Shown piece after piece: positions 1 through 53,957 of a stretch of DNA of 53,957 bases (positions are counted from its first letter, which is position 1; the number at the start of each line of letters is the position of its first letter). Where the stretch lies: NCBI GenBank assembly GCA_008933805.1, contig WBUH01000023.1, forward strand, positions 1 through 53,957. Direction: 5' to 3'. The DNA is from Bacteroidota bacterium (lineage in GTDB: Bacteria; Bacteroidota; Bacteroidia; UBA8524). The position numbers and the translations under genes are program-made. Under the pieces are notes generated by a model, which was not told the origin of the DNA, made no database searches, and saw nothing but the letters and a program-made list of their open reading frames with translations.

Positions 1-294
1 AGTTTTAAAGAAATGTATCCTTCTTACTTTTTTACTTATTTCTTTATAGGAATCAACATAGTAAAACTTATAATCGTGGTGGTAAGTTTCACTGACATAT
101 TCATTTTCAACTATCATTGTCCTCACCTCATACTTGCTTGGATCAGACTTTCCATCAAAATATGAAAGTAGATATTTAACTAAATATTTATGTTCTATTC
201 TTTCTCCTGGATACTCACTAATAGATTTTAAATAATTTATTAAATTTTGTTTTGAAAATTCAATAATTTGGAAACTTTTACGGGTAGAATTCAT
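1..294 (-). CDS. Hypothetical protein, 3' end outside window
   Basis: An open frame of 98 codons runs from an ATG at 294 to the left edge without a stop, so the gene is cut by the window. The in-frame TGA three codons before the ATG makes this the only start, and an AGGA lies directly in front of it. The visible residues are rich in Lys, Tyr and Ser, begin MNSTRKSFQIIEF, and include HHDYKFYYVDSY. I do not recognise the family. The gene is very AT-rich and follows the integrase on the same strand with a 70-bp gap, so it is probably part of the island. Confidence 0.6.
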   Translation of the reverse strand, partial: MNSTRKSFQIIEFSKQNLINYLKSISEYPGERIEHKYLVKYLLSYFDGKSDPSKYEVRTMIVENEYVSETYHHDYKFYYVDSYKEISKKVRRIHFFKT

Positions 295-364
295 TCCTAA
301 TCAATTCACTGCAAAAAACAGTTAAAATTTCATTTTTACTACCGTTAAAACACCCTTTTTAGAG

Positions 365-1540
365 TTAACTTTTTGCAAGATAATTGGCCCAGTCCTGCAT
401 CATCTTAGTACGCTCGTCTAGAAATTTTGCTCGATCATAAGCACGATCAACCAGACTTTTAGGCGCATGAGCAAGCTGCCGATCAACTACTTCATGCCTG
501 TAGCCTAATTTTTCTTTTATAGTACTCATGGCAAGTGCCCTAAAGCCATGCCCGGTCATGCGACCTTTAAACCCAAGCCGCTCCAACCCTTTTAATACTG
601 TATTATTGCTCATATGCTTCCGGGGTGAATGGTGGCCGGGAAATATCCATGCATGCGTTCCATTTCGCTCCTTCAAGTCCATAAGGATTTCAATCGCCTG
701 CCGTGACAAAGGTACTATGTGTTCGTTACGCATTTTCATACGTTCGGGCGGTATAACCCACTGTTTATTGTCGAAATCAACTTCATCCCATTTTGCCTCG
801 ATTAACTCCTTAGTGCGAACGAAAGTGAGCATAAGCAGACGTATAGCCTGCCGGGTGTCATGGTGAAGACGGGCATTATTATAGTTTAGAGCAAATAGCA
901 GGCTTGGAATTTCTTTTATTTCAAGGCAGGCATAATGTGATTTAACAACAGGTTTTAAAACCATACCTATTTCCGCAGCGGGGTTTATTAATGCTCTTTC
1001 ATAAATAATAGCATAGCGAAATATCTGAGAGCAGTATTGCCGCAAGCGGTGCGCAGGTTCAACCGCTCCGCGTTTTTGAACCTTTTCTAAAGCAGAAATA
1101 ATGTGTGATGGCCTGACATCCAAAATCGGCATAAAACCAATTCGCGGAAAAATATCCCGTTCAAGCCTATGTAATACAGTCTTTGCATGCCGCTCTGTCC
1201 ACTTAAGTTTAAAGGTTTCATGCCACTCACGGGCTACGACCTCAAACGTATCTCCGGCTTTCTTTTCGGCAAAGAGCTTGGCGCTTTGCTTTGCCTGCAT
1301 AGGATCTATATGCTGTTCCAGCAATTTCCGGGCTGCCGTACACTTCTCATCAGCTTCTTTTAAAGAAGTTTCAGGGTAAACACCCAATGCCAACCGCTTT
1401 TCCTTACCAGCAAAGCGGTATTTCATGCGCCAATATTTACTGCCGTTAGGCATGACTTCTAAGTACAAACCCCGCCCTGCCGCGAGTTTGTAAGATTTAT
1501 CCTTAGGTTTTGCCTGGCTACATTGAAGATTCGTTAGCAT
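365..1540 (-). CDS. P4-type tyrosine integrase (DUF4102 + phage integrase)
   Basis: Site-specific recombinase of the P4/CP4 island family, 391 residues, a normal length. The N-terminal part (about 1-90) matches the Arm-DNA-binding domain (DUF4102), with GRGLYLEVMPNGSKYW and LGVYPETSLKEA. A SAM-like core-binding domain follows (about 98-185). The catalytic domain shows the expected residues: Arg242 (FVRTKEL), Lys269, His331 and Arg334 (HGFRA), His358 (LAHAP) and the nucleophile Tyr368 (AYDRAKF). The region upstream (1541-1826) is filled with TGCCCCCA boxes. This integrase class is commoner in Proteobacteria than in Bacteroidota, which supports lateral arrival. All catalytic residues are present, so it is probably active. 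Its target is likely the tRNA-Pro at 9381-9454, but no second copy of the tRNA 3' end was seen in the window. Confidence 0.93.
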   Translation of the reverse strand: MLTNLQCSQAKPKDKSYKLAAGRGLYLEVMPNGSKYWRMKYRFAGKEKRLALGVYPETSLKEADEKCTAARKLLEQHIDPMQAKQSAKLFAEKKAGDTFEVVAREWHETFKLKWTERHAKTVLHRLERDIFPRIGFMPILDVRPSHIISALEKVQKRGAVEPAHRLRQYCSQIFRYAIIYERALINPAAEIGMVLKPVVKSHYACLEIKEIPSLLFALNYNNARLHHDTRQAIRLLMLTFVRTKELIEAKWDEVDFDNKQWVIPPERMKMRNEHIVPLSRQAIEILMDLKERNGTHAWIFPGHHSPRKHMSNNTVLKGLERLGFKGRMTGHGFRALAMSTIKEKLGYRHEVVDRQLAHAPKSLVDRAYDRAKFLDERTKMMQDWANYLAKS

Positions 1541-1826
1541 ATGGGGGCATCTCCATTTCTGCTATTTCATTTGTGCCCCCAAAAACTTCCCCAATGAGGC
1601 TAGATTTGGGGGCATCAGTTAAGACGGGGTTAGATGATAGAATCTCATAAAACCCTCAGAATTGCAAGGTTTTTTGAATGATTTTAGACTTGTTTGGAGG
1701 AATAAATGGAGCGAGTGAAGGGATTAATAAATGAACTTTAAATGTTTGGTGTTATTGAATATTTAAAGTTCGAACTTTCCACATGCCCCCACAAATGCCC
1801 CCACGGATTTCTGCGGTTTTTGGAGC
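1541..1826. promoter_or_regulatory. Integrase upstream region with five TGCCCCCA boxes
   Basis: A non-coding 286-bp gap between the integrase and the AlpA-like gene. It carries the octamer TGGGGGCA/TGCCCCCA five times: 1542-1549 (plus), 1574-1581 (minus), 1607-1614 (plus), 1784-1791 and 1796-1803 (both minus). The first three are spaced 32 and 33 bp apart and the last two 12 bp apart. Clusters like this next to a P4-type integrase are expected for arm-type binding sites and for autorepression of the int promoter. The assignment is inferred; the boxes themselves are seen directly. Confidence 0.65.
1734..1770. repeat. Inverted repeat AACTTTAAAT / ATTTAAAGTT
   Basis: Perfect 10-bp arms at 1734-1743 and 1761-1770 with a 17-nt AT-rich spacer. 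It lies between the two groups of TGCCCCCA boxes. It could be a regulator site or part of the recombination region. Confidence 0.55.
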
Positions 1827-2021
1827 CTATTTTTGTCCTATATCATCAAGTAAAGCATGAATATCCTGAGCACGCCATGCTGTGGTTTTAGGACCAAGTT
1901 TTACAGGCTGTGGAAAACGCCCATCTTTTACGCCAGCCCACCATGAAGATTTGCCTACCGGAAAGACTTTTAAAATTTCATTTATTCTCACAAATCCAAT
2001 TTCAGGTAAGGAATTAGTCAT
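1827..2021 (-). CDS. AlpA-family excisionase/transcriptional regulator
   Basis: Small DNA-binding protein of 64 residues. It has the AlpA layout: an N-terminal winged helix-turn-helix (FVRINEILKVFPVGKSSWW), the turn DGRFPQPVKLG, then WRAQDI and a short C-terminal helix. AlpA proteins regulate integrase genes or act as recombination directionality factors. Its start lies inside the end of the preceding gene (8-bp overlap), so the two are translated together. The integrase follows downstream after a 286-bp regulatory gap, the usual layout of P4-like islands. Confidence 0.87.
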   Translation of the reverse strand: MTNSLPEIGFVRINEILKVFPVGKSSWWAGVKDGRFPQPVKLGPKTTAWRAQDIHALLDDIGQK

Positions 2022-2298
2022 TTCCGTTTACCACACTGTATTGCGTTGAATAATTCTTTTCCAGCCAATGCTGAATATCTCTTACACGCCAGCCCATTAT
2101 GTTTCCGTAAATAATTTGCTTTTGGGGAAACTCGCCTCTAAGACACATACGATATATTTGTTCCGAGGACAGACCTGTCACTTTTTCAATAGTTTCTTCA
2201 TCAAGAAAGCCATTCATCTGAATATGCAGTGCGGCCAAAAATTGGTTGCCGTCACTGATTGATAGTTGCTGCAAAATATCCTTAATAGTATCGCTCAT
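2014..2298 (-). CDS. Second AlpA-like HTH protein
   Basis: A 94-residue protein with a distinct N-terminal helix pair (about 1-30) and then an AlpA-like winged HTH: FLDEETIEKVTGLSSEQIYR, GEFPQKQIIYGN, MGWRVRDIQHWLEKN. It differs from the downstream AlpA gene, which it overlaps by 8 bp, so the island encodes two paralogous regulators in tandem. The start is supported by a strong Shine-Dalgarno-like sequence (TAAGGAG, about 7 nt before the ATG), uncommon in Bacteroidota. A palindrome lies at 2330-2347 in its promoter region. It may be the island's repressor or activator, with the second gene as the excisionase; the division of labour is inferred. Confidence 0.78.
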   Translation of the reverse strand: MSDTIKDILQQLSISDGNQFLAALHIQMNGFLDEETIEKVTGLSSEQIYRMCLRGEFPQKQIIYGNIMGWRVRDIQHWLEKNYSTQYSVVNGND

Positions 2299-2329
2299 TC
2301 CATACTCCTTACTGTTAGCTAATCCGCAT

Positions 2330-2347
2330 ATAGGAATATAATCCTAT
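2330..2347. promoter_or_regulatory. Candidate operator upstream of the AlpA-like pair
   Basis: Inverted repeat ATAGGA-N6-TCCTAT, 32 bp before the start at 2298. A dyad at this position fits binding by one of the two downstream HTH proteins. No clear promoter box could be assigned. Confidence 0.45.
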
Positions 2348-2770
2348 CATGTTGTCAATTGAATCCGCTGAAAATTCCATCGTATGCAGAAACAAGTTGC
2401 AGTTTCCGCAATACATACAAATTTCTTGTTTATGTGAATGTGCCCGCCTAAGAGATAAACCTAAAATTTACCTATGCCTTTTTGTAGGCTTTTCCAAACT
2501 TCTTAATGACACTTTTTTATCAGGGATATTTGCAAAACTTCAAGAAAATTCTGCAACTGGCGTTCGCCTGTATGCCTTGCATTTCCTGACTTTGTGCGAT
2601 TATTTAGGTATGTTATAAAAGGACTATTAGTTGTCAAAATTTATGATAAAGATTTCCTGTAAGCTTACCGAAGTGAAGAAGAGAAGGGGAAGTAAGCGAA
2701 AGGAATTGAAAAGGGATAAACCCTTACCGTTAAAAAATAAGAAGACAAGGGTTTGCCGCTTCCGGCGGCG

Positions 2771-2799
2771 AAAAAGCAGTCCATTGTCAGGCTGCTTTT
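2771..2799 (-). terminator. Rho-independent terminator of the cargo operon
   Basis: Stem AAAAGCAG (2772-2779) / CTGCTTTT (2792-2799) with a 12-nt loop. Read on the minus strand the stem runs into TTTTT, followed by a second small GC hairpin (2755-2769). It sits 47 bp after the stop of the ArdC-like gene. Confidence 0.6.
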
Positions 2800-2846
2800 C
2801 TTATATGCCTTGTGCTATATAGAAAGGCATAGGTTGGTTATGGTAC

Positions 2847-3293
2847 TTAATACTCCAAAGGCTCCAAGCTGAACTTGTGAAGCGTAGCGGGTGGTTCTGC
2901 TTCCGGCACTTCGACTGGCTCACCTACCGGGTCAACCTGCGCATTTGAAAACAAGTAAGCCAGCGGAAAAAACTTCATAAGCTCGTCAAGCTCTTCGGCA
3001 GTTTTGCCGTCCTCGATTGGCCGCTGAATTTCTTTTGGCCGCGCCCATAGTAAAAAGGCTTTCTCTCCCTTCTGTACCTGGTAGCCTTCTTTTCTCCATT
3101 GCTGATAGCTTTTAAACTGGCGGTGTGCGTCGCTTTTATAAAGCGTTTCAACTATTGCGTCATTAATGGTTAAGAACGTACCTGCCTCCACAAGGTCGGC
3201 CACTTCGAGGCTAAGAAGTTTCAGGCGTTCACGAGCTTCGTCAATCGGTCGTTTTTTGGTTTCTGTTGTTTGTGTTGTCATGGTTATATTCAA
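2847..3293 (-). CDS. ArdC-N-like (ssDNA-binding, anti-restriction) protein
   Basis: A 148-residue protein. The central part (about 15-90) resembles the N-terminal domain of ArdC-type proteins: a helical start, FKSYQQWRKEGYQVQKGEKA, and the strand LLWARP. In ArdC this domain binds single-stranded DNA and protects incoming plasmid DNA from restriction. The metalloprotease half of full ArdC is absent; the C-terminal third is acidic and Pro-rich. Such N-domain-only proteins are common cargo of Bacteroidota mobile elements. The first ATG lies 53 bp inside the upstream gene, so a later start (ATG at 3281, MTTQTTETK) is possible. Function is inferred from the domain only. Confidence 0.68.
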   Translation of the reverse strand: MNITMTTQTTETKKRPIDEARERLKLLSLEVADLVEAGTFLTINDAIVETLYKSDAHRQFKSYQQWRKEGYQVQKGEKAFLLWARPKEIQRPIEDGKTAEELDELMKFFPLAYLFSNAQVDPVGEPVEVPEAEPPATLHKFSLEPLEY

Positions 3294-3573
3294 TTATTTT
3301 TTCTGACAATTCTTTGATTTCCCTTTCTATTGCTGTTAGCCGCTTGCGGTACTCCGCAAGCATGTAAGCAAGCGCTTTAGTGATGATTCCTTTATGCGTA
3401 CTTCTAAATACAAGGCCGCGATTTTCGATTTCCATGCTCATTGGCTGGTCACGCTTGAGAGAGTCCCGCTCCACCAGCATTTCAAGCTGGTCGGCGCGGG
3501 CGGATAGCACTTTGCGCACCTGTACCAGAAACTCCAGTTCTTCAAAGGGATTTTCGTATTTGATTTTTACCAT
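3241..3573 (-). CDS. Coiled-coil hypothetical protein of mobile element
   Basis: A 110-residue, strongly charged protein predicted to be almost entirely helical, with heptad-like segments at about 10-40 (EELEFLVQVRKVLSARADQL) and 75-100 (YRKRLTAIEREIKELSEKI). I do not recognise a named family. Its 3' end overlaps the ArdC-N-like gene by 53 bp in another frame, so the two are probably co-translated. A strong hairpin (3590-3612) lies between it and the gene upstream. Confidence 0.62.
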   Translation of the reverse strand: MVKIKYENPFEELEFLVQVRKVLSARADQLEMLVERDSLKRDQPMSMEIENRGLVFRSTHKGIITKALAYMLAEYRKRLTAIEREIKELSEKIIEYNHDNTNNRNQKTTD

Positions 3574-3589
3574 AAGTTTAAAAGTTTAA

Positions 3590-3612
3590 AGCCCGTGCAG
3601 GCTGCACGGGCT
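3590..3612. repeat. Perfect hairpin AGCCCGTGCA / TGCACGGGCT
   Basis: Ten-bp arms with a 3-nt loop in the 49-bp gap between two minus-strand genes. Minus-strand RNA would continue with TTTAAACTTTT, so it could act as a weak terminator or as an RNA-processing/stability hairpin that sets the ratio of the genes on either side. Confidence 0.6.
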
Positions 3613-3622
3613 GTGCCGGGGT

Positions 3623-4117
3623 TCACTTTTGGCCGTAGGCTAAAATCTGCGTGTCATATTCAGCGATTTTGCCCTCTAACAGGCCTGCAAGGTGGGCAAG
3701 CATTTCTTTCACCAGCTTGGGGTTGGTGATGTTGTATTCTCGGCGGTTGCTGTCGTGCAGCTCGATGCGCACGCCGTAGGTGTTGCCCGTTTCAAACTTT
3801 GTTAAATCCTCGTCTGCTATTTCAAGCCCGTTGACGGCCTCCAAATGCGTTTCAAAGCGGCGGCGGATATTCACCAGCCTTTCCAGCCCTAAAAAATACT
3901 GGATTTGCTGCTCTAAGGTTTTGGGCTGCTCCGGTGCGGTGGCCTCTGCGGTTGACGGTTTTTCTTCCGCTTTTGGCTTTTCTTCGGCTTTGGGTGCGGT
4001 TCCCTCTTTTGCGGGTGCTGTGTTTTTGCCATTAACATCGGGTTGATTGATGGTTTTGTTGTTTGTGGCGGGTGTTACTTCCTTCGCACCGTTGCCGTTG
4101 TTTTTGGGTATTGTCAT
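3623..4117 (-). CDS. Hypothetical protein with disordered N-terminus
   Basis: A 164-residue protein in two parts. Residues 1-65 are low complexity, rich in Asn, Thr, Pro, Ala, Lys and Glu, with repeats such as KAEEKPKAEEKPS; they are probably disordered. Residues 66-164 look like a compact alpha/beta domain: QIQYFLGLERLVNIRRRF, then YGVRIELHDSNRREYNITN and a C-terminal helix. I cannot name the family. It begins the cargo operon (3623-4117, 3241-3573, 2847-3293), and similar disordered-head genes occur in Bacteroidota conjugative elements. The 630 bp upstream of it hold no gene. Confidence 0.62.
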   Translation of the reverse strand: MTIPKNNGNGAKEVTPATNNKTINQPDVNGKNTAPAKEGTAPKAEEKPKAEEKPSTAEATAPEQPKTLEQQIQYFLGLERLVNIRRRFETHLEAVNGLEIADEDLTKFETGNTYGVRIELHDSNRREYNITNPKLVKEMLAHLAGLLEGKIAEYDTQILAYGQK

Positions 4118-4175
4118 TGCTTTAAATGATTTTGTTTTAAGCCGTGCGAGATTCTCTCACAACAAAAAACATTTC

Positions 4176-4336
4176 CCCCGAAAGGGATAAGCAACTCCCC
4201 ATTGTGCGGCATGGCGGAATTGGCAAGGCGGCAGGTCATAATTTTTTATGAGGCACGAAAGAAAAAATTTGAATGCCCCGAAGGCCCCGGCCTTGACAAG
4301 GTGCGGGGGATGAAATTTGCTTAGCCCCTTTCGGGG
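4176..4336. ncRNA. Candidate structured RNA (about 160 nt), unknown class
   Basis: Long-range pairing closes a nested fold: CCCCGAAAGGG (4176-4186) with CCCTTTCGGGG (4326-4336), then AAGCAA (4189-4194) with TTGCTT (4317-4322), then TCCCC (4196-4200) with GGGGA (4306-4310). Inside are the hairpins TCATAA-TTTT-TTATGA (4236-4251) and AAGGC-CCCG-GCCTT (4281-4294). The segment 4211-4235 resembles the D-arm of a tRNA-Leu (TGGCGGAATTGG), but no T-arm follows, so it is not a normal tRNA. Strand and function are unknown; it could be a structured RNA or a DNA-level site of a mobile element. Confidence 0.4.
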
Positions 4337-4620
4337 TGAAAATGAGAAAAAGAGAAAAGCCGCTTAAACAAAATCAAAGGAAAGAGCCCGGTGCGCAGCC
4401 TACATTGCGGGGGCAAGATGGCTTCCAAGCAATTGAAAGAGCAATGGGTATGAAAGCAACAATGAACTGCGGAGCGGCTTTTATACTCCTTGCGCCGTTA
4501 TGTCTGCCCTGCAAGTTGTGGGAAAATTCATAAGAGATTTTTAGATCATTGCATACGAAACAAGGGTAGATAAGAAAAGTAAGCGTAGGTATTGCATTTT
4601 GATCGGTAAAGGGGATTTTG

Positions 4621-4649
4621 AATTTCTTGACGCAATGCGTCAAGAAATT
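4621..4649. repeat. Perfect inverted repeat, 14-bp arms, 1-nt centre
   Basis: Arms AATTTCTTGACGCA and TGCGTCAAGAAATT around a single A. A near-perfect palindrome of this length is more like a protein-binding or recombination site than an ordinary terminator, because a one-nucleotide loop is unfavourable in RNA; the inner bases would have to open. Confidence 0.6.
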
Positions 4650-4710
4650 GGATAGGAATAGGTGAAGTATTTACCAGTAAGTCCAATGTTGAACTTTTCC
4701 GTCATGTTAA

Positions 4711-4745
4711 ATTTAATTTGGTACGCAAAGCGTACCAAATTAAAT
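4711..4745 (-). terminator. Hairpin with 16-bp arms after the SIR2-HerA-nuclease operon
   Basis: ATTTAATTTGGTACGC (4711-4726), loop AAA, and the exact complement at 4730-4745. It starts 5 bp beyond the stop of the nuclease gene, and on the minus strand the stem is followed by TTTAAC. It most likely ends the operon transcript or protects its 3' end. Confidence 0.65.
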
Positions 4746-4750
4746 CAGAA

Positions 4751-5788
4751 CTACTGACAGACATCATTTATTTCTTTTTCTATCACTTTATATTTATCTT
4801 TAACGTCTTCGCCCATATAGTAATTAAGTAGGTCTCTTTTACTCAGAGTTCCTTCGTTTAGAAACTTTGTTAAGTAATCTTGGTTGAATTGCATTAATAA
4901 AATACTTTTTTCTAGCTGCCTAAGTATTTCTCTATTATTTTCAATATTACTTAAAACTAAAGACTTTATTTTTATTATGCAATTGATATCTTTGATAATT
5001 CTGTTAATCATTATTGCAAGAAGATCTTTATCAAGCTCAGTTGGTTTTGCGTTTAATGCAATATCTCTTAGTAGCATATATGCAATAGCAAGGTTCGAAT
5101 AATCGCCTTTTTGGCTATTGACTATTGCTATAAATCCTACGGCAGGTATGTATCCAACATTATCGCAAAATTTCAATATTGAACTGTCAACTAAAGATGC
5201 GTCAAAAACAATCAAACTTGCCATCGCGCCTCGGTTAGCTTGTGCTTCAATCAATTGACTCCAAGCCGTATCAGTTTTTCGCGTGAAAATATCTCTATTT
5301 TCAATCTCTCCCAGCTTGATCCCTTTATCAAATTTACATTCAATAACTATTCGTGTTTCTGAATTGCCATTTATTTCACAAACAATATCCCCCGTTTTAT
5401 TTTTTTCTAAATGACCAACTGTGTTTCCAGTTAAAAGGGCTTTATCATTTAAATTTTTCTTCAAAAAATATTGATTTAAGAAATCGGCTATTTCTTCTTC
5501 AGCTAGAACACCCTTTACATTGCTTTTGTAAAAGAGTTCTTTCTTCATTTCAAAAATCAACTTAAGGCTTTCAAGTTCAGTTCCCAACTCGTTGCTGGTC
5601 TTTGAAAGAAAAGCTGAAATCCTGTCTTCCATCAAAGCCAGAATTCCAATATAAATTGCACGAATTAATTTCCCTTCCCGTTCTGAGGCCGGAAGGTTGT
5701 TAAAGTAGTTAAATACAATTGGGTTTTCTATTTCAAAGCCTGAAATTTCAATGCGACTAAGTTGTTGGTTAATCGATACTGTTCCCAT
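4751..5788 (-). CDS. PD-(D/E)XK nuclease-like protein, third gene of SIR2-HerA operon
   Basis: A 345-residue protein. The core of a PD-(D/E)XK nuclease fold is visible: Glu98-100 in the helix VLAEEEIADFLNQYF, Asp134 in KTGDIVCEI, and Glu150-Cys-Lys152 in RIVIECKFD, followed by a helix with Gln (TAWSQLIEAQANRGA, 175-189) as in many such enzymes. The N-terminal 90 residues and the C-terminal 120 are helical. No closer family could be named. It begins 6 bp after the HerA stop, so it is almost certainly translated with SIR2 and HerA. Inference: it supplies DNA cleavage, or gates an effector, in a complex with the HerA hexamer, loosely analogous to NurA with archaeal HerA. It could instead be a catalytically weak scaffold. 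Confidence 0.7.
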   Translation of the reverse strand: MGTVSINQQLSRIEISGFEIENPIVFNYFNNLPASEREGKLIRAIYIGILALMEDRISAFLSKTSNELGTELESLKLIFEMKKELFYKSNVKGVLAEEEIADFLNQYFLKKNLNDKALLTGNTVGHLEKNKTGDIVCEINGNSETRIVIECKFDKGIKLGEIENRDIFTRKTDTAWSQLIEAQANRGAMASLIVFDASLVDSSILKFCDNVGYIPAVGFIAIVNSQKGDYSNLAIAYMLLRDIALNAKPTELDKDLLAIMINRIIKDINCIIKIKSLVLSNIENNREILRQLEKSILLMQFNQDYLTKFLNEGTLSKRDLLNYYMGEDVKDKYKVIEKEINDVCQ

Positions 5789-5794
5789 ATTATA

Positions 5795-7894
5795 TTACAC
5801 CTTTGTGTATCTGTATGTTCCTTTAATATTTGATGACAAATACTTTCCATGAGAACCTTCCGGTGGGTTTTCAATAAACTCTTCGGCAACATGTTTCGGA
5901 ACATCAAAATACTGATATGATGAACCCGATAGGAAACTAACTTCAAGGGTCTGAGAATTTTCGTCATAGCCAATTGAAGCAATAGTGGATGAAGTTACAT
6001 TAGTGATTTTCATTTTATCTGATTTTATAATATTTGGATGATTAGGGTTTTGTGATCTCCACACGCGCATTATATCTTCATAATCTTCTTTGGATACATT
6101 TCTTTTGATTCCCCATCCCCCTGGGCTTGTGGAATCAAAAGGTGGTTTTTCATCATATACTACTGGATCAAAACTATCTGGTCTTTTATCTTTGTCTGGC
6201 GCATCTATTAGCACGCGCATAGGTAATTTAACGGATTCACCTAATATAATTGCTTCTCCAGTTCTTAAAATAGGTAACATGTTTGTTAACCCTTCTAGAT
6301 TATCAGTAACAGCACTTGTAATATGAGATCTATCTGTTGAATTTGACAATCTAAGCGCGAAGAAGCTTCCACATTGAGAGAGAATTGTTGAGTTTATTTC
6401 AGAGGGCCTCTGACTAACTATCATTGCCCCTATTCCATATTTTCTGCCTTCTTTAGCGATTCTCTGGACAGTCTGTGATGCGAGTCCCGAGAAATTATCA
6501 TTAAGATAATTATGCGCTTCTTCCATCACAATTAATAACGGTCGATTTTTACCACCTTCGGAAAGTTTACGTGACCAAAATAAAGCGTCATATAATATTC
6601 TTAGTAGTACTCCTATAATTAAGTTGAGTACCGCTGTTGGAACACCTGATAAATCTAGAATTGTTATTGGTTTTTCACTTCCAATCCATCCTTGCAACAA
6701 TTCATCAAGGTCTTTTTCTACTTGACCATTTTCACCAGGAAGCCAAGCCCCAGGCTTAAAAATAAAGTCAAATCTTGGCACCCGAAGCTTTGAGCCTAAA
6801 GAATGAAGTTGTTGACCAATATTCAAAGTATCTGGCAAGTGCCCGACAAGGTCGCCATTAGCGTTATTAGTATTGATTTTTTTAAATATAGGAGGTGTAC
6901 CTGAAATCGGATTTCCACGTAACTCATTATTTTCTGAGTCGGTTTCAAAGGCTAAATTGTCTGTTGGCTGCCCCGGTCTGCTTCGATAATATTTCCCTAA
7001 GGTTTCAATATAAAGTTCATACCAAAGGTGGCATAAACTAAAAGGGATTGGGCTATCAACATTAAGATTATCTAAATCTGCTCCGTCTTTTGGGAAATTA
7101 ATTAGGGAGTTTTTCTTCTTTTCAAGTATACGCTCTAAAACAATAGTCTTATCCTTCTCATTAGAAAAGCCACCAAAACAAATTTCGACAAGCTCCTCAA
7201 AACTTAATGCCCAAAAGGGAAGAAATAACTCGTTTTCACCCAAACTTCTATCTGCATTAATTTTATAAACATTAGAGTTATCTCTTAATGCTTGACCATA
7301 TTCACCATGAATGTCCAGAATGACAATTCGCGAAGCAGGATAAATTTTAGGGTTAGCTAGTGCATTAATCAATGATGCGACTGTCGTTGATTTTCCAGAT
7401 CCAGTAGTTCCAACAACAGCGCTATGTCTAGTAATTAATTTATTTATATCTATTAATGCAGCAATTGACTCAGCACCAGAAATATGACCCACCTTTACAA
7501 AATATGGTTTATCCGGTTGTCCATATATTTTTTTTAAATCATTTTCAGAAACCAGGTGGACTTCATCACCAATAGTTGGGTATTGCGAAAGTCCCCTTTC
7601 AAACTTACCATTCCTCTGGCCTTCACCCAAAAGTTGGATATTCAGCCATCTATTACCGTAAGGTTGATTTGTTTGTTGAGTTTGGGGTACTGCGCTGGCT
7701 CCCACTTGTGTGACAATTCCGAAAAGCTCTATATATCCGATAGGAATTTTCACAAAACTCCCTATTTGGCCAATTCTATATCCCTCTCCATCTACGTAAG
7801 TAAGGCCAGAAAGTGCTTCATTCCCCAATGAAACACTTACAGATGTTCCTGTGACATCTTGAACAGTTCCTAAGTAAGTAGATTTACTCTCCAT
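5795..7894 (-). CDS. herA: HerA-type DNA translocase ATPase with C-terminal KTSC domain
   Basis: A 699-residue protein. An N-terminal beta-barrel (HAS-barrel-like, about 1-115) precedes a HerA/FtsK-class RecA core. That core has Walker A GTTGSGKST (162-170), VILDIHGEYG (191-200, typical of HerA), Walker B LLIVMEEAHNYL (453-464), and SQRPSEI (494-500) leading to the sensor/arginine-finger region. Residues about 635-697 form a KTSC domain (SSTIASIGYDENSQTLEVSF, then SYQYFDVPKHVAEEF). Known HerA proteins form hexamers around DNA. Partnered with SIR2 they make an antiphage complex. The start overlaps the SIR2 stop by 11 bp. The KTSC tail, found elsewhere in RNA- or nuclease-associated proteins, is unusual here and may recruit the nuclease or a nucleic acid. 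Confidence 0.9.
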   Translation of the reverse strand: MESKSTYLGTVQDVTGTSVSVSLGNEALSGLTYVDGEGYRIGQIGSFVKIPIGYIELFGIVTQVGASAVPQTQQTNQPYGNRWLNIQLLGEGQRNGKFERGLSQYPTIGDEVHLVSENDLKKIYGQPDKPYFVKVGHISGAESIAALIDINKLITRHSAVVGTTGSGKSTTVASLINALANPKIYPASRIVILDIHGEYGQALRDNSNVYKINADRSLGENELFLPFWALSFEELVEICFGGFSNEKDKTIVLERILEKKKNSLINFPKDGADLDNLNVDSPIPFSLCHLWYELYIETLGKYYRSRPGQPTDNLAFETDSENNELRGNPISGTPPIFKKINTNNANGDLVGHLPDTLNIGQQLHSLGSKLRVPRFDFIFKPGAWLPGENGQVEKDLDELLQGWIGSEKPITILDLSGVPTAVLNLIIGVLLRILYDALFWSRKLSEGGKNRPLLIVMEEAHNYLNDNFSGLASQTVQRIAKEGRKYGIGAMIVSQRPSEINSTILSQCGSFFALRLSNSTDRSHITSAVTDNLEGLTNMLPILRTGEAIILGESVKLPMRVLIDAPDKDKRPDSFDPVVYDEKPPFDSTSPGGWGIKRNVSKEDYEDIMRVWRSQNPNHPNIIKSDKMKITNVTSSTIASIGYDENSQTLEVSFLSGSSYQYFDVPKHVAEEFIENPPEGSHGKYLSSNIKGTYRYTKV

Positions 7895-9191
7895 GCTCCT
7901 CTATTTTAAACTGGTCCTTGCCAATTAGCTCCTGCAAAAAGTCACCAAGTATCGAGAAATCACCAAGTCGAAATTCATATCGAATTATTTCGTCGTCAGT
8001 TTCCTTACCTTCTGCATCTTTAATTTTTTCAATAAATCTTCTGACCGCATTGCCTATATTCTCGTCTTGTTCATATCCTATTTTTGTCGGAACCCATTTA
8101 GCTCTTAGGCCTCCGATTACAGCCTCATCATAGGCCCAAATACTTAAATTGGATCGATTTTCAGACAACTTCAAAGCTTGTTCATATCTCACAACTGCTT
8201 TTATAGCCTTGCTCCCATCAGAACATTCTTCTTCAATATTGGTAGATAAAGGTCCGAATAGTAGTCCTATCACCATTGCCGTTGGATTCGCTTTTAAAGC
8301 ACTAAGTATAGTGTCGTTTAGATGTTCATCACTAAATGAATAGCCCGACATTATTAACACGGCGGAATTTTGGCGCAGAAATTTATTAAGGCGGTCTATT
8401 AATGCCAAGTAAGGCATCTTTCTGCTTTGGTCATATTTTAAATGTGATGGGTGAATTATATAGGAATCATCTTCATCTAAACTTGTTGAGCGATATACTT
8501 CTTTCCCATTTAAATACCAATTAATAGAGCCGTGAATTTTCCAAAGCCTTGACCAATGTTTTGGTGTTAACCCATCTTCTACCGCTCTTAAATCAAAAAA
8601 AGGTTTTCGGGAACCCACAAACCCATCAAAATAAGGAACACCAATTTGTTCGAAAGCTTCTTCTAATAATAAATCATAATTCGTTGTAAAAATTTCAACA
8701 GGAGTGTCCCTTTCAATGTTATGTATCCATTTTGCTAATTTATGGTATGGAGTTTTGTTATCGGGTAAATCAACACGCAATTTCAGAGAGATTTTCTTAC
8801 AAATTTCGGCTTCAATATCAATTAATTCTTCTTCCGAAAGTCCTCTTACATTATTGGCTCCCTTTGAAATCTGTTTTAATCCTCTGACAAAACTTAGAAT
8901 ATCCTCTATATTAGGATTAGATTTATCTGTTTTTTCGATTTCTTGAATTAAGGTATTATAAATATCAGATATACTTTTTGACTTTTTGTCTCTTAGGTTT
9001 GTTTCTTTCTGTAACTCTTCCCCGATATATTTTGTCAGTCCTGCGACATCAGGAATTAGAGGCCATTTGCCATCAGGCATATTGACTGCTAGCGGGCAAC
9101 CTGCCGAAATAAAAAAACCAACTGGCTTTTTATCCTGAGATAATGTTTGTCTTAAATACTTTGATTGTCGAATCGGATCGTGAGAGCTCAT
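7884..9191 (-). CDS. SIR2-like NADase, defence effector
   Basis: A 435-residue protein with the SIR2-like Rossmann fold used in bacterial immunity. It shows GFFISAGCPLA (about 25-35, NAD-binding loop), EIFTTNYDLLLEEAF (166-180, with Asn171 and Asp173), WKIHGSINWY (217-226, with the catalytic-type His220) and IMSGYSFSDEHLND (280-293). Family members such as ThsA and SIR2-HerA effectors destroy NAD+ to stop an infected cell. It is the first gene of a three-gene operon and overlaps HerA by 11 bp, so HerA is its likely sensor or regulator. The catalytic Asn and His are both present, so it is probably active. It lies 190 bp from the tRNA-Pro 3' end and reads away from it. Confidence 0.9.
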   Translation of the reverse strand: MSSHDPIRQSKYLRQTLSQDKKPVGFFISAGCPLAVNMPDGKWPLIPDVAGLTKYIGEELQKETNLRDKKSKSISDIYNTLIQEIEKTDKSNPNIEDILSFVRGLKQISKGANNVRGLSEEELIDIEAEICKKISLKLRVDLPDNKTPYHKLAKWIHNIERDTPVEIFTTNYDLLLEEAFEQIGVPYFDGFVGSRKPFFDLRAVEDGLTPKHWSRLWKIHGSINWYLNGKEVYRSTSLDEDDSYIIHPSHLKYDQSRKMPYLALIDRLNKFLRQNSAVLIMSGYSFSDEHLNDTILSALKANPTAMVIGLLFGPLSTNIEEECSDGSKAIKAVVRYEQALKLSENRSNLSIWAYDEAVIGGLRAKWVPTKIGYEQDENIGNAVRRFIEKIKDAEGKETDDEIIRYEFRLGDFSILGDFLQELIGKDQFKIEEHGE

Positions 9192-9311
9192 CTGAATGCT
9201 AGGTTAGTTAGTTTAATAGGAGCAATAGCACTGCTACTTTTCCAAGGTAGTTTAAAACGCAATATAAACTATTCTAACTTTAAATACATCAATTGATTAA
9301 GGGTCAATTCT

Positions 9312-9332
9312 TTGTGCAAATCTTGTGCAAAT
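9312..9332. repeat. Direct repeat TTGTGCAAAT x2 next to tRNA-Pro
   Basis: Two exact 10-bp copies at 9312-9321 and 9323-9332, spaced 11 bp apart, 50 bp beyond the tRNA 3' end. The arrangement parallels the paired TGCCCCCA boxes near the integrase and may be an arm-type site at the island end, but the sequence differs, so it may belong to another, lost element. Confidence 0.5.
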
Positions 9333-9333
9333 G

Positions 9334-9369
9334 AAAAAGCCTTTCAGCTTTAAAATCGCTGAAAGGCTT
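9334..9369 (-). terminator. Terminator of tRNA-Pro
   Basis: Minus-strand stem from AAGCCTTTCAGC (9337-9348) and GCTGAAAGGCTT (9358-9369), 12 bp with a 9-nt loop, ending in a T-run (complement of 9334-9338). It follows the tRNA by 11 bp. Confidence 0.85.
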
Positions 9370-9380
9370 GTCTTTCTAAG

Positions 9381-9454
9381 TCGGGGTGGCAGGATTCGAA
9401 CCTACGACCCTCTGCTCCCAAAGCAGATGCGCTACCGGGCTGCGCTACACCCCG
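9381..9454 (-). tRNA. tRNA-Pro (anticodon UGG)
   Basis: The minus strand folds as a complete 74-nt cloverleaf. The acceptor is CGGGGTG (from 9454) with CACCCCG (to 9382) and discriminator A. The anticodon arm is TCTGC-TTTGGGA-GCAGA with anticodon TGG, and the T-arm has GGTTCGAATCC. CCA is not encoded. Its 3' end faces the island, as expected if this tRNA is the integration target. Confidence 0.97.
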
Positions 9455-9466
9455 AAAAAGGGAGTG

Positions 9467-9495
9467 CAAAGATATAAAAATACTTTACTTGTCAA
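9467..9495 (-). promoter_or_regulatory. Promoter of tRNA-Pro
   Basis: On the minus strand TTGACA (complement of 9490-9495) is followed after 15 bp by TATCTTTG (complement of 9467-9474), the Bacteroidota -7 type box. The predicted start falls a few bases before the tRNA 5' end at 9454. Confidence 0.6.
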
Positions 9496-9616
9496 GAAGG
9501 ATTTTTAGTTTCTGCAAAATATTTTACCAAACTGCCTGTGTAACAAACACTAATTTATAGCAAAAATATTTTAGTATCATGCAACGTATTAATGGCATCC
9601 CCTCCCTTTAGGGTGC

Positions 9617-10168
9617 ATGATGACAAAAACGTTGACGTTATCTTCTGACTACATACAACAGCCCGACCTTGTTGACCGCTGCATTAACGGGGAACGGCTG
9701 GCGCAAAAGCAATTGTACGACCAGTACAAGGCTGCCATGTTTACTATTGCCCTGCGCATACTAAACGATTACGACATGGCCTGCGATGCCTTGCAGGATG
9801 CTTTTATCGAAGTTTTTAAAGACCTGAAAACCTTTAAGCGGCAAAGTACGCTGGGGGCTTGGATAAAAACCATAGTGATAAGGCAGGCCGTGAAAAAGAG
9901 CAAGTTTGAATTCCGCTATCAACCGTTCGACCCGGAAGAACACGATAGTTTGGTAGAACAACTGCAACACATCAACTCGGCGGATATTGACAAGGCCATC
10001 AACCAACTGCCCGACGGATACCGCAGCGTATTTACATTGGTAACGGTAGAAGGATATAGTCACAAAGAAGCCGCAACTATTTTGGGTATCACAGAAGTAA
10101 CCTCACGTTCGCAGTTACATCATGCAAAAAAACAACTGCAAACCCTACTTAAAGAATTAAAGCCATGA
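9617..10168 (+). CDS. ECF-type RNA polymerase sigma factor
   Basis: A 183-residue sigma-70 family protein of the extracytoplasmic function class. Region 2 is at about 25-90 (AQKQLYDQYKAAMFTIALRI, then DALQDAFIEVFKDLKTF) with STLGAWIKTIVIRQAV at its end. Region 4 is at about 125-178 (INQLPDGYRSVFTLVTVEGYSHKEAA followed by the HTH ILGITEVTSRSQLHHAKKQL). Two adjacent ATGs (9617, 9620) are possible starts; GGG in TAGGGTGC lies just before them. The stop overlaps the next start by 4 bp (ATGA), so it is co-translated with the VWA protein, whose N-terminus looks like its anti-sigma anchor. Confidence 0.93.
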   Translation: MMTKTLTLSSDYIQQPDLVDRCINGERLAQKQLYDQYKAAMFTIALRILNDYDMACDALQDAFIEVFKDLKTFKRQSTLGAWIKTIVIRQAVKKSKFEFRYQPFDPEEHDSLVEQLQHINSADIDKAINQLPDGYRSVFTLVTVEGYSHKEAATILGITEVTSRSQLHHAKKQLQTLLKELKP

Positions 10169-12291
10169 CAAACGATATAAATAAGGGACTTGACCACTTG
10201 CCTCAAACCACTCCGCCTGACAGCGTGTGGGATAATATTGAGCTATCCCTTGATAAAGAAAAACGCCGCAAACTTCCGCTTTGGATTATATATACCACAG
10301 GAGCAGCAGCCTCACTGGCCATACTCATTTCTGCTTGGTTTGTGTATAACGGCGCAACTGAAACACAATTTGTAGTCCAAAACGAAACCTACGACTCTGC
10401 CCGCCAATACAATACGAATGAGGAGGAACTACCGAACATCACCATAATTGAAGAAAGCAAAACTGCTCAAGCAGAGGAAGACCAAAACACAACAACTAAC
10501 ACAGGTAATAAAAACATAGCTGCATCTAATAGCAATAAATCCCTTACTATAATTAGCAGTTCAGTTTCGCACACACCTAGCGCAAACACTTGGGCCTTTG
10601 GTGACGGCAACATTGTCCTTGGAGCTACTTCTCATAACTATACCGCTCCTATAGGTACTTATACAATAACCCAAAACCTTACCAGCGGTTTCACGCGTGA
10701 TTTGAACCTTTCCCCGGCACTTGGGGGTGCTGTTTCGTATGAATGGAATTTAGGAGAAGGTAGAACCGACGGGGTATTAAAAAATGAGGAAGACCTTACG
10801 GAATCGCTTACCACCAATTTAGGAATGTACAGTGATTCTGTGCTTTGGGACATTGGTTATGAAGAGCCGGAAAGCAGCGAAAGTTATGCTCCGTTGATTG
10901 AAAACGAATACCTGAGCCCTTTTAGTGAGCCACTTTCAACCTTTAGTATTGATGTGGACAATGCCTCCTACTCAAACGCCCGTCGTATGGTAGAGGGCGG
11001 CGAAAAACCACACAAAGATGCCATCAGGATTGAGGAGTTCATTAATTACTTCGATTACGATTATGTAGCCCCCAAAGGCAATGTCCCTTTCAATATTTAC
11101 ATGGAAACAGCCTCTTGCCCTTGGAATAAAAACACCCAAATTGTAGCCATAGGTCTGCAAGGCAAAGAAGCCGAGCGTTCAACGCTTCCCGCCAGCAACT
11201 TGGTGTTTCTGATAGATGTTTCAGGCTCGATGGAAGAAGAGAACAAACTCCCTTTGGTGAAAAAGACACTAAAGCTACTGGTTGACCAAATGGGCCCCAA
11301 AGACCGTATTTCAGTGGTTACCTATGCCGGAGCTGCTGGGTTAGCCCTCCCCTCTACCGCTTGCTCTGAGAAACAGGCCATAAAAAGTGCTATTGATAAT
11401 TTAGATGCAGGCGGCTCAACAGCGGGGGGTGAAGGGCTGGAATTGGCCTATAAAATTGCGGGTGAAAATTATGTGAAAAACGGAAACAACCGCATTATTT
11501 TGGTTACTGACGGTGATTTTAACGTAGGGCTGCACAGCGACGAGGACATGGAAACGCTGATTGAGCAAAAGCGCAAAGAAAAGGTGTTTCTTACCGTATG
11601 CGGCTTTGGTATGGGCAATTACAAAGACAGTAAAATGGAAATACTGGCCGATAAAGGCAATGGTAATTACTACTACATTGATAACTTTAAAGAAAGTAAA
11701 AAAGTATTTGTTACCGACCTTACAGGTACTTTGTTCACAATAGCTAAAGACGTTAAAATACAGGTAGAGTTCAATCCAAAGTTTGTAAAGGCTTACCGCC
11801 TTATCGGGTACGAAAACCGTAAAATGCCCCCGCAAGATTTTGACGACGACACCAAAGATGCAGGAGAATTGGGCGCAGGCCACACCGTTACTGCTTTGTA
11901 CGAAATTATACCCGTAGGTAGTACCCAAAACATTGAAGGCTTTTTTGATTTGAAGTATCAAGAAACTGAACGTAAAACAACCCTAAAAGACTACGGCAAT
12001 GAGTTGCTTACTGCCAAACTGCGCTATAAAAACCCCGACCAAGATGTGAGTAAACTACTGGTACAAACGTTGGTAAACAGTAATCAATCGTACGAAAAAG
12101 CCAGTGATAACTTGCGGTTTGCCTGCGGTGTTACCGCGTATGCCATGCTGCTCCGCGATTCAAAATTTAAAGGCGATGCCACCTACACCCTTGCCAAGCA
12201 ACTGTTGCAAAGCACTAAACTGAACGTTGCCAATGGCTATCGCGAGGAGTTGCTGAACCTTATTACCAAAACCGAACAGCTTTCGCAGTAA
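10165..12291 (+). CDS. Membrane-anchored VWA protein (YfbK-like) with anti-sigma-like head
   Basis: A 708-residue protein. Residues 1-37 are cytoplasmic and resemble the short anti-sigma segment of ECF-linked proteins (DHLPQTTPPDSVWDNIELSL). One membrane helix lies at about 38-61. A Ser/Thr/Asn-rich linker runs to about 250. The YfbK-type N-domain follows (STFSIDVDNASYSNARRMV), then a VWA domain with an intact MIDAS (Asp351-Val-Ser-Gly-Ser, LIDVSGSME), and a DUF3520-like C-domain (from about 520). The 4-bp overlap with the sigma gene points to a sigma/anti-sigma pair in which the periplasmic VWA domain senses a ligand; this role is inferred. It is followed by a strong terminator. Confidence 0.86.
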   Translation: MTNDINKGLDHLPQTTPPDSVWDNIELSLDKEKRRKLPLWIIYTTGAAASLAILISAWFVYNGATETQFVVQNETYDSARQYNTNEEELPNITIIEESKTAQAEEDQNTTTNTGNKNIAASNSNKSLTIISSSVSHTPSANTWAFGDGNIVLGATSHNYTAPIGTYTITQNLTSGFTRDLNLSPALGGAVSYEWNLGEGRTDGVLKNEEDLTESLTTNLGMYSDSVLWDIGYEEPESSESYAPLIENEYLSPFSEPLSTFSIDVDNASYSNARRMVEGGEKPHKDAIRIEEFINYFDYDYVAPKGNVPFNIYMETASCPWNKNTQIVAIGLQGKEAERSTLPASNLVFLIDVSGSMEEENKLPLVKKTLKLLVDQMGPKDRISVVTYAGAAGLALPSTACSEKQAIKSAIDNLDAGGSTAGGEGLELAYKIAGENYVKNGNNRIILVTDGDFNVGLHSDEDMETLIEQKRKEKVFLTVCGFGMGNYKDSKMEILADKGNGNYYYIDNFKESKKVFVTDLTGTLFTIAKDVKIQVEFNPKFVKAYRLIGYENRKMPPQDFDDDTKDAGELGAGHTVTALYEIIPVGSTQNIEGFFDLKYQETERKTTLKDYGNELLTAKLRYKNPDQDVSKLLVQTLVNSNQSYEKASDNLRFACGVTAYAMLLRDSKFKGDATYTLAKQLLQSTKLNVANGYREELLNLITKTEQLSQ

Positions 12292-12310
12292 TTTATAATA
12301 ACCTTTTGCG

Positions 12311-12354
12311 TAACCCCGCTGTAGATTTTAACTCTCGCAGCGGGGTTATTTTTT
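12311..12354 (+). terminator. Terminator of the sigma-VWA operon
   Basis: TAACCCCGCT (12311-12320) pairs with AGCGGGGTTA (12339-12348) and is followed by TTTTTT. It lies 20 bp after the VWA stop. Confidence 0.92.
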
Positions 12355-12362
12355 GTAACACT

Positions 12363-12370
12363 TACATTTG
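12363..12370 (+). promoter_or_regulatory. Candidate -7 box TACATTTG
   Basis: It matches the Bacteroidota TAnnTTTG element 22 bp before the ATG at 12392. No convincing -33 TTG was found at the right distance, so this is tentative. Confidence 0.4.
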
Positions 12371-12391
12371 TTGCAATAAATCCTGCAATTA

Positions 12392-12727
12392 ATGTTTGTT
12401 ACAATCACCTCTTTAGAGCTTAAGAACCCTTTCAAGTTTTTTGCACTTTCGCTATATGCATTAAGGATTATTAAGCAATTACAAAACACCCCTTGCATTG
12501 ATAAGAAAACTTCAGGCGTTTGGACAATGCATTACACCATGACTTTGTGGAATACTGAAGAAGACTTGAAAGCATTTGCCAAACAAGGTGCTCACCTTGA
12601 TGCCATGCGTAAAAGCGGATTGATAGCCAAACAAATACGCATACTTACCTACCAAGCCGATAAATTACCCGATTGGAAAACCGCCAAGCAAAAGCTGTTG
12701 ACTGAAGGGCGGGTTCACAATTTTTAG
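12392..12727 (+). CDS. Small ABM-like (dimeric alpha/beta barrel) protein
   Basis: A 111-residue protein without a signal peptide. The order is strand (FVTITSLELKNP), helix (FALSLYALRIIKQLQ), strand (TMHYTMTLWNTEEDLKAFAKQG), helix (HLDAMRKSG), then a strand and KLPDWKTAKQKL. This layout is typical of the antibiotic-monooxygenase-like ferredoxin fold (DUF3291/heme-degrading-type families). I cannot identify a substrate or catalytic residues. It stands alone between a terminator and the TerB-like gene. The fold call is moderate and the function unknown. Confidence 0.55.
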   Translation: MFVTITSLELKNPFKFFALSLYALRIIKQLQNTPCIDKKTSGVWTMHYTMTLWNTEEDLKAFAKQGAHLDAMRKSGLIAKQIRILTYQADKLPDWKTAKQKLLTEGRVHNF

Positions 12728-12776
12728 GCCTATAAAACTACTGACTTTCATCATTTTACTGTTGACAGAATAGCAA

Positions 12777-12784
12777 TAGCTTTG
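12777..12784 (+). promoter_or_regulatory. Candidate -7 box TAGCTTTG for the TerB-like gene
   Basis: A good TAnnTTTG match 21 bp before the ATG at 12806. A TTGACA at 12762-12767 is too close for the usual 17-23 bp spacing, so only the -7 element is called. Confidence 0.45.
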
Positions 12785-12805
12785 TACTATACTTGGTGTT
12801 GACTT

Positions 12806-13198
12806 ATGAAAAATAATGAAACTTTATACCGGCATTTGGGGTATTTATTTTACAGCATTGCCGCAGCCGATAAACACATAAATGCCGCTGAAATAGAAAC
12901 GCTTAAACACGCGGTAACGGAAAAATGGCTGGCGATAGATGAAAATACGGATGAGTTTGGTACCGATACCGCGCACTACATTAGTATTGCTTTTGACTAT
13001 TTAACCGAAGTTTTACCCGCTGCTGATAACGCCTACAAACACTTCGAAACATATTACAACAACCACAAAGAGGTATTTACCCCTGCACTTAAGAGCACTA
13101 TCATGGAAACCGCTCTTCTCATCATCCACTCGTTTGCAAGTAGTAACAAAGCCGAATTAAACATTTTAGGCCGCTTGGTACTCCTGTTCCAAAAGTAG
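12806..13198 (+). CDS. TerB-like helical protein
   Basis: A 130-residue, all-helical protein. The start YRHLGYLFYSIAAADKHINA and the following ETLKHAV match the TerB/tellurite-resistance-like fold, where an Ala-Asp-x-x-Ile/Glu helix pair recurs; the C-terminal half (ETALLIIHSFASSNKAELNIL) looks like the second repeat. Members of this fold occur in stress and defence contexts and often bind metal ions. No ter operon is present, so the cellular role is unknown. The gene has its own candidate promoter and stands alone between the ABM-like gene and ACMSD. Confidence 0.6.
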   Translation: MKNNETLYRHLGYLFYSIAAADKHINAAEIETLKHAVTEKWLAIDENTDEFGTDTAHYISIAFDYLTEVLPAADNAYKHFETYYNNHKEVFTPALKSTIMETALLIIHSFASSNKAELNILGRLVLLFQK

Positions 13199-13290
13199 TC
13201 GGCTGTACGGTGCGTGTACCCCTTCATAATTTTCCGTATTTTTGCAGTAACAATCGTATTTATTGCGGTGTTACATGAGAGAAAAACGGA

Positions 13291-14328
13291 ATGAAAATAG
13301 ATAGTCACGCACACATACTCCCCAAAACCTGGCCCGATTTAAAAAGCAAATACGGATACGGGGGGTTCATTTACATGGACCACCACAAGCCCGATGCGGC
13401 CCGCATGATGCGCGACGATGGTAAATTTTTTCGCGAGGTGCAGCAAAACTGCTGGGATCCCGAGGAAATTATCAAAGATATGAACGCCCACAACGTGGAT
13501 ATGATGGTGCTTTGCACCGTGCCTGTGTTGTTTAATTATTGGGCGAAACCCGAAGATACCTACGATTGGAGTATTTTCTTAAACGACCACATTGCTGAAG
13601 TACAAGCCAAATACCGCAAACGTTTTATTGCGTTGGGAACACTGCCCATGCAAAACATACCGCTGGCAATAAAAGAAATGAAACGCTGCCGCAATGTGTT
13701 GGGGTTGCCCGGCATACAAATTGGCAGTAACATACAAGGCAAAAACCTTGACGATAAGAGCTTTTTCCCGTTTTACGAGGCTGCCGAAGCTTTGGGCATG
13801 GCCTTGTTTATACACCCTTGGGACATGATGGGTACCGACCAAATGCCCAACTATTTTATGCCGTGGCTGGTGGGGATGCCTGCCGAAGAAAGCCGCGCTT
13901 TGTGCAGCCTGATTTTTGGCGGTGTATTTGATAAATTTCCCAAACTGCGCATTATGATAGCCCACGGCGGGGGTAGTTTCCCGTTTACGTTGGGACGTAT
14001 TTCACACGGCTACCAATGCCGCCCCGATTTGTGCAACGTAAACGATGTGCAAGACCCGCGCGAATACGTTGGCCGTTTTTGGGTAGACGGCATCACACAC
14101 GACAAAGACGCTATGCGCTACCTGATAAAACTGATGGGCGAAGACAAAATAATGTACGGCACGGATTACCCCTTCCCTTTGGGTGATTTGGAGCACGGCA
14201 AGTTTTTGGATGAAATGACCGACCTAAGTACCGCTACCAAACAAAAAATATTTGGCCACAATGTACTGGATTGGCTGGGCATGGAAGCCGTTGAAGGCGT
14301 TGGCGTGAGGTTGAGGGAGAATGTATAA
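13291..14328 (+). CDS. 2-amino-3-carboxymuconate-6-semialdehyde decarboxylase (ACMSD)
   Basis: A 345-residue amidohydrolase-fold enzyme that decarboxylates ACMS in the kynurenine route of tryptophan breakdown, diverting flux from quinolinate and NAD synthesis. It closely resembles eukaryotic ACMSD along its length: MKIDSHAHILPKTWPDL, QNCWDPEEI, LGTLPMQNIPLAIKEMKRC, PWLVGMPAEE, AHGGGSFPFTLGRISHG and YGTDYPFPLG. The zinc ligands are in place: His6, His8, His175 (FIHPWD), His225 (AHGGG) and Asp292. No other kynurenine genes lie nearby. A candidate -7 box TATTTTTG is at 13237-13244. The DUF2971 gene begins inside its stop region. Confidence 0.9.
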   Translation: MKIDSHAHILPKTWPDLKSKYGYGGFIYMDHHKPDAARMMRDDGKFFREVQQNCWDPEEIIKDMNAHNVDMMVLCTVPVLFNYWAKPEDTYDWSIFLNDHIAEVQAKYRKRFIALGTLPMQNIPLAIKEMKRCRNVLGLPGIQIGSNIQGKNLDDKSFFPFYEAAEALGMALFIHPWDMMGTDQMPNYFMPWLVGMPAEESRALCSLIFGGVFDKFPKLRIMIAHGGGSFPFTLGRISHGYQCRPDLCNVNDVQDPREYVGRFWVDGITHDKDAMRYLIKLMGEDKIMYGTDYPFPLGDLEHGKFLDEMTDLSTATKQKIFGHNVLDWLGMEAVEGVGVRLRENV

Positions 14329-15145
14329 TACCGCTATGTCAAAAAAGTTTATTACTTCAGATGAAATTATTTTACCGGAAAAGCTATATAAATATAGAGA
14401 CTGGAACGATCCTTATCATAAAAAAGTTATTACTGATGGTGAAATTTTTATTGCCTCACCCAACCGATTAAATGATCCTTTTGATTGTAATATTCAGTTT
14501 GCATATCAAAAATTTGCAGAAAACGAAGTCCTTGAAAGAAGTTATTTAAACGATATTATTAAAGATCAATTTCCTTATTTTAGTAAAATTCAACACGAAA
14601 TCGAAGTCAATCGTCTACAAAAGCTACATAAAGACCCAAAGTGGATAGAAGCAGCAACAAAAAACACATATGATCGTTTATCGTCCAAAATTGGTATTGT
14701 AAGTTTTAGTGAGTTATATAACAATATTTTAATGTGGTCTCATTATGGAAACTCGCACAAAGGTTTTTGTATTGGAATAAAATCAAGACGTTTTTTATTT
14801 GAGAAGGATCGTAAGTGGGGAGGAGGTCCTATTAATTACGTTGATGAATATCCTGTTATTCTTCCTACTACTAGTGATATATCAGACATAACTACTCTAT
14901 TATTTACAAAACACTCAATGTGGGGATATGAAAAAGAGTACCGCCTAATACGGACAAAAGCTGCCAATACCGTTGAAAAAATATACGAAGATGATATAGC
15001 AGAGATAATCATTGGTTACGCCATGAGTGAAAAGAATCAGGATGAGATTATAAAAATAGCTGAATCAAAATATCCTAGTGTACCAATATTCAAAATGAAA
15101 CCTGCTATATATAAATTTGAATTGATTGCTGAAAAAATTAAGTAA
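14321..15145 (+). CDS. DUF2971-family protein
   Basis: A 274-residue protein of the DUF2971 family: LPEKLYKYRDWND near the start, EIFIASPNRLNDPFDCN (about 46-62), VSFSELYNNILMWSHYGNSHKGFCIG (about 127-152), and MWGYEKEYRLIR (about 200-211). The biochemical function of the family is not established; members are often found in mobile or defence regions. It overlaps the ACMSD stop by 8 bp if the ATG at 14321 is used (a GAGGGAGA precedes it); the ATG at 14336 is an alternative. The gene is visibly more AT-rich and uses different codons from its neighbours, which suggests it was inserted recently. Confidence 0.8.
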   Translation: MYNTAMSKKFITSDEIILPEKLYKYRDWNDPYHKKVITDGEIFIASPNRLNDPFDCNIQFAYQKFAENEVLERSYLNDIIKDQFPYFSKIQHEIEVNRLQKLHKDPKWIEAATKNTYDRLSSKIGIVSFSELYNNILMWSHYGNSHKGFCIGIKSRRFLFEKDRKWGGGPINYVDEYPVILPTTSDISDITTLLFTKHSMWGYEKEYRLIRTKAANTVEKIYEDDIAEIIIGYAMSEKNQDEIIKIAESKYPSVPIFKMKPAIYKFELIAEKIK

Positions 15146-15424
15146 ACTATTACCACACAACATTACATAGTCTTCCTTTTATTACTAAACTAAAGCCGCC
15201 TTTAATTCTATTTAAAGATATATTTTTACTTGTTATTATTTGCTCATCCCTAATCTATACCCTGTTTAGTTGCAGCAATCCGTTTGTATTGGATAGGATT
15301 GCTTCGGAAGACCTCGCTATGACGAAAAGGTTTGTTTGATTATAGTAATCCACCCTCCTTAAACAGTAACAAACTAATTGCACCATCAAAAACATTTTCA
15401 TGGGGCAATACAATAATTCACACA
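15146..15424. other. Gene-free gap with an inverted repeat
   Basis: No coding frame is seen. It holds an inverted repeat AGCAATCC (15274-15281) / GGATTGCT (15296-15303), followed by TCGGAAGACCTCGCTATGACG. This resembles the small dispersed GGATTGCTTCG...CTCGC-ATGACG repeats seen in many bacterial intergenic regions. Confidence 0.45.
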
Positions 15425-15460
15425 ATACATAAGTTATTTATGTATATTTGACTTATGTAT
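15425..15460 (+). promoter_or_regulatory. PadR promoter and probable auto-operator
   Basis: ATACATAA (15425-15432) and its complement TTATGTAT (15438-15445) form a dyad with a 5-bp spacer; a third TTATGTAT lies at 15453-15460, across the start codon. The -7 box TATATTTG (15443-15450) overlaps the dyad. PadR proteins bind ATGT/ACAT dyads, so the gene is probably autorepressed. The box is only 5 bp from the ATG at 15455, so the mRNA may be nearly leaderless. Confidence 0.65.
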
Positions 15461-15790
15461 CCAAAAGATCTACTAAAAGGCACTCTGCAACCCATCATCC
15501 TAAAACTGCTTGAGGACAACGGCAGAATGTATGGCTACGAAATCACCCAGAAAGTAAAAGACCTTACCTCTGGCAAAATAAACATTACCGAAGGGGCTCT
15601 TTACCCCACTTTGCATAAACTTGAAGCCGATGGTGTAGTAAAGACTGAAGAGGAATTTATCGGTAAAAGGGTACGCAAATACTACTCGCTAACCCATGAG
15701 GGTACCTCAGTAGCGAGACAACGGGTAGTAGAAGTATCCGATTTTTTTGGCACAATAAGCAGTTTGTTAAACATTAAACCCACAACCTAA
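15455..15790 (+). CDS. PadR-family transcriptional regulator
   Basis: A 111-residue winged-helix protein of the short PadR class. LLKGTLQPIILKLLEDNGRMYGYEI begins the domain, followed by the recognition part ITEGALYPTLHKLEADGVV (about 45-63) and the wing FIGKRVRKYYSLTHEG (about 68-83), then a C-terminal dimerisation helix. The stop overlaps the next start by one base (TAATG), so it is coupled to a membrane protein, the usual arrangement in Bacteroidota. An operator covering its promoter is described at 15425-15460. The ligand is unknown. Confidence 0.92.
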   Translation: MYPKDLLKGTLQPIILKLLEDNGRMYGYEITQKVKDLTSGKINITEGALYPTLHKLEADGVVKTEEEFIGKRVRKYYSLTHEGTSVARQRVVEVSDFFGTISSLLNIKPTT

Positions 15791-16206
15791 TGGAGCTTAC
15801 TACTGAACAAATAGCTTTTATACGTAATGATATTGCACAAAGGGGCATCACTATGCCTGCCCTTGCTGATAGTTTAGTTGACCACATTTGCTGCGCCATT
15901 GAAACCGGTACCGAAACAGATTTTACCATCGCCTACCGCAATGCCATTGTTGCCTTTGGTGAAAACGGCCTGCATGAAACCCAACAAAAAACCTTCTTTT
16001 TATTAACCTATAAAAAAGTAATCTTTATGAAAGCAACCATGTATTTATTGGCCTACATCGCCGTATTTCTTTGCAGCACAGGTCTACTTTTCAAAATGCA
16101 GCACTGGCCCGGTGCATCGATAATGTTTGTGTTGGGTATTGTAATCCTAAACTTAGGCTTCTTGCCACTGTTCTTTTACGATAAGTACAAACGCTCATTG
16201 GCCTAA
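15790..16206 (+). CDS. PadR-linked membrane protein
   Basis: A 138-residue protein. The N-terminal half (about 1-70) is soluble and helical, with SLVDHICCAIE, a motif often seen in genes coupled to PadR in Bacteroidota. Two membrane helices follow: about 78-97 (TMYLLAYIAVFLCSTGLLF) and 104-128 (ASIMFVLGIVILNLGFLPLFF). It ends with the basic tail KYKRSLA. I know no function; it is presumably the target or partner of the regulator. It starts within the padR stop codon and is followed by a strong hairpin, so the two genes form a complete operon. Confidence 0.65.
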   Translation: MELTTEQIAFIRNDIAQRGITMPALADSLVDHICCAIETGTETDFTIAYRNAIVAFGENGLHETQQKTFFLLTYKKVIFMKATMYLLAYIAVFLCSTGLLFKMQHWPGASIMFVLGIVILNLGFLPLFFYDKYKRSLA

Positions 16207-16226
16207 TCCTAACTGTATTCCATTCT

Positions 16227-16266
16227 CAGCGGCGCAAAAGCAATGTTTATTGCTTTTGCGCTGCTG
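16227..16266 (+). terminator. Terminator after the PadR operon
   Basis: CAGC-G-GCGCAAAAGCAAT (16227-16244) pairs with ATTGCTTTTGCGC-T-GCTG (16249-16266), loop GTTT. The T-run is weak (CATTTT), but the stem is 17 bp with one mismatch. Confidence 0.75.
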
Positions 16267-16381
16267 CATTTTCTACCAATCCACAACCCTACGTGAATAA
16301 ATTATTAACACTTCCATCGCTTTGCACTTGAATACATGGAGGTATCGGAGTTAATTTTCGCCCACAAAACTCTGAAAACAA

Positions 16382-16846
16382 ATGTATACTGCAAGAAGAA
16401 CTAACAGCGAAAGCGACGATTTCAACACCTTAATCATCGACCTAAACGCCTACTTGTCGGGTCAGTATGGAGAAGTACAAAAACAGTACTCCCCTCACAA
16501 CAAAGTAGATGGTATTGACACCGTGATTGTTGTGTACGATGGCGAAAAAGCCATTGGTTGCGGCTGTTTTAAACCCTACGACGAAAACGCCGTTGAGATT
16601 AAACGGATGTTTGTTCGCCCTGAGTACCGACGAAAAGGTATTGGCAAACTGATTATGGACAACCTTGAACAATGGGCAAAAGAACTGGGCTACAATGCCT
16701 GTGTGCTTGAAACCGGCGATAATCAACCCGAAGCCGTTGCCCTATACAAACGGATAGGTTATATAGAAACCGAAAAATACGGCGTGTATGTGAACCTGAA
16801 CAACAGTATTTGCATGCGCAAGGATTTTCCTGCCGTACAATCATAA
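16382..16846 (+). CDS. GNAT family N-acetyltransferase
   Basis: A 154-residue GNAT enzyme. The acetyl-CoA-binding motif A is MFVRPEYRRKGIGKLIMDNLEQWA (about 78-101; the R/Q-x-x-G-x-G/A loop is RRKGIG), preceded by the strand AVEIKR and followed by motif B NQPEAVALYKRIGYIE (about 119-134). The N-terminus (LNAYLSGQYG) and VIVVYDGEKAIGCGCF fit small-molecule or amino-acid acetyltransferases. Substrate unknown. No partner gene is coupled to it; another GNAT gene lies 110 bp downstream but is not closely similar. Confidence 0.88.
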   Translation: MYTARRTNSESDDFNTLIIDLNAYLSGQYGEVQKQYSPHNKVDGIDTVIVVYDGEKAIGCGCFKPYDENAVEIKRMFVRPEYRRKGIGKLIMDNLEQWAKELGYNACVLETGDNQPEAVALYKRIGYIETEKYGVYVNLNNSICMRKDFPAVQS

Positions 16847-16860
16847 TACAACCAATATTC

Positions 16861-16913
16861 TGCCGCAAAGGCATTCAGAAACCCAATACGGAATACTTTG
16901 TGCCTTTGTGGCA
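16861..16913. repeat. Inverted repeat TGCCGCAAAGGCA / TGCCTTTGTGGCA
   Basis: Arms of 13 bp (16861-16873 and 16901-16913) with one G-T type mismatch. The right arm contains CTTTGTGCCTTTGTGGC, a sequence that recurs between genes in many Bacteroidota genomes. It could be a dispersed repeat or the terminator of the GNAT gene before it. Confidence 0.55.
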
Positions 16914-16957
16914 ATTATAAAAATAGGGTAGCTTTTTTTACCGTTAAATCACACTAC

Positions 16958-17494
16958 ATGAAATCATTTATTATTGAAGATGCTGAATCAGACAGGTTAC
17001 ATTTTAGAAAAGTAACCCAAAGTGATTATGACGCTTGGCTGCCATTTTTTTACAATGCAGAATCAACCCGGTTTTTAGGCACGTTTGACGGGACTAATGA
17101 AGAGCGCTGCCAAAGCTGGATAGACCGTATGAACTGGCGTTATGATAATGATAACGGCTTGATGGCGCTGATTGATAAAACCACGGGAGCATTGGTGGGC
17201 CAATGCGGCTTGCTTAAACAAACCATTGATGGCGTGGATGAAATTGAAATAGGCTACCACCTGTTGCCTCAATACCGCCGTATGGGTTACGCCGGCGAAG
17301 CAGCCATATTTTGCAAACACTTTGCCTTTGATAACCACCTGACGGATACGGTAATATCATTGATACATCCCCAAAACAATAACTCGATGGCGGTAGCCCG
17401 CAAAAACGGGATGCAGCTTGAAAAACAATCCTCATACCGTGATATAACAGTGAATGTTTTTAGGGTAACTAACCCCGCTACCCTATCGTTTTAA
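16958..17494 (+). CDS. RimJ/RimL-type GNAT acetyltransferase
   Basis: A 178-residue protein from the ATG at 16958. The frame is open 60 bp further upstream, but those codons (MCLCGNYKNRV...) fall in the repeat at 16861-16913 and do not look like the family. The RimJ-type pattern is clear: DRLHFRKVTQSDYDAW at the start, GTNEERCQSWIDR, IEIGYHLLPQYRRMGYAGEA (acetyl-CoA loop) and LIHPQNNNSMAVARKNGMQLE. Such enzymes acetylate protein N-termini or small molecules; the substrate here is unknown. Confidence 0.85.
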   Translation: MKSFIIEDAESDRLHFRKVTQSDYDAWLPFFYNAESTRFLGTFDGTNEERCQSWIDRMNWRYDNDNGLMALIDKTTGALVGQCGLLKQTIDGVDEIEIGYHLLPQYRRMGYAGEAAIFCKHFAFDNHLTDTVISLIHPQNNNSMAVARKNGMQLEKQSSYRDITVNVFRVTNPATLSF

Positions 17495-17546
17495 AACAGT
17501 TTTACGATAAAAAGAGAGTTGAATCGGACGAATAGAATTTGACTAA

Positions 17547-17577
17547 GTTGACATATCAACTTCTGGCATTAACTTTG
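17547..17577 (+). promoter_or_regulatory. marR promoter with overlapping MarR-type box
   Basis: TTG (17548-17550), 19-bp spacer, TAACTTTG (17570-17577): an exact Bacteroidota TTG-N19-TAnnTTTG promoter. The -33 element lies in the dyad GTTGACATATCAAC (17547-17560), whose reverse complement recurs before tolC at 18098-18110. The regulator probably represses itself. Confidence 0.8.
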
Positions 17578-17594
17578 CAAACATCATTCTGAAA

Positions 17595-18068
17595 ATGGAA
17601 AAAGAACACAAACAAGAACTTATTTCCGAAAGATTCTTTGCCGAAATGAAAGACACATTTTTCTTTCAGGCCCAAAGGATCAAGAGAGTGATTTTTCGCA
17701 ACGCTAAACAGATGTTCAAAGAGGAAAATATCAATCTTAAGGTTGACCAATTTCCGATACTTTTAACTGCTCATGCGCTTGAAGGAATGTCTCAGCAAGA
17801 AATTGCCGATGTTACCGAACGCGATAAATCTTCTGCCCAGCGTACCTTGGTTTCTCTTGAAAAAAACGGGCTTGTAAAAATTGTACAGGATTCAACAGAC
17901 AAGCGTAAGAACCTTGTTTACCTGACCGAAGAAGGTAAATTTATTGCCAAAAGGATAAAAATCCTGTTTAAACAGGCTGAACTCCAAACCTTTGCTGTTC
18001 TTAGCGAAGAAGAACGTAACGAAGCACTGGTACACATTAAAGAAATAGCTGATAAGCTTGAAAAATAA
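17595..18068 (+). CDS. MarR-family regulator of the RND efflux operon
   Basis: A 157-residue winged-helix protein. The HTH is at about 60-100 (ALEGMSQQEIADVTERDKSSAQRTLVSLEKNGLV) and the wing at about 101-120 (QDSTDKRKNLVYLTEEGKF). Long N- and C-terminal helices form the dimer interface. It heads the marR-tolC-mfp-rnd cluster with a 35-59 bp gap to tolC. Matching dyads lie in its own promoter and directly before tolC. The pattern fits ligand-relieved repression of a drug efflux pump; the inducer is unknown. Confidence 0.9.
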   Translation: MEKEHKQELISERFFAEMKDTFFFQAQRIKRVIFRNAKQMFKEENINLKVDQFPILLTAHALEGMSQQEIADVTERDKSSAQRTLVSLEKNGLVKIVQDSTDKRKNLVYLTEEGKFIAKRIKILFKQAELQTFAVLSEEERNEALVHIKEIADKLEK

Positions 18069-18097
18069 TAGAAAACCATTTTTTTAAAACCTAAATA

Positions 18098-18125
18098 GTT
18101 GATATGTCAATAGTTGATAAGTCAC
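18098..18125 (+). promoter_or_regulatory. Tandem MarR-type boxes before tolC
   Basis: GTTGATATGTCAA (18098-18110) is the exact complement of 13 bases of the box at 17547-17560. A second, imperfect copy GTTGATAAGTCA follows at 18113-18124. The 15-bp spacing puts both on nearly the same helix face. Binding would block tolC independently of the marR promoter. Confidence 0.7.
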
Positions 18126-18127
18126 CA

Positions 18128-19471
18128 ATGTTTGGTGCAACCAAATTTCTGCTCGTTGGTATTATTGTAGCACTTACAGGTGGTGTTGCAAATGCCCAAA
18201 AAACGCTCAGTTTAAAGGAGTGTATTGATTTTAGCCTCAAAAATCACCCGTCGATTAATGTTGCGCAAAACAAAATTGAGAAGGCACAACAAGCCTCGCG
18301 TGAAGCATTATCGGGGTATTTGCCACAGGTATCGGTAAACGGCGATTTAAACAATAACTTAAAGCTGCAAACCAATGTTATACCTGCCAGTCCTCCCCTA
18401 TTCCCCAACGAAACAAAACTTACATTCGGGAATAAACTAACCAGCACAGCCACCGCGCAAGTTGAGCAACAGATTTATAACCAATCGTTACTTACAGGTT
18501 TAAAGGCCAACAAACCCAATCAGGAAATCGCCAACCTAACTGCTGAACAAGCTAAAGAACTTCTTATCTACAACGTATCAAGCTCGTATTTTCAGGTAAT
18601 CACAATTTACAAGCAATTAGAGTTGCTAAACGGAAACAAAGAGCGTACAGAAAAATTGCTTGAGGTTGCCAAATTGCAAGCTTCAGCAGGGGTTGCTAAA
18701 AAGGTGGATGTGAAACAAGTACAGGTGGGCCTAAACAATGTGCTTGCACAAATATCAGTAGTGCAAAACAACTTGCAACTGGCTTATAACGGGTTAAAAA
18801 ACTCGATGGGACTTTATACCAACGATTCATTAGTATTAAGCGATACCGGCCGTTGGTTGCAAAATGCACCGCAAATTACTACCCTGGCAGAGTTTAATGT
18901 AGCCAACACTACTGATTACAAGCTACAGGAAAAACAAATCCAGTTATACGATATCAACGCGCAATCCATCCGTATGCAAAGTATTCCTACAATTTCAGCA
19001 TTCGGCAGGTACGGACTAAATGGTTTTGGAAAACAGCCTTCTGATATTATCAACCGCCAGTTTGATTACTCAACAATTGGTATACGGTTATCATGGAAGG
19101 TTTTCGACGGGTTTAAACGTACCTCTCAATACAGGCAGGCAATTATCGACCGAGACAATGCCAAACTGAATCTGGAAATAAACAAAGCCGGCCAAAGCCT
19201 TAAATACCAAAATGCGGTAGCGCAATTTAAACAAGCGCAAAGCACACTTACTACCAACAAAGAAAACGTGGAGCTTGCTGCCGAGGTGTACGACAATGTG
19301 AGCTTACAATACAAAGAAGGGGTAGCATCGCTAAGTGAGTTGCTGAATGCAGAAACATCGTACCGCGATGCCCAGAACAATTACATCGTTTCATTAATAA
19401 ATTTTTACCTGACCCAGCTTGACCTTGAGCAAAGCAACGGCAGCCTTGAACAGTATTACAATAAATTATAA
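18128..19471 (+). CDS. TolC-type outer membrane efflux protein
   Basis: Outer membrane channel of the tripartite pump, 447 residues. A signal peptide (FLLVGIIVALTGGVANAQ) gives a mature start KTLSLKECIDFSLKNHPSI, the classic first OEP helix. Two OEP repeats of long coiled-coil helices follow (about 40-215 and 235-445), the second ending YKEGVASLSELLNAETSYRDAQNNY. An ATG at 18104 is also in frame, but it lies inside a MarR-type box and would put an acidic stretch before the signal peptide, so I prefer 18128. The mfp gene follows after 24 bp. Confidence 0.92.
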   Translation: MFGATKFLLVGIIVALTGGVANAQKTLSLKECIDFSLKNHPSINVAQNKIEKAQQASREALSGYLPQVSVNGDLNNNLKLQTNVIPASPPLFPNETKLTFGNKLTSTATAQVEQQIYNQSLLTGLKANKPNQEIANLTAEQAKELLIYNVSSSYFQVITIYKQLELLNGNKERTEKLLEVAKLQASAGVAKKVDVKQVQVGLNNVLAQISVVQNNLQLAYNGLKNSMGLYTNDSLVLSDTGRWLQNAPQITTLAEFNVANTTDYKLQEKQIQLYDINAQSIRMQSIPTISAFGRYGLNGFGKQPSDIINRQFDYSTIGIRLSWKVFDGFKRTSQYRQAIIDRDNAKLNLEINKAGQSLKYQNAVAQFKQAQSTLTTNKENVELAAEVYDNVSLQYKEGVASLSELLNAETSYRDAQNNYIVSLINFYLTQLDLEQSNGSLEQYYNKL

Positions 19472-19495
19472 TAACACATAACAGCATATAAACAG

Positions 19496-20554
19496 ATGAA
19501 AAAGAAACTTTTGATAGCACTAGCCGCTTTGGTTCTTATATCATTAATAGTGGTGAAGTTGGCAGGAAATAAACGCAAGATTGAAGAGAAGAAATCAGTT
19601 TCTGTAGATGCCTCAATAGAAATACCCGTGAACGTTGTATCAGCAAAGCTTGAAAAAATAGAAGGTAACTTGGTAAAAACAGGTACGCTTATTCCTTATA
19701 GCGAAGCAAACATTACCTCATCGGCATCGGGTAATTTACAATCAGTAAACTTTGATTTAGGCAGCAACGTTCAAACCGGACAAGTAATTGCCCAAACCGA
19801 TAACACATTGCTAAACCTAAAACTTGAAGCCGCACAACTGCAACAACAAAAACTGCAACGCGATTACGACCGTTACAGTAAACTATTGGCAGGTGAAGCT
19901 ACCACTGAAACCAACTTACAAGACATTAAATTCAACCTTGATAATGCCACCAACCAAATAGGCCAAATTAAAAAGCAAATTGCCGATAACATGGTAAAAG
20001 CTCCAATAAGCGGGCAAGTAACTGTGAAAAACGTTGAGGCAGGTGAATTTGTGAACCCCGGTACTGTGTTGGGTAAGGTAGTAAATGTATCAAAATTAAA
20101 GGTAGATGTGCAGGTAAGCGAAAACGACGCATATACTATTAGCCTGGGACAAAAGGTAACCATTACTACCGATTTATATTCGGGCAAAACTTTTGACGGT
20201 AAGGTAATTTTTGTGAGCCAACAAGGTGATGCCGCCCACAACTACCAAGTACAAATTGAATTGCCTAATTCAAGCTCACACCCGCTAAAAGCAGGAACGT
20301 TTGTGTATGCTGATTTTATTCACCAAGGTGCGGGACAAGCATTGCAAATACCTCGCTCGGCATTGGTTGAAAGCATGAAGAACCCATACGTTTATGTAGT
20401 ACAAAACGGCAAAGCTGTGGCACGCAAACTTACCGTAGGTAAAGACTTAGGAGCAAACATTGAGGTAATTGCCGGATTAAAAAGCGGAGAACAAGTGGTA
20501 GTAAACGGCCAGATAAACCTTGCTGAAGGTACCCCTGTGCGCATTGTTAAGTAA
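19496..20554 (+). CDS. RND efflux periplasmic adaptor (membrane fusion protein)
   Basis: A 352-residue HlyD/AcrA-like protein. It has an N-terminal membrane anchor (LLIALAALVLISLIVVKL, about 4-21), a lipoyl half-motif (ASGNLQSVNFDLGSNVQTGQ), an alpha-hairpin (about 100-150, LEAAQLQQQKLQRDYDRY), a second lipoyl half (MVKAPISGQVTVKNVEAGEF), a beta-barrel domain and the membrane-proximal domain (KPYVYVVQNGKAV-like segment NPYVYVVQNGKAVARKL). No lipobox Cys is visible, so it is held by the uncleaved helix. It lies between tolC and the RND gene with 24- and 21-bp gaps. Confidence 0.92.
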   Translation: MKKKLLIALAALVLISLIVVKLAGNKRKIEEKKSVSVDASIEIPVNVVSAKLEKIEGNLVKTGTLIPYSEANITSSASGNLQSVNFDLGSNVQTGQVIAQTDNTLLNLKLEAAQLQQQKLQRDYDRYSKLLAGEATTETNLQDIKFNLDNATNQIGQIKKQIADNMVKAPISGQVTVKNVEAGEFVNPGTVLGKVVNVSKLKVDVQVSENDAYTISLGQKVTITTDLYSGKTFDGKVIFVSQQGDAAHNYQVQIELPNSSSHPLKAGTFVYADFIHQGAGQALQIPRSALVESMKNPYVYVVQNGKAVARKLTVGKDLGANIEVIAGLKSGEQVVVNGQINLAEGTPVRIVK

Positions 20555-20575
20555 CATTTAACGGAGATTTTTAAA

Positions 20576-23500
20576 ATGAAAAGACTTGCAGAATTAGCCA
20601 TAAACAGGCCGCTGCTGATAACAGTAATTTTTGTAACCCTTATCCTTTTCGGGTACATCAGCTACAGGGCACTTAACTACAACTTGTTGCCCAAGTTTGA
20701 TGCCAATGTGGTTACTGTAATTACCAGCTATCGCGGGGCCTCGGCAGAGGAGATTGAAAACGTGGTAACACGTAAAATAGAAGATGCTGTATCATCATTA
20801 GAAGGGGTTGACCGTATCACCTCGTCATCACAAGAAGGAGCCTCAATTGTTACTATTACACTAAAAGACGGGATGGATGTGAACCGTGCGTTGAACGATG
20901 CACAGCGGAAAGTGAACCAAATATTGGTAACGCTTCCCCAAGGTATCGATAACCCTGTGGTGAATAAATTTTCAACTGATGATTTTCCGGTGCTCAGGAT
21001 GAGTGTTACAGCCAAAGCCAGCCCATCGGAATTGTACGACATTATCGATAACCAAGTATCTCCGCAGCTTGCCAACGTTGAGGGGGTGGGTCAGGTTGGT
21101 CTTGTAGGCGGAAATGAGCGTGAGATTAAAGTAAACATCAACCGCGAAAAATTGGCGGCTTATAATCTTACCATTTCACAAGTAACCAATGTTATCAGTT
21201 CGGCCAGCCTTTCTTCACCGGCAGGTAACGTACAAACCACCGCAACTGAATATTCTATAAAATACGATGCCAAGTTTAACAACTCCAATCAATTGCGTGA
21301 ATTGGTTGTAGCGCAGTACACAAACGGCAGCAAGGTATATGTAAAGGATATCGCCGAAGTAGTGGATGCACAAACCAAAGTAACGGCCATTAACCACTTT
21401 AACGGTGTGCCATCGTTGGGTGTGCAAATTTTAAAGCAAAGCGATGCGAACGCAGTTGAGGTGAGCAAACTGGTAAAAGAGAAAATTGCTGCTATTGAAA
21501 AAACACACAGCAATATCGACCTGAAATTTGCTATTGCCGGCGACCAATCGGTGTACACACTTGAATCAGCCGAAGCAGTAATTGACGACTTGTTTATAGC
21601 TGTGGTGATTGTGGCTTTGGTAATGTTGTTCTTCCTGCACAGTGGTCGTAGTGCGATGTTCGTACTGGTAGCCCTTCCGGCTTCAATGATACCTACATTT
21701 ATCTTTATGAACCTGTTGGGTATGTCATTAAACCTTATGACCCTTATGGCACTTTCGCTGGTGGTGGGTATTCTGGTTGACGACTCGATAGTAATTCTTG
21801 AAAACATCATGCGCCACATGGAGATGGGTAAAGACCGACGCACGGCAGCCATTGACGGTCGCTCGGAAATTGGTTTTACAGCGATAGCTATTACACTGGT
21901 TGACGTAGTGGTGTTTGTTCCTTTGGCACTCTCAGGCGGGTTGATTGGTAACATTCTCCGTGAGTTTGCATTAGTGGTGGTTTGCTCAACATTAATGAGT
22001 CTTTTGGTATGTTTTACCGTAACCCCTATGTTGGCTGCTCACTTTGGTAAAGTACAGCACCTAAATCCCAAAACCCTTTGGGGAAAAGTGAATATCTGGT
22101 TTGAGAACATAATCACCAGCCTGCGCGAAGGTTACACCAATATACTTAAATGGGCGTTGAGCCATAAGCGTTGGGTATTGGGCGGTACATTGGTATTATT
22201 CTTTGGTTCTTTTGGTTTGGTTGCAGGCGGCTTTATCGGTAGTGCATTTATATCACCCAGTGATAGAGGCGAGTTGAGCATCCACATTGAACTTGCTCCC
22301 CAAACATCCGTATACCAAACCAATCTTGTAAGCAGGCAGATTGAAGAAATTTTGTTCAAGCAGCCTGAGGTGGTAAATGTGTTTTCTAATATCGGTTACT
22401 CAACTACAGGGGTGGCTACTTCAAGCAACAGTAACGTAGCTGATTTGAACGTGACTCTGAAGGACAGAAAAGAAAGAAGCATATCAACCGACGAGTTTGG
22501 CTTACGTATGAAAAAGTTAATTAGCACCATACCCGGTGTTAAAACAACCATAACTCCAATTGGTATTACAGGCGGCGGCAACCAACCCGATGTGCAAATT
22601 GCCATTAAGGCCAACAACCGCGAGCAAGTGCGTGAGGCAGCTGCCAAAATAAAAGATTTGGTAACAAAAACTCCCGGTACTCAATACGTTAAGTATAGCA
22701 CTGCCGACCCAAAACCACAGCTTGAAATTAACCTGAACCGCGAAAAAATGGCGTTGTTGGGTATCAATGCTTCCGAAGTAGGTGCAGCAATTTCGACTGC
22801 CTTCAGGGGTAACGACCAAACAAAATTCAGGAGCAACGGCAACGAGTACGACATTATGATTCAATCGGATGAGTTTGATAAAACCGATGTGAACGACGTG
22901 CGTAAACTGCGCTTTAAAAACTCACAAGGCTTATCGTTTGAGTTATCTCAGTTTGCTGATATTAAAGAAGACCTTGGCGAAACTGCTTTGGAACGTATGG
23001 ACCGTTTATCATCCATCAACATCAACGCATCTGTAATTGGTCGTTCGGTAGGTACAGTGGGAACTGAACTAACTAAAGGCATTAATGCTTTAGACCTTCC
23101 TTCAGGAGTAACATGGCACTATATCGGTACGCTTGAAAACCAATCAAAATCATTCGGCAGTCTTTTAGGTGCTTTGGGTCTTGGTATATTACTGGTGTAC
23201 CTTATTATGGTGGCCTTGTATGAAAACACCATTTATCCTTTTGTAGTATTATTTGCTTTGCCGCTGGCAATGATTGGTGCCTTCTTAGCATTGGCACTTA
23301 CCATGAACGACCTTACCATTTTTGCAATGATTGGTTTGATTATGCTAATGGGCTTGGTGGCCAAAAACGGTATTCTGCTGGTTGACTTTACCAACCAACG
23401 AAAAGCAGAAGGTGCATCGCTGATTGAAGCACTTATTGATGCAGGCCGCGAACGTTTCCGCCCTATTTTGATGACAACCATAGCAATGATTGTAGGTATG

Positions 23501-23716
23501 ATGCCACTGGCATTATCACAAAGTGCGGGTGCTGAGGTTAAATCAGGTATGGCTTGGGTGATTATAGGCGGCTTAACTAGTTCGCTGTTGCTTACTTTAT
23601 TAGTTGTACCTACCATATACTACATAGTGGATAAACTAAAAGAAAGAATGGGCAGGGGCAAAAGGAAAAAACTTGCTGCTGACGATACTGAATTGCAAGT
23701 AGCAGCTTCACACTAA
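20576..23716 (+). CDS. RND inner-membrane efflux transporter (HAE-1-like)
   Basis: A 1046-residue proton-driven exporter with the usual 12 membrane helices and two large periplasmic loops. TM1 begins at NRPLLITVIFVTLILFGY (10-27). The TM4 proton-relay pair Asp402-Asp403 is intact (VVGILVDDSIVILENI), and the second-half equivalents include GLVAKNGILLVDF. The sequence is of the multidrug (HAE-1) rather than the heavy-metal type. It forms the pump with the adaptor and TolC genes upstream, under the MarR regulator. Substrates cannot be told from sequence. Confidence 0.94.
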   Translation: MKRLAELAINRPLLITVIFVTLILFGYISYRALNYNLLPKFDANVVTVITSYRGASAEEIENVVTRKIEDAVSSLEGVDRITSSSQEGASIVTITLKDGMDVNRALNDAQRKVNQILVTLPQGIDNPVVNKFSTDDFPVLRMSVTAKASPSELYDIIDNQVSPQLANVEGVGQVGLVGGNEREIKVNINREKLAAYNLTISQVTNVISSASLSSPAGNVQTTATEYSIKYDAKFNNSNQLRELVVAQYTNGSKVYVKDIAEVVDAQTKVTAINHFNGVPSLGVQILKQSDANAVEVSKLVKEKIAAIEKTHSNIDLKFAIAGDQSVYTLESAEAVIDDLFIAVVIVALVMLFFLHSGRSAMFVLVALPASMIPTFIFMNLLGMSLNLMTLMALSLVVGILVDDSIVILENIMRHMEMGKDRRTAAIDGRSEIGFTAIAITLVDVVVFVPLALSGGLIGNILREFALVVVCSTLMSLLVCFTVTPMLAAHFGKVQHLNPKTLWGKVNIWFENIITSLREGYTNILKWALSHKRWVLGGTLVLFFGSFGLVAGGFIGSAFISPSDRGELSIHIELAPQTSVYQTNLVSRQIEEILFKQPEVVNVFSNIGYSTTGVATSSNSNVADLNVTLKDRKERSISTDEFGLRMKKLISTIPGVKTTITPIGITGGGNQPDVQIAIKANNREQVREAAAKIKDLVTKTPGTQYVKYSTADPKPQLEINLNREKMALLGINASEVGAAISTAFRGNDQTKFRSNGNEYDIMIQSDEFDKTDVNDVRKLRFKNSQGLSFELSQFADIKEDLGETALERMDRLSSININASVIGRSVGTVGTELTKGINALDLPSGVTWHYIGTLENQSKSFGSLLGALGLGILLVYLIMVALYENTIYPFVVLFALPLAMIGAFLALALTMNDLTIFAMIGLIMLMGLVAKNGILLVDFTNQRKAEGASLIEALIDAGRERFRPILMTTIAMIVGMMPLALSQSAGAEVKSGMAWVIIGGLTSSLLLTLLVVPTIYYIVDKLKERMGRGKRKKLAADDTELQVAASH

Positions 23717-23743
23717 ACACAATCATGAACTAAAAGTATAGCG

Positions 23744-24028
23744 GTGGACGTATTGGTTTATAATAAAATTAAAGACCCCGCGCTTAAACAAGGTATTCTT
23801 GATGCGCTATGTACCATAGCTGACCCTACTTTTAGTACCCCCGATTTATTGCTATTAAATAATAAAATCCTTGAGGATGTTGTGAAACATCTTCAAGGAT
23901 TTTTACATCAAAAAGAACTCTCTAACGAGGATATTATCTATATCTTTTATACCAAAAGTACCGGGTTTGGAATGTGGCCGTTAAAAAGAGAGGGCCGAAA
24001 ACGCATTACCAAAATCACCTCGCTTTAA
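23744..24028 (+). CDS. Small hypothetical protein
   Basis: A frame of 94 codons, 27 bp after the RND gene on the same strand, with a GTG start (no in-frame ATG nearby). The product has two helices (PALKQGILDALCTIAD; LLLLNNKILEDVVKHLQGFL) and a C-terminal segment with YIFYTKSTGFGMWPLKREGRKRITKI. I do not recognise a family. Codon use matches the neighbours, which supports it being a real gene; it may be co-transcribed with the pump. Confidence 0.55.
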   Translation: MDVLVYNKIKDPALKQGILDALCTIADPTFSTPDLLLLNNKILEDVVKHLQGFLHQKELSNEDIIYIFYTKSTGFGMWPLKREGRKRITKITSL

Positions 24029-24142
24029 TTCAGCGAAGCACATTACATCCATTATCAGCATCAGTAAGAAGTTAATCTTTGCTATACAGCAATATTAAAG
24101 CACAGCTAGGCAATGTGCGTGCACGCTGTTAACAGAATAGGA

Positions 24143-24167
24143 TTCAATAGGGTTCTCCCCTATTGAA
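24143..24167. terminator. Hairpin between convergent genes
   Basis: TTCAATAGGG (24143-24152) pairs with CCCTATTGAA (24158-24167), 5-nt loop. It lies between the small hypothetical gene and the end of nuoN and could stop transcription from both sides, although T-runs are poor. Confidence 0.5.
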
Positions 24168-24202
24168 GAAAATAAATGCTTTAGCGTCACCCCTGTAAAG
24201 GA

Positions 24203-25576
24203 CTAAATAAGTCCGAACACAAGGTTGGGCAATATACCCAAGGCTATTAAACCCAGCGCCATTAATACAATAACCACCTTTTGAAAGGCAGGAACAGGTA
24301 TTGGAGTAACTTCGGTTTCATCGGGTTGAGAGAAGGCGGCCGCTACTACTTTAAAGTAATAGATGATGGAGATAAGTGAGGCCACAACCCCTGTTATTAC
24401 CAACCACAATAACCCTGATTTAAGAGCAGCAGCAAACAAGTAGTATTTGGCAAAGAAACCCGCCATTGGAGGAATACCCGCCAATGATAGCAATGAAAGT
24501 ACCAACACAAAAGCCAACAACGGGCTTTTCTTGTACAAGCCTTTAAAACCGCCAATATCATTGGTTTTGGTGTGCTCGTTTACTTTATCAAGCACAAAGA
24601 ATGACAACAAGGTAGCCAACGAATAAGATGCTGCATAGTACAATATAGCACCGGCTGAATACGAGTTCAGTATCATCAACGCCATTAGCAAATACCCTGC
24701 GTGGGCAAGGCTTGAATAGGCCAATAAACGTTTTGCGTTGGTTTGTTGTACGGCGATGATGTTACCCACTGCTAGCGTAAGCACAGTAATAATGCTTAGT
24801 GCCAACCACCATACATCGCTGTTGCCCGCAAAGGCAGTGTAAAACAACCTGAAAAACGCCGCAAAAGCAGCAGTTTTTACAATGGTTGCCATGTAAGAAG
24901 TTACTGAAACAGGAGCCCCTTGGTATACATCGGGTGCCCAGAAATGGAACGGTACTGCCGATACTTTAAACGCAAGGGCAATAAATATCAAAACAATGCC
25001 TGTATAATAAAACACGGGCGGTTGCATAGTAGCACTGTATTGGGCAATTTCTGCCAGGTAAAACGAACCTGAAGCACCGTACACCAATGCAATACCAAAC
25101 AACAAAAAGCCGGTGGCAAATGAACCCAACAGAAAGTATTTAAGTGCCGCTTCGTTGGATAATAAGTCGTTTTTGCGGCTACCTGCCATCACATACATGG
25201 ATAGCGAAATAATCTCGATGCCGATAAACAATACCACCATATTGCTGAAAGAAACCATCAGCACGGCTCCTACCAACGCAAACACCACCAACGCGGTGTA
25301 ATCGGTTACGTGGTAGTTGCTCTCAAAGAACCTTTTAGATAATAACAGCCATAATAAACCCACCCCAGCCAACAGTGCAGAGAACGCTACGGCGTAGTTA
25401 TCAAAATACACCATATCGTTAAAATAACGGATGCTTGTACCCCAATCGGCTACTGTGAATACTAACGTTGCTACCAGCCCTAAAACAGCCAGCCAAACGA
25501 TGTATTTTTTAAAATTTAATATCTCTGAAAGAAGGGAAAGCACCCCTACTCCCGTTAATATATAAATGGCATTCAT
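24203..25576 (-). CDS. nuoN: NADH-quinone oxidoreductase subunit N
   Basis: Antiporter-like membrane subunit of complex I (ND2 homologue), 457 residues, about 14 membrane helices. The conserved proton-path residues are in place: Glu121 in TM5 (FIGIEIISLSMYVMAG), Lys204 in TM7 (LAFKVSAVPFHFWAPDVYQG) and Lys234 in TM8 (TIVKTAAF). It is the last gene of the operon, 18 bp after nuoM. The length is typical for bacterial NuoN. Confidence 0.95.
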   Translation of the reverse strand: MNAIYILTGVGVLSLLSEILNFKKYIVWLAVLGLVATLVFTVADWGTSIRYFNDMVYFDNYAVAFSALLAGVGLLWLLLSKRFFESNYHVTDYTALVVFALVGAVLMVSFSNMVVLFIGIEIISLSMYVMAGSRKNDLLSNEAALKYFLLGSFATGFLLFGIALVYGASGSFYLAEIAQYSATMQPPVFYYTGIVLIFIALAFKVSAVPFHFWAPDVYQGAPVSVTSYMATIVKTAAFAAFFRLFYTAFAGNSDVWWLALSIITVLTLAVGNIIAVQQTNAKRLLAYSSLAHAGYLLMALMILNSYSAGAILYYAASYSLATLLSFFVLDKVNEHTKTNDIGGFKGLYKKSPLLAFVLVLSLLSLAGIPPMAGFFAKYYLFAAALKSGLLWLVITGVVASLISIIYYFKVVAAAFSQPDETEVTPIPVPAFQKVVIVLMALGLIALGILPNLVFGLI

Positions 25577-25594
25577 CTCTTAGTAATCGCAGGT

Positions 25595-27055
25595 TTATTT
25601 ATACAATTCAACAATTTGCAGCAGGTTTTGCGCTGCGGTTTGGCTCAAATCAAGCAAGGGTGCGGGGTAAATACCAATCACCACTATCAAAAGGCACAAG
25701 GGTATCAATACCACTTTTTCTACCGTACTTAAATCAATAATACTTTGGGTAACTGTATTGGTTTCGCCCAAGGTTGATTTGCGGTAGGCATTCAGCATAT
25801 AAATTGCTCCCAAAATAACCGATAATCCTGCCACGGCTGATAACCAAGGCTGGTATTGGAATAGTCCGTTCAGCAATAAAAACTCGCCCACAAAACCACT
25901 GGTAAAAGGTAGTGCTACCGAGCCAAACATAATCACCATAAACAACGTAGCCAGTTTGGGTGCTACGCTCCTTATTCCGCCCAATTCATCAATTTGGGTA
26001 GTACCTGTGCGGGTTTGTATTATCTCAACAATGTAAAACAACCCGAAAACAATAATACCGTGGCTGAACATTTGTATGACAGCCCCTTGCACGGCAGCAC
26101 TGTTTTGAGTGAATATACCCGCCGATATAAGCCCCACGTGGGCGATAGACGAGTAGGCTATCAAACGTTTAATATCTTTTTGTACGATGGCTAAAAACGA
26201 GGCATACACCACTCCGATTACGGAAAGAATAACCGCCACGTACGACCATTGCGCTACTCCTTGCGGAACAACGGGCAATAACCAACGGATTACGCCAAAC
26301 ACCCCCATTTTAAGCATGATGCCCGAAAGCAACATCGTACCCTGTGCAGGAGCTTCAAAATAGGTATCGGGCTGCCATGTGTGGAAAGGGAACACAGGCA
26401 TTTTTATGGCAAATGCCACAAACAACGCCCAAAATACCCACGACTGACTAACGGCATCCAAGCTTTTGCCTGCCTCGTACAACGCTTGCATACTGAACGA
26501 GTGTTCGTCGGGTGTTTGCAGGTACAGGTATATCAACCCTATCAGCATAAATAAACTGCCTGCAAGGGTATAAATAAAGAATTTTAAGGTTACACGCACC
26601 CTTTGTGCACCGCCCCACAACAAACAGATGAAGTAAATGGGGATAAGCGCCATTTCCCAGAATATATAGAACAAGAACCCGTCTTCGGCCACAAAAACGC
26701 CAATCATAGCGGCTTGCATTACCAAAATAAGGAAGTAAAACAAGGCCGGACGTTCAGTATTACCGGTAAAAGATGATAGAATGATAAACGGAGTTAGCAC
26801 GGTTGCCAGTAACACCAACACAAGGCCGGTGCCATCCATCCCAATATTAAAGTTGATACCCAATTGGGCAATCCAAGGAGTTGCTATGCTAAAAGCCGAT
26901 GTATCGGCAGGGTTAAATTGCGTATAGGCTACTAACGATACCACTAACTCTGCTAATGCAATAATCAGGGCAGCTACCCTTGCCTGTGCAGGCTTTAGGG
27001 CAAGTACTAATACAGATGCCAACAAGGGCAGGAATATCAAAATTGCAGTTAACAT
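25595..27055 (-). CDS. nuoM: NADH-quinone oxidoreductase subunit M
   Basis: Antiporter-like proton-pumping subunit (ND4 homologue), 486 residues. Glu134 (FYIFWEMALIPIYF) and Lys218 (VAFAIKMPVFPFHTWQPD) are the conserved channel residues; the loop motif YSSIAHVGLISAGIF follows TM8. It starts 4 bp after the nuoL stop, so it is translationally linked. No unusual insertions. Confidence 0.95.
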   Translation of the reverse strand: MLTAILIFLPLLASVLVLALKPAQARVAALIIALAELVVSLVAYTQFNPADTSAFSIATPWIAQLGINFNIGMDGTGLVLVLLATVLTPFIILSSFTGNTERPALFYFLILVMQAAMIGVFVAEDGFLFYIFWEMALIPIYFICLLWGGAQRVRVTLKFFIYTLAGSLFMLIGLIYLYLQTPDEHSFSMQALYEAGKSLDAVSQSWVFWALFVAFAIKMPVFPFHTWQPDTYFEAPAQGTMLLSGIMLKMGVFGVIRWLLPVVPQGVAQWSYVAVILSVIGVVYASFLAIVQKDIKRLIAYSSIAHVGLISAGIFTQNSAAVQGAVIQMFSHGIIVFGLFYIVEIIQTRTGTTQIDELGGIRSVAPKLATLFMVIMFGSVALPFTSGFVGEFLLLNGLFQYQPWLSAVAGLSVILGAIYMLNAYRKSTLGETNTVTQSIIDLSTVEKVVLIPLCLLIVVIGIYPAPLLDLSQTAAQNLLQIVELYK

Positions 27056-27059
27056 CTAC

Positions 27060-28964
27060 CTATATAAAAGAAGGGGTTAATAGTAAAACAATAATCGCCA
27101 GCACCATCATAAAGATGTAGAAGCCGATGCTTCCTTGCTGTACCAGCTTTAGTCCGCGGCCACCAATTTCAACAATGCGTCCGCTCAGGTTCACCAAGTT
27201 ATCAATCACATTCACCTCAATAAAGCGCAACACGTTGGCAGAAAACCATGCAAGGGGTTTCACTATTGCTGTGTTGTATAGCTCATCCACATAAAACTTA
27301 TTGTACGACAGCTTGTGCAAAGGTGATAAAGCAGTTCCTTCGGCAGCAGGTACTTGTTTTTTTGTACCGTACTTAAACCAAGCTATGCCGATGGTTACAA
27401 TCACCAAGGCTACTGTTATGCCCATCAGCATCCACTCGGTGCTATGGTCGGGGGCAGCGTGGTGCACCAAAGCGTGCGAAGCTGCAAATACCGGTTCAAG
27501 GAATCCGTTTAGTGCGTGGTCGAAATGGAAAATCTCAGGGATGCCCATAAAACCGCCTACCACCGAAAGGATGGCCAGAACAATCAAAGGCAAGGTCATT
27601 ACAGCGGGTGATTCGTGCAAGTGGTGTTCTTGTTCGTGTGTTCCCCTGAAACCTCCTGAGAAGGTTAAGAAGAACAAACGGAACATATAAAACGCTGTAC
27701 ACAACGATACCGCTAAACCCAATACCCAATAAACTTTGTTATGGGCAAAGGCGTGGGCTAAAATTTCATCTTTTGAGAAGAACCCTGCAAACGGCGGAAT
27801 ACCCGAAATGGCCAAAGTAGCAATTAAGAATACCGCATAAGTAACGGGCAGGTACTTGCGCAAACCACCCATGTTGCGAATGTCTTGCTCGCCGCTCATG
27901 GCGTGGATTACACTACCTGCGCCCAAAAACAACAAGGCTTTGAAGAATGCGTGGGTGGTAACGTGAAATACGCCTGTGGCGTAAGAGCCTGTACCCAATG
28001 CTAAGAACATTAGTCCTAACTGGCTAACGGTTGAGTAGGCCAATACCTTTTTAATATCGTTTTGGGTGAGAGCGATAATGGCAGCTATCAGGGCAGTTAC
28101 AAGACCTACCACACTAATAATTTCAAGGGTAAACGGAGCTAAGGTGTATAGGATATTGCTGCGGCAAATCATGTAAATACCTGCGGTAACCATGGTTGCT
28201 GCGTGTATCAATGCCGATACGGGCGTAGGGCCTGCCATCGCATCGGGTAGCCAAGTGTACAAAGGCACTTGGGCACTTTTACCCATTGCACCTATAAACA
28301 GTAGCGCAGTAATTAAAATCACCTGTGGGTCATCAAAACTGAAACGGCTTGCCTGACTGAATATAGTGGCGTAATCAAAGCTGTTAAAGTTGCTGAACAA
28401 CAAGAATATACCCAACAAAAAGCCCAAATCGCCAATACGGTTCATTATAAAGGCTTTATTAGCTGCTTTGCTGTATTCGGGGTTTTTAAACCAGAAACCA
28501 ATCAACAGGTAAGAACACAAGCCTACCCCTTCCCAGCCTACAAACATCACCAGATAGTTTGCGCCCAATACCAACAACAGCATAAAGAACACAAACAGGT
28601 TAAGGTAAGAGAAGAAGCGGTTGAAACCTTCGTCTTCTTTCATATAACCTATTGAGTAGATATGGATGAGAAAGCCTATGCCTGTGATAATTAACAGGAA
28701 TAATGACGAAAGCGGGTCAACTAAAAACGATAATGAGATATTTACCGAACCTGCTGAAATCCAGTCGAAAAGTAACAAGGTATGAGAGGCAGGATTGCCG
28801 CTGCTCAACTCAATAAAAATGCCTAAGGAAACTCCAAAGGAAGCCAGTACTAACAGCGATGCCAAAATGCCGGCAACTGATTTGGGGAGGCGTTTGCCCA
28901 ACAACCCAATCATTATAAAGCCCAGCAAGGGGAAAAGTGGCACCAGCCCTACCAATTCTTTCAT
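27060..28964 (-). CDS. nuoL: NADH-quinone oxidoreductase subunit L
   Basis: Distal proton-pumping subunit (ND5 homologue), 634 residues, with the extra C-terminal helices that form the lateral arm. Glu145 (FVGWEGVGLCSYLLIGFW) and Lys229 (GAMGKSAQVPLYTWLPDAM) are present, as is AYSTVSQLGLMFLALG. A His-rich loop (HEQEHHLHES, around 450) lies between helices. It starts 46 bp after nuoK, the largest gap in the operon. Confidence 0.96.
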   Translation of the reverse strand: MKELVGLVPLFPLLGFIMIGLLGKRLPKSVAGILASLLVLASFGVSLGIFIELSSGNPASHTLLLFDWISAGSVNISLSFLVDPLSSLFLLIITGIGFLIHIYSIGYMKEDEGFNRFFSYLNLFVFFMLLLVLGANYLVMFVGWEGVGLCSYLLIGFWFKNPEYSKAANKAFIMNRIGDLGFLLGIFLLFSNFNSFDYATIFSQASRFSFDDPQVILITALLFIGAMGKSAQVPLYTWLPDAMAGPTPVSALIHAATMVTAGIYMICRSNILYTLAPFTLEIISVVGLVTALIAAIIALTQNDIKKVLAYSTVSQLGLMFLALGTGSYATGVFHVTTHAFFKALLFLGAGSVIHAMSGEQDIRNMGGLRKYLPVTYAVFLIATLAISGIPPFAGFFSKDEILAHAFAHNKVYWVLGLAVSLCTAFYMFRLFFLTFSGGFRGTHEQEHHLHESPAVMTLPLIVLAILSVVGGFMGIPEIFHFDHALNGFLEPVFAASHALVHHAAPDHSTEWMLMGITVALVIVTIGIAWFKYGTKKQVPAAEGTALSPLHKLSYNKFYVDELYNTAIVKPLAWFSANVLRFIEVNVIDNLVNLSGRIVEIGGRGLKLVQQGSIGFYIFMMVLAIIVLLLTPSFI

Positions 28965-29010
28965 ATCTTACCTTATTCTTACCTTTAAATCGTGTATTTG
29001 TTTGTAATAA

Positions 29011-29328
29011 CTACCATTTCATGCGACTCAAAAAATTCACATCGGTAGTGCCTATATTTTTAAAAATCATCACCAGTATTGCCAAACCTACTGCTACTTC
29101 TGCTGCCGCAACGGCCATCACAAAAAACACAAACACTTGTGCAGAGCCGTCGTTAAAATAGTTTGAAAACGCTGTTAGCAGCAGGTTCACCGAGTTAAGC
29201 ATTAACTCAATGCACATAAAAATGATGATAATATTCCTTCTGAACAGTACCCCTGCCACACCTATTGAAAACAAGGCTGCACTAAGGTATATGTATGAGT
29301 TTACTGATATTACTGCGGTTTCGTTCAT
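29011..29328 (-). CDS. nuoK: NADH-quinone oxidoreductase subunit K
   Basis: Small three-helix membrane subunit (ND4L homologue), 105 residues. Both conserved buried acids are present: Glu41 (FMCIELMLNSVNLLL) and Glu77 (AVAAAEVAVGLAI), equivalent to E. coli Glu36 and Glu72. It overlaps nuoJ by 4 bp (ATGA type), so the two are co-translated. Confidence 0.95.
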   Translation of the reverse strand: MNETAVISVNSYIYLSAALFSIGVAGVLFRRNIIIIFMCIELMLNSVNLLLTAFSNYFNDGSAQVFVFFVMAVAAAEVAVGLAILVMIFKNIGTTDVNFLSRMKW

Positions 29329-29825
29329 TGTTTCGGTTCGTTTTTGCCCAACATTACTGCGCCCACCATTGCGGCAAGAAACAGCACTGACGATACTTCA
29401 AAAGGGAAAAGATATTCGGTAAACAGTATGTTACCTAAGTTTTTCACTAAGCCTATATTGCGCTCGCTGCCTGTAATTGCCATTTGGCTATCCACCCCTT
29501 TAAGGGCAGCAACTAACACGGTAAGCATAATACCGCCCGATACCACAGCCGCAAACTTTATAAGGTTGCTTTTGTGGGGTTCTGCATCTTTGTTAAGGTT
29601 CAGCAGCATTATCACATACAGGAACAACACCATAATGGCTCCTGCGTACACTATTACGTGCACGGCAGCTAAAAACTGTGCATTAAGCAGCACATAATGT
29701 CCTGCTATGGCAAAAAAGGTGATAATAAGGTATAAAACGCTGTGTACGGGGTTTTTACTGGCAACTACCATCACCGCACTCATAAGTGCAAGAAACGAAA
29801 GAAAATAAAAAATGTATTCCGTCAT
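29325..29825 (-). CDS. nuoJ: NADH-quinone oxidoreductase subunit J
   Basis: Membrane subunit (ND6 homologue), 166 residues, five helices. The characteristic TM3 segment with the pi-bulge region is IVYAGAIMVLFLYVIMLLN (about 60-78). It overlaps nuoK by 4 bp downstream and lies 8 bp after nuoI. Confidence 0.94.
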   Translation of the reverse strand: MTEYIFYFLSFLALMSAVMVVASKNPVHSVLYLIITFFAIAGHYVLLNAQFLAAVHVIVYAGAIMVLFLYVIMLLNLNKDAEPHKSNLIKFAAVVSGGIMLTVLVAALKGVDSQMAITGSERNIGLVKNLGNILFTEYLFPFEVSSVLFLAAMVGAVMLGKNEPKQ

Positions 29826-29833
29826 GTACTGGT

Positions 29834-30397
29834 CTATCGGTTGTGGCTGTAGTTTTTGTGTGTTTTAAAATCAAGTACCGCAGGGGTTTGGCGTTTGGTT
29901 ACGTCAATACGTTGGTCAACAGGCTCTACCAGCTTGTCTTTACCGTATATAAATCCCTCACGACCAAAATCGGTATTCACTATCCTATCCGTTAAAAAGA
30001 TGGCCTCTTTGGGGCAAGCCTCTTCGCAAAGCCCGCAAAAAATACAGCGCAACATATTAATCTCATAGGTAGTTGCATACTTCTCTTCTCTGTATAGGTT
30101 CTCCTCCCCTTTTTTGCGCTCACCGGCAGTCATGGTAATCGCCTCGGCAGGGCACGATACTGCGCATAGTCCGCAAGCGGTGCAACGTTCTGCACCCTTT
30201 TCGTCGCGTTTCAATACGTGCTGTCCCCTCCATATCGGGCTTACTTCCCTTTTTTGTTCAGGGTAGCTGATGGTGTTTTTTTTGCTCAGAAAATGTTTTA
30301 GGGTAATGCCAAGCCCTTTTATTACAGCAGGCAGATACAGCCTTTCACTGAAAGACATTTTCTTATCTGATACTACTTTCGAACGGTTTGTTAACAT
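29834..30397 (-). CDS. nuoI: NADH-quinone oxidoreductase subunit I (2x 4Fe-4S)
   Basis: Peripheral-arm ferredoxin-type subunit, 187 residues, carrying clusters N6a and N6b. Two complete CxxCxxCxxxCP motifs are seen: Cys72, 75, 78, 82 (CTACGLCAVSCP) and Cys118, 121, 124, 128 (CIFCGLCEEACP). The N-terminal amphipathic segment (residues 15-40) touches the membrane arm. It starts 13 bp after nuoH. Confidence 0.95.
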   Translation of the reverse strand: MLTNRSKVVSDKKMSFSERLYLPAVIKGLGITLKHFLSKKNTISYPEQKREVSPIWRGQHVLKRDEKGAERCTACGLCAVSCPAEAITMTAGERKKGEENLYREEKYATTYEINMLRCIFCGLCEEACPKEAIFLTDRIVNTDFGREGFIYGKDKLVEPVDQRIDVTKRQTPAVLDFKTHKNYSHNR

Positions 30398-30410
30398 TTT
30401 ATAATCCTTA

Positions 30411-31454
30411 CTATTTTCCGGTGATCATTAGTATTATACCTGTTATTCCAATGTTCAGTATTGACAAGGGAATTAGCGACTTCCAACCCAAATTCATTAA
30501 CTGGTCGTAACGGAACCGTGGAATGGTCCAACGAATCCACATGAAGAAGAAAATAAAGAAGAAGATTTTTAGGAACAGGGCGATGGTACCCAAAATGGTA
30601 ATCCAATTGGCCGATAAACCCAAATCATGCATAAAGGGGAAGTTATATCCGCCAAAATACAAGGTTGAAATAACTGCCGACGATATGAACATGTTGATGT
30701 ACTCTGCAAACAGGTAGAAACCCAGCTTCATACTGCTGTACTCAGTGTGGTAACCGCCTACCAATTCAGTTTCGCATTCAGCAAGGTCAAACGGAGTACG
30801 ATTACACTCAGCAAATGCACATACCAAAAAGATGATAAAGCCGATAGGCTGGTACACAATGTTCCAAAAATTCCAATCACCGCCAACACCACCGTCTTGC
30901 ATTACAGAGATTTCCTTCATGCTCAATGTTCCTGTCATCATTACTAATGCAATGATTGAGAATCCCATCGCAATCTCGTATGAAATCATTTGGGCTGAGG
31001 CACGTATAGCACCCAACAACGAAAACTTGTTGTTTGATGCCCAACCGCCTATCATAATACCGTACACCCCTATAGAAACTACTCCAAAAAGGTATAACAA
31101 GCCTATGTTTATATCGGTTATCTGTAGCGAGTATTCTTGTCCTGCAATGGTAATGGTATTGCCCCAAGGCACTACTACTCCCGTCATTAATGCGGTTAAC
31201 ATGGCAATACAAGGTCCTAACACAAACAACCACCTGTTTGATGCCACGGGGATAATCTCCTCCTTCATAAACATCTTCACCCCATCGGCAAGCGGTTGCA
31301 AAATGCCCAAAGGTCCTGCCCTGTTAGGGCCTACCCTGTCTTGTATAAATGCAGCTACTTTACGCTCGGCATAGGTAGAGTACATGGCTATCAGCAATGT
31401 GATGCCAAACACCGCTACTACTAATATGAGCTTATATATGATAAATGCTTCCAT
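30411..31454 (-). CDS. nuoH: NADH-quinone oxidoreductase subunit H
   Basis: Membrane subunit (ND1 homologue) that forms the quinone channel, 347 residues, eight helices. Signature segments are YAERKVAAFIQDRVGPNRAG (about 27-46), LADGVKMFMKEEIIP, and the loop NRTPFDLAECETELVGGYHT with its conserved acids. It lies 15 bp after nuoG. Confidence 0.95.
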   Translation of the reverse strand: MEAFIIYKLILVVAVFGITLLIAMYSTYAERKVAAFIQDRVGPNRAGPLGILQPLADGVKMFMKEEIIPVASNRWLFVLGPCIAMLTALMTGVVVPWGNTITIAGQEYSLQITDINIGLLYLFGVVSIGVYGIMIGGWASNNKFSLLGAIRASAQMISYEIAMGFSIIALVMMTGTLSMKEISVMQDGGVGGDWNFWNIVYQPIGFIIFLVCAFAECNRTPFDLAECETELVGGYHTEYSSMKLGFYLFAEYINMFISSAVISTLYFGGYNFPFMHDLGLSANWITILGTIALFLKIFFFIFFFMWIRWTIPRFRYDQLMNLGWKSLIPLSILNIGITGIILMITGK

Positions 31455-31469
31455 TATGCAGTTTCTTCC

Positions 31470-32480
31470 TTAGTCCAGTTTTTTTACGTCGTCGTGCTTG
31501 TGTAAATCTTTACCGCCTTGAAACTTCACCTGACGTTCAACATCAGCTTGCAGTTTTTCAAGGTCAGACAATTCATAATGGTTTTGTGAGATAACGCTAC
31601 CTCGGTCGATATGGCGTGGGCCTTCAACTACCCAGTCTTGCATATTTTTATGCTCAAAACGGCACTCGTTGCAAATAAACTCGTGTACCTCACCGTATTT
31701 ATCTTTGCGTGCTGATACGCGCAACACCTCTTGGTCTTTAGTCCAAAGTACCACCTTACCGCTGCACTTGGGGCAATCCCTGTGTGCATCCAACGGTTTG
31801 GTAAACCATACCCTGCTTTTAAACCTAAACGTATTATCGGTAAGTGCGCCTACAGGACACACATCAATCATGTTGCCCGAAAAATCGTTCTCAATGTTAT
31901 TTTTAACGTAAGTGCTTATTTCAGCCCTATCGCCGCGGTTCATCACCCCGTGCACACGTTCGCCCGTTAATTGGTCGCCCACATACGTACAGCGGTAGCA
32001 AAGTATGCAACGCGTCATGTGCAGCTTAATCTTATCGCCGATATCAATCTTGTCAAACGTGCGGCGTTCTTCTTCGTAACGTGTAACGGCAGCACCGTGT
32101 TCGTAAGCAAGGTTTTGCAAATCACACTCGCCTGCTTGGTCGCAAACGGGGCAATCCAAGGGGTGGTTTATCAATAAAAATTCAACCACTGCTGAGCGGG
32201 CATCCAACACCTCTTTGTTGGTGATGTTTGATACCACCATACCGTCTTGCACCTGTGTTGAGCATGAAGCTACCAGTTTGGGCATGGGACGGGGGTCGGC
32301 TGTGCTGCCTTGCTCCACCTTTACCAAACACACCCTGCACTTACCACCACTGCCTTTTAATGATGAGTAGTAGCACATAGCGGGAGGAACAATCTCCCCG
32401 CCTATTTGCCGTGCGGCGTTTAATATGGTAGTGCCGTTGGGCACTTCTGTTTCTATACCGTCTATGGTTATTTTTGCCAT
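31470..32480 (-). CDS. nuoG: Short NADH-quinone oxidoreductase subunit G
   Basis: Iron-sulphur subunit of 336 residues, far shorter than the 700-900-residue NuoG of E. coli. The N-terminal 2Fe-2S domain (Cys in PPAMCYYSSLKGSGGKCRVC), the His-Cys3 cluster (HPLDCPVCDQAGECDLQN) and the 4Fe-4S site (CILCYRC, then IDVCPVGAL) are complete. A zinc-ribbon-like pair CPKC...CNEC follows at about 240-285, where the molybdopterin-like domain would begin, but that domain is missing. The stop is clean and nuoH follows at 15 bp, so this is the native short form and not a broken gene. A short NuoG is known in some Bacteroidota. Confidence 0.9.
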   Translation of the reverse strand: MAKITIDGIETEVPNGTTILNAARQIGGEIVPPAMCYYSSLKGSGGKCRVCLVKVEQGSTADPRPMPKLVASCSTQVQDGMVVSNITNKEVLDARSAVVEFLLINHPLDCPVCDQAGECDLQNLAYEHGAAVTRYEEERRTFDKIDIGDKIKLHMTRCILCYRCTYVGDQLTGERVHGVMNRGDRAEISTYVKNNIENDFSGNMIDVCPVGALTDNTFRFKSRVWFTKPLDAHRDCPKCSGKVVLWTKDQEVLRVSARKDKYGEVHEFICNECRFEHKNMQDWVVEGPRHIDRGSVISQNHYELSDLEKLQADVERQVKFQGGKDLHKHDDVKKLD

Positions 32481-32507
32481 AACATCTCTTTAAACCGTTA
32501 AAACGGC

Positions 32508-33887
32508 TTAGTTAACTGTTTCTAATGTTTGAGGTTCAACAGGTTTTAAACTGGGTGTGAACGGCTCAAGTTCAAAGTGTTTAGGGTTTTTCACTTTATC
32601 GGGGTTTAGTACATGGTACTCAAACTCTTCCCTAAAGTGGCGGATGGCACTTGCCACAGGCCATGCAGCCGCATCACCCAACGGACAAATGGTATTACCC
32701 TCTATATTTTTGGCAACATTAACCAATAGGTCTATATCACTCATTTTACCATGACCTGATTCAATCTTGTGCAATACCTTTTCCATCCACGAGGTTCCTT
32801 CGCGACAGGGGCTGCACTGCCCACACGATTCGTGGTGGTAAAAACGCGTAAAGTTCCACAAGTTGCGAACGATACAAGTAGTTTCGTCCATTACAATAAA
32901 ACCGCCAGAACCTAGCATGGTTCCCGATACAAAACCTCCGTCTGACAATGATTCGTAAGTCATTAAACGGGGTTCGCCGTTGGCTGTTTTTAATATTAAA
33001 TCGGCAGGAAGAATGGGAACTGAAGAACCTCCGGCTACTACCGCTTTTAGTTTGCGGTTGTTGCGGATACCGCCGCAATACTCGTCTGAGTAGATAAATT
33101 CTTCAACGGGCAAGCCCATTTCTATCTCGTACACACCGGGTTTATTAATATGGCCGCAAGCTGATATTAGCTTGGTACCGGTACTGCGCCCGATGCCGAT
33201 TTTTGCATACTCATCACCGGTCATGTTTAGTATGGCCGGAACGGTAGCTATAGATTCTACGTTGTTAACCACGGTTGGGCAACCCCACAATCCCGATACA
33301 GCAGGAAACGGAGGTTTGATGCGCGGGTTACCGCGTTTACCTTCAAGTGATTCTATAAGGGCCGTTTCTTCACCACAGATATATGCACCACCACCGGGTT
33401 GTACGTATATATCCAATGAATAATCAGTGCCTAAAATGTTCTTTCCTAAAAACCCTGCGGCATACGCTTCATCAATGGCAGCCTCAAGTTTGGGGAATAT
33501 CCAGCGGAATTCTCCGCGCATATATATGTAGCTGGTGTTTGCACCCAACGCATAGCTGGCAGAAATCATTCCCTCTATCAGTAAGTGGGGCAGTTTATCC
33601 AACAATGTACGGTCTTTAAACGTACCGGGTTCACTTTCGTCAGCATTTACAATAAGGTAGCGGGGCTTATCAGATTTTTTATCAATAAAACTCCACTTCA
33701 TACCCATAGGGAAACCTGCACCACCCCTACCCCTAAGGCCTGATTTTTTCACCTCTTCGGTTACTTCTTCGGGCGTCATGGTTTTCAGTGCTTTTTCTAC
33801 CGAGCTGTAGCCGCCGTTTTGCCTGTATACCTGAAAGGTATTGATACCTGGTATGTCTAATTTATCTAAAAGCAGTTTTCTTCCCAT
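32508..33887 (-). CDS. nuoF: NADH-quinone oxidoreductase subunit F (FMN, NADH-binding)
   Basis: Flavoprotein subunit that oxidises NADH, 459 residues. It has the Gly-rich NADH/FMN loop GLRGRGGAGFPMGMKW (about 50-65), NADESEPGTFKDR, the SLBB region, and the N3 cluster ligands in ESCGQCSPCREG plus Cys in NTICPLGDAA. It lies 5 bp after nuoE. Presence of NuoE, F and G means the complex is NADH-dependent, unlike the 11-subunit forms of some relatives. Confidence 0.96.
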   Translation of the reverse strand: MGRKLLLDKLDIPGINTFQVYRQNGGYSSVEKALKTMTPEEVTEEVKKSGLRGRGGAGFPMGMKWSFIDKKSDKPRYLIVNADESEPGTFKDRTLLDKLPHLLIEGMISASYALGANTSYIYMRGEFRWIFPKLEAAIDEAYAAGFLGKNILGTDYSLDIYVQPGGGAYICGEETALIESLEGKRGNPRIKPPFPAVSGLWGCPTVVNNVESIATVPAILNMTGDEYAKIGIGRSTGTKLISACGHINKPGVYEIEMGLPVEEFIYSDEYCGGIRNNRKLKAVVAGGSSVPILPADLILKTANGEPRLMTYESLSDGGFVSGTMLGSGGFIVMDETTCIVRNLWNFTRFYHHESCGQCSPCREGTSWMEKVLHKIESGHGKMSDIDLLVNVAKNIEGNTICPLGDAAAWPVASAIRHFREEFEYHVLNPDKVKNPKHFELEPFTPSLKPVEPQTLETVN

Positions 33888-33892
33888 TGTTC

Positions 33893-34402
33893 TTATTGAT
33901 GAGAATTTTTAAACTTTTCAAGTAACTCGTCAACCTTGTTGTTATCAAGATTTTCGTAATAGTGGTCGCCCATTTGCAACATCGGCGCAGTACCGCACGA
34001 TGCCATACACTCCACGGTTTTTAGCGTAAACATTCCGTCGGCTGTAGTTTCACCCGCTTTTATGTTCAGCTTGTTTTCTATGTGTGTAATAATGTCTTCG
34101 GCACCCATCAACCAGCAAGGACCTGTACGGCATACTTCAAGTACACACTTTCCTACAGGTTCTAAATTGAACATGGTGTAGAAAGAGGCTACCTCAAATA
34201 CTTCCACAGGTTTAATGTGCAGCATGCGGGCTACGTACTCCATTACGGGAGCGCTAAGCCAACCGCCAAACTCGGCTTGTGCTAAATGCAATACCGGCAG
34301 CAAGGCAGATTTTTGTTTGCCCTCAGGGTATCTTTTAATAATTTTTCCGATCACCCTTAAGGTTTCCTCAGAAAATTGCACGTTCTCTTGAACAGTTTCC
34401 AT
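33893..34402 (-). CDS. nuoE: NADH-quinone oxidoreductase subunit E (2Fe-2S)
   Basis: Thioredoxin-like 2Fe-2S subunit, 169 residues, holding cluster N1a. The four ligands are in CRTGPCWLMG and CMASCGTAPM. The N-terminal helical bundle contains KQSALLPVLHLAQAEFGGW. It lies 36 bp after nuoD and 5 bp before nuoF. Confidence 0.95.
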   Translation of the reverse strand: METVQENVQFSEETLRVIGKIIKRYPEGKQKSALLPVLHLAQAEFGGWLSAPVMEYVARMLHIKPVEVFEVASFYTMFNLEPVGKCVLEVCRTGPCWLMGAEDIITHIENKLNIKAGETTADGMFTLKTVECMASCGTAPMLQMGDHYYENLDNNKVDELLEKFKNSHQ

Positions 34403-34438
34403 ATACTCGCTGTATCAGCTTGTTAATGTTTGTTTTCT

Positions 34439-35647
34439 TTATGCATCCAATTCGCCAGCAATCACATTCATGCTGCTCATGGTTAAAATGGCATCACTCA
34501 GCATTGAGCCTTTTATCATTTCAGGATATGCCTGATAATAGATAAAACATGGCCTGCGCAAGTGCAGCCTGTAAGGGGTACGGCCACCATCGCTCACCAA
34601 GTAAAAACCAAGTTCGCCATTGCCGCCTTCTACACTGTGGTAAACTTCACCTTTAGGCACATCGGTTTCGCCCATCACTATTTTAAAGTGATAGATGAGT
34701 GCTTCCATATTGTTATATACCATCTCTTTGGGAGGCAGGTAAAAATCAGGAATGTCGGCATGAAAGATGTTTTCCTTTGGCATTTTTGCCAATGCTTGTT
34801 TAATGATGCTCACACTCTCCCACATTTCTTGCTGGCGCACCATAAAACGGTCGTATGTATCTCCCTGTGTACCCACAGGAATAATGAAATCAAAATCTTG
34901 GTAAGATGAGTACGGGTTCATTACACGTACATCATAATCTACGCCTGCTGCCCTCAGATTAGGACCTGAAAAACCGTAGTTAAGTGCTCTTTCGGCTGAT
35001 ATTGGCCCGCAACCGATGGTACGGTCCATAAAAATTCGGTTACGCTCCAACAAAGCACTAAACTCTTTCAGCACTTTGGGAAACTCCTCTACAAACTTGT
35101 TTATTTTATCCCAAGCCTTTTGCGGAAAATCGCGTTCAAAACCTCCTATACGACCAATGTTGGTAGTAAGGCGCGCGCCGCAAATCTCTTCGTATATCTC
35201 GTAAATTTTCTCCCGCTCCTGAAACATGTACACAAAGCCGGTAAGGGCTCCTGTATCCACACCTATTACACTATTACACACAATATGGTCGGCAAGGCGG
35301 GCCAACTCCATAATTATCACCCGCATATAATCTACCCTTTTGGGTATCTCTGCCTTTATCAGCTTTTCTACCGTCATGTGCCAGCCCATGTTGTTAATGG
35401 GTGATGAGCAGTAGTTCATACGGTCGGTTATCGGTGTAATCTGATAAAACGGCCTGCGTTCGGCCAGTTTTTCAAAAGCACGGTGTATGTACCCGATGGT
35501 AGGCTCGGCATCAACAATTATTTCCCCGTCCATTTTCAGTACATTTTGAAATATACCGTGTGTGGCGGGGTGTGTGGGGCCCAAGTTAAGGGTGGTGTAC
35601 TCCTTCTCTTCAGGGGCTACAATATTTGTATCAGGTGCGTACTCCAT
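34439..35647 (-). CDS. nuoD: NADH-quinone oxidoreductase subunit D
   Basis: 49-kDa-type subunit that lines the quinone site, 402 residues, related to the large subunit of NiFe hydrogenases. The start [19 protein letters not shown] carries the conserved His residues near the quinone head-group, followed by [24 protein letters not shown] and the C-terminal end [13 protein letters not shown]. It is separate from nuoC (1-bp overlap), not fused as in E. coli. Confidence 0.96.
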
Positions 35648-36147
35648 TATCTTCCAAACATTTCGTCTTTTTTATCTTCCCTCATTTGGTCTTCAAGCGG
35701 GTATTCTTTGCGCAACGGGTGGATAGTCATATCCTCCACATTCAAAATCCTCTTAAGGTTGGGATGCCCAATAAACTTCACACCGAAAAAGTCATACGTT
35801 TCGCGTTCCAGCCAGTTAGCTGCTGAAAATATTCCGGTAAGTGTATCAATTTCGGGATTGGTATCACCCACAAATACCTTGATACGGATTCGTGAGTTTT
35901 TCTCAAGATTATGAAGCAGGTAGTGCATTACTATCTGTGATATTTCAGGATAATGCACCGCAAACAATGTAGTAAGATAACGATACGCCAATTCGGGTTC
36001 GTTATACAAATACTCTATCATTTCGGTGACTTTATCGGGCGCAACTTTGTACGTGAGAAACTCTCCGTCATTTTCTGCCTCAAGAATGTGTGATCCGAAT
36101 CTTTCGTAAACCTTTTTAGTAATGTCGCTCGTTTTCATCAAAATCAC
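35647..36147 (-). CDS. nuoC: NADH-quinone oxidoreductase subunit C
   Basis: 30-kDa-type subunit of the peripheral arm, 166 residues. The family signature [20 protein letters not shown] is at about 124-143, and it ends with [12 protein letters not shown]. It shares 4 bp with nuoB and 1 bp with nuoD, so nuoB-C-D are translated as a coupled block. Confidence 0.95.
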
Positions 36148-36689
36148 TCAATACCGTAACTATCCAGCAGGGTTTCATACCTCGAAGAACTCCTTTGTCC
36201 AAACTGCTCGCTTTCGGCCAGTTGTTGTATTTTTAATATGCCTTCTATTATTTGCTCGGGGCGGGGCGGGCAACCCGGCACGTAAACATCAACAGGGATG
36301 ATACGGTCGATACCTTGCAGCACGCTGTAGGTATCAAAAATACCCCCTGTGCAAGCGCAAGCACCAACGCTAAGTACCCATTTCGGTTCGGCCATTTGTT
36401 CGTACACTTGGCGCAATACCGGTCCCATTTTTTTGGCTATGGTACCCATTACCATCAACAAATCAGCCTGACGTGGTGAGAAACTCAACCTTTCAGAACC
36501 AAAACGGGCCAAATCGTAGTGCGCACCCATGGTGGCCATAAATTCAATCCCGCAGCATGATGTGGCAAAGGGCAAAGGCCATAAAGAGTTTTTGCGGGCC
36601 ATGCCTACTACCTTTTCAAGGTTTGTGGCAAAAAAACCTGCACCTTCCAAGCCGGCAGGTGCATTTGTCATTTTAACAATATCCGACAT
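36144..36689 (-). CDS. nuoB: NADH-quinone oxidoreductase subunit B (cluster N2)
   Basis: PSST-type subunit holding the last 4Fe-4S cluster (N2) before quinone, 181 residues. Ligands are seen as the tandem Cys45-Cys46 ([11 protein letters not shown]), Cys111 ([12 protein letters not shown]) and Cys140 ([13 protein letters not shown]). It lies 21 bp after nuoA and overlaps nuoC by 4 bp. Confidence 0.96.
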
Positions 36690-36710
36690 TACTACTCCCT
36701 GATAAACTTA

Positions 36711-37133
36711 TTAGTCCCACTTTAACGCGCCTTTTTTAAGGATGTAAAAAAAGCCGGTTAGTAAAAACCCGATGAATAAAAACATTTCTATAAAACCTGT
36801 CGTCCCTAAGTCTTTGAAGTTAACAGCCCAAGGATACATGAAGATTACTTCCACATCAAACAGCACAAAAAGAATGGCTACCAGGAAGTATTTAATTGAT
36901 AAAGGGATACGGGCATTGCCCTGTGACTCGATACCACACTCAAAAGCATCAAGTTTGTTTTTTGAACGATGCTTAGGGCCAAGTACGTGTGTAACTAGCA
37001 TAGTAGTTGCAACAAAACCCAATGCTACAATGAACATCAGGGCTATTGGCAGGTATTGCATTACGTTATCGTCTATCTGCATATCTATTGTCAAAAACCG
37101 TTTAACCTTTTCTTTATTAGTATAAGTATCCAA
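36711..37133 (-). CDS. nuoA: NADH-quinone oxidoreductase subunit A
   Basis: Three-helix membrane subunit (ND3 homologue), first gene of the operon. The conserved loop is KLDAFECGIESQGNAR (about 67-82) with the Cys that marks the active/deactive switch region. From the ATG at 37133 it has 140 residues; starts at residue 18 (37082) or 25 (37061, MQYLPIALMF) would give the more usual 116-123 and are equally possible, because no Shine-Dalgarno sequence decides. Confidence 0.92.
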   Translation of the reverse strand: MDTYTNKEKVKRFLTIDMQIDDNVMQYLPIALMFIVALGFVATTMLVTHVLGPKHRSKNKLDAFECGIESQGNARIPLSIKYFLVAILFVLFDVEVIFMYPWAVNFKDLGTTGFIEMFLFIGFLLTGFFYILKKGALKWD

Positions 37134-37157
37134 AAGACAATATGGTGCCGATGGGGC

Positions 37158-37175
37158 GATGTTTGTTTAAACATC
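37158..37175. repeat. Dyad GATGTTT-N4-AAACATC
   Basis: Perfect 7-bp arms, 25 bp upstream of the first nuoA ATG. It may be a regulator site or a hairpin in the nuo mRNA leader. Confidence 0.45.
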
Positions 37176-37332
37176 ATTCCATGCATTGATTCACCATTAC
37201 TTGTGTTTACAGAACCCTTATGCCTATGCCGAAAATCACCTAACCTTTTGATTTACTGAACGAAGCATCCGTTTAAAAAAAGCTAAAAACGGTTTTGTGT
37301 GTACAGTTTCCACCTGTTTGGGTAGCGGCGCG

Positions 37333-37340
37333 CAAAGGTA
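37333..37340 (-). promoter_or_regulatory. Candidate nuo operon promoter (-7 TACCTTTG)
   Basis: The minus strand reads TACCTTTGC, an exact TAnnTTTG match about 190 bp before nuoA. No clear -33 TTG was seen, so the call rests on the -7 box only. Confidence 0.45.
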
Positions 37341-37665
37341 AAAACTTATACCATATTATGAAATAAAATCACTACCCCTGTTCTAACATTCTATAACGCC
37401 TGTGCGACAAGGGTTTTGTTAGTTTTTTGTAAACTTTTCTACACATTTTTTAAACTCTGACCTTAAAATTTGTCAGTTTCTTAACATGTTTCATCTAAAA
37501 AATTAGTAAGAAAACGTGCTTACCATATTTTCAGACCTTTATGTTTTTTCCCCGCTTAAACACACTATCAATACAAAGATTTAACACAATTGTTTGTGCA
37601 AACTATTTATATTCGCCCCCTAATTTTTAAATGCCTCAGTAAGCATTACACATTCATATTAAAAA

Positions 37666-37794
37666 ATGAAAAAAAACAAGTTCACTTTTATGTTTAGCAG
37701 TCCTGCATCTTTTAGGGCCCTGCTATCCTTGTTTTCTATTCCCTCAGGAGTAGTTTTTGTTCAAAGCCGAATAGCTTACATTTCCCGACGCTGA
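37666..37794 (+). CDS. Candidate arg operon leader peptide (42 aa)
   Basis: An ATG at 37666 opens 42 codons ending in Ser-Arg-Arg-stop, with Arg also at positions 17 and 35. Arg codons are AGG, CGA, CGA and CGC. The last two Arg codons (37786-37791) overlap the first arm of an alternative-hairpin set (37788-37833), the layout of ribosome-mediated attenuation. It precedes a complete arginine operon. The remainder is Ser/Phe-rich (MKKNKFTFMFSSPASFRALL at the start) and has no domain. Short ORFs can occur by chance; position, Arg-Arg-stop and the hairpins together make it credible. Confidence 0.55.
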   Translation: MKKNKFTFMFSSPASFRALLSLFSIPSGVVFVQSRIAYISRR

Positions 37795-37833
37795 TAGCGT
37801 AAGGTACTTCTTCTTGCCCCGTTACGCTCGGGG
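37788..37833 (+). promoter_or_regulatory. Candidate arginine attenuator (three exclusive hairpins)
   Basis: Segment 1 ACGCT (37788-37792) pairs with AGCGT (37796-37800). Segment 2 AGCGTAA (37796-37802) can instead pair with segment 3 TTACGCT (37822-37828). Segment 3 forms the loop of the GC stem CCCCG (37817-37821) / CGGGG (37829-37833). A ribosome stalled on the two Arg codons at 37786-37791 would mask segment 1 and favour 2:3 over the GC stem. The GC stem lacks a directly following T-run, so the switch may act at another level than intrinsic termination. Confidence 0.5.
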
Positions 37834-37929
37834 ACTAATATTTCAAAAACATACATTTTAAAAAATTTTAACGGCCTTGGCTGTGCTATGCATTTTTTGC
37901 TTGCACACAACAGGGCTAGGACATATTAC

Positions 37930-38601
37930 ATGCACAAAAAAGACTTTGTGGTGTGTGTGGCAGAGGAACGCCATGCACACTTTGCAAAACAAATTTGCGA
38001 TGAAATGGCCGCATCGGCCAAAGCAAGGGGTACCGGAATAGCCAAACGTACACCTGAGTATCTGCATCTGAAAATGACCGAAGGGAAAGCCGTAATCGCA
38101 TTTACAAAAAAAGGCGAGTGGGCAGGCTTTTGCTATATAGAGACTTGGGGACACGGCAAGTTTGTGGCCAACTCAGGTTTAATAGTTGCTCCCGAACATC
38201 GAAAAAGTGGTTTGGCAAGGGAGATAAAGGAGCAAATTTTTGCGCTTTCGCGCAAAAAATACCCCGATGCAAAAATCTTTGGCCTTACTACCGGTTTGGC
38301 GGTAATGAAGATAAACTCTGAACTGGGCTATGTACCCGTTACCTACTCTGAACTAACTGACGACGAAGCGTTTTGGAAAGGTTGCCAAAGCTGTGTGAAC
38401 TATGAGATACTGATGAGCAAGGAGCGTAAAAACTGCCTTTGCACGGCTATGCTATATAACCCCGAAGAAAAAAAGCGAGGTAAACGCAGGATGTGGGAGT
38501 TTGCCAAACAATCAAAAATATACGAACGTCTTTTACGCCTTAAACAATGGAGTTTTTTGAGGCAATTGAGGGAGGAAAGTAAAAAACTAAAATTATTCTA
38601 A
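37930..38601 (+). CDS. GNAT acetyltransferase, probable N-acylglutamate synthase of the arg operon
   Basis: A 223-residue protein from the ATG at 37930 (MHKKDFVVCVAEERHAH); an in-frame ATG at 37888 would add 14 unlikely residues. It belongs to a Bacteroidota GNAT family found beside argG. Recognisable parts are VVCVAEERHAHFAKQICDEM, GFCYIETWGHGKFVANSGL, the acetyl-CoA loop APEHRKSGLAREI, KIFGLTTGLAVMKINSELGY and the Cys-rich CQSCVNYEILMSKERKNCLC. No other ArgA or ArgJ is present, so it most likely makes N-acetyl- or N-succinyl-glutamate, the first step of the pathway; this is inferred from context. It overlaps argG by 1 bp. Confidence 0.78.
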   Translation: MHKKDFVVCVAEERHAHFAKQICDEMAASAKARGTGIAKRTPEYLHLKMTEGKAVIAFTKKGEWAGFCYIETWGHGKFVANSGLIVAPEHRKSGLAREIKEQIFALSRKKYPDAKIFGLTTGLAVMKINSELGYVPVTYSELTDDEAFWKGCQSCVNYEILMSKERKNCLCTAMLYNPEEKKRGKRRMWEFAKQSKIYERLLRLKQWSFLRQLREESKKLKLF

Positions 38602-39797
38602 TGATGAAAAAAGCAGTTTTGGCCTTTAGTGGCGGACTTGATACCACTTATTGCGCCGTTTATCTTGATAAAATATTAGGGTGTGAAGTGCACGCCGTAA
38701 CCGTAAATACAGGCGGTTTTAATACTGACGAAGTTGCAGCTATTGAGCAACACGCCTTCAAACTGGGAGTACACTCGTACACCTGCCTTGATGAGCGTGA
38801 GAACTTTTATAACAAAGTGATACGCTTTTTGGTGTTTGGCAACATACTTAAAAACAATACCTACCCACTTTCGGTAAGTGCCGAACGTATTGTGCAGGCC
38901 ATCGCCATAGCTGAGTACGCCAAAAAAATAAATGCCGATTGTATTGTGCACGGCAGCACAGGTGCAGGCAACGACCAAGTGAGGTTTGATATGGTGTTTA
39001 ATATACTTGCCCCTGAAATAAAAATTATTACTCCAATACGTGATAACAAACTTTCGCGTGAGGAAGAGCTAACCTTTTTAAAACGATACGGTATCACCAT
39101 GAATTTTGAAAAGGCCATGTATAGCATCAACAAAGGGCTTTGGGGCACATCAGTAGGAGGGAAGGAAACCCTAACCTCACACCAACCTTTACCTGATGAG
39201 GCTTACCCTACACCGCTAACTAAAACTGAAAGTACCAACCTTACCCTTAGTTTTTCGAAAGGAGAGTTAAAGGGTATTAACGGTGAGAATTTTGAAAATT
39301 CTGTTGATGCTATTCTGAAACTTGAAGAACTAGCAGCAGGCTATGGTATTGGCCGAGAGGTACACGTGGGCGATACCATTATAGGCATTAAAGGCCGAGT
39401 GGGTTTTGAGGCGGCAGCCCCGTTAATTATCATCAAAGCGCACCACGCGCTTGAAAAACATACACTTACCAAATGGCAACTGTATTGGAAAGACCAACTG
39501 GCGGCTTGGTACGGAAACTGGATGCACGAAGGCCAGTACCTCGACCCGACTATGCGAGATATGGAGGCATTTATGCAAAATACCCAGCAAACCGTAAGCG
39601 GTGATGTGTTTGTAACCTTGCACCCGCACAGGTTTATGATAAACGGTATACAATCTCCCCACGATTTAATGGCCGCCAAATTTGGCAGCTACGGTGAGAT
39701 GAACAATACTTGGACGGGCGAAGACGTGAAAGGCTTTGCTAAAATTTTCGGAAATCAGGTAGCTATATATCAACAAGTAAATGGAAAAGAAAATTAA
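38601..39797 (+). CDS. argG: Argininosuccinate synthase
   Basis: Joins citrulline and aspartate using ATP, the penultimate step of arginine synthesis; 398 residues. The PP-loop AFSGGLDTTYC (8-18), the citrulline/aspartate region VHGSTGAGNDQVRFD (about 117-131), ITPIRDN and the block NKGLWGTSVGG identify it. Two ATGs in a row (38601, 38604) could start it. It overlaps the upstream GNAT by 1 bp and argC by 17 bp. Confidence 0.95.
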   Translation: MMKKAVLAFSGGLDTTYCAVYLDKILGCEVHAVTVNTGGFNTDEVAAIEQHAFKLGVHSYTCLDERENFYNKVIRFLVFGNILKNNTYPLSVSAERIVQAIAIAEYAKKINADCIVHGSTGAGNDQVRFDMVFNILAPEIKIITPIRDNKLSREEELTFLKRYGITMNFEKAMYSINKGLWGTSVGGKETLTSHQPLPDEAYPTPLTKTESTNLTLSFSKGELKGINGENFENSVDAILKLEELAAGYGIGREVHVGDTIIGIKGRVGFEAAAPLIIIKAHHALEKHTLTKWQLYWKDQLAAWYGNWMHEGQYLDPTMRDMEAFMQNTQQTVSGDVFVTLHPHRFMINGIQSPHDLMAAKFGSYGEMNNTWTGEDVKGFAKIFGNQVAIYQQVNGKEN

Positions 39798-40761
39798 AGC
39801 AGGCATAGCAGGTGCAGCAGGATATACAGGCGGCGAGTTGCTGCGTTTGCTGCTGTTGCACCCCAACGTAGAAATTGTGTTTGCCCACAGCAATAGCAAC
39901 GCGGGCAAACCTATTTATCATGTACATACTGACTTGTTGGGCGATACGAATTTGCTTTTTGCCAGTGAGTTAAGCAATGATATTGACGTGCTGTTTTTGT
40001 GCATGGGGCATGGAGACAGTAAAAAGTTTTTGGCAGCGAATACCATTCCATCACACATAAAGATTATAGATTTAAGTCAGGATTTCAGGTTAAAGGGCAA
40101 CGCCGCCGATAAATGGATATACGGCCTTCCCGAACTGAACCGCGACCAAATAAGCATAGGCAACTACCACATTGCCAACCCCGGGTGTTTTGCAACCTGC
40201 ATTCAATTGGCTTTGTTGCCTTTGGCAAAAGCAGGCTTGCTGCAAACCGATGTGCACATTAACGCTACCACAGGCTCAACAGGTGCGGGGCAATCGCCAA
40301 GCGCTATCAGCCATTTCAGTTGGCGGGCAAACAACCTTTCGGTGTACAAAGCATTTGAACACCAGCACTTAAACGAAATTGGCGAAAGTCTGTTGCAGTT
40401 GCAACCTTCGCTTACAGCACCCTTAAATTTTGTTCCCCAGCGGGGCAATTTTACGCGCGGCATTCACGCGGTGGCTTACACGCAAAGCAACTTGAACATA
40501 GATGAAGCTGTGGCTTTGTACAATGATTATTATAACAATCATCCGTTTGTACACATCAGCCTGCGCCCTGTTGATTTGAAACAAGTAGTAAATACTAATA
40601 AATGCCTGTTGCATATAGAAAAACACGGCGATATGCTGATGATAATCAGCATCATCGACAACCTGCTGAAAGGCGCATCAGGGCAGGCTGTGCAAAACAT
40701 GAATCTTGTTTTTGGTTTGGAAGAAACCACAGGACTAAAACTTAAACCCGTAGCATTTTAA
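39781..40761 (+). CDS. argC: N-acetyl-gamma-glutamyl-phosphate reductase
   Basis: NADPH-dependent reductase of the third step, 326 residues. The nucleotide loop GAAGYTGGEL (11-20) and the active-site NPGCFAT with catalytic Cys136 are present, followed by GSTGAGQSPS and the C-terminal QAVQNMNLVFGL. If the pathway uses succinylated intermediates, this enzyme acts on N-succinyl-glutamyl phosphate. It begins within argG and ends 14 bp before argD. Confidence 0.95.
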   Translation: MEKKIKAGIAGAAGYTGGELLRLLLLHPNVEIVFAHSNSNAGKPIYHVHTDLLGDTNLLFASELSNDIDVLFLCMGHGDSKKFLAANTIPSHIKIIDLSQDFRLKGNAADKWIYGLPELNRDQISIGNYHIANPGCFATCIQLALLPLAKAGLLQTDVHINATTGSTGAGQSPSAISHFSWRANNLSVYKAFEHQHLNEIGESLLQLQPSLTAPLNFVPQRGNFTRGIHAVAYTQSNLNIDEAVALYNDYYNNHPFVHISLRPVDLKQVVNTNKCLLHIEKHGDMLMIISIIDNLLKGASGQAVQNMNLVFGLEETTGLKLKPVAF

Positions 40762-40775
40762 AAAAACGAAAACCC

Positions 40776-41918
40776 ATGAATTTATTCGATGTATATCCCC
40801 TGTTTGATATAACCCCTGTAAAGGCTGAAGGCTCTTACATTTGGGACGATAAAGGCAACCGCTACCTCGATTTGTACGGAGGGCACGCCGTAATTTCCAT
40901 CGGGCACAAGCACCCGCATTATGTGAAAAAGCTAACCGACCAATTAAACGGGATTGCTTTTTACTCCAACGCTGTAAAAATGCCTATGCAGGCTGAACTG
41001 GCTGAAAAATTAGGCCGTTTGTCGGGCTACGAAGATTACAGTCTTTTCCTTTGCAATTCAGGAGCCGAAGCCAACGAAAACGCTTTAAAGTTGGCATCAT
41101 TCCACAACGGTCGCAAGAAAATAATAGCCTTTAGCAAATCATTCCACGGTCGTACCTCGCTGGCAGTAGCCGCTACGGATGATGCTTCCATCGTTGCTCC
41201 TGTCAATCAAACCGAAAATATCACCATTCTGCCCTTCAACGATATGGAGGCCGCCGGCCAACACATTACCGATGAGGTTTGCGCCGTAATTATTGAGGGA
41301 ATACAAGGCGTGGGCGGGGTGCAAATACCCACCACCGAATTTTTCCAACACCTGTCAGCCTTGTGCGAACAAACGGGTGCTATCCTTATTTTGGATGAAG
41401 TACAATCGGGCTACGGGCGTTCGGGCAAGTTTTTTGCCCACCAACACGCAGGTATAAAACCTCACCTTATTACTGTTGCCAAAGGCATGGGCAATGGTTT
41501 CCCCGTGGCGGGGGTGCTTATCAATCCCTCATTCAAAGCTAAATACAGTATGCTGGGCACCACCTTTGGCGGCAACTACCTTGCTTGTGCTGCTGCCATT
41601 GCCGTTTTGGATGTGATAGAAGAAGAAAACCTTGTGCAGCAAGCCGCCGAAACTGGCGAGTATATTGTAAATGCCCTTAAAAACCATCCCGCGGTGAAAG
41701 AAGTACGCAGTTTAGGGTTGATGATTGGTGTTGAACTACACTCGCCCTGTGCCCCTGTGCGCAACGGTTTATTGTTTAAGCACCGCATTTTCACAGGTTC
41801 ATCGTCAGACAAAAACACCCTGAGAATATTGCCTGCACTCAATCTCTCAAAAAGCGATGCTGATGTATTTATAGCTGCTTTTAATCAGGTATTGCCTAAT
41901 ACACTCTCGCAGCCATGA
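40776..41918 (+). CDS. argD: N-acylornithine aminotransferase
   Basis: PLP-dependent class III aminotransferase that makes N-acylornithine, 380 residues. Lys236 (TVAKGMGNGFPVAGV) is the Schiff-base lysine, Asp207 (LILDEVQSGYGRSG) contacts the pyridine nitrogen, and NSGAEANENALKLA binds the phosphate. The 3' end overlaps argF' by 4 bp. The family handles acetyl- and succinyl-ornithine, so the acyl group is not settled by this gene. Confidence 0.95.
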   Translation: MNLFDVYPLFDITPVKAEGSYIWDDKGNRYLDLYGGHAVISIGHKHPHYVKKLTDQLNGIAFYSNAVKMPMQAELAEKLGRLSGYEDYSLFLCNSGAEANENALKLASFHNGRKKIIAFSKSFHGRTSLAVAATDDASIVAPVNQTENITILPFNDMEAAGQHITDEVCAVIIEGIQGVGGVQIPTTEFFQHLSALCEQTGAILILDEVQSGYGRSGKFFAHQHAGIKPHLITVAKGMGNGFPVAGVLINPSFKAKYSMLGTTFGGNYLACAAAIAVLDVIEEENLVQQAAETGEYIVNALKNHPAVKEVRSLGLMIGVELHSPCAPVRNGLLFKHRIFTGSSSDKNTLRILPALNLSKSDADVFIAAFNQVLPNTLSQP

Positions 41919-42865
41919 AGCAATTTATCAGCGTAAACGATGTGCCCGATGTGGCAGCTTTGGTGCAAGAGGCTATTGAACTGAAAAAGCAGCCGTATGC
42001 CTTTAACCAGTTGGGCAAACACAAAACCTTGGGGCTAATTTTTATGAACCCCAGCCTGCGTACCCGCCTCAGTACCCAAAAGGCCGCTGCCAATTTGGGT
42101 ATGGAGGTAATGGTAATGAACTTTGATAAAGACGGCTGGACGTTGGAGATGAACGAAGGTGCAGTAATGAACGGCACCACTGTTGAGCACATTAAAGATG
42201 CTGCCGCCGTAATGGGGCTGTACTGTGATATTATTGGCATCCGCAGTTTTCCTTCATTGAAAAACCGAGAAGACGACTACAACGAGGTATTGCTGCACAA
42301 ATTCATAAAATACTGCGGCGTACCGGTGGTAAGCCTTGAATCAGCAACATTACACCCGTTGCAAAGTTTCGCTGATGCAATCACCATAAAGGAAAACTGG
42401 CAACTTGAACGCAAGCCCAAAGTGGTGCTTACTTGGGCTCCGCATATCAAGCCCTTACCCCAAGCTGTTGCCAACTCGTTTGCACAGTGGATGGGCAAAA
42501 CCTATGTTGACTTTGTTATCACCCATCCCGAAGGTTTTGAGCTGAACGAGCAGTTTACTCCCAACGCTACTATTACCAACAAACAAGAGGAAGCCTTGGA
42601 AGATGCCGATTTTGTTTACGTGAAAAACTGGTCGGGCTACCACGATTATGGTAAAACAATTACCGGAGCCAAACATTGGATGCTGACCGAAAAACACTTG
42701 CTGCACAGCCGGCAAGCTAAAATAATGCACTGTCTGCCGGTGCGTCGTAACGTTGAACTAAGCGACGAGTTGATTGACGGCCCTAACTCGTTGGTATTGC
42801 AACAGGCACACAACCGTCTGTTTGCTGCACAAACGGTACTAAAACAACTATTATCCCAAATGTGA
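41915..42865 (+). CDS. argF': N-acylornithine carbamoyltransferase (ArgF' type)
   Basis: A 316-residue transcarbamylase of the acetyl/succinyl-ornithine branch, which makes N-acylcitrulline. The carbamoyl-phosphate loop is SLRTRLSTQ (47-55), followed by HPLQSFAD and the class signature HCLPVRRN near the C-terminus; ordinary ornithine carbamoyltransferases have a different pattern. It aligns well by eye with Bacteroides N-succinylornithine transcarbamylase along its length. The position that sets substrate choice (Pro90 in B. fragilis SOTCase, Glu92 in Xanthomonas AOTCase) is Val90 here (GTTVEH), so specificity cannot be read off. It overlaps argD and argB by 4 bp each. Confidence 0.93.
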   Translation: MKQFISVNDVPDVAALVQEAIELKKQPYAFNQLGKHKTLGLIFMNPSLRTRLSTQKAAANLGMEVMVMNFDKDGWTLEMNEGAVMNGTTVEHIKDAAAVMGLYCDIIGIRSFPSLKNREDDYNEVLLHKFIKYCGVPVVSLESATLHPLQSFADAITIKENWQLERKPKVVLTWAPHIKPLPQAVANSFAQWMGKTYVDFVITHPEGFELNEQFTPNATITNKQEEALEDADFVYVKNWSGYHDYGKTITGAKHWMLTEKHLLHSRQAKIMHCLPVRRNVELSDELIDGPNSLVLQQAHNRLFAAQTVLKQLLSQM

Positions 42866-43659
42866 TGAATAAAGAAACGCTTTATATTGTTAAAATAGGA
42901 GGCAATGTAGTAGACGATGAAACCGCATTGCAACAGTTTTTAGCCGATTTTGCCTCGCTAAAAGGGCACAAAATTCTGGTGCACGGCGGGGGTAAAATTG
43001 CCAGCCAGGTTGCCCAAAAATTAGGCATTGAAGTGAATATGGTAAACGGTCGCCGCATTACCGATGCTGCTATGTTGGATGTGGCTGTGATGGTGTACGC
43101 AGGTCTTGCCAATAAAAACATTGTAGCCAAGTTGCAGGCGTTGCAATGCAACGCCATTGGTCTTAGCGGTGCTGATGCCAACTGCATTACTGCCCATAAA
43201 CGTAAGCACCCAGAGATTGACTTTGGATTTGTCGGCGATATTGACAGCATTAACACCAGTGCCTTTGCACCCTTGCTAAATGGCGGTCTCACTCCTGTTT
43301 TATCTGCCATCACACACGATAACAACGGACAATTACTTAATACCAATGCCGATACTATTGCCGCGGCATTGGCTGTAGCCTTCGCTGATTTATACAATGT
43401 TCATCTAATCTACTGTTTCGAGAAAAACGGAGTGCTTCAAAATGTTGAAGACGAAAACTCTGTAATCCCGTTTATCAATTTGGATTTATACCGAGAGTTA
43501 AAACAACAAAACGTTATAGCTCAAGGTATGTTGCCAAAGCTTGATAACGCTTTTGATGCCGTTCAATCAGGCGTTCAAAAAGTAATCATAGGTCACTCAG
43601 CACAATTAGTTTATTTAACCCAACAAAACCACCATGCAGGAACCCTTATCAGCAACTAA
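42862..43659 (+). CDS. argB: N-acylglutamate kinase
   Basis: Amino-acid kinase family enzyme that phosphorylates N-acetyl- (or N-succinyl-) glutamate, 265 residues. It shows YIVKIGGNVVDD at the start, ILVHGGGKIASQVAQKLG (about 39-56), the substrate segment VNGRRITDAAMLDVA, NTNADTIAAALAVAFADLY and MLPKLDNAFDAVQSGV near the end. The start overlaps argF' by 4 bp, and argE begins 26 bp inside its 3' end. Confidence 0.94.
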   Translation: MMNKETLYIVKIGGNVVDDETALQQFLADFASLKGHKILVHGGGKIASQVAQKLGIEVNMVNGRRITDAAMLDVAVMVYAGLANKNIVAKLQALQCNAIGLSGADANCITAHKRKHPEIDFGFVGDIDSINTSAFAPLLNGGLTPVLSAITHDNNGQLLNTNADTIAAALAVAFADLYNVHLIYCFEKNGVLQNVEDENSVIPFINLDLYRELKQQNVIAQGMLPKLDNAFDAVQSGVQKVIIGHSAQLVYLTQQNHHAGTLISN

Positions 43660-44719
43660 CAATCACCACCTTTATACACAAGCGGTTGAGTTGCTACAAC
43701 AACTGATAGCCATTCCTTCATTTAGTAAAGAAGAAGACAAAACAGCCGCTTTATTAGTTAATTTTATGCAAATCCGCGGCATTGAAGTAAAACGCAAAGG
43801 CAACAATGTTTGGGCTGTGAACAAACATTACGACCTAAACAAGCCCAGTCTATTGCTTAACTCGCACCACGATACGGTTAAACCCAATGCCAATTATACT
43901 CTTAACCCGTTCAGCCCTATTATTTCTGAGGGCAAATTGTTCGGGTTAGGCAGCAACGATGCGGGAGCTTCGCTGGTATCATTATTGGCAGCATTCCTCC
44001 ATTTTTACAAAGCCGAAAACCTGCACTACAACATTGTATTTGCAGCATCGGCAGAAGAAGAAAACTCAGGCCTGAACGGTATAGAATTAGTATTGCCCGA
44101 AATTGGCCCCATTGAATTTGCTATTGTGGGAGAACCTACCCAAATGCACATGGCCATTGCCGAAAAGGGTTTGATGGTATTGGACTGCACCGTAAAAGGT
44201 AAAGCAGGCCATGCCGCCCGTGAGGAAGGCGAAAATGCTTTGTACAAGGCGTTGAAAGATATTGAGTGGTTTAAAACTTTTGAGTTTCCTATCGTATCAC
44301 CCACCTTGGGCAAGGTGAAAATGTCGGTAACTATTATTCAGGCGGGCACGTTGCACAACATGGTACCCGAAACTTGTACTTTTACGGTAGATGTTCGCTG
44401 CACAGATGCTTACACACTCGAAGAGTTATTGGCAACCATAAAAGCCAATGTTAGTTGTGAGGTATCTCCGCGCTCGCTGCGCATGAGGCCCTCCTCAATC
44501 TCATTAAATCATCCCGTAGTGCAAAGCGGAATTGCTTTGGAAAGAACCTGCTACGGCTCTCCTACTACTTCCGACCAAGCACTAATGCCTTTTCCTTCTC
44601 TCAAAATGGGTGTGGGCGATTCGGCTCGGTCGCACACCGCCGATGAATTTGTTTTTCTGCACGAAATAAAAGACGGCATTGACTTATACATAGACCTATT
44701 AACCCCTCTTTTGGTATGA
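43634..44719 (+). CDS. argE: N-acylornithine/N-acylcitrulline deacylase (M20 family)
   Basis: M20 dinuclear-zinc amidohydrolase, 361 residues. Metal and catalytic residues are visible: His78 and Asp80 (NSHHDTVKP), Asp109 (GSNDAGASL), Glu-Glu in ASAEEENSGLNG, and a late His (ARSHTADEFV). A dimerisation lid domain occupies about 175-285. Because this cluster carbamoylates the acylated ornithine, the natural substrate is expected to be N-acylcitrulline rather than acylornithine; this is inferred from pathway logic. It overlaps argB by 26 bp and argH by 4 bp. Confidence 0.88.
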   Translation: MQEPLSATNNHHLYTQAVELLQQLIAIPSFSKEEDKTAALLVNFMQIRGIEVKRKGNNVWAVNKHYDLNKPSLLLNSHHDTVKPNANYTLNPFSPIISEGKLFGLGSNDAGASLVSLLAAFLHFYKAENLHYNIVFAASAEEENSGLNGIELVLPEIGPIEFAIVGEPTQMHMAIAEKGLMVLDCTVKGKAGHAAREEGENALYKALKDIEWFKTFEFPIVSPTLGKVKMSVTIIQAGTLHNMVPETCTFTVDVRCTDAYTLEELLATIKANVSCEVSPRSLRMRPSSISLNHPVVQSGIALERTCYGSPTTSDQALMPFPSLKMGVGDSARSHTADEFVFLHEIKDGIDLYIDLLTPLLV

Positions 44720-46008
44720 AACTTTGGCAAAAAGACACACAGCAAACCGCCGATTGGATTGAAACCTTTACCGTAGGCCGCGACCGCGAGTTTGATTTGT
44801 TATTGGCAGAGCACGATGTACTTGGTTCCATAGCACATACCTCCATGCTACAAAGTATCGGTTTGCTTACCGAGGTTGAGTTGAATAGTATCCTTAAAGG
44901 GTTACACGCAATTCTTGATGAAATACGCAACGGTACATTTACCATTGACGCGAGTGCCGAAGACATTCATTCGCAAATTGAATTACTGCTTACCCAACGC
45001 ATTGGCGAAAATGGCAAAAAAATACACAGCGGACGCAGCCGCAACGACCAAGTGCTGCTGGATTTGAAGCTGTATTTAAGGGCTGAATTAAAACACGTTT
45101 CCCAAGAGGTAAAAGCACTTTTTGATACTCTTATACATTTAAGCGAAACTCACAAAAGCAAACTACTGCCGGGTTATACCCATTTGCAACTGGCTATGCC
45201 TTCATCGTTCGGGTTGTGGTTTGGTGCCTATGCTGAAAGTTTGGTAGACGATATGGAGATGGTACAGGCAGCCTACAATATCTGCAACAAGAATCCTTTG
45301 GGTTCAGGGGCAGGTTATGGCTCGTCATTTCCTTTGGATAGGGAATTAACTACAAAGTTACTAGGCTTTGAAACCCTAAACTATAATGTGGTGTATGCCC
45401 AAATGACAAGGGGAAAATCGGAGAAAGCAGTCGCAACGGCTTTGGCATCGGTAGCGGCAACACTTTCAAAATTTGCCTACGATGTGTGCTTGTATATGAA
45501 CCAAAACTTTGGGTTTATTCGCTTTCCTGATGAACTCACCACCGGTTCCAGTATCATGCCGCACAAGAAAAACCCCGATGTTTTTGAATTGATACGCGCC
45601 AAATGCAACCGCATACAGGCGGTGCCCAACGAGTTAACATTGCTGATAAACAACCTGCCATCAGGCTATCACCGCGATATGCAGATAACTAAAGAAGCTT
45701 TGTTCCCGGCTATTACGGAGTTGTTGAACTGCTTAACTACCTGTCGCCTTATGTTGCAGCACATTGTGATAAAGGATGATATTCTTACTGATGAAAAATA
45801 CATACACCTTTTTAGCGTAGAGCGTGTGAACGAGTTGGTATTACAAGGTACTCCCTTTAGAGATGCTTACAAACAGGAGGGTAAGGAAATAGAAGAAGGC
45901 AGTTTTAAAGCTCCAACTCAGCTAAACCATACTCACGCGGGCAGTATGGGTAACTTATGTAACGATGAGATAGAAAGGGAAATGGGAAAGTTTAAGGAGC
46001 TATTTTAA
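44716..46008 (+). CDS. argH: Argininosuccinate lyase
   Basis: Last enzyme of arginine synthesis, splitting argininosuccinate into arginine and fumarate, 430 residues. The fumarase-superfamily signature GSSIMPHKKNPDVF is at 277-290; other conserved parts are IHSGRSRNDQV (103-113), GYTHLQLAMPSSFG and LGSGAGYGSSFPLDRE. It closes the arginine operon; the next gene has its own candidate promoter. Confidence 0.95.
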   Translation: MKLWQKDTQQTADWIETFTVGRDREFDLLLAEHDVLGSIAHTSMLQSIGLLTEVELNSILKGLHAILDEIRNGTFTIDASAEDIHSQIELLLTQRIGENGKKIHSGRSRNDQVLLDLKLYLRAELKHVSQEVKALFDTLIHLSETHKSKLLPGYTHLQLAMPSSFGLWFGAYAESLVDDMEMVQAAYNICNKNPLGSGAGYGSSFPLDRELTTKLLGFETLNYNVVYAQMTRGKSEKAVATALASVAATLSKFAYDVCLYMNQNFGFIRFPDELTTGSSIMPHKKNPDVFELIRAKCNRIQAVPNELTLLINNLPSGYHRDMQITKEALFPAITELLNCLTTCRLMLQHIVIKDDILTDEKYIHLFSVERVNELVLQGTPFRDAYKQEGKEIEEGSFKAPTQLNHTHAGSMGNLCNDEIEREMGKFKELF

Positions 46009-46024
46009 AGGAATAAGAAATATA

Positions 46025-46032
46025 TAACTTTG
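46025..46032 (+). promoter_or_regulatory. Candidate -7 box TAACTTTG
   Basis: An exact TAnnTTTG match 20 bp before the ATG at 46053 and just after the argH stop. A clear -33 TTG is lacking. It suggests the glycosyltransferase-like gene is transcribed on its own. Confidence 0.5.
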
Positions 46033-46052
46033 AGGCTCGCAATTGTGACTAA

Positions 46053-47621
46053 ATGAATACAACGTTCCTCAAAGTACCTCCTGCATATATTATCTTATTT
46101 CTTGTTTTATGTTGTTTTGCTATTCTTAGGTTAGACTCTATTGGTCTGGCTTATTTTGGGGATGAAGCGATGGTGTATGGCCCCGCTGTTCAACAAATGG
46201 CAAGTAATGGGCCCTCTATGTTTCCGGGTGCTATACAGGAAGATTTATCCAGGGGGCACCCTATGATGTTCCATTTCACAGCAGGATTGTTTCTATATTT
46301 ATTCGGCAATACTGTTACTAACTCACACATATTTGCTCTCCTTATTTCGTTATGCACTTTGTTTGTCGTATTCAAGATAAGCAAAGAGTTTTTATCTGAT
46401 TTATATTCTGTTTTAGTAGTAATAAGCGTAGCATCTTTCCCTTTATTTATAGGGCAATCCGCAATGGTTTATCCTGAAATGATGCTTACCTTATTTGCTC
46501 TCACAACACTTTACTTTTACCTAAAGAAGAACCCCATACATTTTTTTATTTCTGCCTCTTTTCTCCTTCTTACTAAAGAAACAGGCATTCTCTTTTTGTT
46601 TTCCTTAGCTATATGGAATATTTTGAACTCTATTTTTATAGACCACAAGAAAATACTCTCTGCTGATTTTATTAAGGGTCAATTGACTTTTGTTTATCCC
46701 CTATTACCGCTCATTACGTTCTTTGTTCTGCAAAAAATAAAATTCGGGTATGTGTTTTATCCTGAACATATTGGTTTTATAAAAACAAATTATGAATCGG
46801 TAGAATACATGATTGGGAATCTTTTTCGTCAGCTGTTTGAGTTTGATTACAAGTATTGGATATACCTATCTTTTGCACTTCTGTTTCTATTGTTTCATAA
46901 AAAAATAAGCCTGAAGCATCGGATAATCATAGCCGTAATTTATTTCTGCCAATACAAAATATTGTATGGCATTTGGCATACCAATTCTTTTATAGCAATT
47001 GCAGCCTTTATTGTAGGCAGCTTACTTATTTTTTCTGTTTATTTATCTGCCGTAAAGAGCAATTTCACGGTGAAGGATGAGATGATGTTAGTGTCATTTC
47101 TATTTATTTTAATCTATGTATTATTTTGTGTAATTAACTTTTTTACAGACAGATACCTGATTATTTGTTTGCCGTTTTGTTTGATTATGGTCTATGGATT
47201 AATTGCACAAGTAAATTACAGCAAACAAATAGGGATTGGATTTTCCGTGATGATTTTGGCCTTCAATTTTTATTTTCTAGCTACAACCCGAAGCAATGGC
47301 GAAACCACGCCGTATTATAAAAATGTACTTATGGTGCAACAAGAAATGGTTGACTATATTGAATCCTCGGGTTTAAATGGAGATACAATTTATTGCGAGT
47401 TCCCCCATTTTGTTGCTTTAAACAATAAATCGGCAGGCTTTAAAAGGCGTGATATATGGTTTACTATTAAAGTTGATTCTACTATTCAGTATAATTATTG
47501 GATTACTGATAATTTTTGTGGACAGAACTATTATAAAACCATTGAAAACAGGAAGGATTTGAAACTTTTAAAAGAGTTTAAGCACGGTAATGCAGAAATG
47601 AGAGTATACGCCGGCTTTTAA
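46053..47621 (+). CDS. GT-C/ArnT-like membrane glycosyltransferase
   Basis: A 522-residue membrane protein with about 11 hydrophobic helices. The first periplasmic loop has the acidic pair Asp37-Glu38 (YFGDEAMVYGP), the typical catalytic position of GT39/ArnT/PMT enzymes that use lipid-linked sugars. A soluble C-terminal segment follows from about 430 (MVQQEMVDYIESSGLNG). Acceptor and donor are unknown. Lower GC and Phe/Ile-rich codon use set it apart from the arg genes upstream. The family call rests on topology and the DE motif. Confidence 0.75.
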   Translation: MNTTFLKVPPAYIILFLVLCCFAILRLDSIGLAYFGDEAMVYGPAVQQMASNGPSMFPGAIQEDLSRGHPMMFHFTAGLFLYLFGNTVTNSHIFALLISLCTLFVVFKISKEFLSDLYSVLVVISVASFPLFIGQSAMVYPEMMLTLFALTTLYFYLKKNPIHFFISASFLLLTKETGILFLFSLAIWNILNSIFIDHKKILSADFIKGQLTFVYPLLPLITFFVLQKIKFGYVFYPEHIGFIKTNYESVEYMIGNLFRQLFEFDYKYWIYLSFALLFLLFHKKISLKHRIIIAVIYFCQYKILYGIWHTNSFIAIAAFIVGSLLIFSVYLSAVKSNFTVKDEMMLVSFLFILIYVLFCVINFFTDRYLIICLPFCLIMVYGLIAQVNYSKQIGIGFSVMILAFNFYFLATTRSNGETTPYYKNVLMVQQEMVDYIESSGLNGDTIYCEFPHFVALNNKSAGFKRRDIWFTIKVDSTIQYNYWITDNFCGQNYYKTIENRKDLKLLKEFKHGNAEMRVYAGF

Positions 47622-47924
47622 TTTTCAATTTTACTCAAAGCCTTATTTATCCTAGTATTTGGCTGTCCTGTATGATGTTTATTCTTTTCACCTTATACGG
47701 CACAGCACACGTAAATAGTTGGTTTTATATGGATTTACCTAGATGGAGTTATGTTTACATTCGACACTCCGAGGGTTAATAGTAAGGATTACAAACGCAC
47801 ATTTTGGGATTAGTTGTAGTAAGCAAAATCTAATACATATGTATTAGAACCTTCATCAAAACACTTAAAGTTGGGGTTGAAAAACGGGTTTTAGTATATT
47901 TACCCCTGTTTCAATTTTGCCCCA
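47622..47924. other. Gene-free gap before the bestrophin-like gene
   Basis: A 303-bp interval without a coding frame. Its main feature is the perfect palindrome at 47829-47848; a TATATTTA (47895-47902) may be a weak -7 element. Confidence 0.5.
47829..47848. promoter_or_regulatory. Perfect 20-bp palindrome, candidate operator
   Basis: TCTAATACAT and its exact complement ATGTATTAGA abut with no spacer, 77 bp before the ATG at 47925. The symmetry and promoter-proximal place suit a dimeric repressor. No regulator gene is adjacent, so the binder would be encoded elsewhere. Confidence 0.55.
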
Positions 47925-48830
47925 ATGATTAAATATAATCCAAAAGACTGGTTTACCTTTATTTTCAGAATTCACCGCTCTGAAACCTTTAGGCAGCTTC
48001 TTCCACTGATGGCCGGTGTAAGTACTTATGCTTTTCTAGTAACTTACTTTGAGCTGCACTCGTTTTTCTCAAAAGAATCAATTGATACTGCAAAAAACAT
48101 CTCGGCTATATATTCAATATTAGGCTTCACACTCTCATTGTTATTGGTGTTTAGGACAAACAGTGCCTACGACAGGTGGTGGGAAGGCCGCAAACAATGG
48201 GGAGAGCTTACCAACTCTTCAAGGGCATTGGCCGCACAGCTTAATGCGTTATTGAGTAAAAACCACCAAAACAGATTAACAGTATCTAATTATATCAGCT
48301 TGTTTGCCTATACCTTACAGGCTCACCTTAAAGCAGAAAAAGTTAACACTGCCTCAATAGAAAGCAAGTTTGATGTATCGGCATTTTCAAAAGATGATTT
48401 AGAAAAAATCGCATCAAGCTATCATCAACCACAGCAGGTATATAACCAGCTAACTTCATTACTGCACGAGTTAAAAAAACAGAACCAATACAGCGCCGAA
48501 GAAATGTATGTGTTTAAAAATGAACTTAATAAACTCATTGAAGTGTGCGGTGCTTGCGAAAGAATAAAAAATACGCCCATTCCGTTTTCGTATTCTGTAT
48601 TCTTAAAAAAGTTTGTATTCTTTTATGTTATGATATTTCCCCTAACATACGGACTCACAATGTCGTACTTCATCGTACCGGCAACGGCTTTAATTCTTTA
48701 CGTGCTGGCCAGCTTAGAGTTGATTGCCGAGGAAATTGAAGACCCGTTTAACGGCGAGGCCAACGATTTGCCTACTACTGAAATGGCTGAAAATATCAAT
48801 AAATCTGTAACAGCCATTTTACTTAATTAA
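47925..48830 (+). CDS. Bestrophin-family ion channel
   Basis: A 301-residue protein of the bacterial bestrophin (YneE-like) family, which form pentameric anion or cation channels. TM1-2 are at about 25-75, with FRTNSAYDRWWEGRKQWGEL (about 66-85) as the family signature. The cytoplasmic helical domain spans about 90-220. TM3-4 are at about 225-270, and the conserved acidic loop EEIEDPFNGEANDLP (about 271-285) follows. It is monocistronic, with a palindrome upstream and a strong terminator downstream. Confidence 0.9.
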   Translation: MIKYNPKDWFTFIFRIHRSETFRQLLPLMAGVSTYAFLVTYFELHSFFSKESIDTAKNISAIYSILGFTLSLLLVFRTNSAYDRWWEGRKQWGELTNSSRALAAQLNALLSKNHQNRLTVSNYISLFAYTLQAHLKAEKVNTASIESKFDVSAFSKDDLEKIASSYHQPQQVYNQLTSLLHELKKQNQYSAEEMYVFKNELNKLIEVCGACERIKNTPIPFSYSVFLKKFVFFYVMIFPLTYGLTMSYFIVPATALILYVLASLELIAEEIEDPFNGEANDLPTTEMAENINKSVTAILLN

Positions 48831-48923
48831 TCAAAGTACATTAGGTATCTAAACACTGATAATTTATCAGACTGATTGATTGTAACACAATCCCGTTCTC
48901 CAATCAATAAGGATATAAAAAGT

Positions 48924-48956
48924 AACAAGCCAACTGCACTAAGCAATTGGCTTGTT
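48924..48956. terminator. Bidirectional terminator
   Basis: AACAAGCCAA (48924-48933) pairs with TTGGCTTGTT (48947-48956), loop 13 nt, with CTGTTTT after it on the plus strand. It separates the bestrophin-like gene from the convergent repeat protein. Confidence 0.75.
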
Positions 48957-49004
48957 CTGTTTTAGCAAAGACTCTTTTAAAAGTTCAGCTACTATAATGA
49001 CGGG

Positions 49005-52000
49005 TTACCTTAACACCGTAATATTTCCCGACCGTACAAGCAACTCCTGATTGAAACCTCTTGCAACAATGTAATAGGCGTAAACATCCTGTTGTACAGG
49101 ATACCCTTCGTAGGTTCCATCCCACTTAAAGTAAACGTCATCCGATCTGAAGATAATCTCACCCCATCGGTTAAATATTATCACCTTCATTTCGGTCACA
49201 AAATAGGTGCTTACTTCAAAGTAGTCGTTGTTGTTATCTCCGTTCGGGGTTATAGCGTTGGGCACATATAGTATTGGTTTCACAACCACCTCAACCTTTT
49301 TCTCAATCGAATCAGGACAGCCGTATTCGTTTACAACCCTTAGTTTCACTAAGTATTCACCCGGCCAGCTATACCTGCGTTTTGTATGAAGGTTGGTATC
49401 AATCATTGCTGTATCACCAAACGACCATACGTACGAAACGGCTCCGGTTGATGTGTTTGTAAAGTAGGCTGTGTCTTGTTCATAAGTATAAACCCCATTT
49501 TTGCTGGCAACAAAATCAGCTTTAGGGCTTGGTCGCACAATTACCTGTGTATAAGCAGTATCAACACAACCTACCGCGTTGGTTACAATTACTCTGGCAT
49601 TATACGTGCCGGGCAAGTGGTATGTATACTTGGGTTGTAATGCAGTTGAATAGCCCAACCCGTCTATTTGCCATTGATATGACAAGCTATTGCTGTTTTG
49701 CGACTCAGCATATGTTACATCAAACGGTGAGCAACCGCTTACACCCGAGGTATTGATTGAAGGCACATGTAAACTATCTACCAATACAGGGAAGGTATTG
49801 TTTGACACGCAACCGCTAATTCTATCGGTAATGGTAAGGTTTACATTGTGTGTACCTACTGTCAGCCAATCTACAAGTATCGAGTCGGCGTTTGTAGGTG
49901 TAGTTATTATACCGCCTCCTGATAAACTCCAAGCATAAACAAACCTTCCCGATTGTATCGAATTATATTTATAGTCTTTAAACAAATTGTTTTTGGTATT
50001 GTTACACGCAACACTGCTTCCGCGCATATCAGGTCTTGGCAAATCAAACACATTCACATCCACACTAAATACTGAATCACAACCAAAAGAGTTGGTGATG
50101 TTTAAGGTCACTCGTCCCCAGCCAACGGTGTTCCACAACACATTAACAAGCGCATTATTAGCTGCTCCCTGTATAGTTCCGCCGGCAACCGTCCAAGTGT
50201 AAATATCTCCCGCTTGTGTATTGGTAGCAAAATAGTTGTAGGCGTTTTCAACGCAAGTAGTATCAGGACCATTGATTGTCCTGATGGGTCCCTGCCTGAT
50301 AATCACAGGAAGTGTAAACGAGCTGTCGCAACCGTATTGGTTAGTTTGTGTAACCCTTACAGAACCTGCTCCGGGTGCACCCCAGTTAACCCTCGCTCCT
50401 GCTGAGTCTGGAGGAGACATCAGGGCTCCACCGGTAACTACCCACGCATAAGTATGACCGTTTTGAGGAGTAATAGAATAGTATTCGAAATTCTCTGAAC
50501 AAATATTTGTATTCCCTTGAATTACAGGACGTGGTGTTGGATCAACGTGAATATTAAGAACTCTTGTACTATCACATCCGTATTGGTTGGTTTGCCTTAT
50601 TCTTACTGATGATGGCGTACCCGATGCACCCCAACGAACCGTAATTGAAGCAGTTCCTTGTCCGTTTAGAATTGTTCCGTTAACAACTGTCCATAGGTAA
50701 GTATTGCCGCCTACAGCAGGTGTTACAAAATAGGTTGTTATCTTATTATGACATACGGTATCAGGCCCGTTTAGTTGCGGAGCAGGTGAACCTACAATCA
50801 CTACACTATCCGTAATCAAGCTATCACATCCAACCGGATTAGTTTGTAGTATTTGTATATATCCTTTGCCCGAAGATCCCCACATAACACTCACGGTGTT
50901 TTGAAGTGAATCTGAAACGATGGTGCCGTTTGTAACTCTCCAACGGTATGTATTACCCGCTACTGATGTTACCGAGTGTTGGTATATTTTATTATGACAT
51001 ACGGTATCAGGACTGGTAATAACCGGTGAGGGTGAAGGATGAATTAATACATTCATCGTCATTACACTATCACAACCCAAATCAGAGTATTGTTCTACCC
51101 TAACCCTGCCAATACCTGCTGCACCCCAAAGTACAGAGATTTGTTTAGTTGCCTGTCCGCTTAAGATGATACCATTGGTAACCGTCCACAAATAAGTGTG
51201 TGCAGGTAGGCTATCAACAGTATAGATGGCTAGTTTGTTATGACATACTGTATCGTTTCCGCTAATAACCGGGGCCGGTGAAGGACGAATAAATATTGTA
51301 TCACGAGCCATGCTATCACAACCCAACGGACTTATTTGATTTACATAGATGTACCCTGTATCGGTAAGGTTCCACATTACATCTACACTATTGGATCCTT
51401 GTCCGGCAATAATGGTTCCGTTAACAGCCATCCAAACGTAACTATCACCACTCACTGCCGGAGTGCTGTAGCTTACTATTTTGTTTGAACATACTAACGT
51501 TGTGCCGCTAACTTGTGGTGTAGGCCTGTACCTGATTATAACAGGTAGCGTAACCGTACTATCACAACCTTGTACCGACCTTTGTGTAATGTGTACACTG
51601 CCGTTTCCGGTAGTAAGCCATTGTACAACTATCGTATCAGTACCTTGTCCTGAAAGTATAGTACCTCCCGTTACTTGCCACTGGTAAGTATCCATACCCA
51701 CCGAATCAACACGGTAAGTGTGTGTTTGGTTGAAACAAACTACCCCATTGCCACTAATAACAGGAGACGGAGAGTATAAAATAGTAACAGAATCATGTAC
51801 TAATGAATCACAACCCAACGCACTTATTTGTAATAGAGATACCCTTCCTACTCCGGGCGCACCCCATCTAACGGTTATTGTGTTAGTTCCTTGGCCTGTT
51901 ACAATAGTTCCGTTCACAACGCTCCAGCTATAACTGTCAAAAGGAATGTTAGCTGTAGAATATGTATATATTTTATTATGACAAACCGTATCCAAGCCTG

Positions 52001-53957
52001 CGATAATTGGAGCCGGACTGTACAAAATACGTACAGGCATAGCAACTGTACTGTCACAACCTAAAGACGACGTTTGTGTAATTGAAACATTACCTATGCC
52101 GGCTGCTCCCCACAAAATACTTACGCTATTGGTTCCTTGGCCGCCAATAATAGTACCATTGATTACTGACCAATTAAATGTATCCCCTACGATGTTTGCT
52201 ACAGAATAATTGTAAATCTTGTTGTGGCAAACACTGTCATTTCCTGTAATAACAGGAGCTGGTGAGTATAATATTGTTATCGTATCGGTTACTACACTAT
52301 CACAACCCAAAGGAGTTGTTTGCCTGATAGTAACAGTTCCTATTCCGGCTGCTCCCCACCTAACAATAATAGATGTAGTATTTTGACCATTCAATATTGT
52401 ACCGTTAGTAACACTCCAGTTATATGTGTTACCTGCAACAGGTGTCACATTGTATGAGTATATCTTATTGTGACAAACAGTATCACTACCAAGCACTATC
52501 GGCTCGGGTGTTCTTAAAATTGAAACGGTATCACTCATTACACTATCGCAACCTGCCGCCGAAGTTTGCCTGATAGTTATCACACCTCTTCCAACAGTAT
52601 CCCATTGAACAAATACTACATTAGTGTTTTGACCCGATAAGATAATCCCGTTGCTGATGCTCCATTGATAAGTATCACCCCCTACTGCGGGTACGCTATA
52701 CGTATACACTTTATCTCCACAGGTACTATCCGCACCTGTGATTACCGGTGCCGGAGTATACAACACAACCACAACATTTATCGAAACTGTACTATCACAA
52801 AGTGATGGGCTGATTTGTCGTACCGATATGCTGCCTACTCCTGCTGTGCCCCATAATATATCGGCTGAGTTAGTTCCTTGGCCTGATACTATTGTTCCGT
52901 TGGTTACTGACCAAATGTAATTATCGCCCGGCACAAACGGAGTTGAGTAGGTTAGTATTTTATTATGGCAACTGGTATCCGGTCCTGTGATAAGAGGTAC
53001 AGGAGTATAGATAACCCGTATGGTATCACTTACTGTACTATCGCAGCCCAAAGGAGAGGTTTGAGTGACTGTAACTACACTGCTTCCCACAGTATCAAGC
53101 ATCACATCGATGCTGTTAGTTCCCTGACCCGCTATTATCACTCCGTTCGTTACACTCCATGTGTATGTATCCCCGCCCACCATCGCAGTACTATAGGTGT
53201 ATATTTTATTCTGACATACACTGTCAGCGCCTGCTATTACAGGGGTTGGAGTATATAGTATTATTATGTTAGCAGAGACAGTGCTGTCGCAGCCCAAAAG
53301 ACTTGTTTGTGTTAAACGAACATTACCGGAGCCAATTGTATTCCATAATACATCAATACTATTTGTTCCTTGGCCTGCCAACAAGACTCCATTATTAACA
53401 ATCCACCCATAACTATCACCGGCCACAGGAGGTGCTGAGTAAGTGACAATACTGTTTCGGCAAATAGTATCCGCACCTGAAAGAACAGGTGCAGGGGTAT
53501 AGATAACCGTTATTGTATCTCTTACTGTGCTGTCACAACCCAAGGGGCTCGTTTGGGTAACTGTTACTACACTGTTGCCAACGGTGTCTAACATCACATC
53601 GATGCTGTTAGTGCCCTGGCCCGCTATGATCGTTCCGTTCGTTACTGACCAGGTGTAAGTATCCCCGCCGATGTTTGCCGTTGTGTAGGTATATATCTTA
53701 TTGTGACAAGCCGTGTCGGTGCCTGTTATCACAGGTGCAGGGGTGTATAATATCGTAATGGTTGAAGAGACAGTACTGTCGCAACCCAGTGATGAGGTTT
53801 GGGTCAATGTGATTGTCCCCGTTCCTGCTGTACCCCATAACACATCTACAGTGTTAGTGCTCTGACCCGCTATGATCGTTCCGTTCGTTACGGACCAGTT
53901 GTAAGTATCCCCGCCGATGTTGGCAGTCGTATAGGTGTATATCTTATTGTGACAAGC
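49005..53957 (-). CDS. Giant T9SS-secreted PKD-like repeat protein, 5' end outside window
   Basis: The frame is open from the right edge to a stop at 49005 (1650 codons visible); there is no real start in the window, and the GTG near 53843 is an internal Val. From the N-terminal side there are a partial and then 15 complete PKD-like repeats of about 82 residues, each with a Cys near its start (DTVCHNKIY) and the hallmark GCDS near its end, a core Y-x-W-S-V-x-N-G-T-I and GQGTNS. A diverged 16th repeat, two PKD-like domains (the last with YVWSFGD) and a type B C-terminal T9SS signal of the CHU_C class (VPNAITPNGDNNNDYFEV, FNRWGEIIF, YYIVARGF) follow. Probably an exported surface adhesin or matrix protein. 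Confidence 0.93.
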   Translation of the reverse strand, partial: ACHNKIYTYTTANIGGDTYNWSVTNGTIIAGQSTNTVDVLWGTAGTGTITLTQTSSLGCDSTVSSTITILYTPAPVITGTDTACHNKIYTYTTANIGGDTYTWSVTNGTIIAGQGTNSIDVMLDTVGNSVVTVTQTSPLGCDSTVRDTITVIYTPAPVLSGADTICRNSIVTYSAPPVAGDSYGWIVNNGVLLAGQGTNSIDVLWNTIGSGNVRLTQTSLLGCDSTVSANIIILYTPTPVIAGADSVCQNKIYTYSTAMVGGDTYTWSVTNGVIIAGQGTNSIDVMLDTVGSSVVTVTQTSPLGCDSTVSDTIRVIYTPVPLITGPDTSCHNKILTYSTPFVPGDNYIWSVTNGTIVSGQGTNSADILWGTAGVGSISVRQISPSLCDSTVSINVVVVLYTPAPVITGADSTCGDKVYTYSVPAVGGDTYQWSISNGIILSGQNTNVVFVQWDTVGRGVITIRQTSAAGCDSVMSDTVSILRTPEPIVLGSDTVCHNKIYSYNVTPVAGNTYNWSVTNGTILNGQNTTSIIVRWGAAGIGTVTIRQTTPLGCDSVVTDTITILYSPAPVITGNDSVCHNKIYNYSVANIVGDTFNWSVINGTIIGGQGTNSVSILWGAAGIGNVSITQTSSLGCDSTVAMPVRILYSPAPIIAGLDTVCHNKIYTYSTANIPFDSYSWSVVNGTIVTGQGTNTITVRWGAPGVGRVSLLQISALGCDSLVHDSVTILYSPSPVISGNGVVCFNQTHTYRVDSVGMDTYQWQVTGGTILSGQGTDTIVVQWLTTGNGSVHITQRSVQGCDSTVTLPVIIRYRPTPQVSGTTLVCSNKIVSYSTPAVSGDSYVWMAVNGTIIAGQGSNSVDVMWNLTDTGYIYVNQISPLGCDSMARDTIFIRPSPAPVISGNDTVCHNKLAIYTVDSLPAHTYLWTVTNGIILSGQATKQISVLWGAAGIGRVRVEQYSDLGCDSVMTMNVLIHPSPSPVITSPDTVCHNKIYQHSVTSVAGNTYRWRVTNGTIVSDSLQNTVSVMWGSSGKGYIQILQTNPVGCDSLITDSVVIVGSPAPQLNGPDTVCHNKITTYFVTPAVGGNTYLWTVVNGTILNGQGTASITVRWGASGTPSSVRIRQTNQYGCDSTRVLNIHVDPTPRPVIQGNTNICSENFEYYSITPQNGHTYAWVVTGGALMSPPDSAGARVNWGAPGAGSVRVTQTNQYGCDSSFTLPVIIRQGPIRTINGPDTTCVENAYNYFATNTQAGDIYTWTVAGGTIQGAANNALVNVLWNTVGWGRVTLNITNSFGCDSVFSVDVNVFDLPRPDMRGSSVACNNTKNNLFKDYKYNSIQSGRFVYAWSLSGGGIITTPTNADSILVDWLTVGTHNVNLTITDRISGCVSNNTFPVLVDSLHVPSINTSGVSGCSPFDVTYAESQNSNSLSYQWQIDGLGYSTALQPKYTYHLPGTYNARVIVTNAVGCVDTAYTQVIVRPSPKADFVASKNGVYTYEQDTAYFTNTSTGAVSYVWSFGDTAMIDTNLHTKRRYSWPGEYLVKLRVVNEYGCPDSIEKKVEVVVKPILYVPNAITPNGDNNNDYFEVSTYFVTEMKVIIFNRWGEIIFRSDDVYFKWDGTYEGYPVQQDVYAYYIVARGFNQELLVRSGNITVLR
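50045..53957 (-). repeat. Tandem 246-bp repeat array (about 16 units)
   Basis: The repeats of the giant protein form in-frame 246-bp units. Units near the right edge are most alike; units one and three from the edge share long segments 492 bp apart (for example SIDVMLDTVG and VTVTQTSPLGCDSTV), whereas units closer to the C-terminus are more diverged. Repeats with extra residues occur near the fourth and thirteenth copies. Confidence 0.9.

Follow-up and report, generated by a model that had tools for sequence, protein, structure and literature searches.

A candidate ribosome-mediated arginine sensor in the leader of a Bacteroidota arginine biosynthesis operon

The trp, his, leu and thr leaders of Proteobacteria are ribosome-mediated amino-acid attenuators, and fungi have the arginine attenuator peptide, of conserved sequence, which responds to free arginine by stalling the ribosome. 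Leader-peptide attenuation is also known in the phylum Bacteroidota since, according to the main text of one study, it was inferred from transcriptome and structure before amino-acid biosynthesis operons of Flavobacterium psychrophilum (PMC9723704). The Bacteroid-trp motif (RF01692, Weinberg 2010) is a structured RNA candidate of Bacteroidetes whose name points to trp genes (PMC2864571). In Gammaproteobacteria, the Salmonella speF leader orf34, or speFL, contains consecutive Arg codons at which pausing alters RNA folding, and is sensitive to arginine; it controls ornithine decarboxylase and responds to ornithine (PMC6386406). The leader peptide of Staphylococcus aureus rbfL uses rare Arg codons to sense arginine limitation (PMC13009471). 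For the arg operons themselves, we found no description of an arginine leader in the open-access literature searched.

Here, we analysed a 53,957-nt stretch of DNA from an uncultured Bacteroidota bacterium, the whole of which we term the window. The original prediction was that a 42-codon ORF ending in Arg-Arg-stop precedes the arginine operon, and this ORF is indeed present on the plus strand at 37666-37794, between a divergent nuo operon on the minus strand, which ends near 37133, and the plus-strand arg operon. It translates as MKKNKFTFMFSSPASFRALLSLFSIPSGVVFVQSRIAYISRR (MKK...ISRR-stop, with the C-terminal end ...SRIAYISRR), and its assignment as a leader draws on homologous leaders of 41-45 codons in eight related loci and on a codon-position test. 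Both the sequence and the Arg-by-codon profile mark the last two codons before the TGA stop (37792-37794) as terminal Arg codons (37786-37791), namely CGA at 37786 (R41) and CGC at 37789 (R42), while the sequence and a stall simulation point to the CGA codon at 37768-37770 (R35) as an upstream stall site. The sequence immediately 3' of the stop is TAGCGTAAGGTACTTCTTCTTGCCCCGTTACGCTCGGGG. We consider it very probable that 37666-37833 is a cis-acting arginine sensor, in which an Arg-ended leader peptide is combined with RNA folds that depend on the position of the ribosome.

Within the ORF, the hairpin CTATTCC-CTCA-GGAGTAG, followed by TTTTT (37736-37758, plus strand), is a possible pause or terminator-like signal; with its T-run, it may cause a pause during which the ribosome can catch up. 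Mismatch-free copies of this 23-nt pattern occur in the arg leaders of G111, G047 and L032, and a search of 395 genomes gave no further exact match, all other matches having one or two mismatches. The idea that this hairpin has spread to non-arg loci was dropped, as exact copies are confined to arg leaders.

The operon is arranged on the plus strand in the order GNAT-argG-argC-argD-argF'-argB-argE/dapE-argH. Its first gene (37930-38601) encodes a GNAT-family acetyltransferase and is followed by argG (38601-39797), argC (39781-40761), argD (40776-41918), the N-acetylornithine carbamoyltransferase-like argF' (41915-42865), argB (42862-43659), a gene for an argE/dapE-like deacylase (43634-44719) and argH (44716-46008). 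The longest ORF of the GNAT gene begins at 37888; since homology of the protein begins near Met15 (37930), translation probably starts at 37930, which gives a gap of approximately 135 nt between leader and gene. The GNAT protein is uncharacterised. It is strongly conserved next to argG, Pfam acetyltransferase models match it only weakly, and it may supply the missing N-acylglutamate synthase step. Two genomes of the window's family (G003, which is 97% complete, and G004) gave no match to argG or GNAT and have possibly lost arginine synthesis. The window genome (G000) gave no hisG match and matches to trpE below cut-off only; histidine and tryptophan auxotrophy is possible in this organism, and these amino-acid operons gave no useful comparison for the arg leader.

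Homologues of the GNAT gene were found in 55 of 149 relatives' genomes, and 80 further loci were taken from GTDB contigs with named records, yielding 135 loci in total, 130 of them with distinct and sufficiently long upstream regions. The GNAT gene was followed by argG in all 30 loci checked for this. As a leader we accepted an ORF with at least two Arg residues in its last 10 codons and an end 60-215 nt upstream of the GNAT gene. At least two Arg residues in the last 10 codons were found in 86.9% of the 130 loci, compared to 17% of dinucleotide shuffles and 22% on the reverse strand, and at least three in 58.5%, compared to 3.2% in shuffles. At the window locus, the Arg-rich ORF end was matched in 1% of shuffles of the same region. 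Arg frequency is 16-63% per codon at positions -1 to -10 and at most 10% farther upstream. Among 45 close leader pairs, changes at codon positions 1, 2 and 3 numbered 259, 207 and 579, respectively, without correction for phylogeny. Given that the leader Arg residues are drawn from all six Arg codons, that the rare CGA codon makes up 30% of leader Arg codons compared to 10.6% in GNAT genes, and that close leader pairs differ by 414 synonymous and 206 nonsynonymous substitutions (both comparisons uncorrected for phylogeny), we conclude from this comparative sequence evidence that the leader ORF is translated and that selection maintains its arginine codons.

The nine leaders of the window's clade follow the pattern M(K)K...RR-stop over 41-45 codons, with shared start and end, and the only invariant residues are M1, L22, R41 and R42. 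Across families, the leader peptides share mainly their Arg content; what many families have kept is a translated leader at this position with an Arg-rich end. The original prediction had named relatives as the place where the Arg-rich end and the pairings should recur, and a lack of conservation there as grounds for giving it up; in these genomes, the ORF is widely conserved and the GC hairpin described below covaries.

Three short segments and a GC-rich stem can be recognised at the end of the leader, all on the plus strand. Segment 1 (ACGCT, 37788-37792) shares nucleotides with the last Arg codons and with the stop, and may pair with 37796-37800. Segment 2 (AGCGTAA, 37796-37802) is complementary to segment 3 (TTACGCT, 37822-37828), which is the loop of the conserved, covarying GC hairpin CCCCG-TTACGCT-CGGGG (37817-37833). 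The fold of the window leader RNA (81 nt) is unremarkable by itself (z = -1.2). Three small hairpins were rejected as the global minimum, as a composite hairpin has the lowest computed energy in the ribosome-free leader.

In the nine clade leaders, five of the six pairs of the window-type GC hairpin show compensatory changes, and this covariation exceeded that of all 500 shuffles and all slid registers. Complementarity between segments 2 and 3 reached a summed length of 39 in the window's clade, compared to at most 34 in 500 shuffles. The 1:2 pairing, by comparison, showed no compensatory changes in this clade. The three mutually exclusive hairpins that were originally proposed hold for the presence of the segments and the GC stem, for covariation of the GC hairpin and for a 2:3 pairing that is significant in the clade, but not for compensatory change in 1:2. 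Complementarity between loop and segment 2 was not found in Cyclobacteriaceae-type leaders and the other families tested; a universal loop-to-segment-2 pairing was rejected, being significant in the window's clade only, and the 2:3 switch, lacking in Cyclobacteriaceae-type leaders, is therefore not shared by all. When 395 genomes were searched with a window-type covariance model, the strong matches were all arg leaders; weak matches in G227 and G366 had no GNAT or argG match nearby and were taken as chance.

Other lineages carry other hairpins. A CC-YAYGY-GG hairpin located 10-23 nt 3' of the leader stop was found in 25 of 115 leaders where 0.4 were expected; its flanks pair well beyond the chance level, and its carriers include Algoriphagus, Cyclobacterium, Runella, Rhabdobacter and Adhaeribacter. 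One idea is that the UACGY loop resembles a UNCG tetraloop or an Arg anticodon loop. Leaders of the Chitinophagaceae type (n = 28) have a different hairpin, CTGAYAGG...CCYRTCAG, whose 5' arm includes the stop codon; the outer helix pairs in all 28 sequences, and compensatory changes are present. In the Chitinophagaceae-type loci L012 and L043-L110, the hairpin CTGAYAGG...CCYRTCAGTG is highly conserved across the leader stop, unlike the window architecture. A Chitinophagaceae covariance model gave one strong match each in 34 of 118 genomes of the family, one genome having an extra weak match, and all 30 fetched matches lay approximately 100-130 nt upstream of a GNAT gene, at the end of an Arg-rich ORF.

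How ribosome position might select between folds was simulated for the window leader, by thermodynamic prediction on assumed ribosome edges. The predicted probability of the GC hairpin was ~1 with the ribosome at the stop and ~0.01 with a stall at R35, in which case the 3' arm of the hairpin is taken up by pairing with the Arg-codon region. A stall at the terminal CGA gave only an intermediate early fold. Stalls at the two terminal Arg codons alter the exposed RNA slightly, and the strong predicted switch requires the stall at R35. In contrast to the classical superattenuated state, the ribosome-free window leader is predicted to lack the GC hairpin, which some members of the clade are predicted to retain even without a ribosome.

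The best reading is that the leader works like the amino-acid attenuators. When arginine is plentiful, the ribosome would reach the stop and cover segment 2, allowing the GC hairpin (37817-37833) to form, and expression of GNAT-argGCDF'B-argE/dapE-argH would go down. When charged tRNA-Arg is scarce, the ribosome would stall at the upstream Arg codons, segment 2 and/or the Arg-codon region would pair with the hairpin, and the operon would be expressed. We infer this direction of control, as well as the step affected, which we take to be early termination of the transcript (intrinsic with a weak U-tract, or dependent on Rho) and not something later in expression. In the window, the shut-off may proceed via Rho, weak-U-tract termination or RNA stability, all of which are candidates because canonical terminators are rare among the 115 leaders. 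A ribosome-mediated arginine attenuator, as originally predicted, is supported by the Arg-rich end, the covarying hairpin, the 2:3 pairing of the clade and the attenuators of two relatives, L008 and L009.

In these two loci, which belong to the window's family, a short Arg-rich leader lies ahead of a strong hairpin, and a T-run completes a terminator of the type GGCTTGCCGCATGGCAGGCC-TTTTTT. The L009 leader peptide is MKQVLLNYRSLRRRPYAAG. In a simulation of L009 that models the stage before the 3' arm of the terminator hairpin is made, the 5' arm pairs upstream (approximately -26 kcal/mol) with the ribosome at the first three Arg codons; this pairing is weaker at the fourth and of negligible stability with the ribosome at the stop. 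L008 and L009 carry a complete Arg attenuator of the textbook kind, ending in a U-tract terminator, with the switch itself predicted in L009. Such a full U-tract version in the same family, together with the geometry and the stall simulation of the window leader, argues that the GC hairpin may attenuate transcription intrinsically even with a weak U-tract, a reading that we regard as possible but somewhat short of an even chance. However, canonical terminators were found in just four of the 115 leaders (L008, L009 and possibly L124 and L074), two of them convincing, and the hairpin tails of the window's clade are rich in C or A rather than in U. The window itself has no U-tract behind the five-pair stem of the GC hairpin, the tail being ACTAATATTT, which agrees with what was first noticed there. 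Among 14 gene ends examined in the window, one carries a U-tract terminator by strict and two by loose standards; since so few do, the missing U-tract counts less against termination than it would in E. coli, and weak U-tracts may be normal here, although the argument comes from a small sample of gene ends.

Alternatively, the position of the ribosome at the leader end could decide whether Rho loads before GNAT, with the hairpins tuning rather than terminating. Nearly all leaders lack a U-tract, the sequence from hairpin to gene is poor in G and contains more C than G in 71% of leaders, and there is a precedent in Salmonella speF leader orf34, whose consecutive Arg codons govern Rho-dependent termination (PMC6386406). 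However, the bias of C over G is modest (19% compared to 14%) and not obvious in the window itself, and two relatives of the same family have a clear intrinsic terminator; we regard Rho as a rather unlikely route. Distinctly less likely, in our view, is that the leader peptide acts on translation or stability of the operon mRNA and not on transcription. Folding and decay of speF mRNA do respond to pausing at Arg codons (PMC6386406), and in S. aureus the arginine sensing of rbfL acts on translation (PMC13009471), whereas the conserved hairpins here lie near the leader stop, approximately 100 nt from the GNAT start in the window, and by inspection there is no conserved pairing with the gene start. 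Finally, a chance ORF with chance hairpins in an intergenic region, the false lead that the original prediction allowed for, would suit the ordinary fold, but it is extremely improbable and contradicted by the comparative data, namely the conserved Arg-rich ends, the codon-position bias, the covariation and the synteny; the window alone says little, and it is because relatives conserve the Arg-rich ends that the observation is not chance.

The presence of the arginine repressor ArgR was compared with that of the leader across genomes. No match to ArgR (PF01316) was obtained in the window genome, while the control genomes matched. Among the 149 relatives' genomes, nine had ArgR matches, seven of them above cut-off. 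ArgR and GNAT are both present in four genomes, G036, G076, G109 and G140 (loci L134, L129, L135 and L128, respectively), in which the ArgR match lies approximately 300 nt upstream of GNAT on the same strand, in the place that the Arg leader occupies elsewhere, and no ORF passed as an Arg leader. Since these four have ArgR upstream of GNAT and no Arg leader, leader and repressor look like alternatives in this small sample. ArgR control probably serves the same physiological task, albeit through a DNA-binding protein, whereas the window leader is RNA. The Arg leader is found repeatedly within the group, for the most part in genomes that lack the usual repressor; the ribosome itself is therefore probably the arginine sensor. 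This gives a concrete, testable answer to how ArgR-less Bacteroidota sense arginine.

Like the trp, his, leu and thr attenuators, the window leader combines a short translated ORF, in which the operon's own amino acid is encoded, with predicted alternative folds behind it. In contrast to them, it would sense arginine, belongs to the Bacteroidota, carries its Arg codons at the very end of the ORF and, like most of its relatives, has no U-tract terminator. As regards the conserved sequence that marks the fungal arginine attenuator peptide, the nine window-clade leaders have only the four invariant residues noted above. The F. psychrophilum leaders come from the same phylum, but the main text of that report names no arginine operon (PMC9723704). 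Rfam searches at gathering and relaxed thresholds found no relevant family, the Bacteroid-trp motif included, at the window leader or in 20 relatives. The window leader precedes GNAT-argG and not an inducible ornithine decarboxylase as in speF, and the structures differ. In rbfL, translation of a biofilm regulator is blocked when arginine is short (PMC13009471), which is the opposite of the sign proposed for the window leader. We propose, as a possibility short of a favoured conclusion, that many Bacteroidota without ArgR use a translated Arg leader with diversified RNA architectures, namely a conserved-loop hairpin, a stop-spanning hairpin in Chitinophagaceae and a classical terminator in two relatives, and a mostly U-tract-free shut-off, a route undescribed for amino-acid attenuators. 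The window leader is attenuator-like and departs in one defining feature, the U-tract terminator, which was looked for in the window and is absent. It extends control by the ribosome to the synthesis of arginine and to a phylum in which such control has hardly been studied, and the series of architectures, from a textbook terminator to hairpins with no U-tract, offers a way to learn how attenuation works with the RNA polymerase and ribosomes of Bacteroidota.
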